Source: Deltaproteobacteria bacterium
Lineage (GTDB): Bacteria; Bdellovibrionota_B; Oligoflexia; Oligoflexales; CAIYRB01
Assembly: GCA_016874735.1 (NCBI GenBank)
Contig: VGTI01000028.1
Span: 1 to 50,178, forward strand
Reading direction: 5' to 3'
Length of the DNA: 50,178 bases
The notes beneath the pieces are model-generated. The model was not told the origin of the DNA. It saw nothing but the letters and a program-made list of their open reading frames with translations, and searched no databases. Shown one piece after another: positions 1 through 50,178 of this stretch; within the stretch, counting starts at the first letter, position 1, and every line of letters begins with the position of its first letter. A program made the translations under genes and the position numbers.

Positions 1-838
1 GCTGATTGTGGATCCAAGCATAGATGGATAGCAGGTATTTGAGCCTGTCGATACGCTTAGTAGTGGTCCAAGTACGGCGACTCATGCGCTTAATGTTGTC
101 CCGAATCATGGCGCAAGTATGGTTCAACGAGAACAAGGGATCAAAGCCACCGCGCTTGAGCTCCCCCTGTCCGACCACGCAGCCACGGCGGCCTTTATGG
201 GTCTCGTGAGCCACGGCGCTGTTAAATACCTTGGTAACTAGTCTGGGATATTGGGGACATTTATCCGACTTCAGGCGCGTCAGCGCTGGTGCAACCTCGC
301 GAACTCGTGCCAATAAATCTAAAAGTCCCCGCCGTCGATGATTAGCGCGGCGTCCGTATCTTCTTTTGGCGATTTTTGCGAGTTTGCCCTTAGCAGGCAT
401 CGACACTGCATCGATGGCCAAGATCTTCCTTGTCCCATCTTCCACGGCGATGGGGATCGACACAGGCTTGCACTTACTGTGTTCGAAGGTTTCCATTTCA
501 TCGAACAAAACGGTAGTCGTTTGCGCAAGCGGTCTAGCTGCCAGGTTGTGCTGTATGGCGCGCATGCCCAGGCGGCAAAGCTTTCTAGCTACCGTGATCG
601 GATGGAGTTTTAAAACTTTAGCGCAGCGTCGCTGTGACACGCCACACATCAGAAGCTGCATAACGCTTTGCGTTGCGAGGGGTTTGTGCTCGCCAAAGGT
701 GAGCGCATCGGTCTGATCGGACAGAGTTCTTTTGCAGCCTTTGCACCGATATCTCTGGATTTTCTTCTCGTCTGCGCCGCGTGACTTGTAAAAGCCGAAT
801 TTAACGATCGCTGAAGAATTGCAGTTTGGGCAATGCAC
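1..838 (-). CDS. IS1-like transposase, 3' part outside window
   Basis: The frame is open for 279 codons from a GTG at 838 to the window edge, so the C-terminus is missing. The GTG follows a strong GGAGGGG ribosome binding site with 5 nt spacing. The N-terminus is a zinc ribbon (CPNC near residue 3, CKGC near 37), then a helix-turn-helix (VSQRRCAKVL) and an RNase H-like core beginning with the acidic motif DEMET. Downstream come SDKCPQYP, THKGRRGCVVGQGELKRGG and SLNHTCAMIRDN, an order typical of IS1-like/ISNCY transposases. It should cut and join the element's ends. No inverted repeat or target duplication could be fixed at the right-hand side (839-942), so the element's limits are unknown. 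Confidence 0.85.
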   Translation of the reverse strand, partial: MHCPNCNSSAIVKFGFYKSRGADEKKIQRYRCKGCKRTLSDQTDALTFGEHKPLATQSVMQLLMCGVSQRRCAKVLKLHPITVARKLCRLGMRAIQHNLAARPLAQTTTVLFDEMETFEHSKCKPVSIPIAVEDGTRKILAIDAVSMPAKGKLAKIAKRRYGRRANHRRRGLLDLLARVREVAPALTRLKSDKCPQYPRLVTKVFNSAVAHETHKGRRGCVVGQGELKRGGFDPLFSLNHTCAMIRDNIKRMSRRTWTTTKRIDRLKYLLSIYAWIHNQ

Positions 839-942
839 GATGTCCCCTCCAAGTGTTAACTCGCGGAGACTGGCATTTTCTTAGCCTAATTGGAAACGAC
901 ATGGTCGGACATCTGATCTTGAAACGTCAACATGCAAGTAGA

Positions 943-1608
943 TCAGTTTGTGTTTGACACTAGGGCAGCAGCAAGAAAAGCGCGCCCCACCCACGACTTA
1001 ACAGGTGCTGCGAGCGAGACGTTGATCTTTGCTTCGGCCTCGGGATAGTAAAAGGCGACGGTATCGGCAATCATCTTGGCGTCGTCGTCCAAGGTGCCAA
1101 ATCGCTGCGCATGCGAAAGCTCGTGGATGTAGGCCTGCCGCTCTGCAGCACCGGTGCCGTCCAGACCGATCAGGTCCATCACATAAATGGCGAAAAAGTT
1201 TTGCTGACAATGCACTTCAATTTCATGCGCTAAGGTTGAGCCCAGCAGTGCCCAGCTACTAAAGGCTGCGGGACCAATGGTCACACGCGCTTTGTCTAGT
1301 ATCGGTGAGCGCGTTGTTAAGCCGCGGTCTTGCATGTTTAGGTCTAGCATGGGCGGCTCCGTGCCGCTTGGCAAATTAATGCCGTAGATTTGCATCGCCA
1401 GATCGATACTCTCTTGAGTTATCGGCGGGGCTCCCTCGGGTGCAACAACGACACTTTCGGCCACATCTTTGGCAAAAACCTGCTCCGCTTCCAACTGCCT
1501 ATGAGCATGAGTGACGATGGCAACGATACCGATCGCAGCTAGAATCAGCTTATAGTTACTGAAGAGATGACGCCAACAGGCACTAACGCGGGTATTCAGA
1601 CTAGACAC
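943..1608 (-). CDS. membrane-anchored metallopeptidase-like protein with HExxxH motif
   Basis: I do not recognise the family. From the GTG at 1608 the product is 221 aa: a short N-terminus, one membrane segment (LILAAIGIVAIV, about residues 20-35), then a probable periplasmic domain. The motif LAHEIEVHCQQ (residues 126-136) looks like a zinc-peptidase helix, but with HExxxH spacing instead of HExxH. AERQAYIHEL about 20 residues later could supply a third ligand. I prefer the GTG at 1608 because GGAG lies 7 nt before it; the longer start at 1731 (262 aa) adds a cysteine/proline-rich stretch unlike a real N-terminus. It stands alone on the minus strand, between the transposase and a secreted protein. 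Proteolytic activity is inference. Confidence 0.65.
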   Translation of the reverse strand: MSSLNTRVSACWRHLFSNYKLILAAIGIVAIVTHAHRQLEAEQVFAKDVAESVVVAPEGAPPITQESIDLAMQIYGINLPSGTEPPMLDLNMQDRGLTTRSPILDKARVTIGPAAFSSWALLGSTLAHEIEVHCQQNFFAIYVMDLIGLDGTGAAERQAYIHELSHAQRFGTLDDDAKMIADTVAFYYPEAEAKINVSLAAPVKSWVGRAFLAAALVSNTN

Positions 1609-1815
1609 AGCACAACTCCAGAACAGCGGGGGCAGCGGGGGGCAGCGGTAACAGCAGCAGCGAGCAGGATCAGACGGGCACCCGACAGGGGCGCTTACGC
1701 TAGCCTGGAGCAACTTTGAGGCCAGCCGCACCGAGGCGGCTAGTGGCCAAATATTTTATATACTTATCTTTTATGTGGCAGTGGCTGACACCGTTACGAT
1801 CCTAGGCGTCTGTCT

Positions 1816-1837
1816 AAAAATCTGACACCTGGTGTCA
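1816..1837 (-). terminator. probable intrinsic terminator of the secreted protein gene
   Basis: Reading the minus strand, TGACAC-CAG-GTGTCA (1837-1823) forms a 6-bp stem with a 3-nt loop, followed by GA and a run of five T (1820-1816). It begins at the stop codon of the gene ending at 1835. The stem is short and not GC-rich. Confidence 0.5.
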
Positions 1838-2911
1838 TTTATCATCGTTCCACTGCACGGTCATCGTGTCGCCCAAATTGGAGCCAGATTGCCGTTGGTT
1901 GCTACCGTCGTAGCCTAGGTCTGAATATAGTTTTTCCGACATATCGAGGTTGTCACCGTTGGCGCAAGATTGGTACTGCTGATTCTCGCGATGGCGTTTA
2001 GGGCAGTAGCCACAGATGGTGCCACTTTTGGTAATTTGCTTGCCATTGCGATTAACGCTGATTTTGATCTTGCGTCCACAATTACGCTCTCCACATATGG
2101 GATCGCCGTTAGGATTGTCTTGGCAGCCCTCGCCCCAAAGTGTGGAATCTTCGGCGGGCGAGACGCAATCCTCCGGTAAGGGAACGCGTGGATCCTTGTA
2201 CATATTGCAGCCGTTTTCGTTGCGATTCGCGGCATTATATCTGGTGGCAGAAAAGTGCTTGCCGGCAATATTAGTGGCGGCAGCGGCCGGAGCTCCCGAG
2301 CCGTTCTGACGGGGCCCCCTACCGTACAGTGCGAAACTGCGTCCACCGGCGCGGTCACCAATGCTTGGGAGCTGGGTGATAAAGATCCCCGTGCGGATCA
2401 CACGAATGACCTCAGATTCTGAGTATTTGCGCATCAAGCCTTTGGAGTCTCCGGCAAAGCCACCGTTGGCAAAAAAATCAGCTCCAAAGCGGAAGTAGAG
2501 CCGCACGTCTTCAGCCTTTAGGTTAGGGGTATCTTGTAGCTGATATTTCTTAAATAGGTCCTTCATCTTTGGATAGGTCTTAGCAAACTGCTTTAAGTTT
2601 GCCGTGAGATCACGTGCGTGCTTTGCCTGTGTCAGCACCTTAGTGAAGACGAAACCACCCAGACTATATTCGCCGTCGATTAAGTTACCCAAGATTACTT
2701 CATGATATTTACCGGGAGACACTTGCATCCCCGCACTGATCTTGGCCAAGTATTCTTTGTCGTTTATTTGTTTGACGACCTCGTCGTACACATCGGTCGA
2801 GTACTTGTCTAAATGCGAGTAGTCGATAGCCGAGCTGGTAAAACTTGGATTAGAGCAGGCAAACGCTAGGCTTGCTGTAATGCTCACTGTAGTCAGTAAA
2901 ACGCGAATCAA
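1835..2911 (-). CDS. secreted cysteine-rich protein of unknown function
   Basis: The family is not recognised. The product is about 358 aa and starts with a signal peptide (IRVLLTTVSITASLAFA); cleavage after AFA would leave CSNPS, and the site is a poor lipobox, so secretion by signal peptidase I is more likely than lipidation. Residues about 30-180 are lysine-rich and helical. The C-terminal third contains eight or more cysteines (GCNMY, EDCVSP, GCQDN, ICGERNCGR, GTICGYCPKR, SCANG), suggesting disulfides. I prefer the TTG at 2911, with GGAG 6 nt upstream, over the GTG at 2923, which lacks a clear site. A perfect sigma-28-like promoter lies 56 nt upstream (2967-2994), so co-expression with flagellar genes is likely. 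Confidence 0.75.
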   Translation of the reverse strand: MIRVLLTTVSITASLAFACSNPSFTSSAIDYSHLDKYSTDVYDEVVKQINDKEYLAKISAGMQVSPGKYHEVILGNLIDGEYSLGGFVFTKVLTQAKHARDLTANLKQFAKTYPKMKDLFKKYQLQDTPNLKAEDVRLYFRFGADFFANGGFAGDSKGLMRKYSESEVIRVIRTGIFITQLPSIGDRAGGRSFALYGRGPRQNGSGAPAAAATNIAGKHFSATRYNAANRNENGCNMYKDPRVPLPEDCVSPAEDSTLWGEGCQDNPNGDPICGERNCGRKIKISVNRNGKQITKSGTICGYCPKRHRENQQYQSCANGDNLDMSEKLYSDLGYDGSNQRQSGSNLGDTMTVQWNDDK

Positions 2912-2966
2912 GGTGATCTCCACTAAGTAACGTCACACTCTGACAGGCCGCTAAAAATTTGCGCGC

Positions 2967-2994
2967 TTATCGGCATTTTGGGGTGAAAACTTTA
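2967..2994 (-). promoter_or_regulatory. sigma-28 (FliA)-like promoter, perfect consensus
   Basis: On the minus strand TAAAGTTT (2994-2987), 12 nt, then GCCGATAA (2974-2967). Both boxes match the enterobacterial FliA consensus exactly; the classical spacer is 11 nt. It points at the secreted protein gene starting at 2911. Confidence 0.8.
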
Positions 2995-3116
2995 GCCGGA
3001 ATGGAATTATTTCGATTTCGACGCAACCGACTCGTGCCAGGCTTGAAAATCACCAATTTCAGGCCGATCCTAAATCGTTAAATGTTTTGCTAAATTCAGA
3101 AATCTTACAAAAAAGC

Positions 3117-3144
3117 TCAAGTTTTGACGTCCTCGAGCCGATAA
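3117..3144 (+). promoter_or_regulatory. sigma-28 (FliA)-like promoter for the lipoprotein trio
   Basis: TCAAGTTT (3117-3124), 12 nt, GCCGATAA (3137-3144): 15 of 16 positions match the FliA consensus, with the same 12-nt spacer as the divergent site at 2967-2994. The -10 box ends 51 nt before the ATG at 3196. Confidence 0.75.
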
Positions 3145-3195
3145 GCAAGCTAACTTTTAGTGACTTTTAGTCCGCCGTAGTTTGGAGGCATCATT

Positions 3196-3921
3196 ATGTC
3201 GGGCGTTTTTCATGCCGGTTTTCTGGCATTGGTGATGACAGTTAGCGCTTGTGGCAGTTCTGAGACTGCACAGCCCCCAGTGATCAAGAAGGAAAAAGAC
3301 TCGGGTGGCAGCGGGCTGAAAGTTGATGAGGCTGGAGCAAAACCTAAGGACAAAAATCCTACGGCTGCTCAAATCAGGTCAAACCGTAAGGAAACCCTCG
3401 GCGAAGAGATCCAGTTACTCGAGGACGAGCGCGACACGGCCATAAACAGATTAAACACCCTGCGTGGGAAGAAATACTCAACCCTCGGGCTGGGGCTTCC
3501 CACCATGTCTGATAAGACAGTGCAAGGCGCTTTGGCCTCTGCTGGTACCTCGTTTCTCTTCGGTGGCCTAGGGTTAGCCTTAGGTGGCATCGGTGGCGGC
3601 TCTGGAGGCACTGCGATAGACCAGGGTACTGGCACCGCAGCAGCGCGTAGCGCTGGGGTCGGTGGCACTGGTAAGGCCGATGGATCAACCTTGGGTGGGA
3701 TCGATTCTTCTGGAATGGAGGGCTTTACCAAGGGTTTTCAATCTATCGGTGACGCTGTTTCTGTCGGTATCACGAAGTCGGAAAACGAAAAAACGATCAA
3801 ACGCATCACCGGTACCGTCGAGGAGATGATGCAGCAGTGGGAAGTTGAGATCGCCAATCTTGAGGCGCAAATCGCCGCCAAGAATGAAGAGTACGTTTCA
3901 CTCATAAATATGGGGGTTTAA
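3196..3921 (+). CDS. lipoprotein with coiled coils and glycine-rich core (trio member 1)
   Basis: Unknown family. The 241-aa product has a lipoprotein signal (ALVMTVSAC, Cys about residue 19), a charged linker, and a coiled coil (LGEEIQLLEDERDTAINRL). A glycine-rich hydrophobic stretch follows (FLFGGLGLALGGIGGGSGG, about 118-136), and a C-terminal coiled coil (MMQQWEVEIANLEAQIAA) closes the protein. GGAGG sits 7 nt before the ATG. The next gene starts one base after this stop, so they form an operon. Two similarly built lipoproteins follow, probably from duplication. The glycine-rich segment could insert in a membrane, but that is inference. A sigma-28-like promoter lies upstream. Confidence 0.8.
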   Translation: MSGVFHAGFLALVMTVSACGSSETAQPPVIKKEKDSGGSGLKVDEAGAKPKDKNPTAAQIRSNRKETLGEEIQLLEDERDTAINRLNTLRGKKYSTLGLGLPTMSDKTVQGALASAGTSFLFGGLGLALGGIGGGSGGTAIDQGTGTAAARSAGVGGTGKADGSTLGGIDSSGMEGFTKGFQSIGDAVSVGITKSENEKTIKRITGTVEEMMQQWEVEIANLEAQIAAKNEEYVSLINMGV

Positions 3922-3922
3922 T

Positions 3923-4588
3923 ATGAAGATGCGCACAGCCATCCTTGGTATCAGTCTGATCGCGCTCGTGACAACCGCCTGCGACGGTGCGTCGTCAACG
4001 CCTCCCCCTAGTGGCAAAGCCGCAAAAGGTGGGGGTAAAGCCGAGGTCGATAAAAATGCCAGTAAAACAAGTGGCGAACTAGATCCTAACGATCCGTTTG
4101 CAGCATTTATCGATAACGGCGAGGACAAGACCCCAGGTGAGATCCGGCAAGGACAGGTGTACTACCTGCTGGAGCAGGCATCGAAGCTCAACAGTCTCGC
4201 CGATACATACGATCGGCAGTGTTTTGGTATGTCGACGAAAATGCTCGACAGAGAGACTCAAAAACTAATTCTACCAAATAGCTCGGCCACGGGCGCTGGG
4301 CAAGCGGTGGCCGGCATTGGCCAGCTAGGCGTCGGTATCTTCCAGGGGAGCATGAGCGGCAATTGGGGCTCAGCTCTCGGCAGCATTGGTGGCACGCTAG
4401 GCGAAACGGTCGGTCAAGGTGTCGATGCTGAGATCAATAAGGCCGCTATCAAGGCCGGTGTCAATCAACTCAACGGCCTTGAGGCTGCTGACATGGCGAC
4501 CTGTCAGGCCAAGGTGAAAAACCTCAAGGCTCAGGCTGCCTCGATGCGGCGGCAGATCAACGACCTGAGGAACCTAGGCACTGAGTAA
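3923..4588 (+). CDS. lipoprotein with glycine-rich core (trio member 2)
   Basis: Unknown family; 221 aa. The signal peptide ends in a lipobox (LIALVTTAC, Cys about 20). A lysine/glycine-rich linker and an acidic stretch (ELDPNDPFAAFIDNGED) follow. Next come a helical region, a glycine/alanine-rich segment with repeated hydrophobic steps (AVAGIGQLGVGIFQGSMSG), and a C-terminal helix (VKNLKAQAASMRRQINDL). The plan matches the genes on both sides, though direct sequence identity is low. Two cysteines beyond the lipobox (RQCFGM, ATCQAK) are peculiar to this member. It lies one base downstream of member 1 and is probably co-transcribed from the sigma-28-like promoter. Confidence 0.78.
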   Translation: MKMRTAILGISLIALVTTACDGASSTPPPSGKAAKGGGKAEVDKNASKTSGELDPNDPFAAFIDNGEDKTPGEIRQGQVYYLLEQASKLNSLADTYDRQCFGMSTKMLDRETQKLILPNSSATGAGQAVAGIGQLGVGIFQGSMSGNWGSALGSIGGTLGETVGQGVDAEINKAAIKAGVNQLNGLEAADMATCQAKVKNLKAQAASMRRQINDLRNLGTE

Positions 4589-4611
4589 GCCAGTGACACA
4601 CCTAGGACAAC

Positions 4612-4656
4612 GGATTGCCCTAAGAGGATTGCCCTAAGAGGATTGCCCTAAGAGGA
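4612..4656 (+). repeat. three 14-bp tandem repeats carrying the ribosome binding site
   Basis: GGATTGCCCTAAGA occurs three times without mismatch (4612-4625, 4626-4639, 4640-4653), followed by GGA. Each junction recreates AAGAGGA, a ribosome-binding-site sequence; the last copy lies 7 nt before the ATG at 4664. Confidence 0.9.
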
Positions 4657-4663
4657 AAGTATC

Positions 4664-5323
4664 ATGCGTTTCAATCATAGAGAAAATTTGACCACCGAAA
4701 AACTAATCGCATCAGTTTTAGCGGGATCTCTCGGGTTGACTGCTTGCGGTAGCTCGGAGCAAATAAAATCACCTAAGTCGCGCGCTGGGTTTTCCCAAGA
4801 AGGCGCCACCGGCGATGATGAAGACGACATCGATGAAATCACAGGTCAGAAGAAGAAGGGGACCACCCCCAACGGCGCAGCCCTCACTAAGGCGCGGCAG
4901 ATTGAACAGATTCAACAAGCTGTGATCGCCGACACCGCGCTCAAAGCCACAGCGCTCGAGAACAGAGCAAAGCTGCAGGTCAAGATTGCCGATGCACAAG
5001 GCAAGGGTATCACTAACGACAGCGGTGCCGCCGTAGGGCAAGGTGTCGCTGCAGGTCTACTGACAGCGCTGGCGATTACGGCTGGTATCCTCACGGGTGG
5101 TATCGGTGCAGCTATTATCCCGGCTGTAGCCGCAGTTGGTGCTGGTGGTGCGGCGATTGGATCGGGTATCTCCAACGCCAATACGAGTAAGCAGGTCGAA
5201 GCAACAGTGAAGCAGCTAACCGGCGAGTTGGCGGCGATCGAAGTGACGATCAAAGAACTAGAAAGCCGCATCGAGCGTAACCAGACCCTTATCACCAACT
5301 CTCTGAAGGAGAGCGCAAGCTAA
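4664..5323 (+). CDS. lipoprotein with glycine-rich core (trio member 3)
   Basis: Unknown family; 219 aa. The N-terminus is longer than in its neighbours and the lipobox is SLGLTAC (Cys about 28). An acidic/lysine linker (DDEDDIDEITGQKKKG) leads to a helical coil (RQIEQIQQAVIADTALKATA). A long alanine/glycine hydrophobic block follows (about 126-168; AGLLTALAITAGILTGGIGA), then a coil (LTGELAAIEVTIKELESRIE). It is the most hydrophobic of the three and its core could span a membrane as a hairpin. The ribosome binding site is the last unit of a 14-bp tandem repeat (4612-4656). It lies 75 nt after member 2 and is probably in the same operon. Confidence 0.8.
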   Translation: MRFNHRENLTTEKLIASVLAGSLGLTACGSSEQIKSPKSRAGFSQEGATGDDEDDIDEITGQKKKGTTPNGAALTKARQIEQIQQAVIADTALKATALENRAKLQVKIADAQGKGITNDSGAAVGQGVAAGLLTALAITAGILTGGIGAAIIPAVAAVGAGGAAIGSGISNANTSKQVEATVKQLTGELAAIEVTIKELESRIERNQTLITNSLKESAS

Positions 5324-5337
5324 GACAACGACGCTCG

Positions 5338-5862
5338 TCAACGCGCGTAGGACAGAGCCGTCTGCACATAGGCGTGGGCCGAGTCCCGGAGTCCCTGGAC
5401 TTCGGCCTCTGTCAGGCTGCGGACAACGCGCGCTGGCGAGCCGATGATCAGCGACCGCGGCGGAAAAGTCTTGCCCGGTGTCACTACGGCACCAGCGCCG
5501 ACTAACGATTCGCGACTGATGACTGCGCCGTCGAGAACAATGGCGCCCATGCCGATCAGGCACAAATCCTCAACCGTGCAGGCATGCAGCAGAACGTTGT
5601 GACCCACGGTGATGTCACTGCCGATAATGCAGGGTAATTTGTTACCCGTGACATGAACGGTTGAGTTGTCTTGAATATTGGTGCGCTCGCCGATCCTGAT
5701 GTAATGGACGTCGCCTCGCACCACAGTGTTGAACCAAATGCTACTACCGGCGCCAATCTCAAGGTCGCCGATCAAGTGGGCACCGCTGGCGACAAAGACG
5801 TCGGCGGCCAATTTAGGTTGTTTGCCACCGTAGGGTAGAATGCTGGCTCCGGGCATCTTCAT
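5338..5862 (-). CDS. gamma-class carbonic anhydrase family protein
   Basis: The 174-aa product is a left-handed beta-helix protein of the gamma carbonic anhydrase/PaaY/YrdA family. Hexapeptide turns run through most of it (IGDLEIGAGSSIW, IGERTNIQDNS, IGMGAIVLDGAVI, VGAGAVVTPG). The metal-binding histidines are in STVHV and VGHNVLLHAC, and the family motif RGDVHYIRIG is present. It probably binds zinc or iron as a trimer; whether it hydrates CO2 or acts on a CoA-linked metabolite cannot be told. I chose the ATG at 5862 because GGAG stands 7 nt upstream; an in-frame start at 5916 adds 18 residues not typical of the family. It converges with the lipoprotein trio. Confidence 0.92.
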   Translation of the reverse strand: MKMPGASILPYGGKQPKLAADVFVASGAHLIGDLEIGAGSSIWFNTVVRGDVHYIRIGERTNIQDNSTVHVTGNKLPCIIGSDITVGHNVLLHACTVEDLCLIGMGAIVLDGAVISRESLVGAGAVVTPGKTFPPRSLIIGSPARVVRSLTEAEVQGLRDSAHAYVQTALSYAR

Positions 5863-5950
5863 CGGTGTCTCCACTTTATAGTTGGACTTGGTAGTTGGTC
5901 CCACGCACCCAATCATGTTAGGTGTGACTTGGATCTTTACGGACTTTTGT

Positions 5951-6484
5951 ATGATTGATCAAGATACCGTCATCGCCGACCTCAACATGCCGCACCTCGC
6001 CATGGTGCTCGACGAGATCTTTAATCTGCCCCCAGCTTGGGTGGGCGGACCCAAGGCGCACCCCGAGACCGTGCGCGCACTAGCCCGCGAGGTGGGCCTG
6101 GACGTCAATTATGTCATCAAGCGCTTGGAGGGCATCGTGGCTATGATGCAAGATATCGAGTGGACCGCGGCGCAGCTTAAGACGGCTCTAGATACCCATG
6201 TGGGTGACGATCCGGCTCGTCCCATTTTGGTCGATGTGCGGCAGCGCTGGGAGTACGACATCTGCCATATTCCGGGCAGTATCTTGCTCGTCGAGGAGAA
6301 TTTTGCGACGCTACTCCCCACGCTTAAGGCGGCGCTGCGCGTCGTGACCATTTGTCACCACGGGGTGCGGTCATTTAGCGCGGCTATGTACCTGCGGGAA
6401 CAAGGCGTGGCCTCGGCCGTCAGCCTGGCCGGTGGCGTCGATCAATGGGCCACCAGTATCGATCCAGCGATGCCGCATTATTAA
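5951..6484 (+). CDS. rhodanese-domain protein
   Basis: 177 aa. The first 80 residues are helical (YVIKRLEGIVAMMQDIEWTA) and of unknown role. The C-terminal half is a rhodanese domain: ILVDVRQRWEYDICHIPGS, then the active-site loop CHHGVRS with Cys at about residue 135, and LAGGVDQWA. It is expected to pass sulfur through a cysteine persulfide. The start is uncertain: the ATG at 5951 has only a weak GGA upstream, and an in-frame TTG at 5882 would add 23 residues overlapping the divergent carbonic anhydrase start. The fusion of a helical N-terminal module to one rhodanese domain gives no clear partner. Confidence 0.88.
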   Translation: MIDQDTVIADLNMPHLAMVLDEIFNLPPAWVGGPKAHPETVRALAREVGLDVNYVIKRLEGIVAMMQDIEWTAAQLKTALDTHVGDDPARPILVDVRQRWEYDICHIPGSILLVEENFATLLPTLKAALRVVTICHHGVRSFSAAMYLREQGVASAVSLAGGVDQWATSIDPAMPHY

Positions 6485-6508
6485 GGACGCCACAGGATCC
6501 TGAGTTGA

Positions 6509-8146
6509 CTACTCGGCCTCGGCGGCAACGTCGGTCACCTGGCCCATGCAGGCCAGGATATCCTGCGCGAGCACGCCGTGGGGGCCGCGCCTTTTTTCTG
6601 CTAGGCGTGCAGCCCAGGCGATGACGGTTTGCGCCCGGAGCACTGACAGTGTAGCGCTGAGGCCCAGGGCGCCGTGGGCCGCAGCGGCTCCGGCGAGTAG
6701 ATCCCCAGACCCAGCCCGCGCCAGAGCCTGAGTGCCATCCGTCAAGACAAAGGCCGGTAGCTCCTGGTCACCCGTCACAACCACTGGTGTCGCGTGTTTG
6801 TAGAGTAGGGTCACACCGAGTTCGCAGGCCACCTGTTGCGCGGCCTCTAGATCACGTCGGGATAATGGTGGCGGTGGCGGTGGCGCAGCTAGGCGCTGCC
6901 ATTCGCCTGGATGCGGCGTGAGTAGCCAATGTTTGGCCACCAAGCCGCCGTCGCGAAGCATAGGCAGGGTGCCGTGTGTCGCCCCTGCATCGAGCACCAT
7001 CATGCAGCCTGTTTCCGCGCTAAAGGCTGCAAGCTCGGTCATAACGGCCGGCGTCAAAGGGTTCTGCATCATGCCGGGTCCGATGACGACAGCGCGCACT
7101 TTACGCTCAGCAATAAACTTTGCTAAAGCAAGTGAGTTTAGTTCGTCGCCGCGAAACAGTTGCTCGAATACGAGCTCGCGTGGGACGTCCCCACGTAACG
7201 TTGCCATAGCGGAATCCGGCATACTGACGCTGACCCACCCAGCACCGGATCTCAGCGCACTCATCGCCGCAAGTAAGGGTGCACCCGTCTTGCCAGCGCT
7301 ACCACCGATCACCAGGACATGGCCGCGGTCATATTTGTGCGCGCTACGTTTGAGCTTGGACCACGGATCGTCAAGGAGGAGCTCCCTGCCGTCAGGGACC
7401 ACAAACCGACTAGGCTTACTGGCCTGCACTTGATTAACCACGCGCGCCGGGAATCCGATGTCAACCACCACCACCTCGCCCGCCAGATCGCGAGCTGGTG
7501 CTAGGACGTGCGCCAATTTCTTGCCGCCAAAGGTGATCGTCAGATCTGCAGGAAGCAGCGCGGTCTCACTATGACCGCTGTTGGCATCGAGGCCGCTCGG
7601 AATATCAATCGCCACCACGGTGGTATCAGCAATATTAGCCGCCTCTTTAAGTGCAGACGCAGCCAACGAGTCGTGACCCACGGGCCGGGTCAGGCCGATA
7701 CCGAAGACACCGTCGATAATGACCGGCTCAGCTTTTTTAAAGCGACCAAGAGCGCCACGCTTGTAATGATCAATCACCAGTCCCGAGGCGCGCGCCGTGC
7801 GCAGTTGGTCGTCAAGCAGTGGGGCGCGCTTCGTAGCCTCTGAATCTACGACCAAATAGGTATGAACCTGTCTGCCCGCAGCGTGCAGCCATCGTGCGGC
7901 GACGATAGCGTCCGCACCATTATTACCGGGACCAGCAAGCACGATGATCGGCGTTGCACTGGCGCCGTCATCCTCATCGTCGTCCTCACTCAAGTCGCGT
8001 ACGGCGTCGGCAACGGCGCGGCCGGCTAGCTCCATAAGCACACGCGCTGGTATGCCGCACTGACTCGTCGTCAGATCATCGACAGTGCGTGCAAACTCAC
8101 TGTCCCATAAAAAATCCCCGACGATGTCTAGTGCAGCTTGGTTCAT
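6509..8146 (-). CDS. nnr: bifunctional NAD(P)H-hydrate epimerase / ADP-dependent dehydratase
   Basis: 545 aa, the usual length for the fused enzyme that repairs hydrated NADH and NADPH. The N-terminal YjeF epimerase domain holds GPGNNGADA (72-80) and IDIPSGLDANSG (about 170). The C-terminal ribokinase-like dehydratase holds GGSAGKTGAP (about 280), TPHPGEW (about 405) and the catalytic AGSGDLLAG (about 488). The family usually has GNNGGDG in the first motif; here the second glycine and the last are alanine, while Asp is kept. An acidic insert (SEDDDEDDGA) precedes it. The ATG overlaps the stop of the upstream gene (ATGA at 8146-8143), so translation is probably coupled. Confidence 0.95.
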   Translation of the reverse strand: MNQAALDIVGDFLWDSEFARTVDDLTTSQCGIPARVLMELAGRAVADAVRDLSEDDDEDDGASATPIIVLAGPGNNGADAIVAARWLHAAGRQVHTYLVVDSEATKRAPLLDDQLRTARASGLVIDHYKRGALGRFKKAEPVIIDGVFGIGLTRPVGHDSLAASALKEAANIADTTVVAIDIPSGLDANSGHSETALLPADLTITFGGKKLAHVLAPARDLAGEVVVVDIGFPARVVNQVQASKPSRFVVPDGRELLLDDPWSKLKRSAHKYDRGHVLVIGGSAGKTGAPLLAAMSALRSGAGWVSVSMPDSAMATLRGDVPRELVFEQLFRGDELNSLALAKFIAERKVRAVVIGPGMMQNPLTPAVMTELAAFSAETGCMMVLDAGATHGTLPMLRDGGLVAKHWLLTPHPGEWQRLAAPPPPPPLSRRDLEAAQQVACELGVTLLYKHATPVVVTGDQELPAFVLTDGTQALARAGSGDLLAGAAAAHGALGLSATLSVLRAQTVIAWAARLAEKRRGPHGVLAQDILACMGQVTDVAAEAE

Positions 8147-8442
8147 GCGACTACTGTGCCACCAGCTTTTTCGACAATTTTGATGATCTTTTCCGTGACT
8201 TCGCCCTTGAAAGCACGATGAGCCAGGGCGATCTTCTCGCCAGTCAGGGTGTACTCAAGCCCACTCGCCACAGGTTTTTCCGTGAACGAGAGCTCTGAGG
8301 TGCCGAGTTTTGAAATTTTTACGATGAGACTGCCAGGTGAGACACTAAAATCAAGCAGGTCAGCGAGCTTGCGTTGACCAAGAGCTGCCTTGATGTGCTC
8401 TAGTACTATGTTACGATCAGATTCGTTGAACTTTACGCGCAT
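8143..8442 (-). CDS. small conserved-type protein of unknown function
   Basis: Not recognised. 99 aa from the ATG at 8442, which has GAGG 9-10 nt upstream. The protein is soluble, with two helical parts: IVLEHIKAALGQRKLADLL near the N-terminus and VTEKIIKIVEKAGG near the C-terminus, around a central strand-rich part (GSLIVKISKLGTSELSF). No signal peptide or cofactor motif is visible. It is the middle gene of a tight minus-strand operon: it starts 4 bases after the previous stop and its own stop overlaps nnr. A role tied to cofactor repair is possible, but nothing in the protein shows it. Confidence 0.75.
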   Translation of the reverse strand: MRVKFNESDRNIVLEHIKAALGQRKLADLLDFSVSPGSLIVKISKLGTSELSFTEKPVASGLEYTLTGEKIALAHRAFKGEVTEKIIKIVEKAGGTVVA

Positions 8443-8446
8443 TGGT

Positions 8447-8941
8447 CTAGCCCTCACTGCTATTAGTGATCCTTGCCGCTCTCATTAGCTGCTCGAATAA
8501 TCTTTTAATAATCAGGTCGCTGCTCATTAGCAAGGCGTTATCCGACTGCCAAAGAAGCGAGCCAAAACTATCGGTCTTGGGCTCAAAAACCGCAGTCCCA
8601 AGAATTTGCCGCTGAAAGTCCTGCACCGTGCTGATCTCGCCCGTGAGCGTGTAGTTGCGACGCCTGACGCATAGCTGATGCCGCCCCAGCAGCATCATAA
8701 ATCCAGGTCCTGGCTCACCGCGCTCGCCAGCCGCGACGTCGAGCACCCGCACGTTGATACGTGCCTGACTGATCTCGGTGAGGGCGGCGGCATAGTCCTC
8801 TGCGAGCGCTTTGAGATCCTCGGTGGCATGACCGATGCGATTATATACCGTTGCCCTGAGTGCCTCTTCATCGCTAGGCTGGAGGCTACCGTCAACTAGA
8901 CGCGCCGTGGCCAAATGCTGTAACCATTCGCGATCAGGCAT
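8447..8941 (-). CDS. protein of unknown function, first gene of the nnr operon
   Basis: Not recognised; 164 aa. The ATG at 8941 follows GGGAG with about 8 nt spacing and is preferred over an in-frame GTG at 8956. The N-terminal half is helical (RIGHATEDLKALAEDYAAAL); the second half contains strands such as GFMMLLGRHQLCVRRRN and TLTGEISTVQDF. No signal peptide or transmembrane segment is seen. It leads a three-gene minus-strand unit whose last member is the NAD(P)HX repair enzyme. Confidence 0.72.
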   Translation of the reverse strand: MPDREWLQHLATARLVDGSLQPSDEEALRATVYNRIGHATEDLKALAEDYAAALTEISQARINVRVLDVAAGERGEPGPGFMMLLGRHQLCVRRRNYTLTGEISTVQDFQRQILGTAVFEPKTDSFGSLLWQSDNALLMSSDLIIKRLFEQLMRAARITNSSEG

Positions 8942-8997
8942 AGCGTCTACTCCCACCGGTGGTGCGCGTTTAAAAGACCAGACATCTCAGCCTACCG

Positions 8998-10761
8998 TCA
9001 AAAGAGCAGGTTAATGCCCGCCCACAGATTTAGTTCCTGCGTGTAGCTCGGCACTAAAGGCTCGAAAGCCTCTTTGGTAGTCTCGTCCTTCAGTTGCCAG
9101 GTCGTAGCATTGACCAGCGCCGCGGCGCCCAGATTCAAGAACCGCAGAGGCGACCCCTCAATACTAGCGCGACCGAAGATGTTACTACCGTCGGCACTGA
9201 GCTGCGCGAAGTTGCCGATGTTGTGCAACTGGTAGTTGGACTGCTGCTGGTAGGCAGCCGTAGCCGTGATTTTAAGATTGAGCGGTAGGCCCTGCACGGC
9301 GCTAAACTTTACGGTCGCTAGACTGTCCGGACCGTCGAGCGCTTCGCCCTGATCGACATAGGCCAGGCTCTGATAACTCAGATCGACGCCGAGCTCCAAT
9401 TTGGAGGCTACCTCGGACTTGAGAAACAAACTACCGCCACCGCCCTGTACTATAGGCTGGTTGAGGCTATCGACAATGTCGCGGTAGACCGCTGAAATCC
9501 CCCAATCGCCAAAGCCGCAGCGACAACGCCAGTCACCGTAGCCCCGTCGGTAGCCTAAACTCTTAAGGCGTTGAAAATCACCGAATAAGCTATCGGCATC
9601 GACACCTATGTCAAACCAACTCATGGCACCCACGGGGACTTCGAGCCAGGCGTCCCCGGCTGCGTGGGCGTAAAGATCAGCGTTATTCCCCAGGCGTTGG
9701 TTGAGCTGCCGTGCCAGCATGTGGTCACTCACCCCAGCCCAGAGCGTCTGCTCCTTGCCGTCCTGAACGCGGCTCTCCAGTCCGAGGTCAATTTGCAGGC
9801 CCACACTCGCTGCTCGATCTTTGCTTTGCCGCCAGAAAGGTAAGACGGCCTGTGGTCCTGTGATCACGTCAAACGTCGCCACCTTAGCGTCGAACTTACT
9901 CCGGTCGCGACCATGATAGTTAGTAACCTGTTGCTCAGCTAGGTAGCTCATGGTGGCAGTGTGCTCTACTGATTTGAACCCTTGCGTGGTCGTTGCTCCG
10001 GCCAGTTGCGCTGACGCCTGGGCTGGCGCCTGCGCTGCAGCATCAGCGATGGGCACTAGTTCGTTCTCAGTTTTGGGTTTACGCTTGGGCACTGCCATGG
10101 CCAAGGTTTCGCGCTCGAGTTCGCGTTCACGCGCTAATTCATGCTGTTGGTGCATGAGACGGAGAGCCTGCACGTGTTTGAGGTAAAGGCCGCGGCTTTT
10201 CGCCAATTTATCCGGCAGGACGAGGGCCTTTTCCAGCATGTCCTCAGCAACGTCAAAGCGACGCAACTTAATAGCTGATATGCCGCCGTAATAATTCGCT
10301 AAATCTGATAACGAGTGACCTAGTGGGACGCGTTGAAATCCGCGCAAAGCCGCATCGTAATTACGTAGGTTAAAGTGTGACCAGCCGTATTCGTAACTGG
10401 TTTCGGGGTCAAGTTCGTTGACGGTGATGCGACTAAAGAGTTGGGCAGCTTCGCTGTAGCGATCCATGCGGTAGTAGATCTTGGCCGATTGCACGATTGC
10501 TGCTGTATGAGCGGGATAGCGCTGAAGGATGGCGCTGTAGCCGACCAGGGCGTCGTTGAGACGCCCCATTTCGTAGTAGCGATTGGCGGTCTCTAGCACG
10601 GCACGCAAGTTGAATGGCGGTGTGCCGCCTTTTTTCCTCGGTCCCGAGGCTTGCTGCGGCGCTGCCTGCACCCATGGCGTTGGGCCGATCGTGTTCACCA
10701 GCAACGAGGCAGTTAGGATCTGGGCAGCGGTTGCAAACGGGAGCAGACGTCTAGGCTTCAT
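8998..10761 (-). CDS. TPR protein with predicted C-terminal outer-membrane beta-barrel
   Basis: 587 aa. After a signal sequence (ATAAQILTASLLVNT, cleavage near VQA|APQ) come about four tetratricopeptide repeats (residues 50-215, e.g. YEMGRLNDALVGYSAILQRY). A linker follows, then about 300 residues of alternating strands rich in Gly, Tyr and Trp. The last residue is Phe (LWAGINLLF), the usual outer-membrane barrel ending. It may act as an export or assembly channel with a periplasmic TPR platform; that is inference. The ATG at 10761 overlaps the upstream stop as TGATG, implying coupling with the metallopeptidase lipoprotein. A TTG at 10767 is a less likely start. Confidence 0.8.
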   Translation of the reverse strand: MKPRRLLPFATAAQILTASLLVNTIGPTPWVQAAPQQASGPRKKGGTPPFNLRAVLETANRYYEMGRLNDALVGYSAILQRYPAHTAAIVQSAKIYYRMDRYSEAAQLFSRITVNELDPETSYEYGWSHFNLRNYDAALRGFQRVPLGHSLSDLANYYGGISAIKLRRFDVAEDMLEKALVLPDKLAKSRGLYLKHVQALRLMHQQHELARERELERETLAMAVPKRKPKTENELVPIADAAAQAPAQASAQLAGATTTQGFKSVEHTATMSYLAEQQVTNYHGRDRSKFDAKVATFDVITGPQAVLPFWRQSKDRAASVGLQIDLGLESRVQDGKEQTLWAGVSDHMLARQLNQRLGNNADLYAHAAGDAWLEVPVGAMSWFDIGVDADSLFGDFQRLKSLGYRRGYGDWRCRCGFGDWGISAVYRDIVDSLNQPIVQGGGGSLFLKSEVASKLELGVDLSYQSLAYVDQGEALDGPDSLATVKFSAVQGLPLNLKITATAAYQQQSNYQLHNIGNFAQLSADGSNIFGRASIEGSPLRFLNLGAAALVNATTWQLKDETTKEAFEPLVPSYTQELNLWAGINLLF

Positions 10762-12272
10762 CAGCAACGATTATCCTCGGCAAAAGGCGGTGTCGTCAGC
10801 GCCGGAACGCGGTCTTTCATTATTTCACAGATAACTTTCTTCACCTTAGCAGGATCAGCGGTGGCCTGGCCAGTCTCGGAGCTTAGATAATCGTTACCAA
10901 TTTGTGTGATAGCCAGACCGAGCGGCGCCAATAATTCACCAGGGCTAAGCTCACGATCAGCGCTGCGCGATGCGGTAGCCAGTGCGGTATAGGTATCCAT
11001 AAACCGCAAGGCTAATTGGTAGTGCTGCTTGATCTCCTCCGGTGATCTTGAGGCGGAGCTTGTGCCGGTGAGCTGCAAAAAAATCTGGTCTAAAGCATGA
11101 GCGAGCACGGCTCCCCCAGCGTGAATGTCGCCGAAGTCGATCAAGTCGTCGCCCAGCTTGCCGCCACCAAGCAGCGTATCGAGACGCTCCGGTGTCAGTG
11201 TCTTGGGGCTACCACCGCGAAACTGATCCTGGGTGACAACGCGGTCGCGACCTATGTAAGGCAGCCCGCTCACGGCATCCTCTCTCGCACCAGCCGTGTA
11301 AAAACCGATGAGATCTGCAAAGGCCTCCGCCATGGCGCCGGCCAAACGCGCCGGCTGCCTGGTCGTCGTCGCCGTCGTCGTCAGACGAGCCGAGGTGCGG
11401 TCCGTAACATAGCTGTGCAGCATGGGGTTCCAGCGCAGACCGAGCGCCGCCATGGCACTCGCGTGCCGCGTCAGATCGATATGGTGGGCATACTCGTGAG
11501 CGAGGACAAAGGCCGATTCCCAGTAATAGCCTCGCAAGAGATTTGCCTCGCTCTCTCGGATCGGAAACACGGCCAGCATCTGCGCATCGGGGAAGTAGGC
11601 GAGATTATCGGTAACGAACGTACGCACCAGGCCCTCGCGCGTCCCGTCGTCAGACTTGATAGGGTAGTGCGCCAGGTCGGTGGCAAAAGTGGGTAACACA
11701 GAGAGGCGCAGCGGTGCTGGCAGGGGGCTGTCGGGGCCAGAAACAGCGGCGTAGAGACTTCGTGCCGTCTGGAGATGGTACAGGCTAGTCAGCGCCACCG
11801 CCTCATGGGAGAGGCGGGGATAAGCGTATGCGTCGCGGCAAATTTTCAGACTCTTGCCACTGGAGGTTTCGCGCCACATGAGCTCACGTCCACTTGCGTC
11901 CTGGCAGCGTAGGCCGCGACCACGACGAAAATCGCAGCTACGCTGATAACCGTCACCGTAAGTCGTAAGGCCGATCGCCTCATCGCCCAAAGTGTCGGTG
12001 CTGATGGTTTTAGTCAGACTGACCGTTGTGGCTACGGGAACCTGCCCCTGCCAACTGCGGACTTCGGTCGCGGTCAGGGTCGCTAGTCCAGACCCGTTTT
12101 GGCATTCGGGATCAGCGATTTCAAAACTGAGTGGGGGTGCTAGCGATAGCACTGGTGTTGCCACGGTGGGTGGCATGGTCGTGTCGATCTCACGGCGGGA
12201 ACGGCCGCAGCCCAGCGTCAGGGCTAGGCCTAGACCTAGTATCAGTGGCTTCTTGCTCCACGGCAGCAGCAT
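10761..12272 (-). CDS. lipoprotein zinc metallopeptidase (HExxH)
   Basis: 503 aa from the ATG at 12272 (GGAG 9 nt upstream). The signal ends in a lipobox (ALTLGC). The motif LAHEYAHHID gives HExxH at residues 259-263, and AEAFADL supplies a candidate third ligand, Glu 316, 53 residues later, as in gluzincin-type peptidases. The ~240 residues before the motif are unassigned and contain several cysteines. It is probably held at the outer membrane and faces the periplasm or surface. Its stop overlaps the start of the TPR/barrel protein, so the two products are probably made together; the substrate is unknown. No named peptidase family could be assigned by eye. Confidence 0.82.
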   Translation of the reverse strand: MLLPWSKKPLILGLGLALTLGCGRSRREIDTTMPPTVATPVLSLAPPLSFEIADPECQNGSGLATLTATEVRSWQGQVPVATTVSLTKTISTDTLGDEAIGLTTYGDGYQRSCDFRRGRGLRCQDASGRELMWRETSSGKSLKICRDAYAYPRLSHEAVALTSLYHLQTARSLYAAVSGPDSPLPAPLRLSVLPTFATDLAHYPIKSDDGTREGLVRTFVTDNLAYFPDAQMLAVFPIRESEANLLRGYYWESAFVLAHEYAHHIDLTRHASAMAALGLRWNPMLHSYVTDRTSARLTTTATTTRQPARLAGAMAEAFADLIGFYTAGAREDAVSGLPYIGRDRVVTQDQFRGGSPKTLTPERLDTLLGGGKLGDDLIDFGDIHAGGAVLAHALDQIFLQLTGTSSASRSPEEIKQHYQLALRFMDTYTALATASRSADRELSPGELLAPLGLAITQIGNDYLSSETGQATADPAKVKKVICEIMKDRVPALTTPPFAEDNRC

Positions 12273-12422
12273 GGGACAGTGCTCCAGATATGGACTTGAA
12301 ACTTCGATCAAATCCAATTAATGTCTTGGCTCCGAGGGCTGATCATAGCATGGCGGCATCCTACACGCTTCCAGCTTTTGAGCCAACCGTTAGCTATCAC
12401 TGCAGGATTGAGGCACACACTT

Positions 12423-12656
12423 ATGGCTAGGGTATCCATCGAAGATTGTTTGGACGTGCTGGAAAACCGCTTTGCTCTCGTTACCGTTGCGGCAACGCGC
12501 ACGCGGCAGCTGATGAGCGGTGAGGAGCCTCTCATTAAATCCAAAAATAAACTAGCCGTCACCGCTCTGCGTGAAATCGCTGAGGGTCTCATCACGGCTC
12601 ATATTCCTGCTGAGTTGGGCGAAGTGACCCGGGCTAAACTTAAGCCCGAAGGCTGA
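12423..12656 (+). CDS. rpoZ: RNA polymerase omega subunit
   Basis: 77 aa, the normal size for omega. MARVSIEDCL at the start, RFALVTVAATRTRQL, and NKLAVTALREIAEG are hallmark segments. The subunit binds the beta-prime C-terminus and helps RNA polymerase assemble. TGAGG lies 9-10 nt before the ATG at 12423. An in-frame start at 12321 would add 34 residues that no omega protein has, so I rejected it. A short hairpin (CGGGCT/AGCCCG, 12630-12648) lies inside its last codons but has no T-run. Neighbours are not the usual gmk/spoT, so the gene is alone here. Confidence 0.95.
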   Translation: MARVSIEDCLDVLENRFALVTVAATRTRQLMSGEEPLIKSKNKLAVTALREIAEGLITAHIPAELGEVTRAKLKPEG

Positions 12657-12742
12657 ATTGAGGCTGATCTGAAGCCGACCTGAGGCGTTGGAGTATGACT
12701 GGGTCCTGACCGGAGTCGCTGCGGCACCCGCTTGGGCCTAAT

Positions 12743-13108
12743 TCAAGTCTTGGCAGCGCTATGGCAGCTCCCGAGGATGAATGTCGTCAGACACATGTCG
12801 ATGAGTTCGTCCTTGTGGATCATAGTGCCATCAAACCACGGTTGTGTTTTCAGCTGCTCGTAGAGAGCGGCTCCGTAAACCTGGTCTAGTGCTTCGGCCA
12901 CGATGTCACGGAACTGAACGTAATCCCAGGACACCATGTCCCCATCCTGCTGGCCGGCCTGGTACTCTTCAGCTAGCTGCTGAAAGTCGCACTCGACATT
13001 GTGGCGGATGAAATTCTGGACGAGCCGTTCGATCCGTCTGCCGTATTTGGCCATGTACTGCTTTCGGGCTTTCTTTCGGTAGATTGTGAAGTTTATGACC
13101 GTACCCAT
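12743..13108 (-). CDS. small protein of unknown function
   Basis: Not recognised. 121 aa from the ATG at 13108; GAGG stands 5 nt upstream. The N-terminus is basic (MGTVINFTIYRKKARKQYMA), followed by a long helical, acidic body (FQQLAEEYQAGQQDGDMVSW, YVQFRDIVAEALDQVY) and a hydrophobic C-terminal helix. There is no signal peptide or membrane segment. It is divergent from the twin small genes at 13364 and 13759 and converges with rpoZ. An in-frame start at 13153 has no better ribosome binding site. Confidence 0.7.
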   Translation of the reverse strand: MGTVINFTIYRKKARKQYMAKYGRRIERLVQNFIRHNVECDFQQLAEEYQAGQQDGDMVSWDYVQFRDIVAEALDQVYGAALYEQLKTQPWFDGTMIHKDELIDMCLTTFILGSCHSAAKT

Positions 13109-13279
13109 AAAATCCTCGTAACATCCCTTGTGGGCTGCGGAATTTACATGCAACCTCCCCGCTACATACCCTATTTCGGCCTAATTTCGAAAAAACTTGA
13201 GTCCGGAACCTGCGCAAAAAAGTGGCCAGACTGCTGATTTTGCCTACTCGGATGTAAAAAAATGCCTAATTTCAGGCGG

Positions 13280-13308
13280 TTGTGCGCAATGCGCGAGGTT
13301 GATAGAAT
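13280..13308 (+). promoter_or_regulatory. probable sigma-70 promoter of the twin small genes
   Basis: TTGTGC (13280-13285), a 17-nt spacer, and TAGAAT (13303-13308; 5 of 6 to TATAAT). It lies 55 nt before the ATG at 13364. The rest of the 255-nt divergent region (13109-13363) holds no other gene. Confidence 0.45.
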
Positions 13309-13363
13309 AACCAAGTAGCCTTCCGTCCGCACGTTCAGCCTATCCCCACCCATCGAGGTTTGT

Positions 13364-13741
13364 ATGAGCATCCGCATTGGCGATGCTGTATTCCTGCGCT
13401 CCGGGCAACCGGCGGTCGTCAAAGACCGTCTGCCGAGCTCGGGAGAACTCATCCTTGAGAAGGACCAGAAGGCTGTACAACAGGCTTTTCGCCACGGTTA
13501 CATCAACGGCATGAGTGCTGATACGCGCGCTACCCTCAACGAGATCCTCGACCGCATCAAGGGCGAAACCAAGGAGCCAGCGGAGCGGATCGCGGCCATG
13601 CAGACCAAGCTTACGGAGCTCGACCAAGATCCGCGCAATCGCGATCTATCGCGCTACCTACGGTCCGAGATGATGCATCTAATGAACACATACAACATCA
13701 AACCTCGTGAGTTTAAGCTCGACGAGATCAACGTACGTTAA
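13364..13741 (+). CDS. small paralogous protein, twin A
   Basis: Unknown family; 125 aa. Residues 1-30 look like a small beta domain (MSIRIGDAVFLRSGQPAVVK). The rest is helical: DTRATLNEILDRIKGE, then RIAAMQTKLTELDQDPRNRD and LSRYLRSEMMHLM. The same order of motifs recurs in the next gene (NEILDQIY, RINDIQVEIDRLKTDPHSHN, VQYLRNQQTYL), so the two are tandem duplicates. No signal peptide or transmembrane segment is present, so it is probably cytoplasmic. Twin B starts 18 nt downstream. Confidence 0.8.
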   Translation: MSIRIGDAVFLRSGQPAVVKDRLPSSGELILEKDQKAVQQAFRHGYINGMSADTRATLNEILDRIKGETKEPAERIAAMQTKLTELDQDPRNRDLSRYLRSEMMHLMNTYNIKPREFKLDEINVR

Positions 13742-13758
13742 CCAAGGAGGGCACGCAT

Positions 13759-14145
13759 ATGGCACACATTGGTGATTTAGTTCCGAAGTCTGGTATCTAC
13801 ACGGAGCCAGGCGTGGTGGTAGAGAAAAAAGATGACGGCAACGTCGTCGTTAGTACCGAGCCGATGGCCGTCAATAAGTACCATCGCTACACAAACACGT
13901 CGGGTCTCTCTGAGCCGGACAAACTGAAGTTCAACGAAATCCTCGATCAGATCTACCAAAAAGAAGATAACACCGAGCGTATTAACGACATTCAAGTCGA
14001 GATTGATCGCCTAAAAACCGACCCGCACAGCCACAACATCGTCCAGTATCTGCGCAATCAGCAGACTTATTTGGTCCGCGAATCGAAGAAGTTGCCAAAC
14101 ACCTACCAGACTGACGAAAAATCCATCGTCAAGACCGTAATCTAA
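13759..14145 (+). CDS. small paralogous protein, twin B
   Basis: Unknown family; 128 aa, and a paralogue of the gene before it. The start MAHIGDLVPKSGIYTEPGVV aligns with twin A's IGDAVFLRSGQPAVV. The helical half aligns through LKFNEILDQIYQKE, TERINDIQVEIDRLKTDP and IVQYLRNQQTYLVRE. AAGGAGGG precedes the ATG by 9 nt, a strong ribosome binding site. The conserved IGD opening, the NEILD helix and the YLR helix mark the features under selection. The pair could form a heterodimer, which is inference. It converges with the TPR protein at 14168-15403. Confidence 0.8.
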   Translation: MAHIGDLVPKSGIYTEPGVVVEKKDDGNVVVSTEPMAVNKYHRYTNTSGLSEPDKLKFNEILDQIYQKEDNTERINDIQVEIDRLKTDPHSHNIVQYLRNQQTYLVRESKKLPNTYQTDEKSIVKTVI

Positions 14146-14167
14146 AACCAGTCTCCGGTGCTAAGCC

Positions 14168-15403
14168 CTACGCAACTCTTGGTGTGACTTTGAGCGCAGT
14201 CTCAAGGCGTGCCAGGAGTCGCTGCGCTTTTTTAAACAGTGGCTCTTTAATCAGTGCAATCTTCAGGAACTCACAGGCTATTTGTGGTCGTCCCCAGCGC
14301 GCATAGCATAGCCCAATATTGTAGTAGAGAAGTGCACTCTTGTCTTGCTGTGGTAACACATACTGCGCCCTAGTGTAGTGCTCAAGTGCCTCCTGATAAT
14401 GGCCCTCCCGGACCATGGTAATCCCGAGTTCGTTTAGATTGGCGGCGGTTTTCTGCACTGATTGTGACTTGGACAAGAGAAACCGTGCCAGCTCGAGATC
14501 GCCAGCATGAAATCTTAGCTCCGCTAGTCCACTGAGCGCCGGACTGCACATGGGATCCCGATCGAGGGCGCCACGGTACAGTGACTCGGCTAAGGCGAGC
14601 TCTTTCCTGGCCACATGAATCTCGGCCATGGCGACAAGTCGCGCCGTGCTCTGACGCGAGATGGCCTGAAGTTTTTGTAGGATCGCTATGGCCTCATCAA
14701 GTCGTCCGCGACGGCGGAAGAAAGTGGCGAGACTAAAGTAGGCATGATGGTACTTAGGGTTCTTATCGAGCGCGAGGTGCCAAGAGGCAATGGCCTCGCG
14801 GTCCCTGCCGCATGCCATGTGGAGGAAAGCCTCGACATCGTGGTAGCGAGCACTTTTGTCGGCACCACCGAGATCGCGTAGCTCACGTGCCACATGATCC
14901 CGGCATTCCGCCGGCGATGCCTCCGACAGCATCGTCGCTGTTCTGATCAGTTTACGCCAGCGTAGTTCGGTAGGACTCAAGCTGTGCTTGGCACTGATAT
15001 GATTTTGTAGCTCGCTCACAGCGCGCGCCATATCCTGCTCTCGTGTCGTCAAGCGGACGATGCGTGTGATACCCAGTTCGGCGATGGTTACCACATCTTC
15101 GTGAGTTGGGTTCGTCGTCACGACTACGATGCGGCCTGCGACGTCAAATGATGGGTTGATGTTGAGAATTTCCTCAACCAGAGCGCTAGCGGAGCGGCCC
15201 TGGCATTCCCAGTGTAGAATGAAATGCGGTGCAATCTTAAGCCGCTCCCAACTCTGCCGCATTGGGACCGTCGATGGCAGCCTCACGTGAGCTGCTCCCG
15301 TGCGGCTCAGGAGCCCGGAAATGAGCTGCCATATCCAAGTTTGGTCGTCAGTTATGACTACAGTCTCACTAAAAGGCCGCGCGGTTTCTCTTGGGCTAGT
15401 CAT
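14168..15403 (-). CDS. receiver-like domain fused to TPR repeats
   Basis: 411 aa. Residues about 10-120 resemble a response-regulator fold: TVVITDDQTW at the start, RIVVVTTNPTHEDVVTIAEL, then ITRIVRLTTRE. The phospho-acceptor position is not obvious; strand 3 reads FILHWECQGR, with no Asp, so phosphorylation is doubtful. Residues about 180-405 form at least five TPR units (e.g. AIASWHLALDKNPKYHHAYF, YNIGLCYARWGRPQIACEFL). It is probably a cytoplasmic adaptor. The ATG at 15403 follows GGAGGAG by 5 nt; an in-frame start at 15463 is less likely. Similar receiver-TPR fusions are common in motile deltaproteobacteria-like lineages, where their roles vary. Confidence 0.82.
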   Translation of the reverse strand: MTSPRETARPFSETVVITDDQTWIWQLISGLLSRTGAAHVRLPSTVPMRQSWERLKIAPHFILHWECQGRSASALVEEILNINPSFDVAGRIVVVTTNPTHEDVVTIAELGITRIVRLTTREQDMARAVSELQNHISAKHSLSPTELRWRKLIRTATMLSEASPAECRDHVARELRDLGGADKSARYHDVEAFLHMACGRDREAIASWHLALDKNPKYHHAYFSLATFFRRRGRLDEAIAILQKLQAISRQSTARLVAMAEIHVARKELALAESLYRGALDRDPMCSPALSGLAELRFHAGDLELARFLLSKSQSVQKTAANLNELGITMVREGHYQEALEHYTRAQYVLPQQDKSALLYYNIGLCYARWGRPQIACEFLKIALIKEPLFKKAQRLLARLETALKVTPRVA

Positions 15404-15513
15404 AGGCTCCTCCCTCGGCCCACCATCGGCACCACATCCATTCAACTTTAATGGCAAAAGCACTAGAAATTGTTAAGTTGCTTAGATGACTCAGCTTAAA
15501 TGAGGACGCACCC

Positions 15514-16452
15514 ATGGCTCAGCCAAGCTCAATGCCACCACCTACGGACCCCAGAATTATCATCATCGGTGACGGCGCTGTCGGCACGGGCGTGGCTAGT
15601 TTACTTGCCGGTTTAGGTTTAGCACCGCGCTTTATCGGGCGATCTGGTCCGGTGGCCGTGGACGCAGTCGTGCAGGGATACGGTACGGATGATGCTACAT
15701 GGCAGGGGCACGTACCTGCGGCCACCGCTGCCGATGTGGCGACGGCGTCACTGGCTGTGGTCACCGTGAAGGCTTTTGATGTGGCGCAAGCATTACGGGA
15801 ATGCCGTGCGCTACCGGCTGGTGCTGCCGTGTGGCCGCTCGGCAACGGTGCCATTTACGAGGCACTGAGTTTGGAGATCGAGCGGAGACCTGACCTAGTT
15901 TGGCGCCTTGGTTACTGCACGTTTGGTATTAGTGTAACAGCACCGCGTCATTACGCCTGGCGCTCGCGTACGGGGGAGTTTGCTGTCGGTCCATCGCACC
16001 AATCCGCACCGAGCAAGAGCGCACTAACTCCTGTGGAGGCGATGATTTTTGCGCGTGCTCCGCGCCAATTTAAGTGGCATAGCCAAATCGCCTGGCTCCA
16101 CAGGCGTAAGTGGCTCTTCAACACCGTGATCAATTCAATGACGGCGACCCGGCAATTGGCGCACAATGGAGATTTGCTGGCTGACTTGCCGTCACTGGTT
16201 GCTGTTTTTCACGAAACTTGGCTGCTGGGTGGCCAATTATGGGGTGCGTGGCCCTTGGCCCGCGAGGATGTATATCACGCACTGCTCAAGCTCATAGAAG
16301 CGACGGCGGCCAATGAAAACTCCATGGCGCGTGATCGGCGCTTGGGGCGCCCGACGGAGACCGATTTTTTGGCCGGACTTGCCCATGATGAGCGCGCATA
16401 TCCTCTGCTCACTGCTATGCACAGGACGTTAAAAAACGAATCAGCCACTTGA
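15514..16452 (+). CDS. 2-dehydropantoate 2-reductase family protein
   Basis: 312 aa, the usual length for ApbA/PanE enzymes. The Rossmann motif is GDGAVGTGVASLLAGLG (about 19-35), slightly changed from GxGxxG. RKWLFNTVINSMTATRQL holds the catalytic-type Lys and Asn, and SMARDRRLGRPTETDFLAG matches the family's C-terminal signature. The expected reaction is NADPH-dependent reduction of ketopantoate to pantoate for CoA synthesis, but the N-terminus is divergent and a related ketoacid is possible. GAGGA lies 9-10 nt before the ATG. Its last codons form part of a hairpin that seems to terminate the convergent OmpA-like gene. Confidence 0.8.
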   Translation: MAQPSSMPPPTDPRIIIIGDGAVGTGVASLLAGLGLAPRFIGRSGPVAVDAVVQGYGTDDATWQGHVPAATAADVATASLAVVTVKAFDVAQALRECRALPAGAAVWPLGNGAIYEALSLEIERRPDLVWRLGYCTFGISVTAPRHYAWRSRTGEFAVGPSHQSAPSKSALTPVEAMIFARAPRQFKWHSQIAWLHRRKWLFNTVINSMTATRQLAHNGDLLADLPSLVAVFHETWLLGGQLWGAWPLAREDVYHALLKLIEATAANENSMARDRRLGRPTETDFLAGLAHDERAYPLLTAMHRTLKNESAT

Positions 16453-16480
16453 CGCTGACTCTCGCGCGTCAAGTGGCTGA
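16430..16480 (-). terminator. intrinsic terminator of the OmpA-like gene, inside the convergent CDS
   Basis: TCAGCCACTTGACGC (16441-16455) and its exact complement (16466-16480) form a 15-bp stem with a 10-nt loop. On the minus strand the stem is followed by TTCGTTTTTT (16440-16431), a good T-run. The left arm contains the last codons and stop of the plus-strand gene. Confidence 0.8.
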
Positions 16481-16495
16481 CTGTGCCGGGGAGGC

Positions 16496-17881
16496 TTAGT
16501 GGGCCAATGGGGGAGGAACCTGGGGGACTATCACGATATCGACGCGTCGGTTCTGGGCGCGTCCGGATACAGTTTTGTTTGAGGCGACTGGATACTGATC
16601 ACCTAGACCCTCGGCACGCATGGTGAGGTGCTTTGCAGGGTCCTTAGCCTTAGCGGACTCGAGAAAGTCACGCACGGCTTCAGCACGGGCCAGAGACACG
16701 GCTTGATTGCTAGCGCTATCGCCCGTGGCATCAGTATGACCTTGGATCACAACCTCGGCCGGAGCAAAGGTGTCGATCACCGTGCGGACACGGTTCAGGA
16801 GACCAAAGCGATTTGAATTTAGAGATGACTGTCCGGGCAGAAACCTGAGATCGATAAGACGCATGGTTACCGTGCGACCCTGCTGCACTAACTGGACCTC
16901 TGCCGATGAGAACTCACGCTGCGCTTCCTTGATTTTGTCTTGGAAGCTCTTAGTCGCAGCTAGCTCCGCCTCGCGTTGCTCGGTAGCCTCAAGCTCTTCT
17001 GTTGTTTTAGCTAGTTCTTTGTCTTTGGCTTTGACTTGAGCACTCTCGGCCGCAAGTTTTTCTGCGCTCGATTCGCGTTCTAGGACGATGGCTTCGCCGT
17101 CTGCGGCATTGAGGGCTTTGGAGTCACGGGTGATTTTCAGCAGTCTTTTGCCGTCAGCGGCTAACGATTCGCTCAACTTTCGTAGCGTCAGTTTACTTCG
17201 TAGATTGATAGCGACATGACTTGATGCCTCTTTGATTTTTTGTTCCAGCTGGGTCAGTGTACGTGGTGCGTGTGTCTTCGCGCCCTCACGTAGAGCCTGA
17301 TCACGCAGGTGTTCGGCCGGACCAGTCGTGCCAAGCTGCATCGCTTTTAACTCGACAGCGGCATAGTCTTGCTGCAAGGCGGCCCGTTTCTTTATAGCAG
17401 GCGATTTATCGTTTTCCTCTAAGTCTTCTGTGATTTTCTTCAGGCGATCATCAGCTTTCTCCAGCCCTTTGCGGTCGTAGTCAAGAGCATGAGCATCGAG
17501 AGCCGCTTGTCGCGCCTCGATCACTCCAGGTATCACATCTTCGGCCATTTTTATCGTCGCTTCGGTGCGCGTTAGGTAGGCCTTAGCTTTAGCAACTTCA
17601 TGTAATATTTTTTTGTTCGCCGCATTCTTGTCGCGTTCGACTTTCGCCGTGTGCAGATATTCTTTGGTTGATTTGAAGTAGCTTGGAGCAAGAACGTCAC
17701 CCTGATGTTCGGCAGCGCGCGAGAGGCCATCCTCGACTTTACTGATCTCGGCCGAGGGGTCTGCGTGTGGTGGTAGTTCTTCGATCGGTACAGTCTGACA
17801 ACTCATGGCGAAGAGGACTGGGACGACTGAGAGGACGGGTAAGATACCGCTGCGCGCCTGCGTCTTCCAAACTTGTTGCAT
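16496..17881 (-). CDS. OmpA-like lipoprotein with long coiled-coil region
   Basis: 461 aa. A lipobox (VPVLFAMSC) gives an outer-membrane lipoprotein. Residues about 45-330 are highly charged helix with coiled-coil character (e.g. KKITEDLEENDKSPAIKKRA, KDKELAKTTEELEATEQREA). The C-terminus is an OmpA peptidoglycan-binding domain: GHTDATGDSASNQAVSLARA and NRRVDIVI, with the conserved Asp and Arg. It should tether the outer membrane to peptidoglycan through a long spacer. The ATG at 17881 has GAGG 6 nt upstream. Transcription ends at a strong terminator (16430-16480). Confidence 0.9.
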   Translation of the reverse strand: MQQVWKTQARSGILPVLSVVPVLFAMSCQTVPIEELPPHADPSAEISKVEDGLSRAAEHQGDVLAPSYFKSTKEYLHTAKVERDKNAANKKILHEVAKAKAYLTRTEATIKMAEDVIPGVIEARQAALDAHALDYDRKGLEKADDRLKKITEDLEENDKSPAIKKRAALQQDYAAVELKAMQLGTTGPAEHLRDQALREGAKTHAPRTLTQLEQKIKEASSHVAINLRSKLTLRKLSESLAADGKRLLKITRDSKALNAADGEAIVLERESSAEKLAAESAQVKAKDKELAKTTEELEATEQREAELAATKSFQDKIKEAQREFSSAEVQLVQQGRTVTMRLIDLRFLPGQSSLNSNRFGLLNRVRTVIDTFAPAEVVIQGHTDATGDSASNQAVSLARAEAVRDFLESAKAKDPAKHLTMRAEGLGDQYPVASNKTVSGRAQNRRVDIVIVPQVPPPLAH

Positions 17882-18002
17882 AATCAACCTCAAGTGATAA
17901 GTGTGACCGAGTCAGCATGGAGCGCATTGCAAACAAAATGCCAATAGTGCATAGCCATGCCAGACGTCATGCAGACCCGATGTCCTATGTGAGGTTTTCA
18001 TC

Positions 18003-18335
18003 ATGAATATTACCCATGACAAGTTGCAGCCCATGAAATCTATCTTTGCAACGGACGAGGTGATCGCTGAGATTTTGCCTGAATTTGTGCGTAATTTGAC
18101 GGGATATGTCGATAAAATAAGGTCTGCCGTAGAGCGCGGAGATCATGCACAAGCAGCGCGCGTGTGTCATGACCTGAAGGGCACGGCTGGAGGCTACGGC
18201 TTTCCTGAGATCAGTGAGGTAGCGCAGCAACTTGAATCTGCGCTTCAGACTGAAGCAAAAACCACACACCAAATGCTACTAGTGGAGCAAATTGCTACAC
18301 TATGCCAGCGGGCGCTAATTGGCCTAGATCAGTAA
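18003..18335 (+). CDS. stand-alone histidine phosphotransfer (Hpt) protein
   Basis: 110 aa, all helical. The motif HDLKGTAGGYGFPEI (starting at 56) is the Hpt signature, with His 56 as the expected phosphorylation site; the second helix pair carries VAQQLESAL. Such proteins carry phosphate between receivers in a phosphorelay. GAGG lies 9 nt before the ATG. The last 41 bases overlap the 3' end of the convergent receiver gene (18295-18783), so the two messages are complementary at their ends. No histidine kinase is in the window. Confidence 0.88.
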   Translation: MNITHDKLQPMKSIFATDEVIAEILPEFVRNLTGYVDKIRSAVERGDHAQAARVCHDLKGTAGGYGFPEISEVAQQLESALQTEAKTTHQMLLVEQIATLCQRALIGLDQ

Positions 18336-18783
18336 TGCCCAGGTGATTCACATAGGGCTCACCAGCAGCAAGGCGCCGGAGCATCCGATCGCGATTTAAT
18401 GTTGCTTTTGCGGCTCCCAGGATCTGGTGTGCTCCCGCTGCTTTGGGTATGAAGGCGCGCACTGATGGTGGCCAAACGGTGCGTCGATCTTGATGATCGA
18501 ACCTTTCCCCACTCACTAGGATCACGGGTATATCGGCGCAAAACATGTCAATGTAAGTCGCCAGTTCGTCGCCGCGGATGGAGTCCATAAAAACGTCAAT
18601 AATGGCGATGTCGTAATTACGAATCCGCGCAAATGATCCCATGGCATATAGAGACTGGAAATAGTGGGCTGAAAAATTAAACTGCCGCGCTGTAGCCGAA
18701 ATCAGGGCGCCAAAGTACGGATCGTCATCAAAAACTATGAGTTTATCAGTAGTTGGCCCGGGTTCCTCACGTACCTTAGTCAT
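18295..18783 (-). CDS. single-domain response regulator A
   Basis: 162 aa. A complete receiver: acidic DDD at 19-21, phospho-acceptor Asp 63 in AIIDVFMD, Ser 91 in VILVSGE, Lys 114 in FIPK. The tail of about 40 residues (RDRMLRRLAAGEPYVNHLGI) has no known output domain. A strong AAAGGAGG precedes the ATG at 18783. It is a close paralogue of the receiver at 18842-19306: both end strand 3 with a GxE loop and share the pattern W-P-x-S-[IV]-R-[AG]-F-I-x-K. It probably works by protein contact or as a phosphate sink with the neighbouring Hpt protein. Confidence 0.88.
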   Translation of the reverse strand: MTKVREEPGPTTDKLIVFDDDPYFGALISATARQFNFSAHYFQSLYAMGSFARIRNYDIAIIDVFMDSIRGDELATYIDMFCADIPVILVSGERFDHQDRRTVWPPSVRAFIPKAAGAHQILGAAKATLNRDRMLRRLAAGEPYVNHLGITDLGQLAPAGIV

Positions 18784-18841
18784 GGCAATCCTCCTTTGCA
18801 TCACGTTTGTCCAGTCAGCGGAAGCCCTCGTGGCATCTTTC

Positions 18842-19306
18842 TTAATTCACATTAGCGATACGGTTCGTCGCGTTCCCGTCTGGTGAGATCACTTGTAGCG
18901 CATAGTCGAGAATCGTGTGGGCGCCGTTGGTTTTGGTAATGAACCCACGGATACTCGCAGGCCACCCGCAATCCACGGCTGAGGGAATTTGGCTGCCACT
19001 GACGATGACGACCGGTACTTGGCTGAAGAAGGCATCGACGTATTCAGCGATCTCGGTGCCTGTGAAGGATTCGAGATAATAATCGACGATCACCAAATCA
19101 TAATCTTTTAGAGCAGCTACCGACGGCATGTCGGCAAGTGAGGCAAAGGTAGTGATCGGCAGGCCGCGCGCCTCACATACCACGCGAAAGACGGCACGAA
19201 ACCAGGGGTCGTCATCGATGAGAAGGATCCCTTTATGATGAAAGACAGCCTTCGGTGGCGGAGTTATTTCCATAATCGTCGTGGCGTGGTCTTCTAACCA
19301 GTACAT
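18842..19306 (-). CDS. single-domain response regulator B
   Basis: 154 aa. Receiver residues are intact: DDD at 31-33, Asp 75 in LVIVDYYLES, Ser 103 in VVIVSGS, Lys 125 in FITK. A paralogue of regulator A, with the same W-P-x-S-I-R pattern before the lysine, and just upstream of it on the same strand (58 nt apart), so the pair is probably co-transcribed. GGAGG lies 6-7 nt before the ATG at 19306; a longer frame from 19381 has no better start. No output domain is attached. Confidence 0.87.
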   Translation of the reverse strand: MYWLEDHATTIMEITPPPKAVFHHKGILLIDDDPWFRAVFRVVCEARGLPITTFASLADMPSVAALKDYDLVIVDYYLESFTGTEIAEYVDAFFSQVPVVIVSGSQIPSAVDCGWPASIRGFITKTNGAHTILDYALQVISPDGNATNRIANVN

Positions 19307-19423
19307 CGCGAGCCTCCTGCTTTTGGTGTTCCTAGTTGTCAGCTTATGGAGCGGGGTCAGGAAGCAATGTGCAACTTTCATACCACGTCAATTTGTACTT
19401 AGTTGCGTCAATCGGCGCTAAAA

Positions 19424-19460
19424 CGCGCCGTGGGCGGCGTAGGTTGAATACGCCGCCCAC
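19424..19460 (-). terminator. strong hairpin, probable terminator of the AAA+ activator gene
   Basis: GTGGGCGGCGTA (19430-19441) pairs perfectly with TACGCCGCCCAC (19449-19460) around a 7-nt loop. On the minus strand it lies just after the stop at 19477 and is followed by GGCGCGTTTTAG, so the T-run is displaced. Confidence 0.55.
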
Positions 19461-19476
19461 TTTAACGCGGAAACCG

Positions 19477-20481
19477 TCATTTTTCCGCGGAACGTGATGT
19501 CTTAAGCAAATCACATGCCAGATTATACCGGTTCATGAGACGGTAGATGTCAGCGCGGTAGCGTCCAGAGATACGTGCAGCTTCTGAGATGTTACCGCGA
19601 CTGCGTTGCAGTAATTGTCTGATGTAGCTGCGCTCAAATTGTTGCTTGGCCTCTGACAGCGGCAGCGCCAAGAGTGCTGGCGGCAACTGCGAGAGATCTG
19701 TGGGTTCCGCGCGCTCTGCGGATTTCATCACATGGATCGCGTCGCTACGAGAAAACATGGTGTCAATTCTCAGCTCGTCATCACTCGCCAGGACCACAGC
19801 TCGCTCGATCATGTTCTGCAGCTCGCGCACATTTCCAGGCCAGTCATAATGGATTAATTGTGTCATCGTCGCGTGATCCGGTGATCTCATCCGCCGGTCA
19901 AAGCGCCGATTAAATTGCTGAAGAAAGTGCTCGGTCAGTAAAGGGATATCATCGCGACGCTCGCGTAACGGCGGTAATCTCACCACAACCACCGACAGCC
20001 TGTAGTAAAGATCCTCTCGGAAGCGTCGCATTTTTGCTTCAGAGGCGATGTCACGATGCGTTGCAGCTATCACACGTGTGGCAATAGGCATGGGTGCAGT
20101 GGCTCCGATTGGCGTGATTTGCCGCTCTTGTAAGACGCGCAGCAATTTGGTTTGCAAGGTGAGCGGCATATCGCCTATCTCATCAAGAAGCAGAGTGCCG
20201 TCGCTGCACGCCTCGAAGATACCTTTCCGATCGCTCTTGGCATCGGTGAAGCTGCCGCGTCGGTGGCCGAATAGTTCAGACTCTAAGAGCTGCTCCGGTA
20301 TGGCACCGCAGTTGATGGCCATAAAGGGGCGGTCACCACGCGACGGGGCCGCGTGAATCGCGCGCGCCACTAATTCTTTGCCAGTGCCGGATTCGCCGAG
20401 AATGAGCACGGTGGAATCGACTGTTCCTAGTTTGGCGACTAGGCACCTAAGGTCACGGATGGCCTGACTGTTCCCAATCAT
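19477..20481 (-). CDS. sigma-54-type AAA+ transcriptional activator lacking a sensor domain
   Basis: 334 aa. The AAA+ domain begins at residue 1: Walker A GESGTGKE (29-36), Walker B GTLLLDEIGD (about 94-103), arginine fingers in FREDLYYRL. A Fis-type helix-turn-helix closes it (ISEAARISGRYRADIYRLM). It should open sigma-54 promoters by ATP hydrolysis. Two oddities: no N-terminal receiver, PAS or GAF domain, and the sigma-54 contact loop reads GSFTDA (76-81) instead of GAFTGA. I checked upstream in frame: no ATG, GTG or TTG occurs before stops at about 20587-20605, so the short N-terminus looks real. It may be controlled by the nearby single-domain receivers, or be constitutive. Confidence 0.88.
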   Translation of the reverse strand: MIGNSQAIRDLRCLVAKLGTVDSTVLILGESGTGKELVARAIHAAPSRGDRPFMAINCGAIPEQLLESELFGHRRGSFTDAKSDRKGIFEACSDGTLLLDEIGDMPLTLQTKLLRVLQERQITPIGATAPMPIATRVIAATHRDIASEAKMRRFREDLYYRLSVVVVRLPPLRERRDDIPLLTEHFLQQFNRRFDRRMRSPDHATMTQLIHYDWPGNVRELQNMIERAVVLASDDELRIDTMFSRSDAIHVMKSAERAEPTDLSQLPPALLALPLSEAKQQFERSYIRQLLQRSRGNISEAARISGRYRADIYRLMNRYNLACDLLKTSRSAEK

Positions 20482-20614
20482 GTCTGTCTCAACTTGCTCA
20501 AACGTTTCAGCCGCAACGGCTTGCGGCGGGGGTGGTGATGGACGCCGTGCTCTATCCCCGATCTTATAAGTTCTTGCAACACGAAATTATAATTTCCTGT
20601 CAATTTATACCGTT

Positions 20615-20690
20615 GGCAAGGACCTCCGCAGTAACGCCTGGTTGACTCCAGACCTTGCCTACATTATTTCCTCCTAGACCAAAAGGAGGG
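20615..20690 (+). promoter_or_regulatory. structured purC leader with ribosome-binding-site hairpin
   Basis: GGCAAGG (20615-20621) pairs with CCTTGCC (20653-20659). Downstream, CCTCCT (20670-20675) pairs with AGGAGG (20684-20689), which is the ribosome binding site of purC. A second CCTCC at 20623-20627 could compete for the same site. I recognise no known riboswitch. Confidence 0.4.
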
Positions 20691-20694
20691 CAGG

Positions 20695-21684
20695 ATGCCG
20701 ACCGTACAAGAGTTACTTACGGTAATCTCAGCTGATTCTAGTGGGACCGCAGTCGCTGCTCACAGTTATGGCGGGCTGACACCTGAGCAGGTGAAGGCGC
20801 TTGCAGCCATGGATCATCCCACCTACACCGGCAAAGTGCGGGACGTCGTGACTGTTGGCGATGAGCTTCTCATCGTCCACTCGGACCGCTTGACAGCCTT
20901 CGATCGCTTGATCGCCACCGTCCCCTACAAGGGTACGATCCTGACAGCAATCTCTGCTTATTGGCTGCAAGAGGCGCAGAATGTTGTCCCTACCCATTTT
21001 ATTGGGCAACCTCATGAGCGCGTCTTGCGCGTCGAACGGGCAACTCCGTTTAAAGTTGAGGTGGTTGTGCGCGGCTATTTGGCCGGTAGCATGCAGCGCG
21101 CCTATGCTCTGGGGGAGCGTGTATTCTGCGGTGTCACACTGCCCGAGGGACTTGTGCCCTATGGGCGACTGCCAGCACCAATCATCACGCCCACGACTAA
21201 AGCTGCGGCATTCGAGCATGATGAGAACTCATCGCCAGCTGAGCTGATCGCCAAGGGTGTGTGCACCCAAGATGAGTGGGATGAAATCAGCTCCATGGCT
21301 CTTAAATTGTTTGCTCACGGTCAGGCTGTTTTTGGGCGCCTCGGATGGTTACTTGTCGACACCAAATACGAATTTGGTAGGACGCCATCGGGTGAGATCA
21401 AGGTTATTGATGAGATTCACACACCTGATTCCAGTCGTTTGTGGCTCAAGGAAACTTACGACGCGCACATGGTCCAAGGCCAAGCGCCCGATATGCTCGA
21501 TAAGGAAGTCGTGCGACGCTATCTTTTAGCGCAAGGCTTTAGTGGTCACGGTCCGGTGCCTCATGTACCCACCAGTGAACTTGTGGGCTTGGCGCATGTT
21601 TACCTGAAGGTTGCTGAGACCTTAATTGGTCACAAGCTTGAGACCTCCGGACCGGGCGCCATCGCTATCGAGTCACTGATTTAG
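20695..21684 (+). CDS. purC: SAICAR synthetase (phosphoribosylaminoimidazole-succinocarboxamide synthase)
   Basis: 329 aa, the longer form of the family. It joins aspartate to CAIR in de novo purine synthesis using ATP. GKVRDVVTVGDELLIVHSDR with a following SDRLTAFD, the segment KVEVVVRGYLAGSMQRAY, and KYEFGRTPSGEIKVIDEIHT with PDSSRLW are the family signatures for nucleotide, substrate and metal binding. AAGGAGGG precedes the ATG by 5 nt. No other purine genes are adjacent. The last 12 bases overlap the convergent receiver gene. The leader may hide the ribosome binding site in a hairpin. Confidence 0.96.
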   Translation: MPTVQELLTVISADSSGTAVAAHSYGGLTPEQVKALAAMDHPTYTGKVRDVVTVGDELLIVHSDRLTAFDRLIATVPYKGTILTAISAYWLQEAQNVVPTHFIGQPHERVLRVERATPFKVEVVVRGYLAGSMQRAYALGERVFCGVTLPEGLVPYGRLPAPIITPTTKAAAFEHDENSSPAELIAKGVCTQDEWDEISSMALKLFAHGQAVFGRLGWLLVDTKYEFGRTPSGEIKVIDEIHTPDSSRLWLKETYDAHMVQGQAPDMLDKEVVRRYLLAQGFSGHGPVPHVPTSELVGLAHVYLKVAETLIGHKLETSGPGAIAIESLI

Positions 21685-22107
21685 TAGGTAGGTTGCCAAC
21701 CGCTGCGCTAGTTGCAGTGGTTCGCCATCTTTGCACAGATAGTCTGAGTATCCAGCTGCTTTAGCTTCGCGGATGTGGCCGTCGTCACTGTGGCCACTGA
21801 GGGCGATCAGTAAGCCCTGGTAGCCGCGCTCACGCATCTCGCGGGCTGCCGCGGTGCCAGACAAGGTCGGCATCTCAAGATCCATGAGAACCAAATCAAA
21901 TTCTTCGCGTGAGACAAGTTCTAACGCATAGCAGCCCTCTGTAGTGAAGGTTACAGCAGCCCCACTCGCCTCTAAAATGGCCTGATAGAGGCGACATAGA
22001 TCCCGCGCATCATCGACCACCAGGATTTTGCGTCCTGCCAGGCCACCGAGTGTATCGGGGGAAAGGGTGGGTGAGCGGGCGCTATTTGGGGGGGCACCTT
22101 TAGCCAT
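21673..22107 (-). CDS. single-domain response regulator C
   Basis: 144 aa. Receiver residues are intact: VDD (31-33), phospho-acceptor Asp 76 in DLVLMDLEMP, Ser 104 in LIALSGH, Lys 126 in YLCK. It is more canonical than regulators A and B and is not their close paralogue; its N-terminal 20 residues are a flexible Ser/Pro tail. The ATG at 22107 has GGGAG about 11 nt upstream; an in-frame start at 22143 is possible. It is convergent with purC (12-bp overlap) and lies 60 nt downstream of mrdA on the same strand... reading against mrdA's 5' side it precedes no output gene, so its target is unknown. Confidence 0.83.
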   Translation of the reverse strand: MAKGAPPNSARSPTLSPDTLGGLAGRKILVVDDARDLCRLYQAILEASGAAVTFTTEGCYALELVSREEFDLVLMDLEMPTLSGTAAAREMRERGYQGLLIALSGHSDDGHIREAKAAGYSDYLCKDGEPLQLAQRLATYLLNQ

Positions 22108-22203
22108 CAGTAGTCGGCTCCCTAGTGCATGAATCAGCCGCACTGCGGCCGCGTCTAGCGCGAATCTAGGGCCAAAACCGATCCTAAGTCAACGAACGAT
22201 CCG

Positions 22204-24114
22204 TTACTGGGGCTGCGCCGCGGGGGGCGGACCATCGGACTTACTGACGACGGTTTGTCGCTGTTTTTTTAACTCCCAGAAAGCCGCGATGATCTTGCCA
22301 GCGATAGGGGCGGCCGAGCGTCCACCGCCGGAGACCTTGTCGTGCTCACTCACGACGGCAATGGCAATCTCAGGGTTATCGGCTGGGGAAAATGCCGCAA
22401 ACAGAGCGTGTTCGCGCCAATTCATGCTGACGTCGCGTTGCGTTTTGCCCAGGTTCTTACTGAGCCCTACGACCTGCGCCGAGCCCGTCTTGCCGGCTAC
22501 GGTAACACCGGGGACTGCCGCGTTCTTACCCGTGCCCTCTTTATCCATGACCACAGCGATCAGGCCTTCTTTAACCTGTTTGAAACTCTCGGCCTTGATC
22601 TTATCGATGCGTCGCACAAGTTCCGGCTCTTGCAGCATCACCGTCTCGCCGATGGTGTTGATCACCCGCTTGACCAAGTAGGGGCGCCACAGAGAACCCT
22701 CGTTGCCAATCGTGGCAAAAAGGCTGGCGAGCTGTAGGGGCGTCACGCCGTCAGCGCCCTGACCAATCGCCACACTGGGCGTCTCTCCTGTGCTCCACGG
22801 GAGGCGGAAGGTGAGCTTTTTCCACGCGGTCGTAGGGATCAGACCAGGTTGCTCAAAGTTAAGTAACAGTCCCGTCTTTTGGCCGAGGCCCAGAATCTGG
22901 GCGTATTTGGCAATCCTATCGACGCCGAGCTCCACCCCGACGTTGTAGAAGTAGACGTCGCAGGATTTCATGAGCGCACGCCGTAAATTGACGTTGCCGT
23001 GACCACCGTGCTCCCAACAGTGATAAGTCTGTCCGCCAAGTGTGTAATGGCCTGGGCAGTGGAAGGTGGTGTTGGCGTTGATGATGCCTTCCTCAAGTCC
23101 TGCCAGCGCAACGACGGCTTTGTAGGTACTGCCCGGCATATAAACACCGCCGGTGGTTTTATCGAGAAAGGGCTTAAAGGGATTGGCTACAAGTGATCTG
23201 TACATGTCTTCGGTAAGGCCGCCTTGATACAGGTTGGGGTCGTAGCCCGGCTCGCTCACCATGGACAATATTTCGCCGTTTTGGGGGTTGATCGCGACGA
23301 CCGCGCCGTTCTTACCGCGGAAGGCCTCGCGTGTGACGCGCTGCAACTCCATGTCTAGCGTTAGTACGAGATCCGAACCTGCCTGCGCTGGTACCAGCGG
23401 CAGGTTGATGCCGCTGCGACTTAAGCCTTCTACTTGCCGCCCAAAGGCATCGACCTGGATCAAGCGGTGGCCCCTCTTGCCACGCAGGTATTTTTCCCAT
23501 CTGGCCTCGAGACCCTGCTTGCCCACTAAGTCGCCGGCCCGGTAATTGCCGCCATCTTTGTTGTTGGCGATTAGCTCTCGTTTACCAATCTCACCGAGAT
23601 GACCCACCATATGGGATGGAGTGTCAACCTTGTAGTCGCGGCGAGGAGCGACCGAAATGTCGACGCCGGGTAAAAATATTTTGTTTGACTCAATGGTGGC
23701 AACTTCGTGCAGCGATAGATTGCGCTTTAGGTTGATCGGAAGGTACTTAGGTTGGCCGCGACTCATCCACAGCCGTCGCTCAAACGCACTCACGGGGATG
23801 TGCAGTAGGCGGCCCAGGATCTTAAAGGTGGTCTGCGTGTCGCGCACAAACTGCGGGACGAGAACCAAGTCAAAATAAGGCCGATTGCCGAGTACCACCT
23901 GCCCGTGACGATCGAATATCAGACCACGAGGAGCAGCTAACTCGATATATTGGATGCGGTTGGTCTCGGCGATGCGTTTATAAACATCGCCCTTGTATAT
24001 CTGCACATACCATAGACGGATCAAAAGTAGTGCAGTGACGGCGATGAAAGCCAAATTGACCCAGAGAAAGCGACTTTCGACGATGCGCCGTTCGGCTTGA
24101 AAAATGCGCCGCAT
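22204..24114 (-). CDS. mrdA: penicillin-binding protein 2 (elongation transpeptidase)
   Basis: 636 aa. A single N-terminal membrane anchor (about 17-35) is followed by the PBP dimerisation domain and the transpeptidase. Catalytic motifs are all present: SxxK as STYK (Ser 329), SCD at 384-386 (PBP2-type SxD in place of SxN), and KTG at 542-544. It cross-links peptidoglycan during rod elongation with RodA and MreC/D. It starts one base after the mreD stop region (24116), so mreC-mreD-mrdA is one operon. A proline-rich tail (SDGPPPAAQPQ) ends it. rodA and mreB are not in the window. Confidence 0.96.
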   Translation of the reverse strand: MRRIFQAERRIVESRFLWVNLAFIAVTALLLIRLWYVQIYKGDVYKRIAETNRIQYIELAAPRGLIFDRHGQVVLGNRPYFDLVLVPQFVRDTQTTFKILGRLLHIPVSAFERRLWMSRGQPKYLPINLKRNLSLHEVATIESNKIFLPGVDISVAPRRDYKVDTPSHMVGHLGEIGKRELIANNKDGGNYRAGDLVGKQGLEARWEKYLRGKRGHRLIQVDAFGRQVEGLSRSGINLPLVPAQAGSDLVLTLDMELQRVTREAFRGKNGAVVAINPQNGEILSMVSEPGYDPNLYQGGLTEDMYRSLVANPFKPFLDKTTGGVYMPGSTYKAVVALAGLEEGIINANTTFHCPGHYTLGGQTYHCWEHGGHGNVNLRRALMKSCDVYFYNVGVELGVDRIAKYAQILGLGQKTGLLLNFEQPGLIPTTAWKKLTFRLPWSTGETPSVAIGQGADGVTPLQLASLFATIGNEGSLWRPYLVKRVINTIGETVMLQEPELVRRIDKIKAESFKQVKEGLIAVVMDKEGTGKNAAVPGVTVAGKTGSAQVVGLSKNLGKTQRDVSMNWREHALFAAFSPADNPEIAIAVVSEHDKVSGGGRSAAPIAGKIIAAFWELKKQRQTVVSKSDGPPPAAQPQ

Positions 24115-24115
24115 C

Positions 24116-24679
24116 TCAAGCCTCCTCGCTACTAATGCCGGTGGCTAAATGCCGGTGGCACAGGACGAGGCCAATGGCGACTCCGGTTAGAAGCATTTCA
24201 CTTTGGACGCGCAGATATGCCCAACTGAAAATACCGGTACCCGAGTTGACCACTAGTACGAAGGTACTGAAACAAACGAGCCAGAGCTGGCTGATGCCGT
24301 AGGTAAATGCCCACGGCATGATGTGTCGCCACGACAGGGTGTCACGCGTCAAATGAATGACCGCAGTAATGACCCAATAACTACACAAGTAAAAACCAGC
24401 GGGAGCGGCCGAATGCGTCTCTAAGATTAGGGCTCCAACGCCGGCAAGGAAAAGGCCCCGCGGTAAAGTTTCAAGTACCAGCGACGTGACTAGCCACGGG
24501 GTCATGAGGTCGATGGCGAAGACACCACTCGTCAGCGATGGCAGGACTGTATGATGCAGCGTCCCCACGACAAGGAGTAACAACGTATCAAACCAGAGTT
24601 GGCCGCTAACCGGCCGAAAGTGCAAAAGCGGCTTTACCTCAGCCCAAAATTCGTGGATGCGTTCCGCTGTCTTCTCCAT
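24116..24679 (-). CDS. mreD: rod shape-determining protein MreD
   Basis: 187 aa of mostly hydrophobic sequence with about five membrane helices (e.g. LLLLVVGTLHHTVLPSL, GLFLAGVGALILE, MLLTGVAIGLVL). MreD sequences are poorly conserved, so the call rests on size, topology and position between mreC and mrdA. Its ATG at 24679 overlaps the mreC stop as TGATG, giving tight coupling. An in-frame start at 24715 would lie inside mreC and is rejected. It has a longer N-terminal soluble part than usual (MEKTAERIHEFWAEV). Confidence 0.85.
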   Translation of the reverse strand: MEKTAERIHEFWAEVKPLLHFRPVSGQLWFDTLLLLVVGTLHHTVLPSLTSGVFAIDLMTPWLVTSLVLETLPRGLFLAGVGALILETHSAAPAGFYLCSYWVITAVIHLTRDTLSWRHIMPWAFTYGISQLWLVCFSTFVLVVNSGTGIFSWAYLRVQSEMLLTGVAIGLVLCHRHLATGISSEEA

Positions 24680-25566
24680 CAGCGTGCCTGCATATTGAGG
24701 GCTTGCTCGAGCCACTGCGGACCGGCAGCGGTGACGATCTTTTCCAACTCTGGGTCAGGATTGAAGATGATCATCACTTCCTCGAGGCGATTATGGTCTA
24801 CCCACGGCTCGACGGTCACGGACTGAGCGACGTTATCGGTCTCGTAAGTAATCCGCATCACGCGGCCGACGGGAAGACCTTTAGGAAAACCACCGACAAT
24901 GCCTGAAGTGATCAGCGTGTCACCGATGCGAATTTCGACCCTTTTATGAAGCTGCAGCGTACAGGACGCGTGTGCGGCGCCAGACAAAACACCGCGGACG
25001 CGTGTGCGCTGCAGGAGGACGTCGAGGTGAAAGTCGTGATCGACGAGGAGTTGTACGTCCGAGTAGTTGAGACCCGTGCGAATAATTTTGCCGACGATAC
25101 CGTCCGCTGCCACCACGGGCATGCCGACGCGCACACCGTCGCGACTGCCGCGCGTGATCCTGATCGACTCAAACTGTCCGAGTTCGTCGTGACCGATTAC
25201 CTCAGCGGCGATCAAGCGTTTTTCCGAGCGGCCGGAGAATCCCAGTAATTTGCGGAGGCGTCCGACCTCTTGGACTTGCTCGTCGTAGTCCATGATGCGC
25301 GCCTGCATGGCCGCGAGTTGCGACCGCAGCCGCATGTTCTGGTCAGCGGCGACACTAAGGTGCACGTAGCGCTCCCACGCGTGGGTCATCCCGCGCGCCG
25401 TGATTTGCCAGAGTCGCTCCATGGGGTACATGGCGTTCTGCACGATAAGTAGCGCCGCGTTTGGGTTCTCCCACGGGCGCATCGATGTCGAAAAGAACAC
25501 AAAGGGAGCCAGCAATGCGCTGACCAAAAGCACGACGGCAAAAATCTTTTTCGAGTGTTCGGCCAA
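24679..25566 (-). CDS. mreC: rod shape-determining protein MreC
   Basis: 295 aa. One membrane anchor near the N-terminus (FAVVLLVSALLAPFVFF), then a coiled coil (NMRLRSQLAAMQARIMDYDE) and the beta-rich periplasmic domain (IGHDELGQFESIRITRGSRD, VVAADGIVGKIIRTG, LITSGIVGGFPKGLPVGRV), matching the MreC family. It organises the elongation complex in the periplasm. The start is a TTG at 25566 with GAGG 7 nt upstream; no ATG fits the family better. mreB, usually upstream, is not here: the divergent neighbour is ppiD. Confidence 0.95.
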   Translation of the reverse strand: MAEHSKKIFAVVLLVSALLAPFVFFSTSMRPWENPNAALLIVQNAMYPMERLWQITARGMTHAWERYVHLSVAADQNMRLRSQLAAMQARIMDYDEQVQEVGRLRKLLGFSGRSEKRLIAAEVIGHDELGQFESIRITRGSRDGVRVGMPVVAADGIVGKIIRTGLNYSDVQLLVDHDFHLDVLLQRTRVRGVLSGAAHASCTLQLHKRVEIRIGDTLITSGIVGGFPKGLPVGRVMRITYETDNVAQSVTVEPWVDHNRLEEVMIIFNPDPELEKIVTAAGPQWLEQALNMQAR

Positions 25567-25722
25567 GATGCGCCTCGCTTACGCGTCTTTTGGGTGGCAA
25601 GGTCCTAGGTCTTTCACTTTATCATCACCGGGTAATTGTGCTACAGCTTAAGCAGCGTTAGCAAAAGGTTACGGTGGGTTGTCTTGAGGTTTCACTGAAT
25701 TGTCGGGGGAGAGGCTACGCCC

Positions 25723-27330
25723 ATGTCACGCATAAAAGATAAAGCTCTTAACGGCTTAGATGGCGCTAAGCTTAACAAAAACTTCTGGACTTACGCGGTG
25801 TTACTCTCTGCCTTGGGGGCGATGACCTTCTTTGGCGTCTGCGATCCTACGGGGGCTAAGTTTGGCCGCGGCGGCGGCGGTAGTGTTGCTGCCAAGGTGG
25901 GTGGGGAGCAGATCAGCCGCGTCGAGTTTCAGCGTGCCTATCAGCGGGCCTACAGCCAGTATCAGCGGATCTACCAAGATGCCTTCGATCCCGGTCAGCT
26001 ACGCCTGGCGCACACGGTCTTGCGGGAGCTTGTCGATGAGAGGGCCCTGTACCTCAAGGCGGTAGCCCTGGGCCTGCGGTCTTCCGATGATGAAATTGTC
26101 CAGCTGCTCACCCAAGAAGACGCCTTCAGGGGCGAGGATGGCAAGTTTTCAGACGAGGTCTTCAAGCGCTACCTCGACAGCAACGGTTACACGGAATCGG
26201 CCTTTCTTGAGGACATCCGGCGTAGCGTGACGGTGCAGAAGCTGAGGCGCTTTGTCGCGGACTCGTCCTTCGTGTCGCAAAAGGCGGCTGAGCTTGATTA
26301 CCGCATCACCGAGACGACGCTAGATCTCAGCTTCCTGAAGTTCGATCCGCAAAAGATGGACGTCGCGGTGACACAGGCAGAAGTTGATAAGTTCCTTGCA
26401 GAGACGAGCGGTAAGGCGCGCGCCAAGGAATACTTCGAGAAGAACCCGGCCGAGTTCAACAGACCGGAGCAGATCAAGGCGCGGCACATTCTGGTCAGCT
26501 TCAAGGGTGCCCGAAATGCGACTGCCGATGCCGAGAAACGCGAGAAAGATGCGGCGCGCAAGCTGGCCGACGACTTGCTCAAAGAGGTGCAGACCCCAGG
26601 TGCCGATTTTGTGGTGATCGCGACACGCGCCACAGATGAACCTAGCGGCAAGACCAGCGGGGGCGACCTAGGCTGGTTTGGGCGTGACGCCATGGACAAG
26701 TCCTTTAGCGACGCGGCCTTTGTGCTTGAGAAGGGGCAGCTCAGCGGCATCGTCGAATCACCATTTGGTTTTCACATCATCCGGGTCGAAGACAAGAAGT
26801 CCGAGCTGAAGCAAACGCTAGAGGCGGCCGAGCGCCAAATTGCCGAAAATCTCCTCCTTAAGGAGAAGCGTCCGCAGATTGCCAAAGAGGCCGCCGACAA
26901 AATCTTTGCCGCTCTGAAAGACGGCCAGCCCGCCGATCAACTCCTGGCGCAGTATCATTTGCAATGGGCATCCACAGGCGAAGTGCACGCTGACGCGCGT
27001 TATCTCCCTGGGATTGGTGCCAGTAGTGATGTTGGGGACGCTCTTGTTGGACTGCGTCAAGCCGGGGAATTGTTCCCACGGGTCCTCGATGTTCGTGGCA
27101 ATTTCTACGTGCTGAAACTCAAGCAGCGCAAAGAGCCGGATCTGTCCAAGCTGACCGATGCGAAGCGCAAGCAGCTAGCCGAGACAGCGTCGCTGCAAGA
27201 GGGCAGTCAGCTCTTTGCTCAACTTGCCAAAAAGGTCGAAGCTGATCTCGAGAAAAACGCGACCGTTTGGTTGAATCCTGATTTCCTGGCGCTCGACGAT
27301 ACCAAATCTGGGGACAGGAGCGGGGGCTAA
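25723..27330 (+). CDS. ppiD: PpiD/SurA-like periplasmic peptidyl-prolyl isomerase
   Basis: 535 aa. A single N-terminal membrane anchor (FWTYAVLLSALGAMTFFGV) places the rest in the periplasm. A SurA_N-type chaperone domain (about 50-190) precedes a parvulin rotamase domain (about 249-352; IKARHILVSF, GGDLGWFGRDAMDKSFSDA, FGFHIIRVED). A helical C-terminal part follows. It probably helps fold newly exported outer-membrane proteins. The parvulin domain looks complete, unlike the inactive one in E. coli PpiD. It begins 157 nt from the divergent mreC and runs 4 nt into the NAD kinase gene, with which it is likely co-transcribed. Confidence 0.9.
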   Translation: MSRIKDKALNGLDGAKLNKNFWTYAVLLSALGAMTFFGVCDPTGAKFGRGGGGSVAAKVGGEQISRVEFQRAYQRAYSQYQRIYQDAFDPGQLRLAHTVLRELVDERALYLKAVALGLRSSDDEIVQLLTQEDAFRGEDGKFSDEVFKRYLDSNGYTESAFLEDIRRSVTVQKLRRFVADSSFVSQKAAELDYRITETTLDLSFLKFDPQKMDVAVTQAEVDKFLAETSGKARAKEYFEKNPAEFNRPEQIKARHILVSFKGARNATADAEKREKDAARKLADDLLKEVQTPGADFVVIATRATDEPSGKTSGGDLGWFGRDAMDKSFSDAAFVLEKGQLSGIVESPFGFHIIRVEDKKSELKQTLEAAERQIAENLLLKEKRPQIAKEAADKIFAALKDGQPADQLLAQYHLQWASTGEVHADARYLPGIGASSDVGDALVGLRQAGELFPRVLDVRGNFYVLKLKQRKEPDLSKLTDAKRKQLAETASLQEGSQLFAQLAKKVEADLEKNATVWLNPDFLALDDTKSGDRSGG

Positions 27331-27334
27331 ACTC

Positions 27335-28216
27335 GTGGTCGTCCTAATCGTCACTAAGACGACCAATTACGAATTACACGGCGCTCTGATCGAGTCGAAA
27401 GTCAACCATGGCCTGGTGGCCCGCGACTCGCTGACGCGCCTTAAACAAGCTCATGGTGAGCACTACGAGACCTTGAGCAGACTGCGCACGGCGCTTGCTG
27501 CTGCAGGTCTCGCGTGGGACGAGGTGAGCCGCGATTTTCCGCGGCCTTGGAGCAAGTCTTACGATTTGGTGATTACCGTAGGTGGTGATGGCACACTATT
27601 AGCGGCGTCGCACCAACTCGCTCACGGTGGGCTCATCGCTGGTGTGCGCTCGTCGACCTTGAGTGTGGGATACCTCTGTACGGCTGGTACCGACGCGGTG
27701 GAACCACTGGTTCAGGCCATTGCGACGAGTCGTCTCAAGAGCTCTGTAGTCCATCGTCTTAAGGCTAGAGTGAAGCGGATCGATGTCGGTGACGAGATCG
27801 AGACCACGCCTGTGCTTAATGATTTTCTATACGCCAACGCCAACCCGGCAGCGACGACGCGCTACCGATTGCGCTACGGTGATAAAGAGGAAGTCCATCG
27901 TTCAAGTGGTATTTGGGTGGCGACCGCTACGGGTAGCACGGCAGCGATCCTTGCTGCGGGTGGCGAACGCCGTCCGCCCGATGATGCTCTGTACCAATAC
28001 CGCGTCAGGGAGCTCTACAAATTCGACCTTGGCTCGCCCGAGATTGAGGGCGGACTCTTTGATCCCTCGCAGACCGTGCTAGAGATCGAGAACCGCTGCC
28101 CGGCGGCCATCTTGGCCACCGACGGTCAACATGGAGTGATTGATCTCGTCTATGGCGACCGCATTAGCTTTGCGGCGGCCGCGCCTATCAATCTCGTCCG
28201 CGGCTGGCACGATTAG
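27335..28216 (+). CDS. nadK: divergent NAD kinase
   Basis: 293 aa. The ATP-NAD kinase signature TVGGDGTLLAASH (GGDGT at 83-87) is clear. The second conserved motif, normally NE, reads LNDFLYANANPAATTRYR. SSGIWVATATGSTAAILAAGG matches the Gly/Ser-rich substrate-binding motif, and ATDGQ lies near the C-terminus. It should phosphorylate NAD to NADP. The LND change and the long N-terminal helix suggest the NADK2-like subfamily more than the classical bacterial one. The start is a GTG 4 nt after ppiD, with GGGGG upstream. Its end overlaps the convergent lipoprotein by 4 bases. Confidence 0.82.
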   Translation: MVVLIVTKTTNYELHGALIESKVNHGLVARDSLTRLKQAHGEHYETLSRLRTALAAAGLAWDEVSRDFPRPWSKSYDLVITVGGDGTLLAASHQLAHGGLIAGVRSSTLSVGYLCTAGTDAVEPLVQAIATSRLKSSVVHRLKARVKRIDVGDEIETTPVLNDFLYANANPAATTRYRLRYGDKEEVHRSSGIWVATATGSTAAILAAGGERRPPDDALYQYRVRELYKFDLGSPEIEGGLFDPSQTVLEIENRCPAAILATDGQHGVIDLVYGDRISFAAAAPINLVRGWHD

Positions 28217-28653
28217 TGTGCCGGCTTGCAATTGGTTTTGTAGCGGCGCACGCCGAACAGCCAATCTTCCTCAACATCGACGATCGCTGCAGTTTTAGCG
28301 ACCGCAGTGGGCCACGTCATGCGTAACGACTGCGAGCTAGAGCGGCAGAAAAACTGTGTGCCCTTGCCACTGGGATTAGGTTGTTGGCGGCACCGCCCAA
28401 ATTGGCCTGAGTCGCTAGCACCGAAAAGTATGCGGACCAGCTTATCCTCGTCACCGGTATCGTCGTCGGTCTCTTCTTGTTCAATGATGATGAGTTGGTG
28501 GTAGGAGCCCGGGGCGGCCTCGCAGCGAAAAAGCTCGGGATTCGGCTTCTGATCATCGTCGTTCTTGACGACCTCGTCACTCGAGGTGCCGCTGCCTGTA
28601 CAGCCGGCAGTCCATAAAAGTAGCGACAAAAATACGGTCATTACAACGTACAT
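28213..28653 (-). CDS. small lipoprotein of unknown function
   Basis: 146 aa. The signal peptide ends in a good lipobox (LLLWTAGC). An acidic linker (SSDEVVKNDDDQKPNPE) follows, then a domain with four cysteines (FRCEAAPG, GRCRQQP, FFCRSSS, TNCKPAH) that may form two disulfides. AGGGG stands about 8 nt before the ATG at 28653; the in-frame start at 28701 adds residues that would spoil the signal peptide. It faces the desaturase-like gene across a 240-nt divergent region. Confidence 0.78.
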   Translation of the reverse strand: MYVVMTVFLSLLLWTAGCTGSGTSSDEVVKNDDDQKPNPELFRCEAAPGSYHQLIIIEQEETDDDTGDEDKLVRILFGASDSGQFGRCRQQPNPSGKGTQFFCRSSSQSLRMTWPTAVAKTAAIVDVEEDWLFGVRRYKTNCKPAH

Positions 28654-28762
28654 GCAGAGTCCCCTTTCGGAACCATCGGCTCGATGTTGCGCATCATCCA
28701 CGCCTGTGTGCGACTCGCGTCACCGTTTAATTTTGCCTGAAACACTTTGTGATTTCAACGGG

Positions 28763-28791
28763 TTGAGTATTGGGGTTGGGGTTATTACAAA
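28763..28791 (+). promoter_or_regulatory. possible promoter of the desaturase/miaE pair
   Basis: TTGAGT (28763-28768), a 17-nt spacer, and TACAAA (28786-28791) give 4 of 6 matches in each box. It lies about 100 nt before the ATG at 28893. Confidence 0.3.
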
Positions 28792-28892
28792 ATACCCAAA
28801 ACTCTCTCACGAATCGCCATGGTTACGCCGATACCTAAATAAGTCCTGCGACGGAGTCAGCGTCAAGGTCACAAACGGCTGGAGGCTAACAT

Positions 28893-29930
28893 ATGGGTGT
28901 CAAGAAGACCCGCAATCCAAAATCAAAAGAGGGATCTCCGAGAACGCGCGTGAGCAAGGCCGACGTACGACTAGCGATTATGGGTGAAGAGCGACGATTG
29001 CGCGAGCGATACAAGCTCCTCCAACACCAGAACGCCATCGGTGCCGCCATCATCATCACTAGCTTGGTACTCAACCTAGGCCTTGCCGTTGGCTACGCAC
29101 TGGCGATCGTACCGACCGCGGTAGCCGTGCTCGGTATTGCTTTCGGTCTGTCACTCCTGCATGAGATCGAGCATGACCTGATCCATAATCTTTACTTTGC
29201 CGGGCATAAGAAGCTGCAGAATTTCGTCTTTCGCCTGATATGGGTAGTTAAACTTCATGCTAATCCGATTTGGCGCCGCAAGGTCCATTTGCGTCACCAT
29301 GCAAAGAGCGGGCAAATTGGCGACTGGGAGGAGCGGCTGCTTGGTCTTGGCGACCACGTGATCTGGCGACGCCTTGTGGCTATCCTTATCCCATTCGGAT
29401 CGCACTTGTATTTCGGGCCAGTTGCCTCGACTGATCCTGAGTTCAGTAGAACCGAAACTTTTAAATCCAACCTGCCGGCGGGAGCTACTTTCGTGATTTT
29501 GGCGCTCCTAGGCATCCTGCACCTGGTGCTACCAGCCTCGGTGCACGTCCGCGCGCCTGAGGCGTTTTGGAGTGCCGCTGCATGGCTCAACGTGGTCTGG
29601 CTCCTGCCGGGAATCGTCCGCCACACGGCCATCACCCTGATGACGACCTCAGTGCACTACGCCGGCGATATCCCTGCTGGAGACGTCCGGTACGAGAATC
29701 AGATCGTGGACCACTGGCTCTATTTGCCTCTGCAGCTCTTTTGTTTTAACTTCGGAGCGACCCACGTGATTCATCATTACGTTGCTGCACAACCATTCTA
29801 TTTGCGGCAGATGGTCAGCGCTAAGGTTAAGCCAGTGCTCTTGGCGGTGGGTGTTAGGCACAACGATCTAAAGATCTTACAACGTGCTAATCGCTGGCAT
29901 TACCATCGTGAGGACGCTAACGCGGCATGA
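28893..29930 (+). CDS. fatty acid desaturase-like membrane di-iron enzyme
   Basis: 345 aa. About four membrane helices and three histidine boxes: HEIEHD (90-95), HLRHH (132-136), HVIHH (291-295), the pattern of membrane di-iron desaturases and hydroxylases. A basic N-terminus (MGVKKTRNPKSKEG) precedes the first helix. The substrate cannot be read; a lipid acyl chain or a carotenoid/sterol-like molecule would fit. GGAGG precedes the ATG by 7 nt. The last codon overlaps the miaE start (ATGA at 29927-29930), so the two are translated together. Confidence 0.85.
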   Translation: MGVKKTRNPKSKEGSPRTRVSKADVRLAIMGEERRLRERYKLLQHQNAIGAAIIITSLVLNLGLAVGYALAIVPTAVAVLGIAFGLSLLHEIEHDLIHNLYFAGHKKLQNFVFRLIWVVKLHANPIWRRKVHLRHHAKSGQIGDWEERLLGLGDHVIWRRLVAILIPFGSHLYFGPVASTDPEFSRTETFKSNLPAGATFVILALLGILHLVLPASVHVRAPEAFWSAAAWLNVVWLLPGIVRHTAITLMTTSVHYAGDIPAGDVRYENQIVDHWLYLPLQLFCFNFGATHVIHHYVAAQPFYLRQMVSAKVKPVLLAVGVRHNDLKILQRANRWHYHREDANAA

Positions 29931-30517
29931 GTGAGATTGATCTGCTGCCTCTCACCGAGGCAACGCCCCCTGCGTGGATTGAAGTGGTCAAAGAGAATTT
30001 TGATGCATTTCTTCTGGATCATGCCTCGTGCGAGCGCAAGGCGGCCGCCTCGGCGCTATCGCTCCTAGCGCGTCATGCGGATCAGCCCATGCTGGTTGAG
30101 ACCATGGTGACATTGGCCCGCGAGGAGCTCGATCATTTCGGTCAGGTACACCGGATCATTCTCAAACGCGGGCTCACGCTGCTGCCCGACGAGAAGGACC
30201 CCTACGTCAATCAACTTTTGACGGTCGTCAGGCAGCAGCCGGCTGAACGTCTCCTTGACCGGTTGCTCGTGTCGGCGCTGATCGAGGCACGTAGCTGCGA
30301 GCGGTTCCTCATTCTGAGTCAGGCGGAGCTGCCTGACGCAGATCTCAGTCAGTTTTACCGCGCGCTTTACCGGTCTGAGGCCGGTCATTTCCGCGTGTTT
30401 CATAGGTTGGCTGAGCGAATTTTTGGTGCCGCCGCGGTGGCCAGTCGGTGGCCCGAACTCTGCCGCTTCGAGGGGGCGGTCATGCGGGGAGCACCGCTCC
30501 GTCCTGCCGTGCACTAG
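29927..30517 (+). CDS. miaE: tRNA 2-methylthio-N6-isopentenyladenosine hydroxylase
   Basis: 196 aa. A ferritin-like di-iron protein: the Glu/His ligands appear in the repeated pattern LDHASCERKAAASA, AREELDHFGQVH, LIEARSCERF and RSEAGHFRVFHRLAE. The sequence follows MiaE closely. The enzyme hydroxylates the isopentenyl group on the modified adenosine at tRNA position 37. It overlaps the desaturase-like gene by 4 bases; both use a di-iron centre and oxygen, so shared oxygen-dependent expression is plausible but unproven. miaA and miaB are not in the window. Confidence 0.92.
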   Translation: MSEIDLLPLTEATPPAWIEVVKENFDAFLLDHASCERKAAASALSLLARHADQPMLVETMVTLAREELDHFGQVHRIILKRGLTLLPDEKDPYVNQLLTVVRQQPAERLLDRLLVSALIEARSCERFLILSQAELPDADLSQFYRALYRSEAGHFRVFHRLAERIFGAAAVASRWPELCRFEGAVMRGAPLRPAVH

Positions 30518-30586
30518 AGCGATATCCGAGGTGACAGGGCCCCTCGCTTCGGCTAGCCTTACGAGTCTAGCGCTGGGAGGTCCCAT

Positions 30587-31903
30587 TTGACGCGGGAATC
30601 AACGACTCATCCCCGCCCCACGGAGGGGCGGGTGGCCATCATCGTCGGCGTGTTACTCGCAGGCGAGGACGACACCTTGGCGGACGACCTTGCCGAGCTG
30701 ACGCAGCTCCTTGCCACCCTCAAGATTCAGGTTGGTGGGCGCGTGGTGCAAAAGCGGCAGAAGGTGACGCCACGTTTTTTTGTGGGCGAGGGCAAAGTAG
30801 ACGACATCAAGCTGCTGGCCGAGCAACTAGGCTCCAAGCTGGTGATTTTTGACCGGACGCTTTCCGGCCCCCAAGTGCGCAACTTGGAGGAGGCGACTGG
30901 CTGTGAGGTCCAAGATCGGACCGGGGTGATTCTAGAGATCTTCGCGCGCCATGCACGGACGACCCAGGCCAAGACGCAGGTCGAGATCGCTAGGCTTGAA
31001 TACATGATGCCGCGGATGACAGGAGCCTGGTCGCACCTTGAGCGGCAACGTGGCGGTGGTGTTCAGCGCGGTATGGGAGAGAAGCAGATCGAGGTGGATA
31101 GGCGCCTTGCACGGGAGCGGATGAGCCGCCTGAGACGCCAGCTCGAGGGCATTCAAAAAGATCGGCAGAATCAGCGTAAGGCGCGCCTCTCTGAGCTCAA
31201 AGTGGCGCTCGTTGGCTATACGAACAGCGGCAAGACCTCGATCATGAGTGCCGTGACGCGCGCCAACGTGCAGGCTGAGGATGTGCTCTTTGCGACTCTG
31301 GATGCAAGTGTGCGCACACTTGATCCGTCGACGCGACCGAAAATTCTTCTGAGTGACACCGTCGGCTTTATCCGTAATTTGCCACACGCCCTGGTTGAAT
31401 CATTTAAGTCGACACTGGACGAGGTGCTCGAGGCTGATCTGCTGCTGCACGTGGTCGATGCCTCGCATCCTAACTTTCGCGCCCAGATGCAGACGACTGC
31501 CGACGTGCTTCGGGAGATTGGCGCCGGCGATATCCCGACGCTGATGGTGTTCAACAAACTTGATAAAGTGGCTGATCCCGTGCTGCCGAAGATTCTCAAG
31601 GCGGCCTATAAAAACAGTGAATTCGTTTCGGCGCTGCGGGACGACGACATGGTGCGGCTGCGGCGCTACATCATCAAGTATTTTGAGGAGAACCTGGTCC
31701 GCGCCACCATTGAAGTGCCGGCCGATGATCAGTCCCTGTTGTCGCTGATCTATAAGTCATGTTTGATACTTGAGACGGACTTTAGTATTCAGGACCTGGC
31801 TCGGTTCGAAGTGCGTGCGAGTCCTGCCGTTTTAGCTAAATTGCATTCACACGTGGTCTCGGTCGCTGAGGGACCATTCCAAGGATTACGTTTCAAGGAT
31901 TAA
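30587..31903 (+). CDS. hflX: ribosome-splitting GTPase HflX
   Basis: 438 aa. The HflX N-terminal domain carries FFVGEGKVDDIK and FDRTLSGPQVRNLEE. The glycine-rich linker is QRGGGVQRGMGEKQIEVDRR-like. The GTPase domain shows G1 GYTNSGKTS (from 210), G3 DTVGFIRNLP and G4 NKLDK. G1 has Ser-Gly-Lys-Thr-Ser in place of the usual AGKST. HflX binds the ribosome E site and splits stalled or inactive 70S particles. The start is a TTG with GGGAGG 6 nt upstream. Its last codons lie inside a 14-bp tandem repeat shared with the pgi leader. Confidence 0.95.
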   Translation: MTRESTTHPRPTEGRVAIIVGVLLAGEDDTLADDLAELTQLLATLKIQVGGRVVQKRQKVTPRFFVGEGKVDDIKLLAEQLGSKLVIFDRTLSGPQVRNLEEATGCEVQDRTGVILEIFARHARTTQAKTQVEIARLEYMMPRMTGAWSHLERQRGGGVQRGMGEKQIEVDRRLARERMSRLRRQLEGIQKDRQNQRKARLSELKVALVGYTNSGKTSIMSAVTRANVQAEDVLFATLDASVRTLDPSTRPKILLSDTVGFIRNLPHALVESFKSTLDEVLEADLLLHVVDASHPNFRAQMQTTADVLREIGAGDIPTLMVFNKLDKVADPVLPKILKAAYKNSEFVSALRDDDMVRLRRYIIKYFEENLVRATIEVPADDQSLLSLIYKSCLILETDFSIQDLARFEVRASPAVLAKLHSHVVSVAEGPFQGLRFKD

Positions 31904-31921
31904 GTTTCAAGGATTCAGCTT
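31880..31921 (+). repeat. three 14-bp tandem repeats carrying the pgi ribosome binding site
   Basis: Units CAAGGATTACGTTT, CAAGGATTAAGTTT and CAAGGATTCAGCTT abut (31880-31893, 31894-31907, 31908-31921), directly followed by the pgi ATG. Each carries CAAGGA. The hflX stop TAA (31901-31903) falls in unit 2. Confidence 0.9.
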
Positions 31922-33298
31922 ATGATTCGTCTCGATACTAGCTTCTTCTCCCTTGAGTTAAAAACTAGCGCCACCTCCTGGCAAGCAGACGCTACGGCAG
32001 CTTTAGCTGCGGTTAAGCGTGGTGACTGTGCCGGGGGTGAGTTCACGGGATGGTACGACTGGCCGCGGCGTCATGGTTTTGCCTTGGCAGAAGAGGTGAA
32101 GCAGCACGTGGCCGGCATCGGACGTTTTTACGACACGGTGGTGGTTGTGGGTATCGGGGGATCTTATCTCGGCTGTCGCGCCGTGGTCGATGCCTTGACG
32201 CACAGCCATGCCGCGTCGTTAAACCGCGGTCCCAATGCCTCAAAAACACCACAAGTAGTTTATGCTGGTCACAACCTTTCGGAGGCTGGCCTCATCGAAT
32301 TACTGGATTTTCTCGCGACACGTGAACCCATCGTCAACGTGATTAGCAAGAGTGGCACTACCACGGAGCCAGCGGTCGCCTTTAGGGTAATTCGTGACCA
32401 CATGGAGCAGCGCTACGGTAAGGCTGAGGCGGCGCGACGCATCATCGCTACCACTGACGCCCATAAGGGGGCGCTGCGTCGTCTTGCTGGTGACGCGGGC
32501 TACAAGACCTTTGTCGTCCCGGATGATGTTGGCGGGCGGTTTTCGGTGCTGACCGCTGTCGGCCTTGTGCCCTTAGCCCTTGCCGGCTTTGATATCGACA
32601 GTCTCCTCAATGGTGCCGACCAACTGTTCCGTAGTCTTGAGGGTGAGGGATTGGCCACCCACCCCGTTATCGAGTATGCAACGCTGCGCCGTGCCGCCTT
32701 TGCGGCGGGTAAACGCGTCGAGATCTTGGCCTACGGCGAACCGCGTCTGGCGACGGTAGTCGAGTGGTGGAAGCAGCTCTTTGGTGAGTCTGAGGGTAAG
32801 GCGGGTCAGGGCATGTTCCCAGCGGGACTTAGCTACACGACGGATCTCCATTCGCTCGGTCAGTATGTGCAGGACGGATGCCGTAACCTGATACAAACCT
32901 TTCTGAGTTTCAGCGAGACACTGCCGGCCTCACTTCGTAGTGGTGATGCTTCTGAGCGGCGGTTGCGTGTGCCCCATGCGGCTCACAATGATGACGATCT
33001 AGGCTACCTTGAGGGTAGGCCCATCAGTGACATCAATCAGGCAGCAATGATCGGCACCAAGGTGGCCCACAGCGATGGCGGTGTACCGAGCTTGGAATTG
33101 CACTTGCGCGAGCTCTCCGCATCGAGCCTTGGTGAGCTTTTTGCCTTCTTTGAGACGGCCTGTGCGGTTAGTGCGCTGCTACTCGGTGTAAATCCCTTCG
33201 ATCAGCCAGGTGTAGAGGCTTACAAGAAGAACCTCTTTGCCCTCCTGGGTAAGCCTGGATTTGAAGAGTTAGGTGGCGCGCTGCGTCGCCGTTTGTGA
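31922..33298 (+). CDS. pgi: glucose-6-phosphate isomerase
   Basis: 458 aa, the shorter bacterial form. VVGIGGSYLGCRAVVDAL, VISKSGTTTEPAVAFRVI and GGRFSVLTAVGLVPLALAG are the family's sugar-phosphate-binding segments; FGESEGKAGQGMFPAG carries the catalytic Glu, and SDGGVPSLELHL and PFDQPGVEAYKKNLF the C-terminal His and Lys. It interconverts glucose-6-phosphate and fructose-6-phosphate. The ribosome binding site is the last unit of a 14-bp tandem repeat that also contains the hflX stop. It converges with the unknown gene at 33303 with 4 nt between stops. Confidence 0.96.
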   Translation: MIRLDTSFFSLELKTSATSWQADATAALAAVKRGDCAGGEFTGWYDWPRRHGFALAEEVKQHVAGIGRFYDTVVVVGIGGSYLGCRAVVDALTHSHAASLNRGPNASKTPQVVYAGHNLSEAGLIELLDFLATREPIVNVISKSGTTTEPAVAFRVIRDHMEQRYGKAEAARRIIATTDAHKGALRRLAGDAGYKTFVVPDDVGGRFSVLTAVGLVPLALAGFDIDSLLNGADQLFRSLEGEGLATHPVIEYATLRRAAFAAGKRVEILAYGEPRLATVVEWWKQLFGESEGKAGQGMFPAGLSYTTDLHSLGQYVQDGCRNLIQTFLSFSETLPASLRSGDASERRLRVPHAAHNDDDLGYLEGRPISDINQAAMIGTKVAHSDGGVPSLELHLRELSASSLGELFAFFETACAVSALLLGVNPFDQPGVEAYKKNLFALLGKPGFEELGGALRRRL

Positions 33299-33302
33299 TG
33301 TC

Positions 33303-33731
33303 TCAGTTGTTGTGGCTCGGCGCTGCCGCGACGAAAGCATCGCGCAGCGTGCCGAGTCGGTCAGCGACCTCGGTCATGGTGTGCGTCATAATGTCGATTT
33401 CCCAGGTGTCACCCTTTAGATGGTGGCAGAGATCTCTGACCCAGCGTGCGAGGTCGTCGATAAAGCGTCCTGGATCGTCACCCATGGTGTCGTCGTACAT
33501 ACGGACTAGGGTATCTAGCCAGGCCTGCTCATCGCGGCCGAGTAGATTTACAAGCTGATTGAGCCGGGTGCCGGACTCGGCCTCTTGCCAGTCGCCAGCG
33601 ATGCGGAACGGAAAATTCGAGCGGTCACTCCGGTGTAGCCAGATCTTGGCCCTAGTCCCGACATTGACCACCACATAGTCAGCAGGGTCGGCGCCATGGA
33701 AACCATCAGGCCGTTTCCATACGACGTGCAT
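33303..33731 (-). CDS. protein of unknown function
   Basis: Not recognised; 142 aa. The first half looks strand-rich (DYVVVNVGTRAKIWLHRSDR, NFPFRIAGDW); the second half is helical (ARWVRDLCHHLKGDTWEIDI, ADRLGTLRDAFVAAAP). There is no signal peptide. GGAGG lies 6 nt before the ATG at 33731. The 177-nt divergent region to hpd (33732-33908) shows no clear promoter boxes. Confidence 0.72.
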   Translation of the reverse strand: MHVVWKRPDGFHGADPADYVVVNVGTRAKIWLHRSDRSNFPFRIAGDWQEAESGTRLNQLVNLLGRDEQAWLDTLVRMYDDTMGDDPGRFIDDLARWVRDLCHHLKGDTWEIDIMTHTMTEVADRLGTLRDAFVAAAPSHNN

Positions 33732-33908
33732 GCACAACCTCCAGTATCCGCATGTATTCGCAGTTTTGACGCCTTGGATGTTACCACAGGGTGGGTGGGA
33801 GCGCCTAGGTCATTTCGGTGGCAAAGCCGCCTCAAGGGATAGTTGCGCAGTGGACGGCGACGAGGTAATTTCCCCATCGCCTAGCATTCACGAAGAGGAG
33901 CGACGATC

Positions 33909-35078
33909 ATGGGCCTACCTTTAACTGGTTGCCACAGCTACGAGCATTATGTTCAGGATTTGGCACGCGCCGAGGCTTTTTATACGAAGTCCCTTGGCTT
34001 CAAGAGAATCGGCGTCAGCACGGCCAAGGCCGAGGCTCATGACGGCATGCGCCGGTTGGTCCTCGCTGGTGGGCGCAAGATTCACGTGATCTTGTCGCAA
34101 CCTCTCAAAGACTGGTCCGTTGCCGCTAACTACCTCAGGGCGCATCCCGAGGGGATCGGTTTTCTCAACTTCCGGGTCAGCAGTCTTACCAAGGCGATCG
34201 AGTTTCTGAAGCCGCGTCGGGCGACGTTTCTGTACGATACGCAGGTGGTGCGTGACGACCAGGGTGAGCTCGCGCAGATTGCCATGGCCTCAGCATTGGA
34301 CGACGTCAACTACCGCTTGATCGATGATTCGCGTTATAACGGGTTTGGGCCGTCCTTTGAGATGCACGAGCGTGCGGGCAGCTACGAGTCACCACTCGGA
34401 TTCACCGAGATCGATCACTTCACAGCCAACGTCAGGACCTTGCAGCCGCTCACGTCGTTTTACCGCGATGTGCTTGGCTTTGAAAAGTTCTGGGATATCG
34501 AGTTCCACACCAACGACGTCAATCCTAACCTGCCTGTCGGCAGTGGGCTTTACTCCGAGGTTTACTGGCATCCGGCATCGGGCATCAAGTTCGCCAATAA
34601 CGAGCCGATTGCACCCTTTTTTCGTAACAGCCAGATTGACATCTACTGCCGTGATAACCGCGGGAGTGGTGTGCAGCATGTGGCATTGCTGGTTCCAAAC
34701 ATTCTCAAGACTATGGATAAGCTCCATGCCGAGGGCTGTAAATTCTTGGCTGCCGGCGATAGCTACTACGAGAAGGTGCCAGCGCGGCTCAAAGCTAGTG
34801 GCTTCAACGGCTCGATCCGCGAGGATATGAAAGCCCTGGCCAGCAGAGATATTCTCATCGACGGTAGCGCCAAGGGTTACTTGCTCCAAATCTTCTCTCA
34901 TGAGCTATCGCGGCAATTTGGCGATGCCAAGGCTGGCCCCCTCTTCTTTGAAGTGATTCAGCGCGAGGGTGACGAGGGTTTTGGTGGTGGCAACTTCCGT
35001 GCACTATTCGAGACCATCGAGATCGATCAGATTGCGATGCAAAAAGTGGCTTCGCAGTTACCGCTCGAGACGATATAG
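33909..35078 (+). CDS. hpd: 4-hydroxyphenylpyruvate dioxygenase
   Basis: 389 aa, typical length. Two VOC domains; the iron ligands are His 170 (EIDHFTANV), His 257 (GVQHVALLV) and Glu 348 (FFEVIQREGDEGFGGGNFRA-like signature). It turns 4-hydroxyphenylpyruvate into homogentisate in tyrosine breakdown or as a precursor of pyomelanin and quinones. GAGGAG lies 8 nt before the ATG. The next enzyme, homogentisate dioxygenase, is not in the window, so the fate of homogentisate here is open. An aromatic amino acid hydroxylase that could make tyrosine lies at 43096. Confidence 0.96.
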   Translation: MGLPLTGCHSYEHYVQDLARAEAFYTKSLGFKRIGVSTAKAEAHDGMRRLVLAGGRKIHVILSQPLKDWSVAANYLRAHPEGIGFLNFRVSSLTKAIEFLKPRRATFLYDTQVVRDDQGELAQIAMASALDDVNYRLIDDSRYNGFGPSFEMHERAGSYESPLGFTEIDHFTANVRTLQPLTSFYRDVLGFEKFWDIEFHTNDVNPNLPVGSGLYSEVYWHPASGIKFANNEPIAPFFRNSQIDIYCRDNRGSGVQHVALLVPNILKTMDKLHAEGCKFLAAGDSYYEKVPARLKASGFNGSIREDMKALASRDILIDGSAKGYLLQIFSHELSRQFGDAKAGPLFFEVIQREGDEGFGGGNFRALFETIEIDQIAMQKVASQLPLETI

Positions 35079-35088
35079 TCATCGTAAG

Positions 35089-35835
35089 ATGACTAAACAC
35101 AAGCGTTTCACAAACGGTCTGGTACTTACATGCGCTCTCGTCATGTTTGGTGGGGGCAATGTTTGGTGCCAGGCCGTTTTAGCTGACGACTCGTCAACGT
35201 CCTCCGGTGCCACTGCTGCCACAGTCACCGCTATGGCATCAGATCAAAGTTGGCATGAGGATCAGACGGCGGGGGTGAAATTCCCGCTCCCATTTAAGAT
35301 TGGCCGCGAGAAGACCACGCAGCAGGCCCACAACCTGATCCTGGCTGAGGCGGGAGTGAAACTGCCGGCTAACGCCACAGTGACCTCGGCGCTGTATGGC
35401 GAACGCGATGTGCCGTTTGTCCTAGTTTGGAAGATCGAAACCAAATTGGCTGCGACCCTGGGTGACCTAGCGGCTATGGCAGCGCAAGTTGGTGAGTTGC
35501 GTGGTTTAAACGACTGGCAATTTAATCAATACCGTTTACGCGGTACCGCAACGGCGACTTTTCCGGCGACCGGACTTGGTGCCAGTATGCTGGTGCAGCT
35601 TGTCGAGGGCGGTGCCGTTGTGGTTGGGTATTACTACCGGGATCTAGCCGACGCAGCGTTGTTTCAGGCCATCGCTGACGGCTTTGAGCTGACTAGTGCC
35701 AAAGTCCTTAGGCCAAAGCCAAGAACTCTAAGTTTACTCTTTCAAGACAAAGACATTTACATCATCCTTCTGATCGCCGGAGCCGTCACCGTGTCGTTGC
35801 TGTGGTTCTTGGGGCGTAGGCAGCGATTGCCCTGA
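35089..35835 (+). CDS. exported protein with C-terminal membrane anchor
   Basis: Not recognised; 248 aa. An N-terminal signal (NGLVLTCALVMFGGGNVW) and a C-terminal membrane helix (YIILLIAGAVTVSLLWFLG) followed by RRQRLP suggest a periplasmic domain anchored in the inner membrane. The domain (about 60-210) is globular, with VKFPLPFKIGREKTTQQAHN and ASMLVQLVEGGAVVVGYYYR. The ATG at 35089 has a poor ribosome binding site, so it may rely on coupling to hpd, whose stop is 11 nt upstream. An in-frame start at 34969 lies inside hpd and is rejected. Confidence 0.72.
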   Translation: MTKHKRFTNGLVLTCALVMFGGGNVWCQAVLADDSSTSSGATAATVTAMASDQSWHEDQTAGVKFPLPFKIGREKTTQQAHNLILAEAGVKLPANATVTSALYGERDVPFVLVWKIETKLAATLGDLAAMAAQVGELRGLNDWQFNQYRLRGTATATFPATGLGASMLVQLVEGGAVVVGYYYRDLADAALFQAIADGFELTSAKVLRPKPRTLSLLFQDKDIYIILLIAGAVTVSLLWFLGRRQRLP

Positions 35836-35948
35836 GAGACCGGGAGTAGCGCCACTGCGCTGACGCTCTCGCCGTCTCGGGCGCTGATGCGTTATGATGA
35901 AGATCCTAATACTTCCTGAGGATTCATGTTTAGGCGAGGGTAGTACCG

Positions 35949-37001
35949 ATGGCTCGGTTTGTGACGAAGGTTGTGATAGCGCTCGTCGCCATCGTGTTTG
36001 TGAGTGGTTTGGCTCTAGTGACCTACGTTCACAGCTGGCAGACCCGTCCGCAGACTCTGCCTCAAGAGGTGGTTGTTGAGTTCAAGGGTGGCACGGGGCT
36101 CACGGCTTTGGCCAAGAGGCTTTCTGAGTCTGCCGTCATCGATAACTCGACTCTCTTTACGCTCATGGTGCGACTGGGCGGCGAATACAAGCACTACCAG
36201 GCAGGCACCTACCGTTTCAGCGGGCAGGTGACCCCACTGGACGTCGAAAAGGCGATGGTCCAGGGTTTGATCTATGCGCCGGTCGTCGCGCAAATCACCA
36301 TCCCAGAGGGTTTCAAGCTCCGTGAAGTCATCGAACGATTGGCGGCTCACGGCATCGGTCACATCGTTGAAATCACTAACCTGAGTCGGGACCGGGTATT
36401 TCTCGACGAACTCAAGGTGCGGGGCGCGTCTTTAGAGGGGTACATCTACCCCGCCACGTACTCGTTTCATAAGCTACCGACGGCGCGCGAAGCGCTCACC
36501 TTGATGGTGCGCACTTTTTGGCAAAATTTGCCACCCGACTATGAGGCCCAGGCCAAAAGTCGTGGACTAAATCTTAACGATGCAGTCACCTTCGCCTCCC
36601 TCATCGAACTGGAGACGCGTCTTGATGAGGAGCGTCCCCTCGTAGCAGAGGTGATCTGGCGGCGCCTCAAAGACAAAGCACCCCTCGGCATCGATGCGGC
36701 CGTGATCTACGGCATCCCCGACTACACGGGGGATCTCACCTGGGCAAATCTCTCGGACCGTCGCAACCCATACAACACCAGGATCCATCGCGGGCTACCA
36801 CCAACCGCTATTGGCGCTCCGAGCCGAAAGTCCTTGGAGGCAGTCCTAAATCCCACCAACTTCGGCTATTATTACTACGTGTTGACTCCAGGGTTTATGC
36901 GACACCATTTCTCCAAAACCTTGGCCGAGCATAATGAAAATGTAAAGAAACTCGTGGATGCGTCGAAACGAGGGAAAGCCCACGATACGGGCAAGCACTG
37001 A
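35949..37001 (+). CDS. mltG: endolytic murein transglycosylase
   Basis: 350 aa. One N-terminal membrane helix (IALVAIVFVSGLALVTYV), then the YceG fold. ASLIELETRLDEERP holds the catalytic Glu at about 220 (the usual motif is ASIVEKET), and NPYNTRIHRGLPPTAI and YYYVLTPGFMRHHFS follow as in the family. It cuts nascent peptidoglycan strands and so sets glycan length. A PAATYSFHKL segment precedes the catalytic region. GAGGG lies about 8 nt before the ATG. A PilZ gene follows 55 nt downstream. Confidence 0.94.
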   Translation: MARFVTKVVIALVAIVFVSGLALVTYVHSWQTRPQTLPQEVVVEFKGGTGLTALAKRLSESAVIDNSTLFTLMVRLGGEYKHYQAGTYRFSGQVTPLDVEKAMVQGLIYAPVVAQITIPEGFKLREVIERLAAHGIGHIVEITNLSRDRVFLDELKVRGASLEGYIYPATYSFHKLPTAREALTLMVRTFWQNLPPDYEAQAKSRGLNLNDAVTFASLIELETRLDEERPLVAEVIWRRLKDKAPLGIDAAVIYGIPDYTGDLTWANLSDRRNPYNTRIHRGLPPTAIGAPSRKSLEAVLNPTNFGYYYYVLTPGFMRHHFSKTLAEHNENVKKLVDASKRGKAHDTGKH

Positions 37002-37056
37002 TCATTCAGATGTACCACCCGGCATATGCAACTGTGTGAACTGGAGGATGTGACTC

Positions 37057-37524
37057 ATGGCGCAAAAGAAATCAAATAACCAGGCTAAGGGCGCACCCAG
37101 GGCCAAGCGGAACGGGGCGATCGATGAGTCCACCGAAGCGGTTGAGGGACGCTTAGATCAGCGTGTACCCATTCAGCTTCTCGTCGACTACAAGGCGGAT
37201 GGGAGCTACCTCTTCGATTTCTGTCGTGACCTAGGCACAGGTGGTGTCTTTATTCAGACGAGCAAGCCACTGCCGACTGGCTCAGCCATAGATCTGACGT
37301 TTACCATCCCTGATAGCAAAGAAACTCTCAATACCAAGGGTACGGTGATCTGGGCGCAACAGCCAGTGGCTGGACGCAAGGATCTCATGCCAGGCATGGG
37401 CGTGCAGTTCTCTGGATTCTCTGAAGAACAGCGTCGTCTGCTTGAAGGATTTGTCGAGCGTTACCACGGTGGCAAGTTGGTGACGACGTCGGCATCCAAT
37501 CGTACCGACAAGCAAGCTGTCTAA
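37057..37524 (+). CDS. PilZ domain protein, probable c-di-GMP receptor
   Basis: 155 aa. A disordered Lys/Ala-rich N-terminus (1-30) precedes a PilZ domain with the two c-di-GMP contacts: R-L-D-Q-R (RxxxR, about 32-36) and DLGTGGVF (about 60-67), which has Thr in place of the usual Ser. VIWAQQPV and GMGVQFSGF complete the barrel. It should bind c-di-GMP and act through a partner. GGAGG precedes the ATG by 7 nt. It sits between mltG and an MFS gene that starts 5 nt after its stop; a second PilZ domain is in the receptor at 39950. Confidence 0.88.
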   Translation: MAQKKSNNQAKGAPRAKRNGAIDESTEAVEGRLDQRVPIQLLVDYKADGSYLFDFCRDLGTGGVFIQTSKPLPTGSAIDLTFTIPDSKETLNTKGTVIWAQQPVAGRKDLMPGMGVQFSGFSEEQRRLLEGFVERYHGGKLVTTSASNRTDKQAV

Positions 37525-37529
37525 CATCA

Positions 37530-38756
37530 ATGCGTCGCGAATTACTGCTGGTGTTCATCCTTGCCGGGGTGCAGTTTTCGCACATTATTGATTTCGTGAT
37601 TATGATGCCTCTCGGTCCGCAGCTCATGCGGATGTTTGGCATCGCTCCGAGGGAGTTCGCTCTTGTGGTCTCAGTTTATACGCTGAGTGCAAGTCTGAGC
37701 TGCTTTGGGGCATCTTTTTTTATGGATAGGTTTGATCGCAAAAAGACGCTCCTTCTCGTCTACGCTGGGCTGGTGGTGGGTACTTTTGTCTGCGGTTTAG
37801 CGCCTAACTTCCCTTCACTGGTCGCAGCAAGGTCCATCACGGGTATGTTTGGTGGGCTCTTGCAGCCCATTATTCTGGCGATCATCGGTGATCTTATCCC
37901 CGAGTCCCGTCGTGGTCAGGCCACAGGCATAGTTATGGCCGCATTCGCGGTATCATCGGTGGTCGGTGTGCCTATCGGCCTCAGTCTGGCCAATAGTTTT
38001 GGCTGGCAAACGGCATTTATTACCCTCGCCGTATTTAGCGCCATGAACCTCGCGCTCGCATGGCGGCGGCTGCCACCAGTCACATCACACATCACGAAAC
38101 GTGTTCCATCTTCCGGTATGATTCACGATATGGTGGCCATATTAAAGCTACCGAATTCATGGGTAGCTTTAGTGCTGATTACCACCATGATGTCGATCTT
38201 CACGTTTACGCCCTTTGTTAGCCCATTTCTGGTGCAGATTGTTGGTATCGCTGAAGCTGACCTCCCAACCGTTTATATGTTTGGTGGCGCAGCCTCGTTC
38301 GTCGTATCGCCACTGATAGGTAGAATCGCTGATCGCTTCGGTGCAAGAAGGGTCTTTATTAGTTCGTCGGTTGTGGCGGTGCCAGCGATGCTTATCTTCA
38401 GTAACTTGCAAAAAACCAGTTTAGCCGTCGCGGTAGCCATGAATACCCTGGTGGCTGCCGTCGGTGCAGCTAGGATGACGCCGTCTCTTGCTCTTATCAA
38501 TGGCAGCGTATCCTCAGCGTTGCGCGGTCGCTTCATGACGCTGATTGCGTCTGTTCAGCAGCTTGCGGCCGCGTGCGCTTCGTTCATTGGTGGTCTGATT
38601 CTCGGTGATAGCTCCAGCGGGCTTGCGCGATTTCCCCTGCTAGGAAGCATAGTCGCCACATCGATGGTGATCTCATCGTTACTGAGTCTTTTGATCAGAA
38701 CCGAGCAGAAGACAGTCAAAAGAGGTGGTACAGAAACTAAACCCGGTAGAGATTAA
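37530..38756 (+). CDS. MFS transporter (DHA1-like)
   Basis: 408 aa with about 12 membrane helices. Motif A is present between helices 2 and 3 (FFMDRFDRKKTLLLV), and helix 5 carries VVGVPIGLSLANSFGWQ, the proton-antiporter signature region. It is probably a proton-driven exporter of small molecules; the substrate is unknown. It begins 5 nt after the PilZ gene with a weak ribosome binding site, so coupling is likely. The last 20 bases overlap the convergent lipoprotein gene. Confidence 0.88.
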   Translation: MRRELLLVFILAGVQFSHIIDFVIMMPLGPQLMRMFGIAPREFALVVSVYTLSASLSCFGASFFMDRFDRKKTLLLVYAGLVVGTFVCGLAPNFPSLVAARSITGMFGGLLQPIILAIIGDLIPESRRGQATGIVMAAFAVSSVVGVPIGLSLANSFGWQTAFITLAVFSAMNLALAWRRLPPVTSHITKRVPSSGMIHDMVAILKLPNSWVALVLITTMMSIFTFTPFVSPFLVQIVGIAEADLPTVYMFGGAASFVVSPLIGRIADRFGARRVFISSSVVAVPAMLIFSNLQKTSLAVAVAMNTLVAAVGAARMTPSLALINGSVSSALRGRFMTLIASVQQLAAACASFIGGLILGDSSSGLARFPLLGSIVATSMVISSLLSLLIRTEQKTVKRGGTETKPGRD

Positions 38757-39732
38757 CCTCTACGCGTCGGCCATCGTTCAGCAAACTCTGATCCTGGTTG
38801 ATACTGTTATAAATCGTGGCGATGGAATTACGATAATCGGCAGCACCGTAGCTAGTGCCGTCGTTGAACGCTGTGCGTCCGCCACGCATGAAGTTTAGCG
38901 TGCGATCGACACCCCAGGTTCTAAATGCTTTGATGAGTAGATTCACAGCCTCGCCCAAATTATTGGGGTCGTTGAGATAGGCGCCACCGTCATTCCTCTG
39001 GTAGCCTAGCATTTGTGCCATATCTAAATTGATGTTTAGGTAGCTGAGGTTAGCTGACGGTGTGCCATCCTTGCCGCTATCCCGTTCGTCTGAGCGCATA
39101 TAAGTGGTCTCTTGCATGGCAATGGCCAAGATCAACATCTTTTCCTGCTGTGATGCTCCGGCGGCGCTAATCAGTGACAGGAGTCGAGTCTTGTTTCCTT
39201 GGAGCGCACTACCGTAGTTAGTGATCGCGAATTTAGCATTGCCCGGTGCGTTAAACTGGACACCGCTGGCTCCAACGGGTGGATTAGCGGGCTGGGGACT
39301 CGGTGCAGGCTGGGGACTTGGCTGCGGACTCGGCGACGGTTGGGGGCTTGGTGCTGGAGTCGCCGGGCTGGTCTGATTGCCGCCACCATTCTGATTGTTG
39401 CCCAAGTTTCTGATGGTATTGATAATGTTACCGAGAAAGCTACCAAAGCCGCCGCCGCCAGAGCCCCCACTCGATGAGGGCGACGGTGTTGTGGATGTTG
39501 ACGACGACGGAGGTGGCGTCGTTGGGGGTGGCAGCGCTGCGGTACCAGCAGTGCCCGTATCGTTGGGAAATGCCGGTTTAGGTGTGGATGACGCGGCGCC
39601 TTGAGTTTCTTCATCATCGTTTTCTTGTACCCGGCCGCGACCAGTAAGTTCCGGGGGAATAGGGGCTGGCGGCTCTTTGCAGGCTAGAATTGACGCTAGA
39701 ACGTAGGTCGTTACAGCAATTTGGTACTTCAT
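38737..39732 (-). CDS. proline-rich lipoprotein with lysozyme-like C-terminal domain
   Basis: 331 aa. A lipobox (LASILAC) is followed by a long low-complexity linker (about 40-160) with Pro/Ser/Thr and Gly runs, including PSPQPSPSPQPSPQPAPSPQ. The C-terminal domain (about 175-331) contains LILAIAMQETTYMRSD, SYLNINLDMAQMLGY and TLNFMRGGRTAFNDGTSYG, a layout I associate with lysozyme-like hydrolases seen mainly in fungi; the Glu in MQETT is a candidate catalytic residue. This family link is from memory and tentative. A cell-wall or polysaccharide target fits. I prefer the ATG at 39732 for its better signal peptide; an in-frame ATG is at 39753. Confidence 0.75.
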   Translation of the reverse strand: MKYQIAVTTYVLASILACKEPPAPIPPELTGRGRVQENDDEETQGAASSTPKPAFPNDTGTAGTAALPPPTTPPPSSSTSTTPSPSSSGGSGGGGFGSFLGNIINTIRNLGNNQNGGGNQTSPATPAPSPQPSPSPQPSPQPAPSPQPANPPVGASGVQFNAPGNAKFAITNYGSALQGNKTRLLSLISAAGASQQEKMLILAIAMQETTYMRSDERDSGKDGTPSANLSYLNINLDMAQMLGYQRNDGGAYLNDPNNLGEAVNLLIKAFRTWGVDRTLNFMRGGRTAFNDGTSYGAADYRNSIATIYNSINQDQSLLNDGRRVEVNLYRV

Positions 39733-39949
39733 AAACAACTCTGTTGCGTGCATGGCAGGCCAACCTTGGACTGCTACGTAGGGCTCGTATCTCCTGATTA
39801 AGCAAGATATATGCCGCGCATTTACGGCCTTTGATGCTCAATAAGTGTCGGGAAATATCGTCTTTTTATGTGGGCTGCGAAGCGAGATGTTCATATCTTC
39901 GACAGTAGTGAGCAAGGAATGTCCATTTAATGCAGCGGATTGAGCGGTG

Positions 39950-42196
39950 TTACGCGCGCAATGGCTGTTGCTGCTCTTGAGACTCCTGCGACTTGCGGAT
40001 CAGCTCATCAATGACACGCAGGACGACCTCGCATTGTTCTTTGCTATGGCCCTTAAACTTTAGCCCGTGCGTGAACCAGCCGTCACTGGTTGCTGCGGAC
40101 CAAACTACCTCTGCGCCGAGGGGGTTCAACCACAAGTAAGCGGGGTGATCGACTGCGACATCAAAGTAAAGATCGACATGAATCCCGCGTCCTAAGAGGA
40201 CATCCGCTATGAGGCACATGCCTCCTATGGAGTAGTTAACAAGTTGCATAGGTCCAAAAGAGGTCTTGATTGCGATCGGCTCAGTAAGGATGCTGCGGCT
40301 GTGCTGAACTCTCAAGTTATTCTGGATTCGGTAGGAATTAAGAGCCCTAGCCGTGACAGTTGGGTCATCGCAGAATGGATCGTATTCGTAGGCTAACTTA
40401 GGAGCATTCTGATGCTTGATAGGAACCTTGATGGGATTGAAACTATTTGCGGACTTCAAGTGTTCAGGTAGAGCGCTAAACGTGGACTCACCAAGCACGA
40501 TCTTGAAGGGCTCGCAGGCGGATTCAAAGCGGCTGGCCAAGACCACGCCGCCGCCTGATACAGTCACATCAAATCGCTCTTCGTTACCAATATTTCCGAT
40601 ATTAACGGTGTCGCTATTGATGCCGATCCGTAAAGGCAAAGCTGTCGCTAATGGATCTAAGCACCTAAGCACCGCTTCCATTTGAATATCTCGGGCGCAG
40701 GCGAGTGCCGTGGCTTCGTGATTTGGAACGCTACCGTCGGCGAGATCGTAGCCAAAAAAAGCCAGTAAGCCGTCACCAAGACTCTTATCTACGACCCCGC
40801 CATGTTTGTGGACAATCGCGACCATAGAGTTGATGACAGTCTTCAGCGCGGAGAAAGCCTCGATCGATTTCATGCGCTCAAATATTAGTGAGTAGCCGAC
40901 GATATCGACAAAAAGGACAGTGACGTACTGCTCAACTGGATTTTTAAGCAATTCAGCTCCCGCCAGTGCAACGTCACTAATCCGATGATCGGCGATAATG
41001 CCTTTGAGGTGACGACGCAAAAGTGCAGCGTTTTCACGGATACCGACCACTTTGATTCCAATTGGCACCAAGAGCATCATCGCTTGCAGGGTTATGGCCA
41101 AAAACTGAAGATCTGTATAAGCCCTGTGATGGGCAATAATGCCGCTAAACTCTGCTAAAACAAGGCAGTCGGAGATGGTGATAGGCAGGAAACAGATGGA
41201 GTAAAGAGTGGCATAAAGATCCCGGTCAACTATGCATCTCTTCAGAGCAATCAATTGCACGCTGACTAGAGCCAAACCCGCTGCTCCGATATAAATCATG
41301 GTTGTCACATAATCGTTAACGAAAAAGAGTGGCAGACACATCACAGGAAGCAGGATGAATGCGCGGCCGTAGGTATGAACCAAAGGATGCTGATGCGGTC
41401 GAATGTTAACGAATTCAAGGCCAAATTTTACAATAAATGTCATGGAGAGAACTGTAAAAATCGGCCAAATCTTTATGATGGCTATGCGCCAATCCGTTGG
41501 CAGAAGGAACGCTTGACCGCTCAGTATGAGGATCAGTGGTAGATAGCAGATTCCACTGAGTGCGATATTGGTAAACATCTTGGCTCGCAGCCAAATTCCT
41601 AGTATCAGCACAGTGCTGATACCGGTCACAAATGCGCCTAAACCAAATAGCAAAACTGCACTGCGAGATGCTTGCTCATGATCGTGATCATCTTGATGCT
41701 GCAAGGTCATCACAGGAAAGTAAGGAATACCTCGCGACAAGACCCCGATGTAGTAGGTCTTAGTGCCCGGTGAGACATCAAGCCTGATGACATCATCTGG
41801 CGTGCCTCGTGTGTTGGCAGTCTCGGCAAGACCCGTACGCTGCATGACTGGACCTGCAGGTGCGCTGGGGTCGAGTAGCCATTGGGAAAAGACAGGAAAC
41901 GAATTCATTAAAACTAGGCGCCGACTTTCGGTGCTGGGATTAGATATTTCCAAGCGAAACCACAGGCGCCCTTCCTGAAAAAAGCGTCTGCCGCTCACCT
42001 GGGTTGGTGTAACGCGCGCGTGATCTAATGTGCGGGTTAGTGCAGCAGGGTCGCTGGAGTCTGGAGTGGCTTCCACCAAATCTGTGAGCAAGAATACGGC
42101 GGATTCCTCTGTCATCGGAACCACAATAGGAGCTGCCTGTGCACCAGTTGTAAGCCAGGCAACCAGACTAATCCATTTGATCACGAGATAAATCAT
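39950..42196 (-). CDS. 7TM receptor with degenerate class III cyclase and PilZ domains
   Basis: 748 aa. Signal peptide (WISLVAWLTTGAQA), a periplasmic 7TMR-DISM sensor domain (about 25-170), seven membrane helices (about 180-385), a class III nucleotide cyclase domain (about 420-610), and a PilZ domain (about 628-735). The two metal Asp residues (431 in LFVDIVGYS, 475 in KSLGDG) and the substrate Lys 471 are kept. In the segment usually reading IGDTVNLASR, the sequence is SGGGVVLASR: the purine-specifying Asp (549) is Gly and the transition-state Asn (552) is Val; Arg 556 remains. PilZ shows NYSIGG (654-659) but its arginine pair is spaced RxxxxR. Numbering is from the ATG at 42196 (GGGA 6 nt upstream); another ATG is at 42217. 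Confidence 0.88.
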   Translation of the reverse strand: MIYLVIKWISLVAWLTTGAQAAPIVVPMTEESAVFLLTDLVEATPDSSDPAALTRTLDHARVTPTQVSGRRFFQEGRLWFRLEISNPSTESRRLVLMNSFPVFSQWLLDPSAPAGPVMQRTGLAETANTRGTPDDVIRLDVSPGTKTYYIGVLSRGIPYFPVMTLQHQDDHDHEQASRSAVLLFGLGAFVTGISTVLILGIWLRAKMFTNIALSGICYLPLILILSGQAFLLPTDWRIAIIKIWPIFTVLSMTFIVKFGLEFVNIRPHQHPLVHTYGRAFILLPVMCLPLFFVNDYVTTMIYIGAAGLALVSVQLIALKRCIVDRDLYATLYSICFLPITISDCLVLAEFSGIIAHHRAYTDLQFLAITLQAMMLLVPIGIKVVGIRENAALLRRHLKGIIADHRISDVALAGAELLKNPVEQYVTVLFVDIVGYSLIFERMKSIEAFSALKTVINSMVAIVHKHGGVVDKSLGDGLLAFFGYDLADGSVPNHEATALACARDIQMEAVLRCLDPLATALPLRIGINSDTVNIGNIGNEERFDVTVSGGGVVLASRFESACEPFKIVLGESTFSALPEHLKSANSFNPIKVPIKHQNAPKLAYEYDPFCDDPTVTARALNSYRIQNNLRVQHSRSILTEPIAIKTSFGPMQLVNYSIGGMCLIADVLLGRGIHVDLYFDVAVDHPAYLWLNPLGAEVVWSAATSDGWFTHGLKFKGHSKEQCEVVLRVIDELIRKSQESQEQQQPLRA

Positions 42197-42351
42197 GCCA
42201 AGTCCCGGAGCATACATTGCCCCTGCGTATCATCGGCAAAAGCTCAGCACTCTTAATGGTCGCTATCCATCATGAAACCGTAAGTAGCTTACCTGGTGAG
42301 TTTTTTCTGAGTTACGTTAGCTGATGACAATACAGCTAGAAACCCATGCTC

Positions 42352-42924
42352 TCAAGAACCCGATGCCATGCGCCACGCGAGAATCTCCAGCTGATCGTGG
42401 GTGGCTTTATCGAATTTGATCAATCCAGCCTCGGAGGCTTTAAAGACCTGCACGTAGCTACCAAACGTCGCGGATATGACCAGTTGCGCCTGATCTCTCG
42501 TGTGGCCTAGCTGAATCCGATCTTGGTAGTAGCTAATCAGGGAGTCGTTTAGATCACGTTCGAGCTTGATCGAGGCCTCGTCGAGGTAGGTGGCGTGCAG
42601 CTGGGCCTCCAGGAAACCGAAGGCCTTAGGATGCTTCGTGATGTAGCGTGCGATATTAGTCCAGACCATCCGGTGCGCGGCCCGGCCGGTGACGTCCGCT
42701 GTGCCTTCGGCAACAAAATTGGCAAACTGCAGCTTCCAGTGGCGGAAGAGCTCATTGACTAGCTCCTCCTTGCTGCGGAAGTAAGTGTATAGCGACCCAA
42801 GTGAGATCTCGCAGCTACCGGCTAGGTCTTTGATGGAGGCGGCATGAAATCCACGTGCCGCGAATTGCTCCAGGGCAGCCCCTAATATGAGCGCGCGGCG
42901 ATCGGGATCTTTAAGTCTGGCCAT
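42352..42924 (-). CDS. TetR family repressor
   Basis: 190 aa. The N-terminal helix-turn-helix is typical (ALEQFAARGFHAASIKDLAG with SLGSLYTYFRSKEELV); the C-terminal ligand domain is unassigned. It is divergent from the hydroxylase operon at 43096, and the space between them carries matching half-sites at 43051-43068 and about 42939-42957, so it probably represses both. Its ligand is likely a substrate or product of that operon, which is inference. The ribosome binding site (AGGTAGG) is weak. Confidence 0.92.
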   Translation of the reverse strand: MARLKDPDRRALILGAALEQFAARGFHAASIKDLAGSCEISLGSLYTYFRSKEELVNELFRHWKLQFANFVAEGTADVTGRAAHRMVWTNIARYITKHPKAFGFLEAQLHATYLDEASIKLERDLNDSLISYYQDRIQLGHTRDQAQLVISATFGSYVQVFKASEAGLIKFDKATHDQLEILAWRMASGS

Positions 42925-43022
42925 GACCTACCTGGCGAAAATGAGTGAACAAACAATCATGAATATCTTCTTATATTAAAGTTCAGCATGTATTTCAAGA
43001 ACGATAATATTAAAAAATCTTG

Positions 43023-43068
43023 TTGACCTGCCGCATCCTCTGCAATAATAAATGAGCGTTCGTTCATT
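43023..43068 (+). promoter_or_regulatory. promoter and TetR-type operator of the hydroxylase operon
   Basis: TTGACC (43023-43028) and AATAAT (43044-43049; spacer 15 nt, short) form a candidate promoter. AATGAGCGTTCGTTCATT (43051-43068) is an imperfect 18-bp palindrome (14 of 18 positions symmetric) just after the -10 box, where repressor binding would block transcription. A related AATGAGTGA half-site lies near 42939-42949, close to the TetR start. Confidence 0.6.
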
Positions 43069-43095
43069 TTAGAGCGAGTTGAGGGCGGATACAGT

Positions 43096-43971
43096 ATGGG
43101 TGCGACTACACCAACGCGGCAATTCAGCAGTGCCGATCATGAGACATGGCGGCGCTTTCATGAGGGTTTTTTCGCAAGCCTTCCCGATTTTGAGGCGTCC
43201 TTGCACCCGTTTTATAAGTCCGGCCTGAGCGTGCTCAGAGACCTAGGCGGGTGTGTGCCGTCCCTCGGACTGATTCAGGAGTTGCTTGCCCCCCAAGGCT
43301 GGACGGCCTGCTATGTGGACGGTTACATCGAGCCCTGGCGGGTGGCCCAACTCATCGCCGCACGCGTGATGCCCATCTCGAGTGCCGTAAGGCCTGCCGA
43401 TGAGCTCTACTTTGCCCGGGAGCCTGACCTCATCCACGATCTTTTTGGCCACTTGCCGAGTCTGCTCAATCCAGAATACCGCCGCCTTTTAACTGTCTGG
43501 AGTCGCGTAGCGAGTATGGCGGCTATCACGCCGCTCGATCGGGCGCTCTTTCATGTAAACAAAAGTAAGGTCAGGATGCACGAGGGTACCGAAGCGGAGC
43601 CACTTGAGCATCTCGATGCGGCGCTAGCTGCCTTTGACGTTGCCTTTGCGGCCAGCCCTACGCCGTTTCATTTGGTCGATAAGCTTTATTTCTGGATCTT
43701 TGAATTCGGTCTTTTAAAGCAAGACGACGGATTTGCCGTCATGGGTGCCGGGCTAATCAGCTCACTGAGTGAGTTACGAAATTTTACGCACCGAAGAGTG
43801 ATAGAGATAGAGACAGCTCCCATCACTATTGATTCCGTGCTGAAGCCTTATGCCATCGCCAATGAGCAGACCTCCTATCTCGCAGCGCGATCCGTCAATG
43901 ATTTTTACCGCATCATCAATCAGGCGATGAGTCGCATGGGTGACTTAAAGGGTCGGGGGTTATGCGCATGA
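43096..43971 (+). CDS. aromatic amino acid hydroxylase (phenylalanine 4-monooxygenase-like)
   Basis: 291 aa, close to bacterial PhhA size. Iron ligands match the family: PDLIHDLFGHLP gives His 114 and His 119, and LYFWIFEFGLL gives Glu 203. It should hydroxylate an aromatic amino acid with pterin and oxygen; phenylalanine to tyrosine is the default, but tryptophan or another ring cannot be excluded. No pterin recycling gene is next to it, and its partners are unusual for a catabolic phhA. GAGGG lies 13 nt before the ATG (weak spacing). Its stop overlaps the next start (ATGA at 43968). Confidence 0.9.
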   Translation: MGATTPTRQFSSADHETWRRFHEGFFASLPDFEASLHPFYKSGLSVLRDLGGCVPSLGLIQELLAPQGWTACYVDGYIEPWRVAQLIAARVMPISSAVRPADELYFAREPDLIHDLFGHLPSLLNPEYRRLLTVWSRVASMAAITPLDRALFHVNKSKVRMHEGTEAEPLEHLDAALAAFDVAFAASPTPFHLVDKLYFWIFEFGLLKQDDGFAVMGAGLISSLSELRNFTHRRVIEIETAPITIDSVLKPYAIANEQTSYLAARSVNDFYRIINQAMSRMGDLKGRGLCA

Positions 43972-45152
43972 CAGGCAAAAGAGGCATCGTCATCGGTGCA
44001 GGTATAGGCGGTATCGCTAGTGGCATCGCGCTCGCTCTGAAGGGTCTCGAGGTCGCCATTTTTGAGTCGAGAAATGAGGTCGTTGAAGCCGATCACCTCC
44101 TGTGGATTGCTCCTAACGGGCTCGGTGCGATGGAGCAACTCGGTATTTTAGATGCCGTGATGCAGGTAGCGACACCGCAGGAGATCATGGGGTTTACTAC
44201 GTCACAGCAGCGGCCGTTAATGTCCCTCCTAGGAGGCGATCTGGCCGCTAGCTTGAACCATCCAATCGTCGCGGTGCGGCGTCGCGATCTCATGCAGATC
44301 CTTTTCAAACGCCTTTATAGCCTTGGGGGCAAAATCGCATTTGGCCACAAACTGACTCATGTGAGCGACGACCCGAGATCTGTCACTGTGACATTTGCCA
44401 ATGGTCTACGCAGTACGGCTGACTTCATCATCGGCGCTGACGGCATGGGATCACGCGTGCGCGGTTTTGTCGCCGGATCTGCACGGGTTCGCTATCAGGG
44501 ACTCCGGACTTGGTTGGGGTATAGCGACCTCCCATGTGCCGCAAACTATGTCGGTAAGACTCTGGAACTTTGGGGAGTAGGGACCAGGTTTGTTTTGACC
44601 TCCCTCGATGGCAAGCGCCTTTACTGGAGTGCCCTTGAGCGTCACCCTAGCTACGAGTCATCGCGCGATCATGATCCAGACTCTGTTATCAAGCGACTGC
44701 GTGAACTATTTGCTGATTATCATTCTGATGTAGTTGCGGCCCTTGCGTCTGCACAGGTTGAGAGTTTCAGACTGAGTAATTTCAGTGTGGTCGAGGAATT
44801 AAAAGCAAGTTACCGCGGGCGCTTGTTACTCATTGGTGACGCCAGTCATGGGATGCCGCCCAACATGGGGCAGGGTGCATCACTCGCCCTCGAGGACGCT
44901 ATTTGGGCGGCCGCACTATGCTCGTCCTACGATGACGTGGCAGAAGCATGGGCACAGTTTGACCGTGTGAGGAAGTCTCGGGTTCTTGAGATGATGAAAC
45001 TAGCAAATTTTATGAATACCGCATTTCAACCCAAATCATCCGCAGCGAGTGGGCTACGCAACATGGTAGCCGCGATGATTCCGGATGCCCTAACTGCGCG
45101 TCGCATGATCCAGCTTTATGCATCCGCTCTCCCGAGGCCAATCTATGACTAG
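43968..45152 (+). CDS. FAD-dependent monooxygenase (aromatic hydroxylase type)
   Basis: 394 aa. All three flavoprotein monooxygenase motifs are present: GAGIGGIASG near the N-terminus, GADGMGSRVR mid-protein, and LLIGDASHGMPPNMGQGASL near residue 290. The C-terminus has a hydrophobic patch (GLRNMVAAMIPDAL). It is a group A flavin monooxygenase that hydroxylates or epoxidises a small ring compound using NAD(P)H and oxygen. It overlaps the hydroxylase by 4 bases and the next gene by 8, so it belongs to the same pathway. An in-frame ATG at 43962 is an alternative start. Confidence 0.9.
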   Translation: MTGKRGIVIGAGIGGIASGIALALKGLEVAIFESRNEVVEADHLLWIAPNGLGAMEQLGILDAVMQVATPQEIMGFTTSQQRPLMSLLGGDLAASLNHPIVAVRRRDLMQILFKRLYSLGGKIAFGHKLTHVSDDPRSVTVTFANGLRSTADFIIGADGMGSRVRGFVAGSARVRYQGLRTWLGYSDLPCAANYVGKTLELWGVGTRFVLTSLDGKRLYWSALERHPSYESSRDHDPDSVIKRLRELFADYHSDVVAALASAQVESFRLSNFSVVEELKASYRGRLLLIGDASHGMPPNMGQGASLALEDAIWAAALCSSYDDVAEAWAQFDRVRKSRVLEMMKLANFMNTAFQPKSSAASGLRNMVAAMIPDALTARRMIQLYASALPRPIYD

Positions 45153-45849
45153 GATATTTCTCGCAATACTCCGGGCATTTTTTCGCCTACGTATGACGGT
45201 GCGTCCCATTGCACCCGGCGACACCGAGGCGGTCGCGCGATTACTCGCGGAACAATTTGCGTACCGAGAACCTCTGACGAGACAGCTAGGACTGAGCTCG
45301 CAGGAATTATTGCCACTGATCAGTGCCCACATTGATTACTGCGCTCAAGGCAAACTAGGGGTAGTTGCGCATAGTCATGGCGGTACACTACTCGGTGTCA
45401 TCACTGCAGAGGACGATTTCCGACCATTCGTGCCGCCAGAGGATCTGCTGACGCCGCGACTGCGAATGGTCGGGGACGTACTCGGACGCGTATCCTTGCC
45501 AAATGCATGGATACCGCAGTCAGAACGTGAATTATTCTACTGTGACTTGGCTGCTACAGATCCGCAGTACGCCGATAAACATGTGCTAGCAGCTCTCACA
45601 CTTGGGATCTTCGATCACCTATCGGCCATGGGTTTTAAACGCGGGTACGCCAAAGTGACCAACGAGCGCATGATGGCGCGCCTCCGTGGGTTTGAACGTC
45701 TGCTGTGGCGACCTATATTCACCGAACTTTGCCGCCAACGGAGTGCCGCAGGCAGTGAGGTCATTGCCGTCGGTTGGTCACTTGATTTCTGGCAATCGCG
45801 TTTCAAAGCGCGAGTTTCATCCATAAACTTCGGGGAGAAAAAGAGATGA
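45145..45849 (+). CDS. GNAT-like acyltransferase
   Basis: 234 aa. A hydrophobic, basic N-terminus (FLAILRAFFRLRMTV) may touch the membrane. The body resembles a GNAT fold: TVRPIAPGDTEAVARLLAEQ at the start, a central strand GVVAHSHGGTLLGVITAED, and the acyl-CoA region FYCDLAATDPQYADKHVLAA with no classical QxxGxG/A. The assignment is by pattern and is moderate. Co-translation with the two oxygenases (8-base overlap upstream, 4-base overlap downstream) suggests it modifies their product. GAGG lies 7 nt before the ATG at 45145. Confidence 0.7.
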   Translation: MTRIFLAILRAFFRLRMTVRPIAPGDTEAVARLLAEQFAYREPLTRQLGLSSQELLPLISAHIDYCAQGKLGVVAHSHGGTLLGVITAEDDFRPFVPPEDLLTPRLRMVGDVLGRVSLPNAWIPQSERELFYCDLAATDPQYADKHVLAALTLGIFDHLSAMGFKRGYAKVTNERMMARLRGFERLLWRPIFTELCRQRSAAGSEVIAVGWSLDFWQSRFKARVSSINFGEKKR

Positions 45850-46382
45850 TCAGGAAACTAGTTTGTAGTGCATTTCTGTTTGTAGCAGGATTTGGGACTA
45901 TCGCTCAGGCTGGGATTCTCCCGACCGTAGTGTCCGAGATCGATGTCAATAAGTACATGGGCAAGTGGTACCAGGTGGCCTCGACGAACCCATTTTTTCA
46001 AGCGAATTGCGTCTGTGCCACGGCCACTTACACACTGCGCGATGACGGCAACGTGGATGTCGTCAATAGTTGCCGCCGTGATACGGTGGATGGTGCCCTT
46101 AGTGACGTTAAAGGCATCGCCTACGCGACGTCAAATCCAGGTAAATTAAATGTAGTCTTCGGTGGCATTAAACTACCTGGATCAAACTACTGGATTATCG
46201 AAGTAGCTGATGATTACTCGTACGCAGTCGTTTCATCGCCACTGCGTCGTCCTATTTGGATACTTGCGAGGACACCAGAGTTGCCAACTGACACATTGGA
46301 CGGGATCTACAAAAGGCTTGATGCCCAGGGGTTTCCAGTGAATGCGATCGTGCCTACTTTACAGACTGGATGCAACAACTAA
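45846..46382 (+). CDS. blc: secreted bacterial lipocalin (Blc-like)
   Basis: 178 aa. A cleavable signal (CSAFLFVAGFGTIAQA) is followed by the lipocalin GxW motif (DVNKYMGKWYQVAS) and the bacterial lipocalin signature (NYWIIEVADDYSYAVVSSPL, RPIWILAR). No lipobox is present: the signal ends AQA|G, so it is probably periplasmic and soluble, whereas E. coli Blc is an outer-membrane lipoprotein. Cysteines in NCVCAT and TGCNN could form disulfides. It binds a hydrophobic ligand, plausibly the product of the operon. It closes the four-gene unit through an ATGA overlap. Confidence 0.92.
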   Translation: MIRKLVCSAFLFVAGFGTIAQAGILPTVVSEIDVNKYMGKWYQVASTNPFFQANCVCATATYTLRDDGNVDVVNSCRRDTVDGALSDVKGIAYATSNPGKLNVVFGGIKLPGSNYWIIEVADDYSYAVVSSPLRRPIWILARTPELPTDTLDGIYKRLDAQGFPVNAIVPTLQTGCNN

Positions 46383-46476
46383 GAGTCTGGCTTCCGTGAG
46401 GCGTCTGACTTCTGTGGTACAATGGGCCGCATAGCGAAATCAGCATGATGCTCATTTACCATGGAAGGTTTATCGC

Positions 46477-47328
46477 ATGCGTATTTCCAGAATTTCTAAG
46501 TCGCTTCTCGTTACGAATTTGTTGCTCTTTAGTGGATAAGCCTTTAGTGCTGATATCACTGAGGCAGATGATGTTCATGCGGGGATGGCGACATACTTTG
46601 GCGGGCTTGGTGCACCGGCAGGTGGCTGCGGTCTACCTCAGTCAGTGGTGGAGTCTAGTAACTTCGTGGCGCTGAATGTGCAGCACGCGCAACCGCCGAT
46701 GAGTGGAGAGTACGACGGTGGGCGTAACTGCGGTCGTTGGATTGAAGTGACACTCAGCAAATTTTGTAAAAACGCTGATCATTCCGAACGCTGGAACACA
46801 GACTTCTGCACCGGGGGGCAGTGGGAAGATGGAGCGCTCACCGGAGCTAAAGCGATGTTTATCGTTGCCGACAGCTGCAACGACGGCAATGTTTGGTGTC
46901 GCCTCGACCGGTTTCATCTCGATCTTGCCCAGTCTGGTCTCGGGCAGTTTGATTCGACCATGAACGTATACACGTGGCGCAATCCGCAGGTGACGTGGCG
47001 CTACGTAGACGCTCCAGGTTACATTGGCGACGTGGCTATCGGTTTCGCGCAGAACGCATCTGCCTACTGGCCAACCGTGATTATTAAGCATCTGCAGCGG
47101 GGTATTCACCGCGTAGAGCAGTGGGTGGGTGGACGTTGGGTGGTGCAGCCCATGTTTTTGACCCTGGGCCAGGTATTTACCCTCACAAATGTTGGATCGG
47201 AACCCTACCGCGTCAGGCTATTTGACGCGTACGATGCACCCGTCCAGAATGGGCGCGTTTACAATTTTGCTATGCCCGGACAGTGCTGCGGACAGGTGTT
47301 CAATCAAGTCGCGTACACGGTAGAGTAA
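46477..47328 (+). pseudogene. expansin-like protein with in-frame stop in its signal peptide
   Basis: From the ATG at 46477 (AAGG 9 nt upstream) the frame reads a signal peptide (MRISRISKSLLVTNLLLFSG), then TAA at codon 21 (46537-46539), then AFSADITEADDVHAG and 248 open codons more. The body is a two-domain expansin: a double-psi barrel (MATYFGGLGAPAGGCGLPQS, VADSCNDGNVWC, FHLDLAQSGLGQF with the catalytic-type Asp), then a CBM63-like domain (NPQVTWRYVDAPGYIGDVAI). Eight or more cysteines imply secretion. Without the signal the next ATG at 46585 would give a cytoplasmic, probably useless product. A C-to-T change in CAA would explain the stop. Confidence 0.8.
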
Positions 47329-47363
47329 ACTTATCTCCAGTGTAGCGTTCCGAAGCTAGGTGA

Positions 47364-47403
47364 CCAATTTCGCTGCAGCGCGAAAGTTCCGTAGCGAAAT
47401 TGG
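47364..47403. other. 11-bp inverted repeat between expansin-like and M60-like genes
   Basis: CCAATTTCGCT (47364-47374) and AGCGAAATTGG (47393-47403) are exact complements around an 18-nt loop. An alternative smaller stem, TTTCGC (47368-47373) with GCGAAA (47380-47385), would exclude it. No T-run follows on either strand. Confidence 0.6.
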
Positions 47404-47444
47404 GGTTCGTAACACCGCGTAAATAAGCTATTAATAAAAATTCT

Positions 47445-47472
47445 TAAACTTTGTAACGAAATGCGCCGATAG
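47445..47472 (+). promoter_or_regulatory. sigma-28 (FliA)-like promoter of the M60-like peptidase
   Basis: TAAACTTT (47445-47452), 12 nt, GCCGATAG (47465-47472): 14 of 16 positions match the FliA consensus, with the same 12-nt spacer as the two sites near 3 kb. It lies 47 nt before the GTG at 47520. Confidence 0.65.
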
Positions 47473-47519
47473 GCTATTAAGCCCTGCGGTAGAGAACTTT
47501 ACGTCTTAGGGGGGCTACC

Positions 47520-49406
47520 GTGACCAAATTGACTTCGGTGATTCTGATCATGGCAATCGTTGGCTGCAATGGCCAGAATCCCGATGGTGCTGTGCGCAAA
47601 TCGTCGGTAGGCGCCGAAGCTGTTTTCATTCCACAAAGCAAACCTCAAGATAAACCTCAATCTCAGGCTGACGCTAAGCCAGTGGATGCTGCGGAATTTG
47701 CTCAAGATCAGCGCACCCAGGTCATTTACGACAAGATGACTAAGACCATGGGAGAACTACAGGATCTCGAGCGCCGACTGCCGCCTTTAGACTCCGATGT
47801 GTCTGCGATCGCAGAGCATGTTGAAGTACTCGATAAAATCGCTACTCAAATTGAGAGTGATTTTACCAGCCTCCAGGCTATCGCTACAGAATATGCGCTG
47901 AAGTCGACAAGCCAAGGTACTAGGCTGTCATTGGGATTAGCCCTTAACGGTGCTGCAGAGGGGGGTGGGGCACCTAGGGCTCAGTCGGTAGCAAGTAATG
48001 TATTCAGAATTGCTTCCACTGTACTTTCATGGTTGGGGAACTTCCTAAAGTGTCTTCTTGCTCCTCCTGTGCTCCAGAATCCAAACACCAAACCCGCTGG
48101 ATTTAATCCTATTCAACTCATAGCCGAGGCCATCAGGAACCTCATAGCGCTACTGGATGCAATTTTAAATTCCTGCATTTTCGGGCGTCCTCCAGTGAGT
48201 GATGTGAAAGCCGCCGACACAGTAGTCGGCGTCCCTCTGTCCGGTCCCTACGGTTCGCAAACATTCAAAGTATACGCAGGTGGCTACTGGGTGAACTCAG
48301 GGCTATTTTTGAAAAAGGGTCAGACCGCAAAGATCAGCGCTAAGGGGCGGTGGCAGTACGATAATCAAAATGTCGACGCCTCTGGAGTAGGTCTTGGGTC
48401 CGAGCGTGGATGTCGACTCGGATCGCTAGTTGCGAGGAGCGGACTGAATTACAATAAAGAGATTCAGTGTATTGGGGTCTCCGGTATCTTTACCGCCGCC
48501 AAAGATGAGACCTTGTATGTCGGGATGAATCACGGGGACGGCGGAGAAATGTACGGCAATCGTCTAGGCCTCAAAGGTGTACTCGATGTCACCGTGACGA
48601 GTGATGGTGGGACGGTCCCCTCGCTCAGTCCTCAGGATGCAGCTGCGGTGGATTTAACCAAGATCGCTAGCGGCAATTTAGAAATCATCGGGCGCCACAT
48701 TCTACTACCTGTAACGACTGCCGCAGTGTTGAGAGACCGGAGTACGCTAGTTGCGTCGGTGGAGACGCTAGACCGAATCTACGAGGCTCATTTGAAGCTG
48801 CGAGGTATGGCACCTTTTGATGGCGTGAAAATCAGATTCTTTCCCGATCCCGAGGTTGTTAAATTCGGTTACATGATTGCGGGTAATCCCATCCGTACCC
48901 TGCCAGATTTGTTTGGTGGTAATGAATCTCAGCGAATACTGAGGGCATCAGTTATAAATACAGATATTTGGGGTTTTGCCCACGAAATCGGCCATAATTT
49001 CACTGCGGCGAACGGCGTCCATTCCTATATGCGCCTAAGCTATGAAAGCTGGCCCAATGTCTTCACGCTACACTCACTCGAGATGCTTAATCGGGTAGAA
49101 GGTCAGCCTAATGCGCGCACTTATTGTGACGGTAAGAACGCCTATCTGGCCTCAGGTGAGTATAGTCAGCTTAAGTCGGATCCGTTTTTACAGCTTTGTT
49201 TCTTAATGGAGTTTCAGAAGACTTATGGTTGGGAGTTCTGGCAAAAATTTAACTCCAAATTGAATGCTGAATACGAGAACTCCGTAGCCCAGCGTGTCGG
49301 TGGTAGCGACCAGGCCGTATGGACTTATGTTCGTGACCTTGTCAACCAGGCCGCGGGAAGTGATCAGACGGCAGTGTTCAAGACGTGGCGCCTGCCAGTT
49401 AATTAG
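47520..49406 (+). CDS. lipoprotein M60-like zinc metallopeptidase with lectin-like domain
   Basis: 628 aa. GTG start with AGGGGGG upstream. A lipobox (LIMAIVGC) places it on an outer leaflet. Residues about 60-125 form a coiled coil (MGELQDLERRLPPLDSDVSA). A beta domain (about 235-365; VYAGGYWVNSGLFLKKGQTA, NHGDGGEMYGNRLG) resembles PA-IL/galactose-binding modules. The C-terminal catalytic domain has HEIGHNF with His 488, Glu 489 and His 492 and a Glu at 509, which fits the M60 pattern HExxHx(8,28)E. M60 enzymes cut mucin-type glycoproteins. A sigma-28-like promoter suggests it is made by motile cells. Confidence 0.83.
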   Translation: MTKLTSVILIMAIVGCNGQNPDGAVRKSSVGAEAVFIPQSKPQDKPQSQADAKPVDAAEFAQDQRTQVIYDKMTKTMGELQDLERRLPPLDSDVSAIAEHVEVLDKIATQIESDFTSLQAIATEYALKSTSQGTRLSLGLALNGAAEGGGAPRAQSVASNVFRIASTVLSWLGNFLKCLLAPPVLQNPNTKPAGFNPIQLIAEAIRNLIALLDAILNSCIFGRPPVSDVKAADTVVGVPLSGPYGSQTFKVYAGGYWVNSGLFLKKGQTAKISAKGRWQYDNQNVDASGVGLGSERGCRLGSLVARSGLNYNKEIQCIGVSGIFTAAKDETLYVGMNHGDGGEMYGNRLGLKGVLDVTVTSDGGTVPSLSPQDAAAVDLTKIASGNLEIIGRHILLPVTTAAVLRDRSTLVASVETLDRIYEAHLKLRGMAPFDGVKIRFFPDPEVVKFGYMIAGNPIRTLPDLFGGNESQRILRASVINTDIWGFAHEIGHNFTAANGVHSYMRLSYESWPNVFTLHSLEMLNRVEGQPNARTYCDGKNAYLASGEYSQLKSDPFLQLCFLMEFQKTYGWEFWQKFNSKLNAEYENSVAQRVGGSDQAVWTYVRDLVNQAAGSDQTAVFKTWRLPVN

Positions 49407-49457
49407 AAATTCCAAGAGGGACTTGGCGATACCAAAGTCCAGCTTGATCCCGCATCC

Positions 49458-49490
49458 GGCGCTAGGAATCAATGGGTTCCTGCGCCTTTA
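49458..49490 (+). terminator. weak terminator-like hairpin after the M60-like gene
   Basis: GGCGC-T-AGGAA (49458-49468) pairs with TTCCT-GCGCC (49477-49486), a 10-bp stem with one bulged T and an 8-nt loop, followed by TTTA. The T-run is short. Confidence 0.4.
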
Positions 49491-49575
49491 TGCGCTCCCT
49501 CGAAAGATGACATAGGCCATGCATTTGGTGTAAGAGACGCCGGACTAAACAAGGTCGTTGTACCGTCGGGAGAGC

Positions 49576-50178
49576 ATGGCCGTGCCTTTACTCACAGGGA
49601 TTCCAAAAACACCCCAAGTCATGCGGCGTTATGCTGCCGGATTGATCACGCTCTTATGTTTGATTTGCCTCTGTGCCTGCGGACCAGCAACAAACACCAA
49701 ATCCACAACAGATCTCGCCGCTAGCGCCACGGCAGCATCAAATTGTAGCGTCATCATCTCAACCAGTGGTCCCACGATCTACGATTGCAGCGGCAGCACC
49801 GTAGCCGGGAGGGTCGAGGAATTAGTTGGCAGAGCAAGTGCTGGGCTAGGATTCCCGTCGCATGAAGGCCCGCGTGAGGGCGATTTTATGTTTGTCGGTA
49901 AACACTACCTGGCATGGATTGATAACACGGGCTTTTCCGGTAAGCTGAACGGACTTTGGCCCCTGAATGCCATACCAGATGATTTAGATTTTACTTTACT
50001 TGAGCCAACCCCAGACGGTACGCGCCCAGTGAGTATGCTCCTCCCGGGGGAGGACGGCGATGGGCGCTGGCCCAGAGCTTATAACGGTGCCGAACATTAC
50101 GAGTTGCCGCGGTACAAAAACGGTCGCCACGATAGCCAGGCCGGGATACTCGAAGCTAACCACTTTACTGATGCTCCC
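49576..50178 (+). CDS. lipoprotein, 3' part outside window
   Basis: The frame is open for 201 codons to the window edge. From an internal ATG at 49621 it reads a lipoprotein signal (MRRYAAGLITLLCLICLCAC), then a Thr/Ala-rich linker (TNTKSTTDLAASATAAS). A domain follows with CSVIISTSGPTIYDCSGSTV, VGKHYLAWIDNTGFSGKLNG and LEPTPDGTRPVSMLLPGEDG. The two cysteines CSVII...IYDC may pair. I do not recognise the family. The ATG at 49576 has GGGAG only about 3 nt upstream, so the start may be 49576 or 49621. It follows the M60-like gene by 169 nt on the same strand. Confidence 0.7.
   Translation, partial: MAVPLLTGIPKTPQVMRRYAAGLITLLCLICLCACGPATNTKSTTDLAASATAASNCSVIISTSGPTIYDCSGSTVAGRVEELVGRASAGLGFPSHEGPREGDFMFVGKHYLAWIDNTGFSGKLNGLWPLNAIPDDLDFTLLEPTPDGTRPVSMLLPGEDGDGRWPRAYNGAEHYELPRYKNGRHDSQAGILEANHFTDAP

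Follow-up and report, generated by a model that had tools for sequence, protein, structure and literature searches.

Animals make serotonin and melatonin with a tryptophan hydroxylase (TPH), an aromatic amino acid decarboxylase (AADC) and an arylalkylamine N-acetyltransferase (AANAT). For bacteria, the authors of a 2022 review stated that they knew of no described tryptophan hydroxylase gene (PMC9048412), and a passage of a 2025 review on microbial melatonin assigns this step to phenylalanine 4-hydroxylase (PMC12452222). The two kinds of hydroxylase differ at a selectivity site, occupied by Trp in the phenylalanine enzymes and by Phe in the tryptophan enzymes (PMC11885754). In the Xanthomonas phenylalanine hydroxylase XcPAH the equivalent residue is W179 and the iron ligand is E183; the W179F variant yields 190 mg/L of 5-hydroxytryptophan versus 0 for the wild type, and W179I, W179L and W179M produce none (PMC11885754). 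On the acyltransferase side, the Glu of the DEPLN motif is the general base in most insect-type enzymes (iAANATs) tested (PMC6070697).

The locus described here occupies positions 42352-46382 of the window (the whole 50,178-nucleotide stretch analysed) and is best read as a TetR-repressed operon that would make an N-acylated hydroxyarylalkylamine, most likely from tryptophan. A TetR-family regulator gene (42352-42924, minus strand; TetR_N and TetR_C_10) diverges from four overlapping plus-strand genes. The TetR_N, Biopterin_H, FAD_binding_3 and Lipocalin_2 matches each exceed the Pfam cut-offs. An earlier note on this DNA had described four genes overlapping by 4, 8 and 4 bases behind a promoter with a palindromic operator, and re-reading the gene layout confirms this arrangement; the overlaps assume starts at 43968, 45145 and 45846, and the longer reading frame starting at 43962 gives 10 bp instead. 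All five genes are present in the same order and orientation in a congener (G004), with 65-87% identity (87% for the regulator). The promoter (43023-43051, plus strand) consists of TTGACC, a 17-bp spacer and TAATAA, and the operator candidate AAATGAGCGTTCGTTCATTT (43050-43069) lies directly downstream of the -10 element. The intergenic alignment with G004 shows conservation of both hexamers, of their spacing and of the palindrome but divergence of the spacer sequence, and the G004 copy of the palindrome is near-perfect (11/12 pairs). Taken alone, the palindrome score in the window is not significant (115 of 300 shuffles were equally good), so the site is proposed as an operator because of its conservation. 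Its pattern has a single exact match genome-wide, at 43050-43069, and no Rfam element was found near the operon. An MFS exporter gene (37530-38756, plus strand), nearest to the myxochelin exporter MxcK at a score below the cut-off, lies near the cassette in the window genome and also in G004 (75% identity), and may thus serve as a product exporter. A 4-hydroxyphenylpyruvate dioxygenase-like gene (33909-35078, plus strand; TIGR01263, 239.6 bits, under the cut-off of 277) lies upstream at a distance of about 8 kb; it belongs to tyrosine breakdown and has no link to the operon.

The earlier note had taken a lack of co-occurrence of the four genes in other genomes as grounds for refutation, and three of the four do co-occur. 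Among 56 related genomes, the eight with a hydroxylase of this clade are also the eight with the acyltransferase, and the two genes are adjacent every time; the FAD monooxygenase (FMO) co-occurs with them in other genomes as well, and the lipocalin falls outside the conserved set. If the two genes were distributed independently, two identical sets of eight would arise about once in 1.4 billion, an arithmetic figure that is uncorrected for kinship. The cassette hydroxylases show 37-74% identity, and the cassettes take four forms: hydroxylase-FMO-GNAT-lipocalin with TetR (the window genome, G000, and G004), hydroxylase-FMO-GNAT (G002, G030), hydroxylase-decarboxylase-FMO-GNAT (G001, G003), and MarR-hydroxylase-decarboxylase-GNAT (G038, G024). 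G004 also carries a second FMO-GNAT pair, ~60% identical to that of the window, on a 3-kb contig (L016, G004:C36). The phylum-level search comprised 58 genomes, and a single scan of a collection of 84,980 genomes returned one close relative only. Among plasmids, the acyltransferase had no match and the hydroxylase had only distant relatives (22-26% identity), mostly annotated as phhA.

The first operon gene (43096-43971, plus strand) encodes a 291-aa pterin-dependent aromatic amino acid hydroxylase (Biopterin_H, PF00351), the proposed tryptophan 5-hydroxylase. Its iron ligands H114, H119 and E203 (2-His-1-Glu) are aligned and invariant, and the known residues of the pocket are also kept. Four residues before the Glu ligand, at Phe199 in the window enzyme, all eight cassette hydroxylases have Phe, whereas Trp is found in all 24 others compared: 14 long enzymes (including the window genome's paralog), seven short ones of the phylum and three PhhA proteins from other classes. 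Phe at this site may permit tryptophan here as it does in the engineered enzymes, the comparison bearing on a single site and not on the full pocket. The seven intact cassette hydroxylases form one clade in the tree (support 100/100), the depth of which is unsure because the branch lengths are long. The G024 copy (L018:10819-11505) lacks the first iron-ligand His owing to an internal deletion, which reflects either decay or an assembly fault. The window enzyme scores 53.9 bits against the TPH equivalog TIGR01270 (cut-off 705.5), and 103.5 and 71.9 against the PhhA models PRK11913 (247) and TIGR01267 (264.75). Falling below both kinds of model, it belongs to no curated subfamily and would be TPH-like in its working rather than a TPH member. 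A separate Trp-type hydroxylase is encoded among pterin genes on contig C6 of the same genome, which makes it unlikely that the operon enzyme acts only in phenylalanine breakdown, a possibility that had been raised beforehand. At that locus (L023:6190-9176), the gene for a long hydroxylase (587-591 aa) precedes those for 6-pyruvoyl-tetrahydropterin synthase and an SDR reductase; the locus is likely a tetrahydropterin-making operon, and the cofactor is thus probably made. A search of the window genome for pterin-4a-carbinolamine dehydratase found none.

The second gene (43968-45152, plus strand) encodes the FMO, a class A enzyme of 394 aa (FAD_binding_3). It is present in six of the eight cassettes and absent from two, and orthologs at E <1e-40 occur only in the six genomes whose cassettes contain it. 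Its closest solved relatives are the urate hydroxylase HpxO, 6-hydroxynicotinate 3-monooxygenase and salicylate hydroxylases; since these act on hydroxylated or heteroaromatic rings, a second ring hydroxylation is the natural guess for its role.

Four cassettes (G001, G003, G038 and G024) encode a 495-aa PLP decarboxylase (PF00282), the closest solved relative of which is 4obu (203 bits, versus 152 for the next), the tryptophan decarboxylase of Ruminococcus gnavus (PMC6411801). The window operon has no linked decarboxylase; an animal-type aromatic decarboxylase of 503 aa (human AADC, E 1.7e-82), carrying the SDQSH and SKWF motifs, is encoded on contig C13 of the same genome. Orthologs of this enzyme (69-80% identity) are found in G004, G002 and G030, the remaining cassette genomes without a linked decarboxylase, and are missing from the four genomes with a cassette-encoded one (4/4 versus 0/4). 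This complementarity is suggestive, not strong, given the kinship of the eight genomes. Two genomes that lack the cassette have the animal-type enzyme too: G022 (62% identity) and G005, where it is split over two frames (L096:796-2233), possibly because the gene decayed once the pathway was lost, or else through a sequencing error.

The product of the third gene (45145-45849, plus strand) is a GNAT-fold protein of 234 aa with no Pfam or NCBIfam match. Compared with the PDB, a profile of eight homologs places a mosquito arylalkylamine N-acetyltransferase (4fd5) first at E 0.005, followed at non-significant E-values by a viral polyamine acetyltransferase and the Drosophila dopamine N-acetyltransferase. 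An AlphaFold model from the eight-row alignment reaches pLDDT 86 and pTM 0.82 (the single-sequence model, at pLDDT 44, is unusable), and in a Foldseek search with it ranks 1-9 are taken by the amine-condensation domain of Ebony and by dopamine N-acetyltransferases. Identity to the insect enzymes in structural alignments is 10-16%. Glu42, within a REPL motif, is invariant and in the alignment occupies the position of the Glu in the insect (D/A)EPLN motif. The profile and the predicted fold match an arylalkylamine N-acyltransferase of the insect kind, with a putative arylalkylamine as substrate. FeeM-type N-acyl amino acid synthesis was also considered and found no support, as the best 50 fold matches include no FeeM structure and no profile match is significant: the window protein does not match the FeeM family PF21926, and one homolog gives a sub-threshold match (E 0.086; 13.1 versus 27 bits). 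In G044, G051 and G030 distant relatives of the acyltransferase are encoded next to decarboxylases, and in G023 such a relative and a decarboxylase are fused, which supports an amine acceptor. The fusion in G023 (L058:108-2021) is a single 637-aa protein comprising an AANAT-like GNAT and a PLP decarboxylase. In G044 (L064) and G051 (L065), a 2OG-Fe(II) oxygenase with a WelO5-like match lies beside an aromatic-type decarboxylase and AANAT-like GNATs; these two clusters parallel the cassette in grouping a hydroxylase with a decarboxylase and an acyltransferase, their oxygenase being of another type.

The last gene (45846-46382, plus strand) encodes a Blc/ApoD-type lipocalin of 178 aa (Lipocalin_2) with a signal peptide recognizable by eye and no lipobox Cys. 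G004 and the window genome are the only two in which it belongs to the operon. Four congeners, G001, G002, G003 and G005, have orthologs (63-65% identity) that lie by themselves in varied surroundings, and G005 has no cassette; a role as core partner was therefore rejected. The lipocalin probably joined the operon in the line shared by these two genomes, G004 and that of the window, and is no evidence for the chemistry of the pathway. It is thus probably a late, optional addition.

Taken together, these features fit a route from tryptophan through 5-hydroxytryptophan and serotonin to an N-acylserotonin, for which we estimate a probability of about 0.5, the substrates and product being inferred. 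The hydroxylase, using tetrahydropterin, iron and O2, would convert tryptophan to 5-hydroxytryptophan, as Phe199 suggests. A PLP decarboxylase would then form serotonin, acting in trans in the window genome (the animal-AADC type on C13) and from within the cassette in four related ones. The GNAT enzyme would acylate the amine with acetyl- or another acyl-CoA to give N-acylserotonin, and the FMO may add another oxygen to the ring, either ahead of acylation or following it. The signal for TetR is probably the product, a precursor or some related aromatic, binding of which would free the 43050-43069 site. The lipocalin is co-expressed in the window operon and would not be essential to the pathway. 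An amine is the likelier acceptor than an amino acid because the acyltransferase is of the arylalkylamine type and half of the cassettes encode a decarboxylase. The small regulated pathway envisaged earlier is supported as regards hydroxylation and acylation of an aromatic amino acid derivative, and is not supported as regards acylation of the amino acid itself. The broader proposition, that a dedicated clade of bacterial tryptophan hydroxylases, a decarboxylase and an insect-type AANAT together form a native N-acylserotonin pathway, mostly with further oxidation of the product and under TetR or MarR control, is put forward tentatively, at slightly less than even odds.

Amines derived from tyrosine or phenylalanine would suit the acyltransferase and the decarboxylases equally well. 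The cassette might thus hydroxylate phenylalanine or tyrosine, decarboxylate the product to tyramine or dopamine, with the FMO making the catechol, and N-acylate the amine, as happens in the chemistry of insect cuticle and of N-acetyldopamine. The folds closest to the acyltransferase are those of dopamine-acting enzymes, animal AADC and insect AANATs accept catecholamines, and class A FAD monooxygenases of the FMO's kind hydroxylate phenols. However, the cassette hydroxylases uniformly have Phe where the compared phenylalanine hydroxylases have Trp, phenylalanine is already covered by the separate Trp-type enzyme, and the decarboxylase of the cassettes has a tryptophan decarboxylase as its closest solved relative, though that enzyme takes phenylalanine too. 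We consider this alternative, the chief competitor of the indole route, rather unlikely.

Two further readings are improbable. The absence of a decarboxylase from the window operon, the presence of a lipocalin within it and the sub-threshold FeeM match of one homolog would all suit synthesis of an N-acyl aromatic amino acid, made as by FeeM with no decarboxylation and passed to the lipocalin as the earlier note proposed; this is countered by the arylalkylamine enzymes heading the 50 best fold matches, by the decarboxylase in four of eight cassettes and by the poor conservation of the lipocalin with the gene set. Slightly less probable still is a role in detoxifying or breaking down an aromatic amine or amino acid from the environment, in which TetR would sense the compound, the oxygenases would open it to breakdown and the GNAT would inactivate it. 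The TetR control, the single operon with an exported lipocalin and the dioxygenase-like gene 8 kb away speak for this reading. Against it, neither the operon nor the seven related cassettes contain ring-cleavage or further catabolic genes, and acylated compounds are usually end products that do not feed into central metabolism. The N-acylserotonin route remains the preferred reading. If confirmed, the cassette hydroxylase would rank among the first bacterial enzymes dedicated to tryptophan hydroxylation, and the cassette would bear on the bacterial route to serotonin-like amines and on the origin of the animal pathway's parts. The gene set is compact, each step can be assayed, and the natural enzymes are of interest for 5-hydroxytryptophan production.

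The animal serotonin/melatonin pathway employs enzymes of the same types, and its steps follow the same logic. Its TPH has Phe at the selectivity site, as do the cassette hydroxylases, the insect acyltransferase is DEPL-type, as here, and the window genome, too, encodes an aromatic amino acid decarboxylase (on C13). Here, in contrast, the genes form a bacterial operon with putative substrates, an extra FMO in six of eight cassettes and a decarboxylase that is sometimes unlinked; the operon and cassettes contain no N-acetylserotonin O-methyltransferase. The cassette acyltransferase has the predicted fold and catalytic Glu motif in common with iAANATs and the Ebony condensation domain but differs in its low identity and in having EPL(T/C)R instead of DEPLN. 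Bacterial PhhA phenylalanine 4-hydroxylases (Chromobacterium, Xanthomonas, Legionella) share family, size (~290 aa), iron ligands and several pocket residues with the cassette hydroxylases, which form a separate clade, have Phe instead of Trp and lie away from phenylalanine catabolic genes. The R. gnavus tryptophan decarboxylase is a stand-alone gene, whereas its relatives here sit in four cassettes, the window operon having none. The Fee cluster, with the N-acyl tyrosine synthase FeeM, likewise combines a GNAT-fold acyltransferase and a FAD monooxygenase; the present set differs from it in lacking a significant FeeM match and in being accompanied by a decarboxylase in half of the cassettes.
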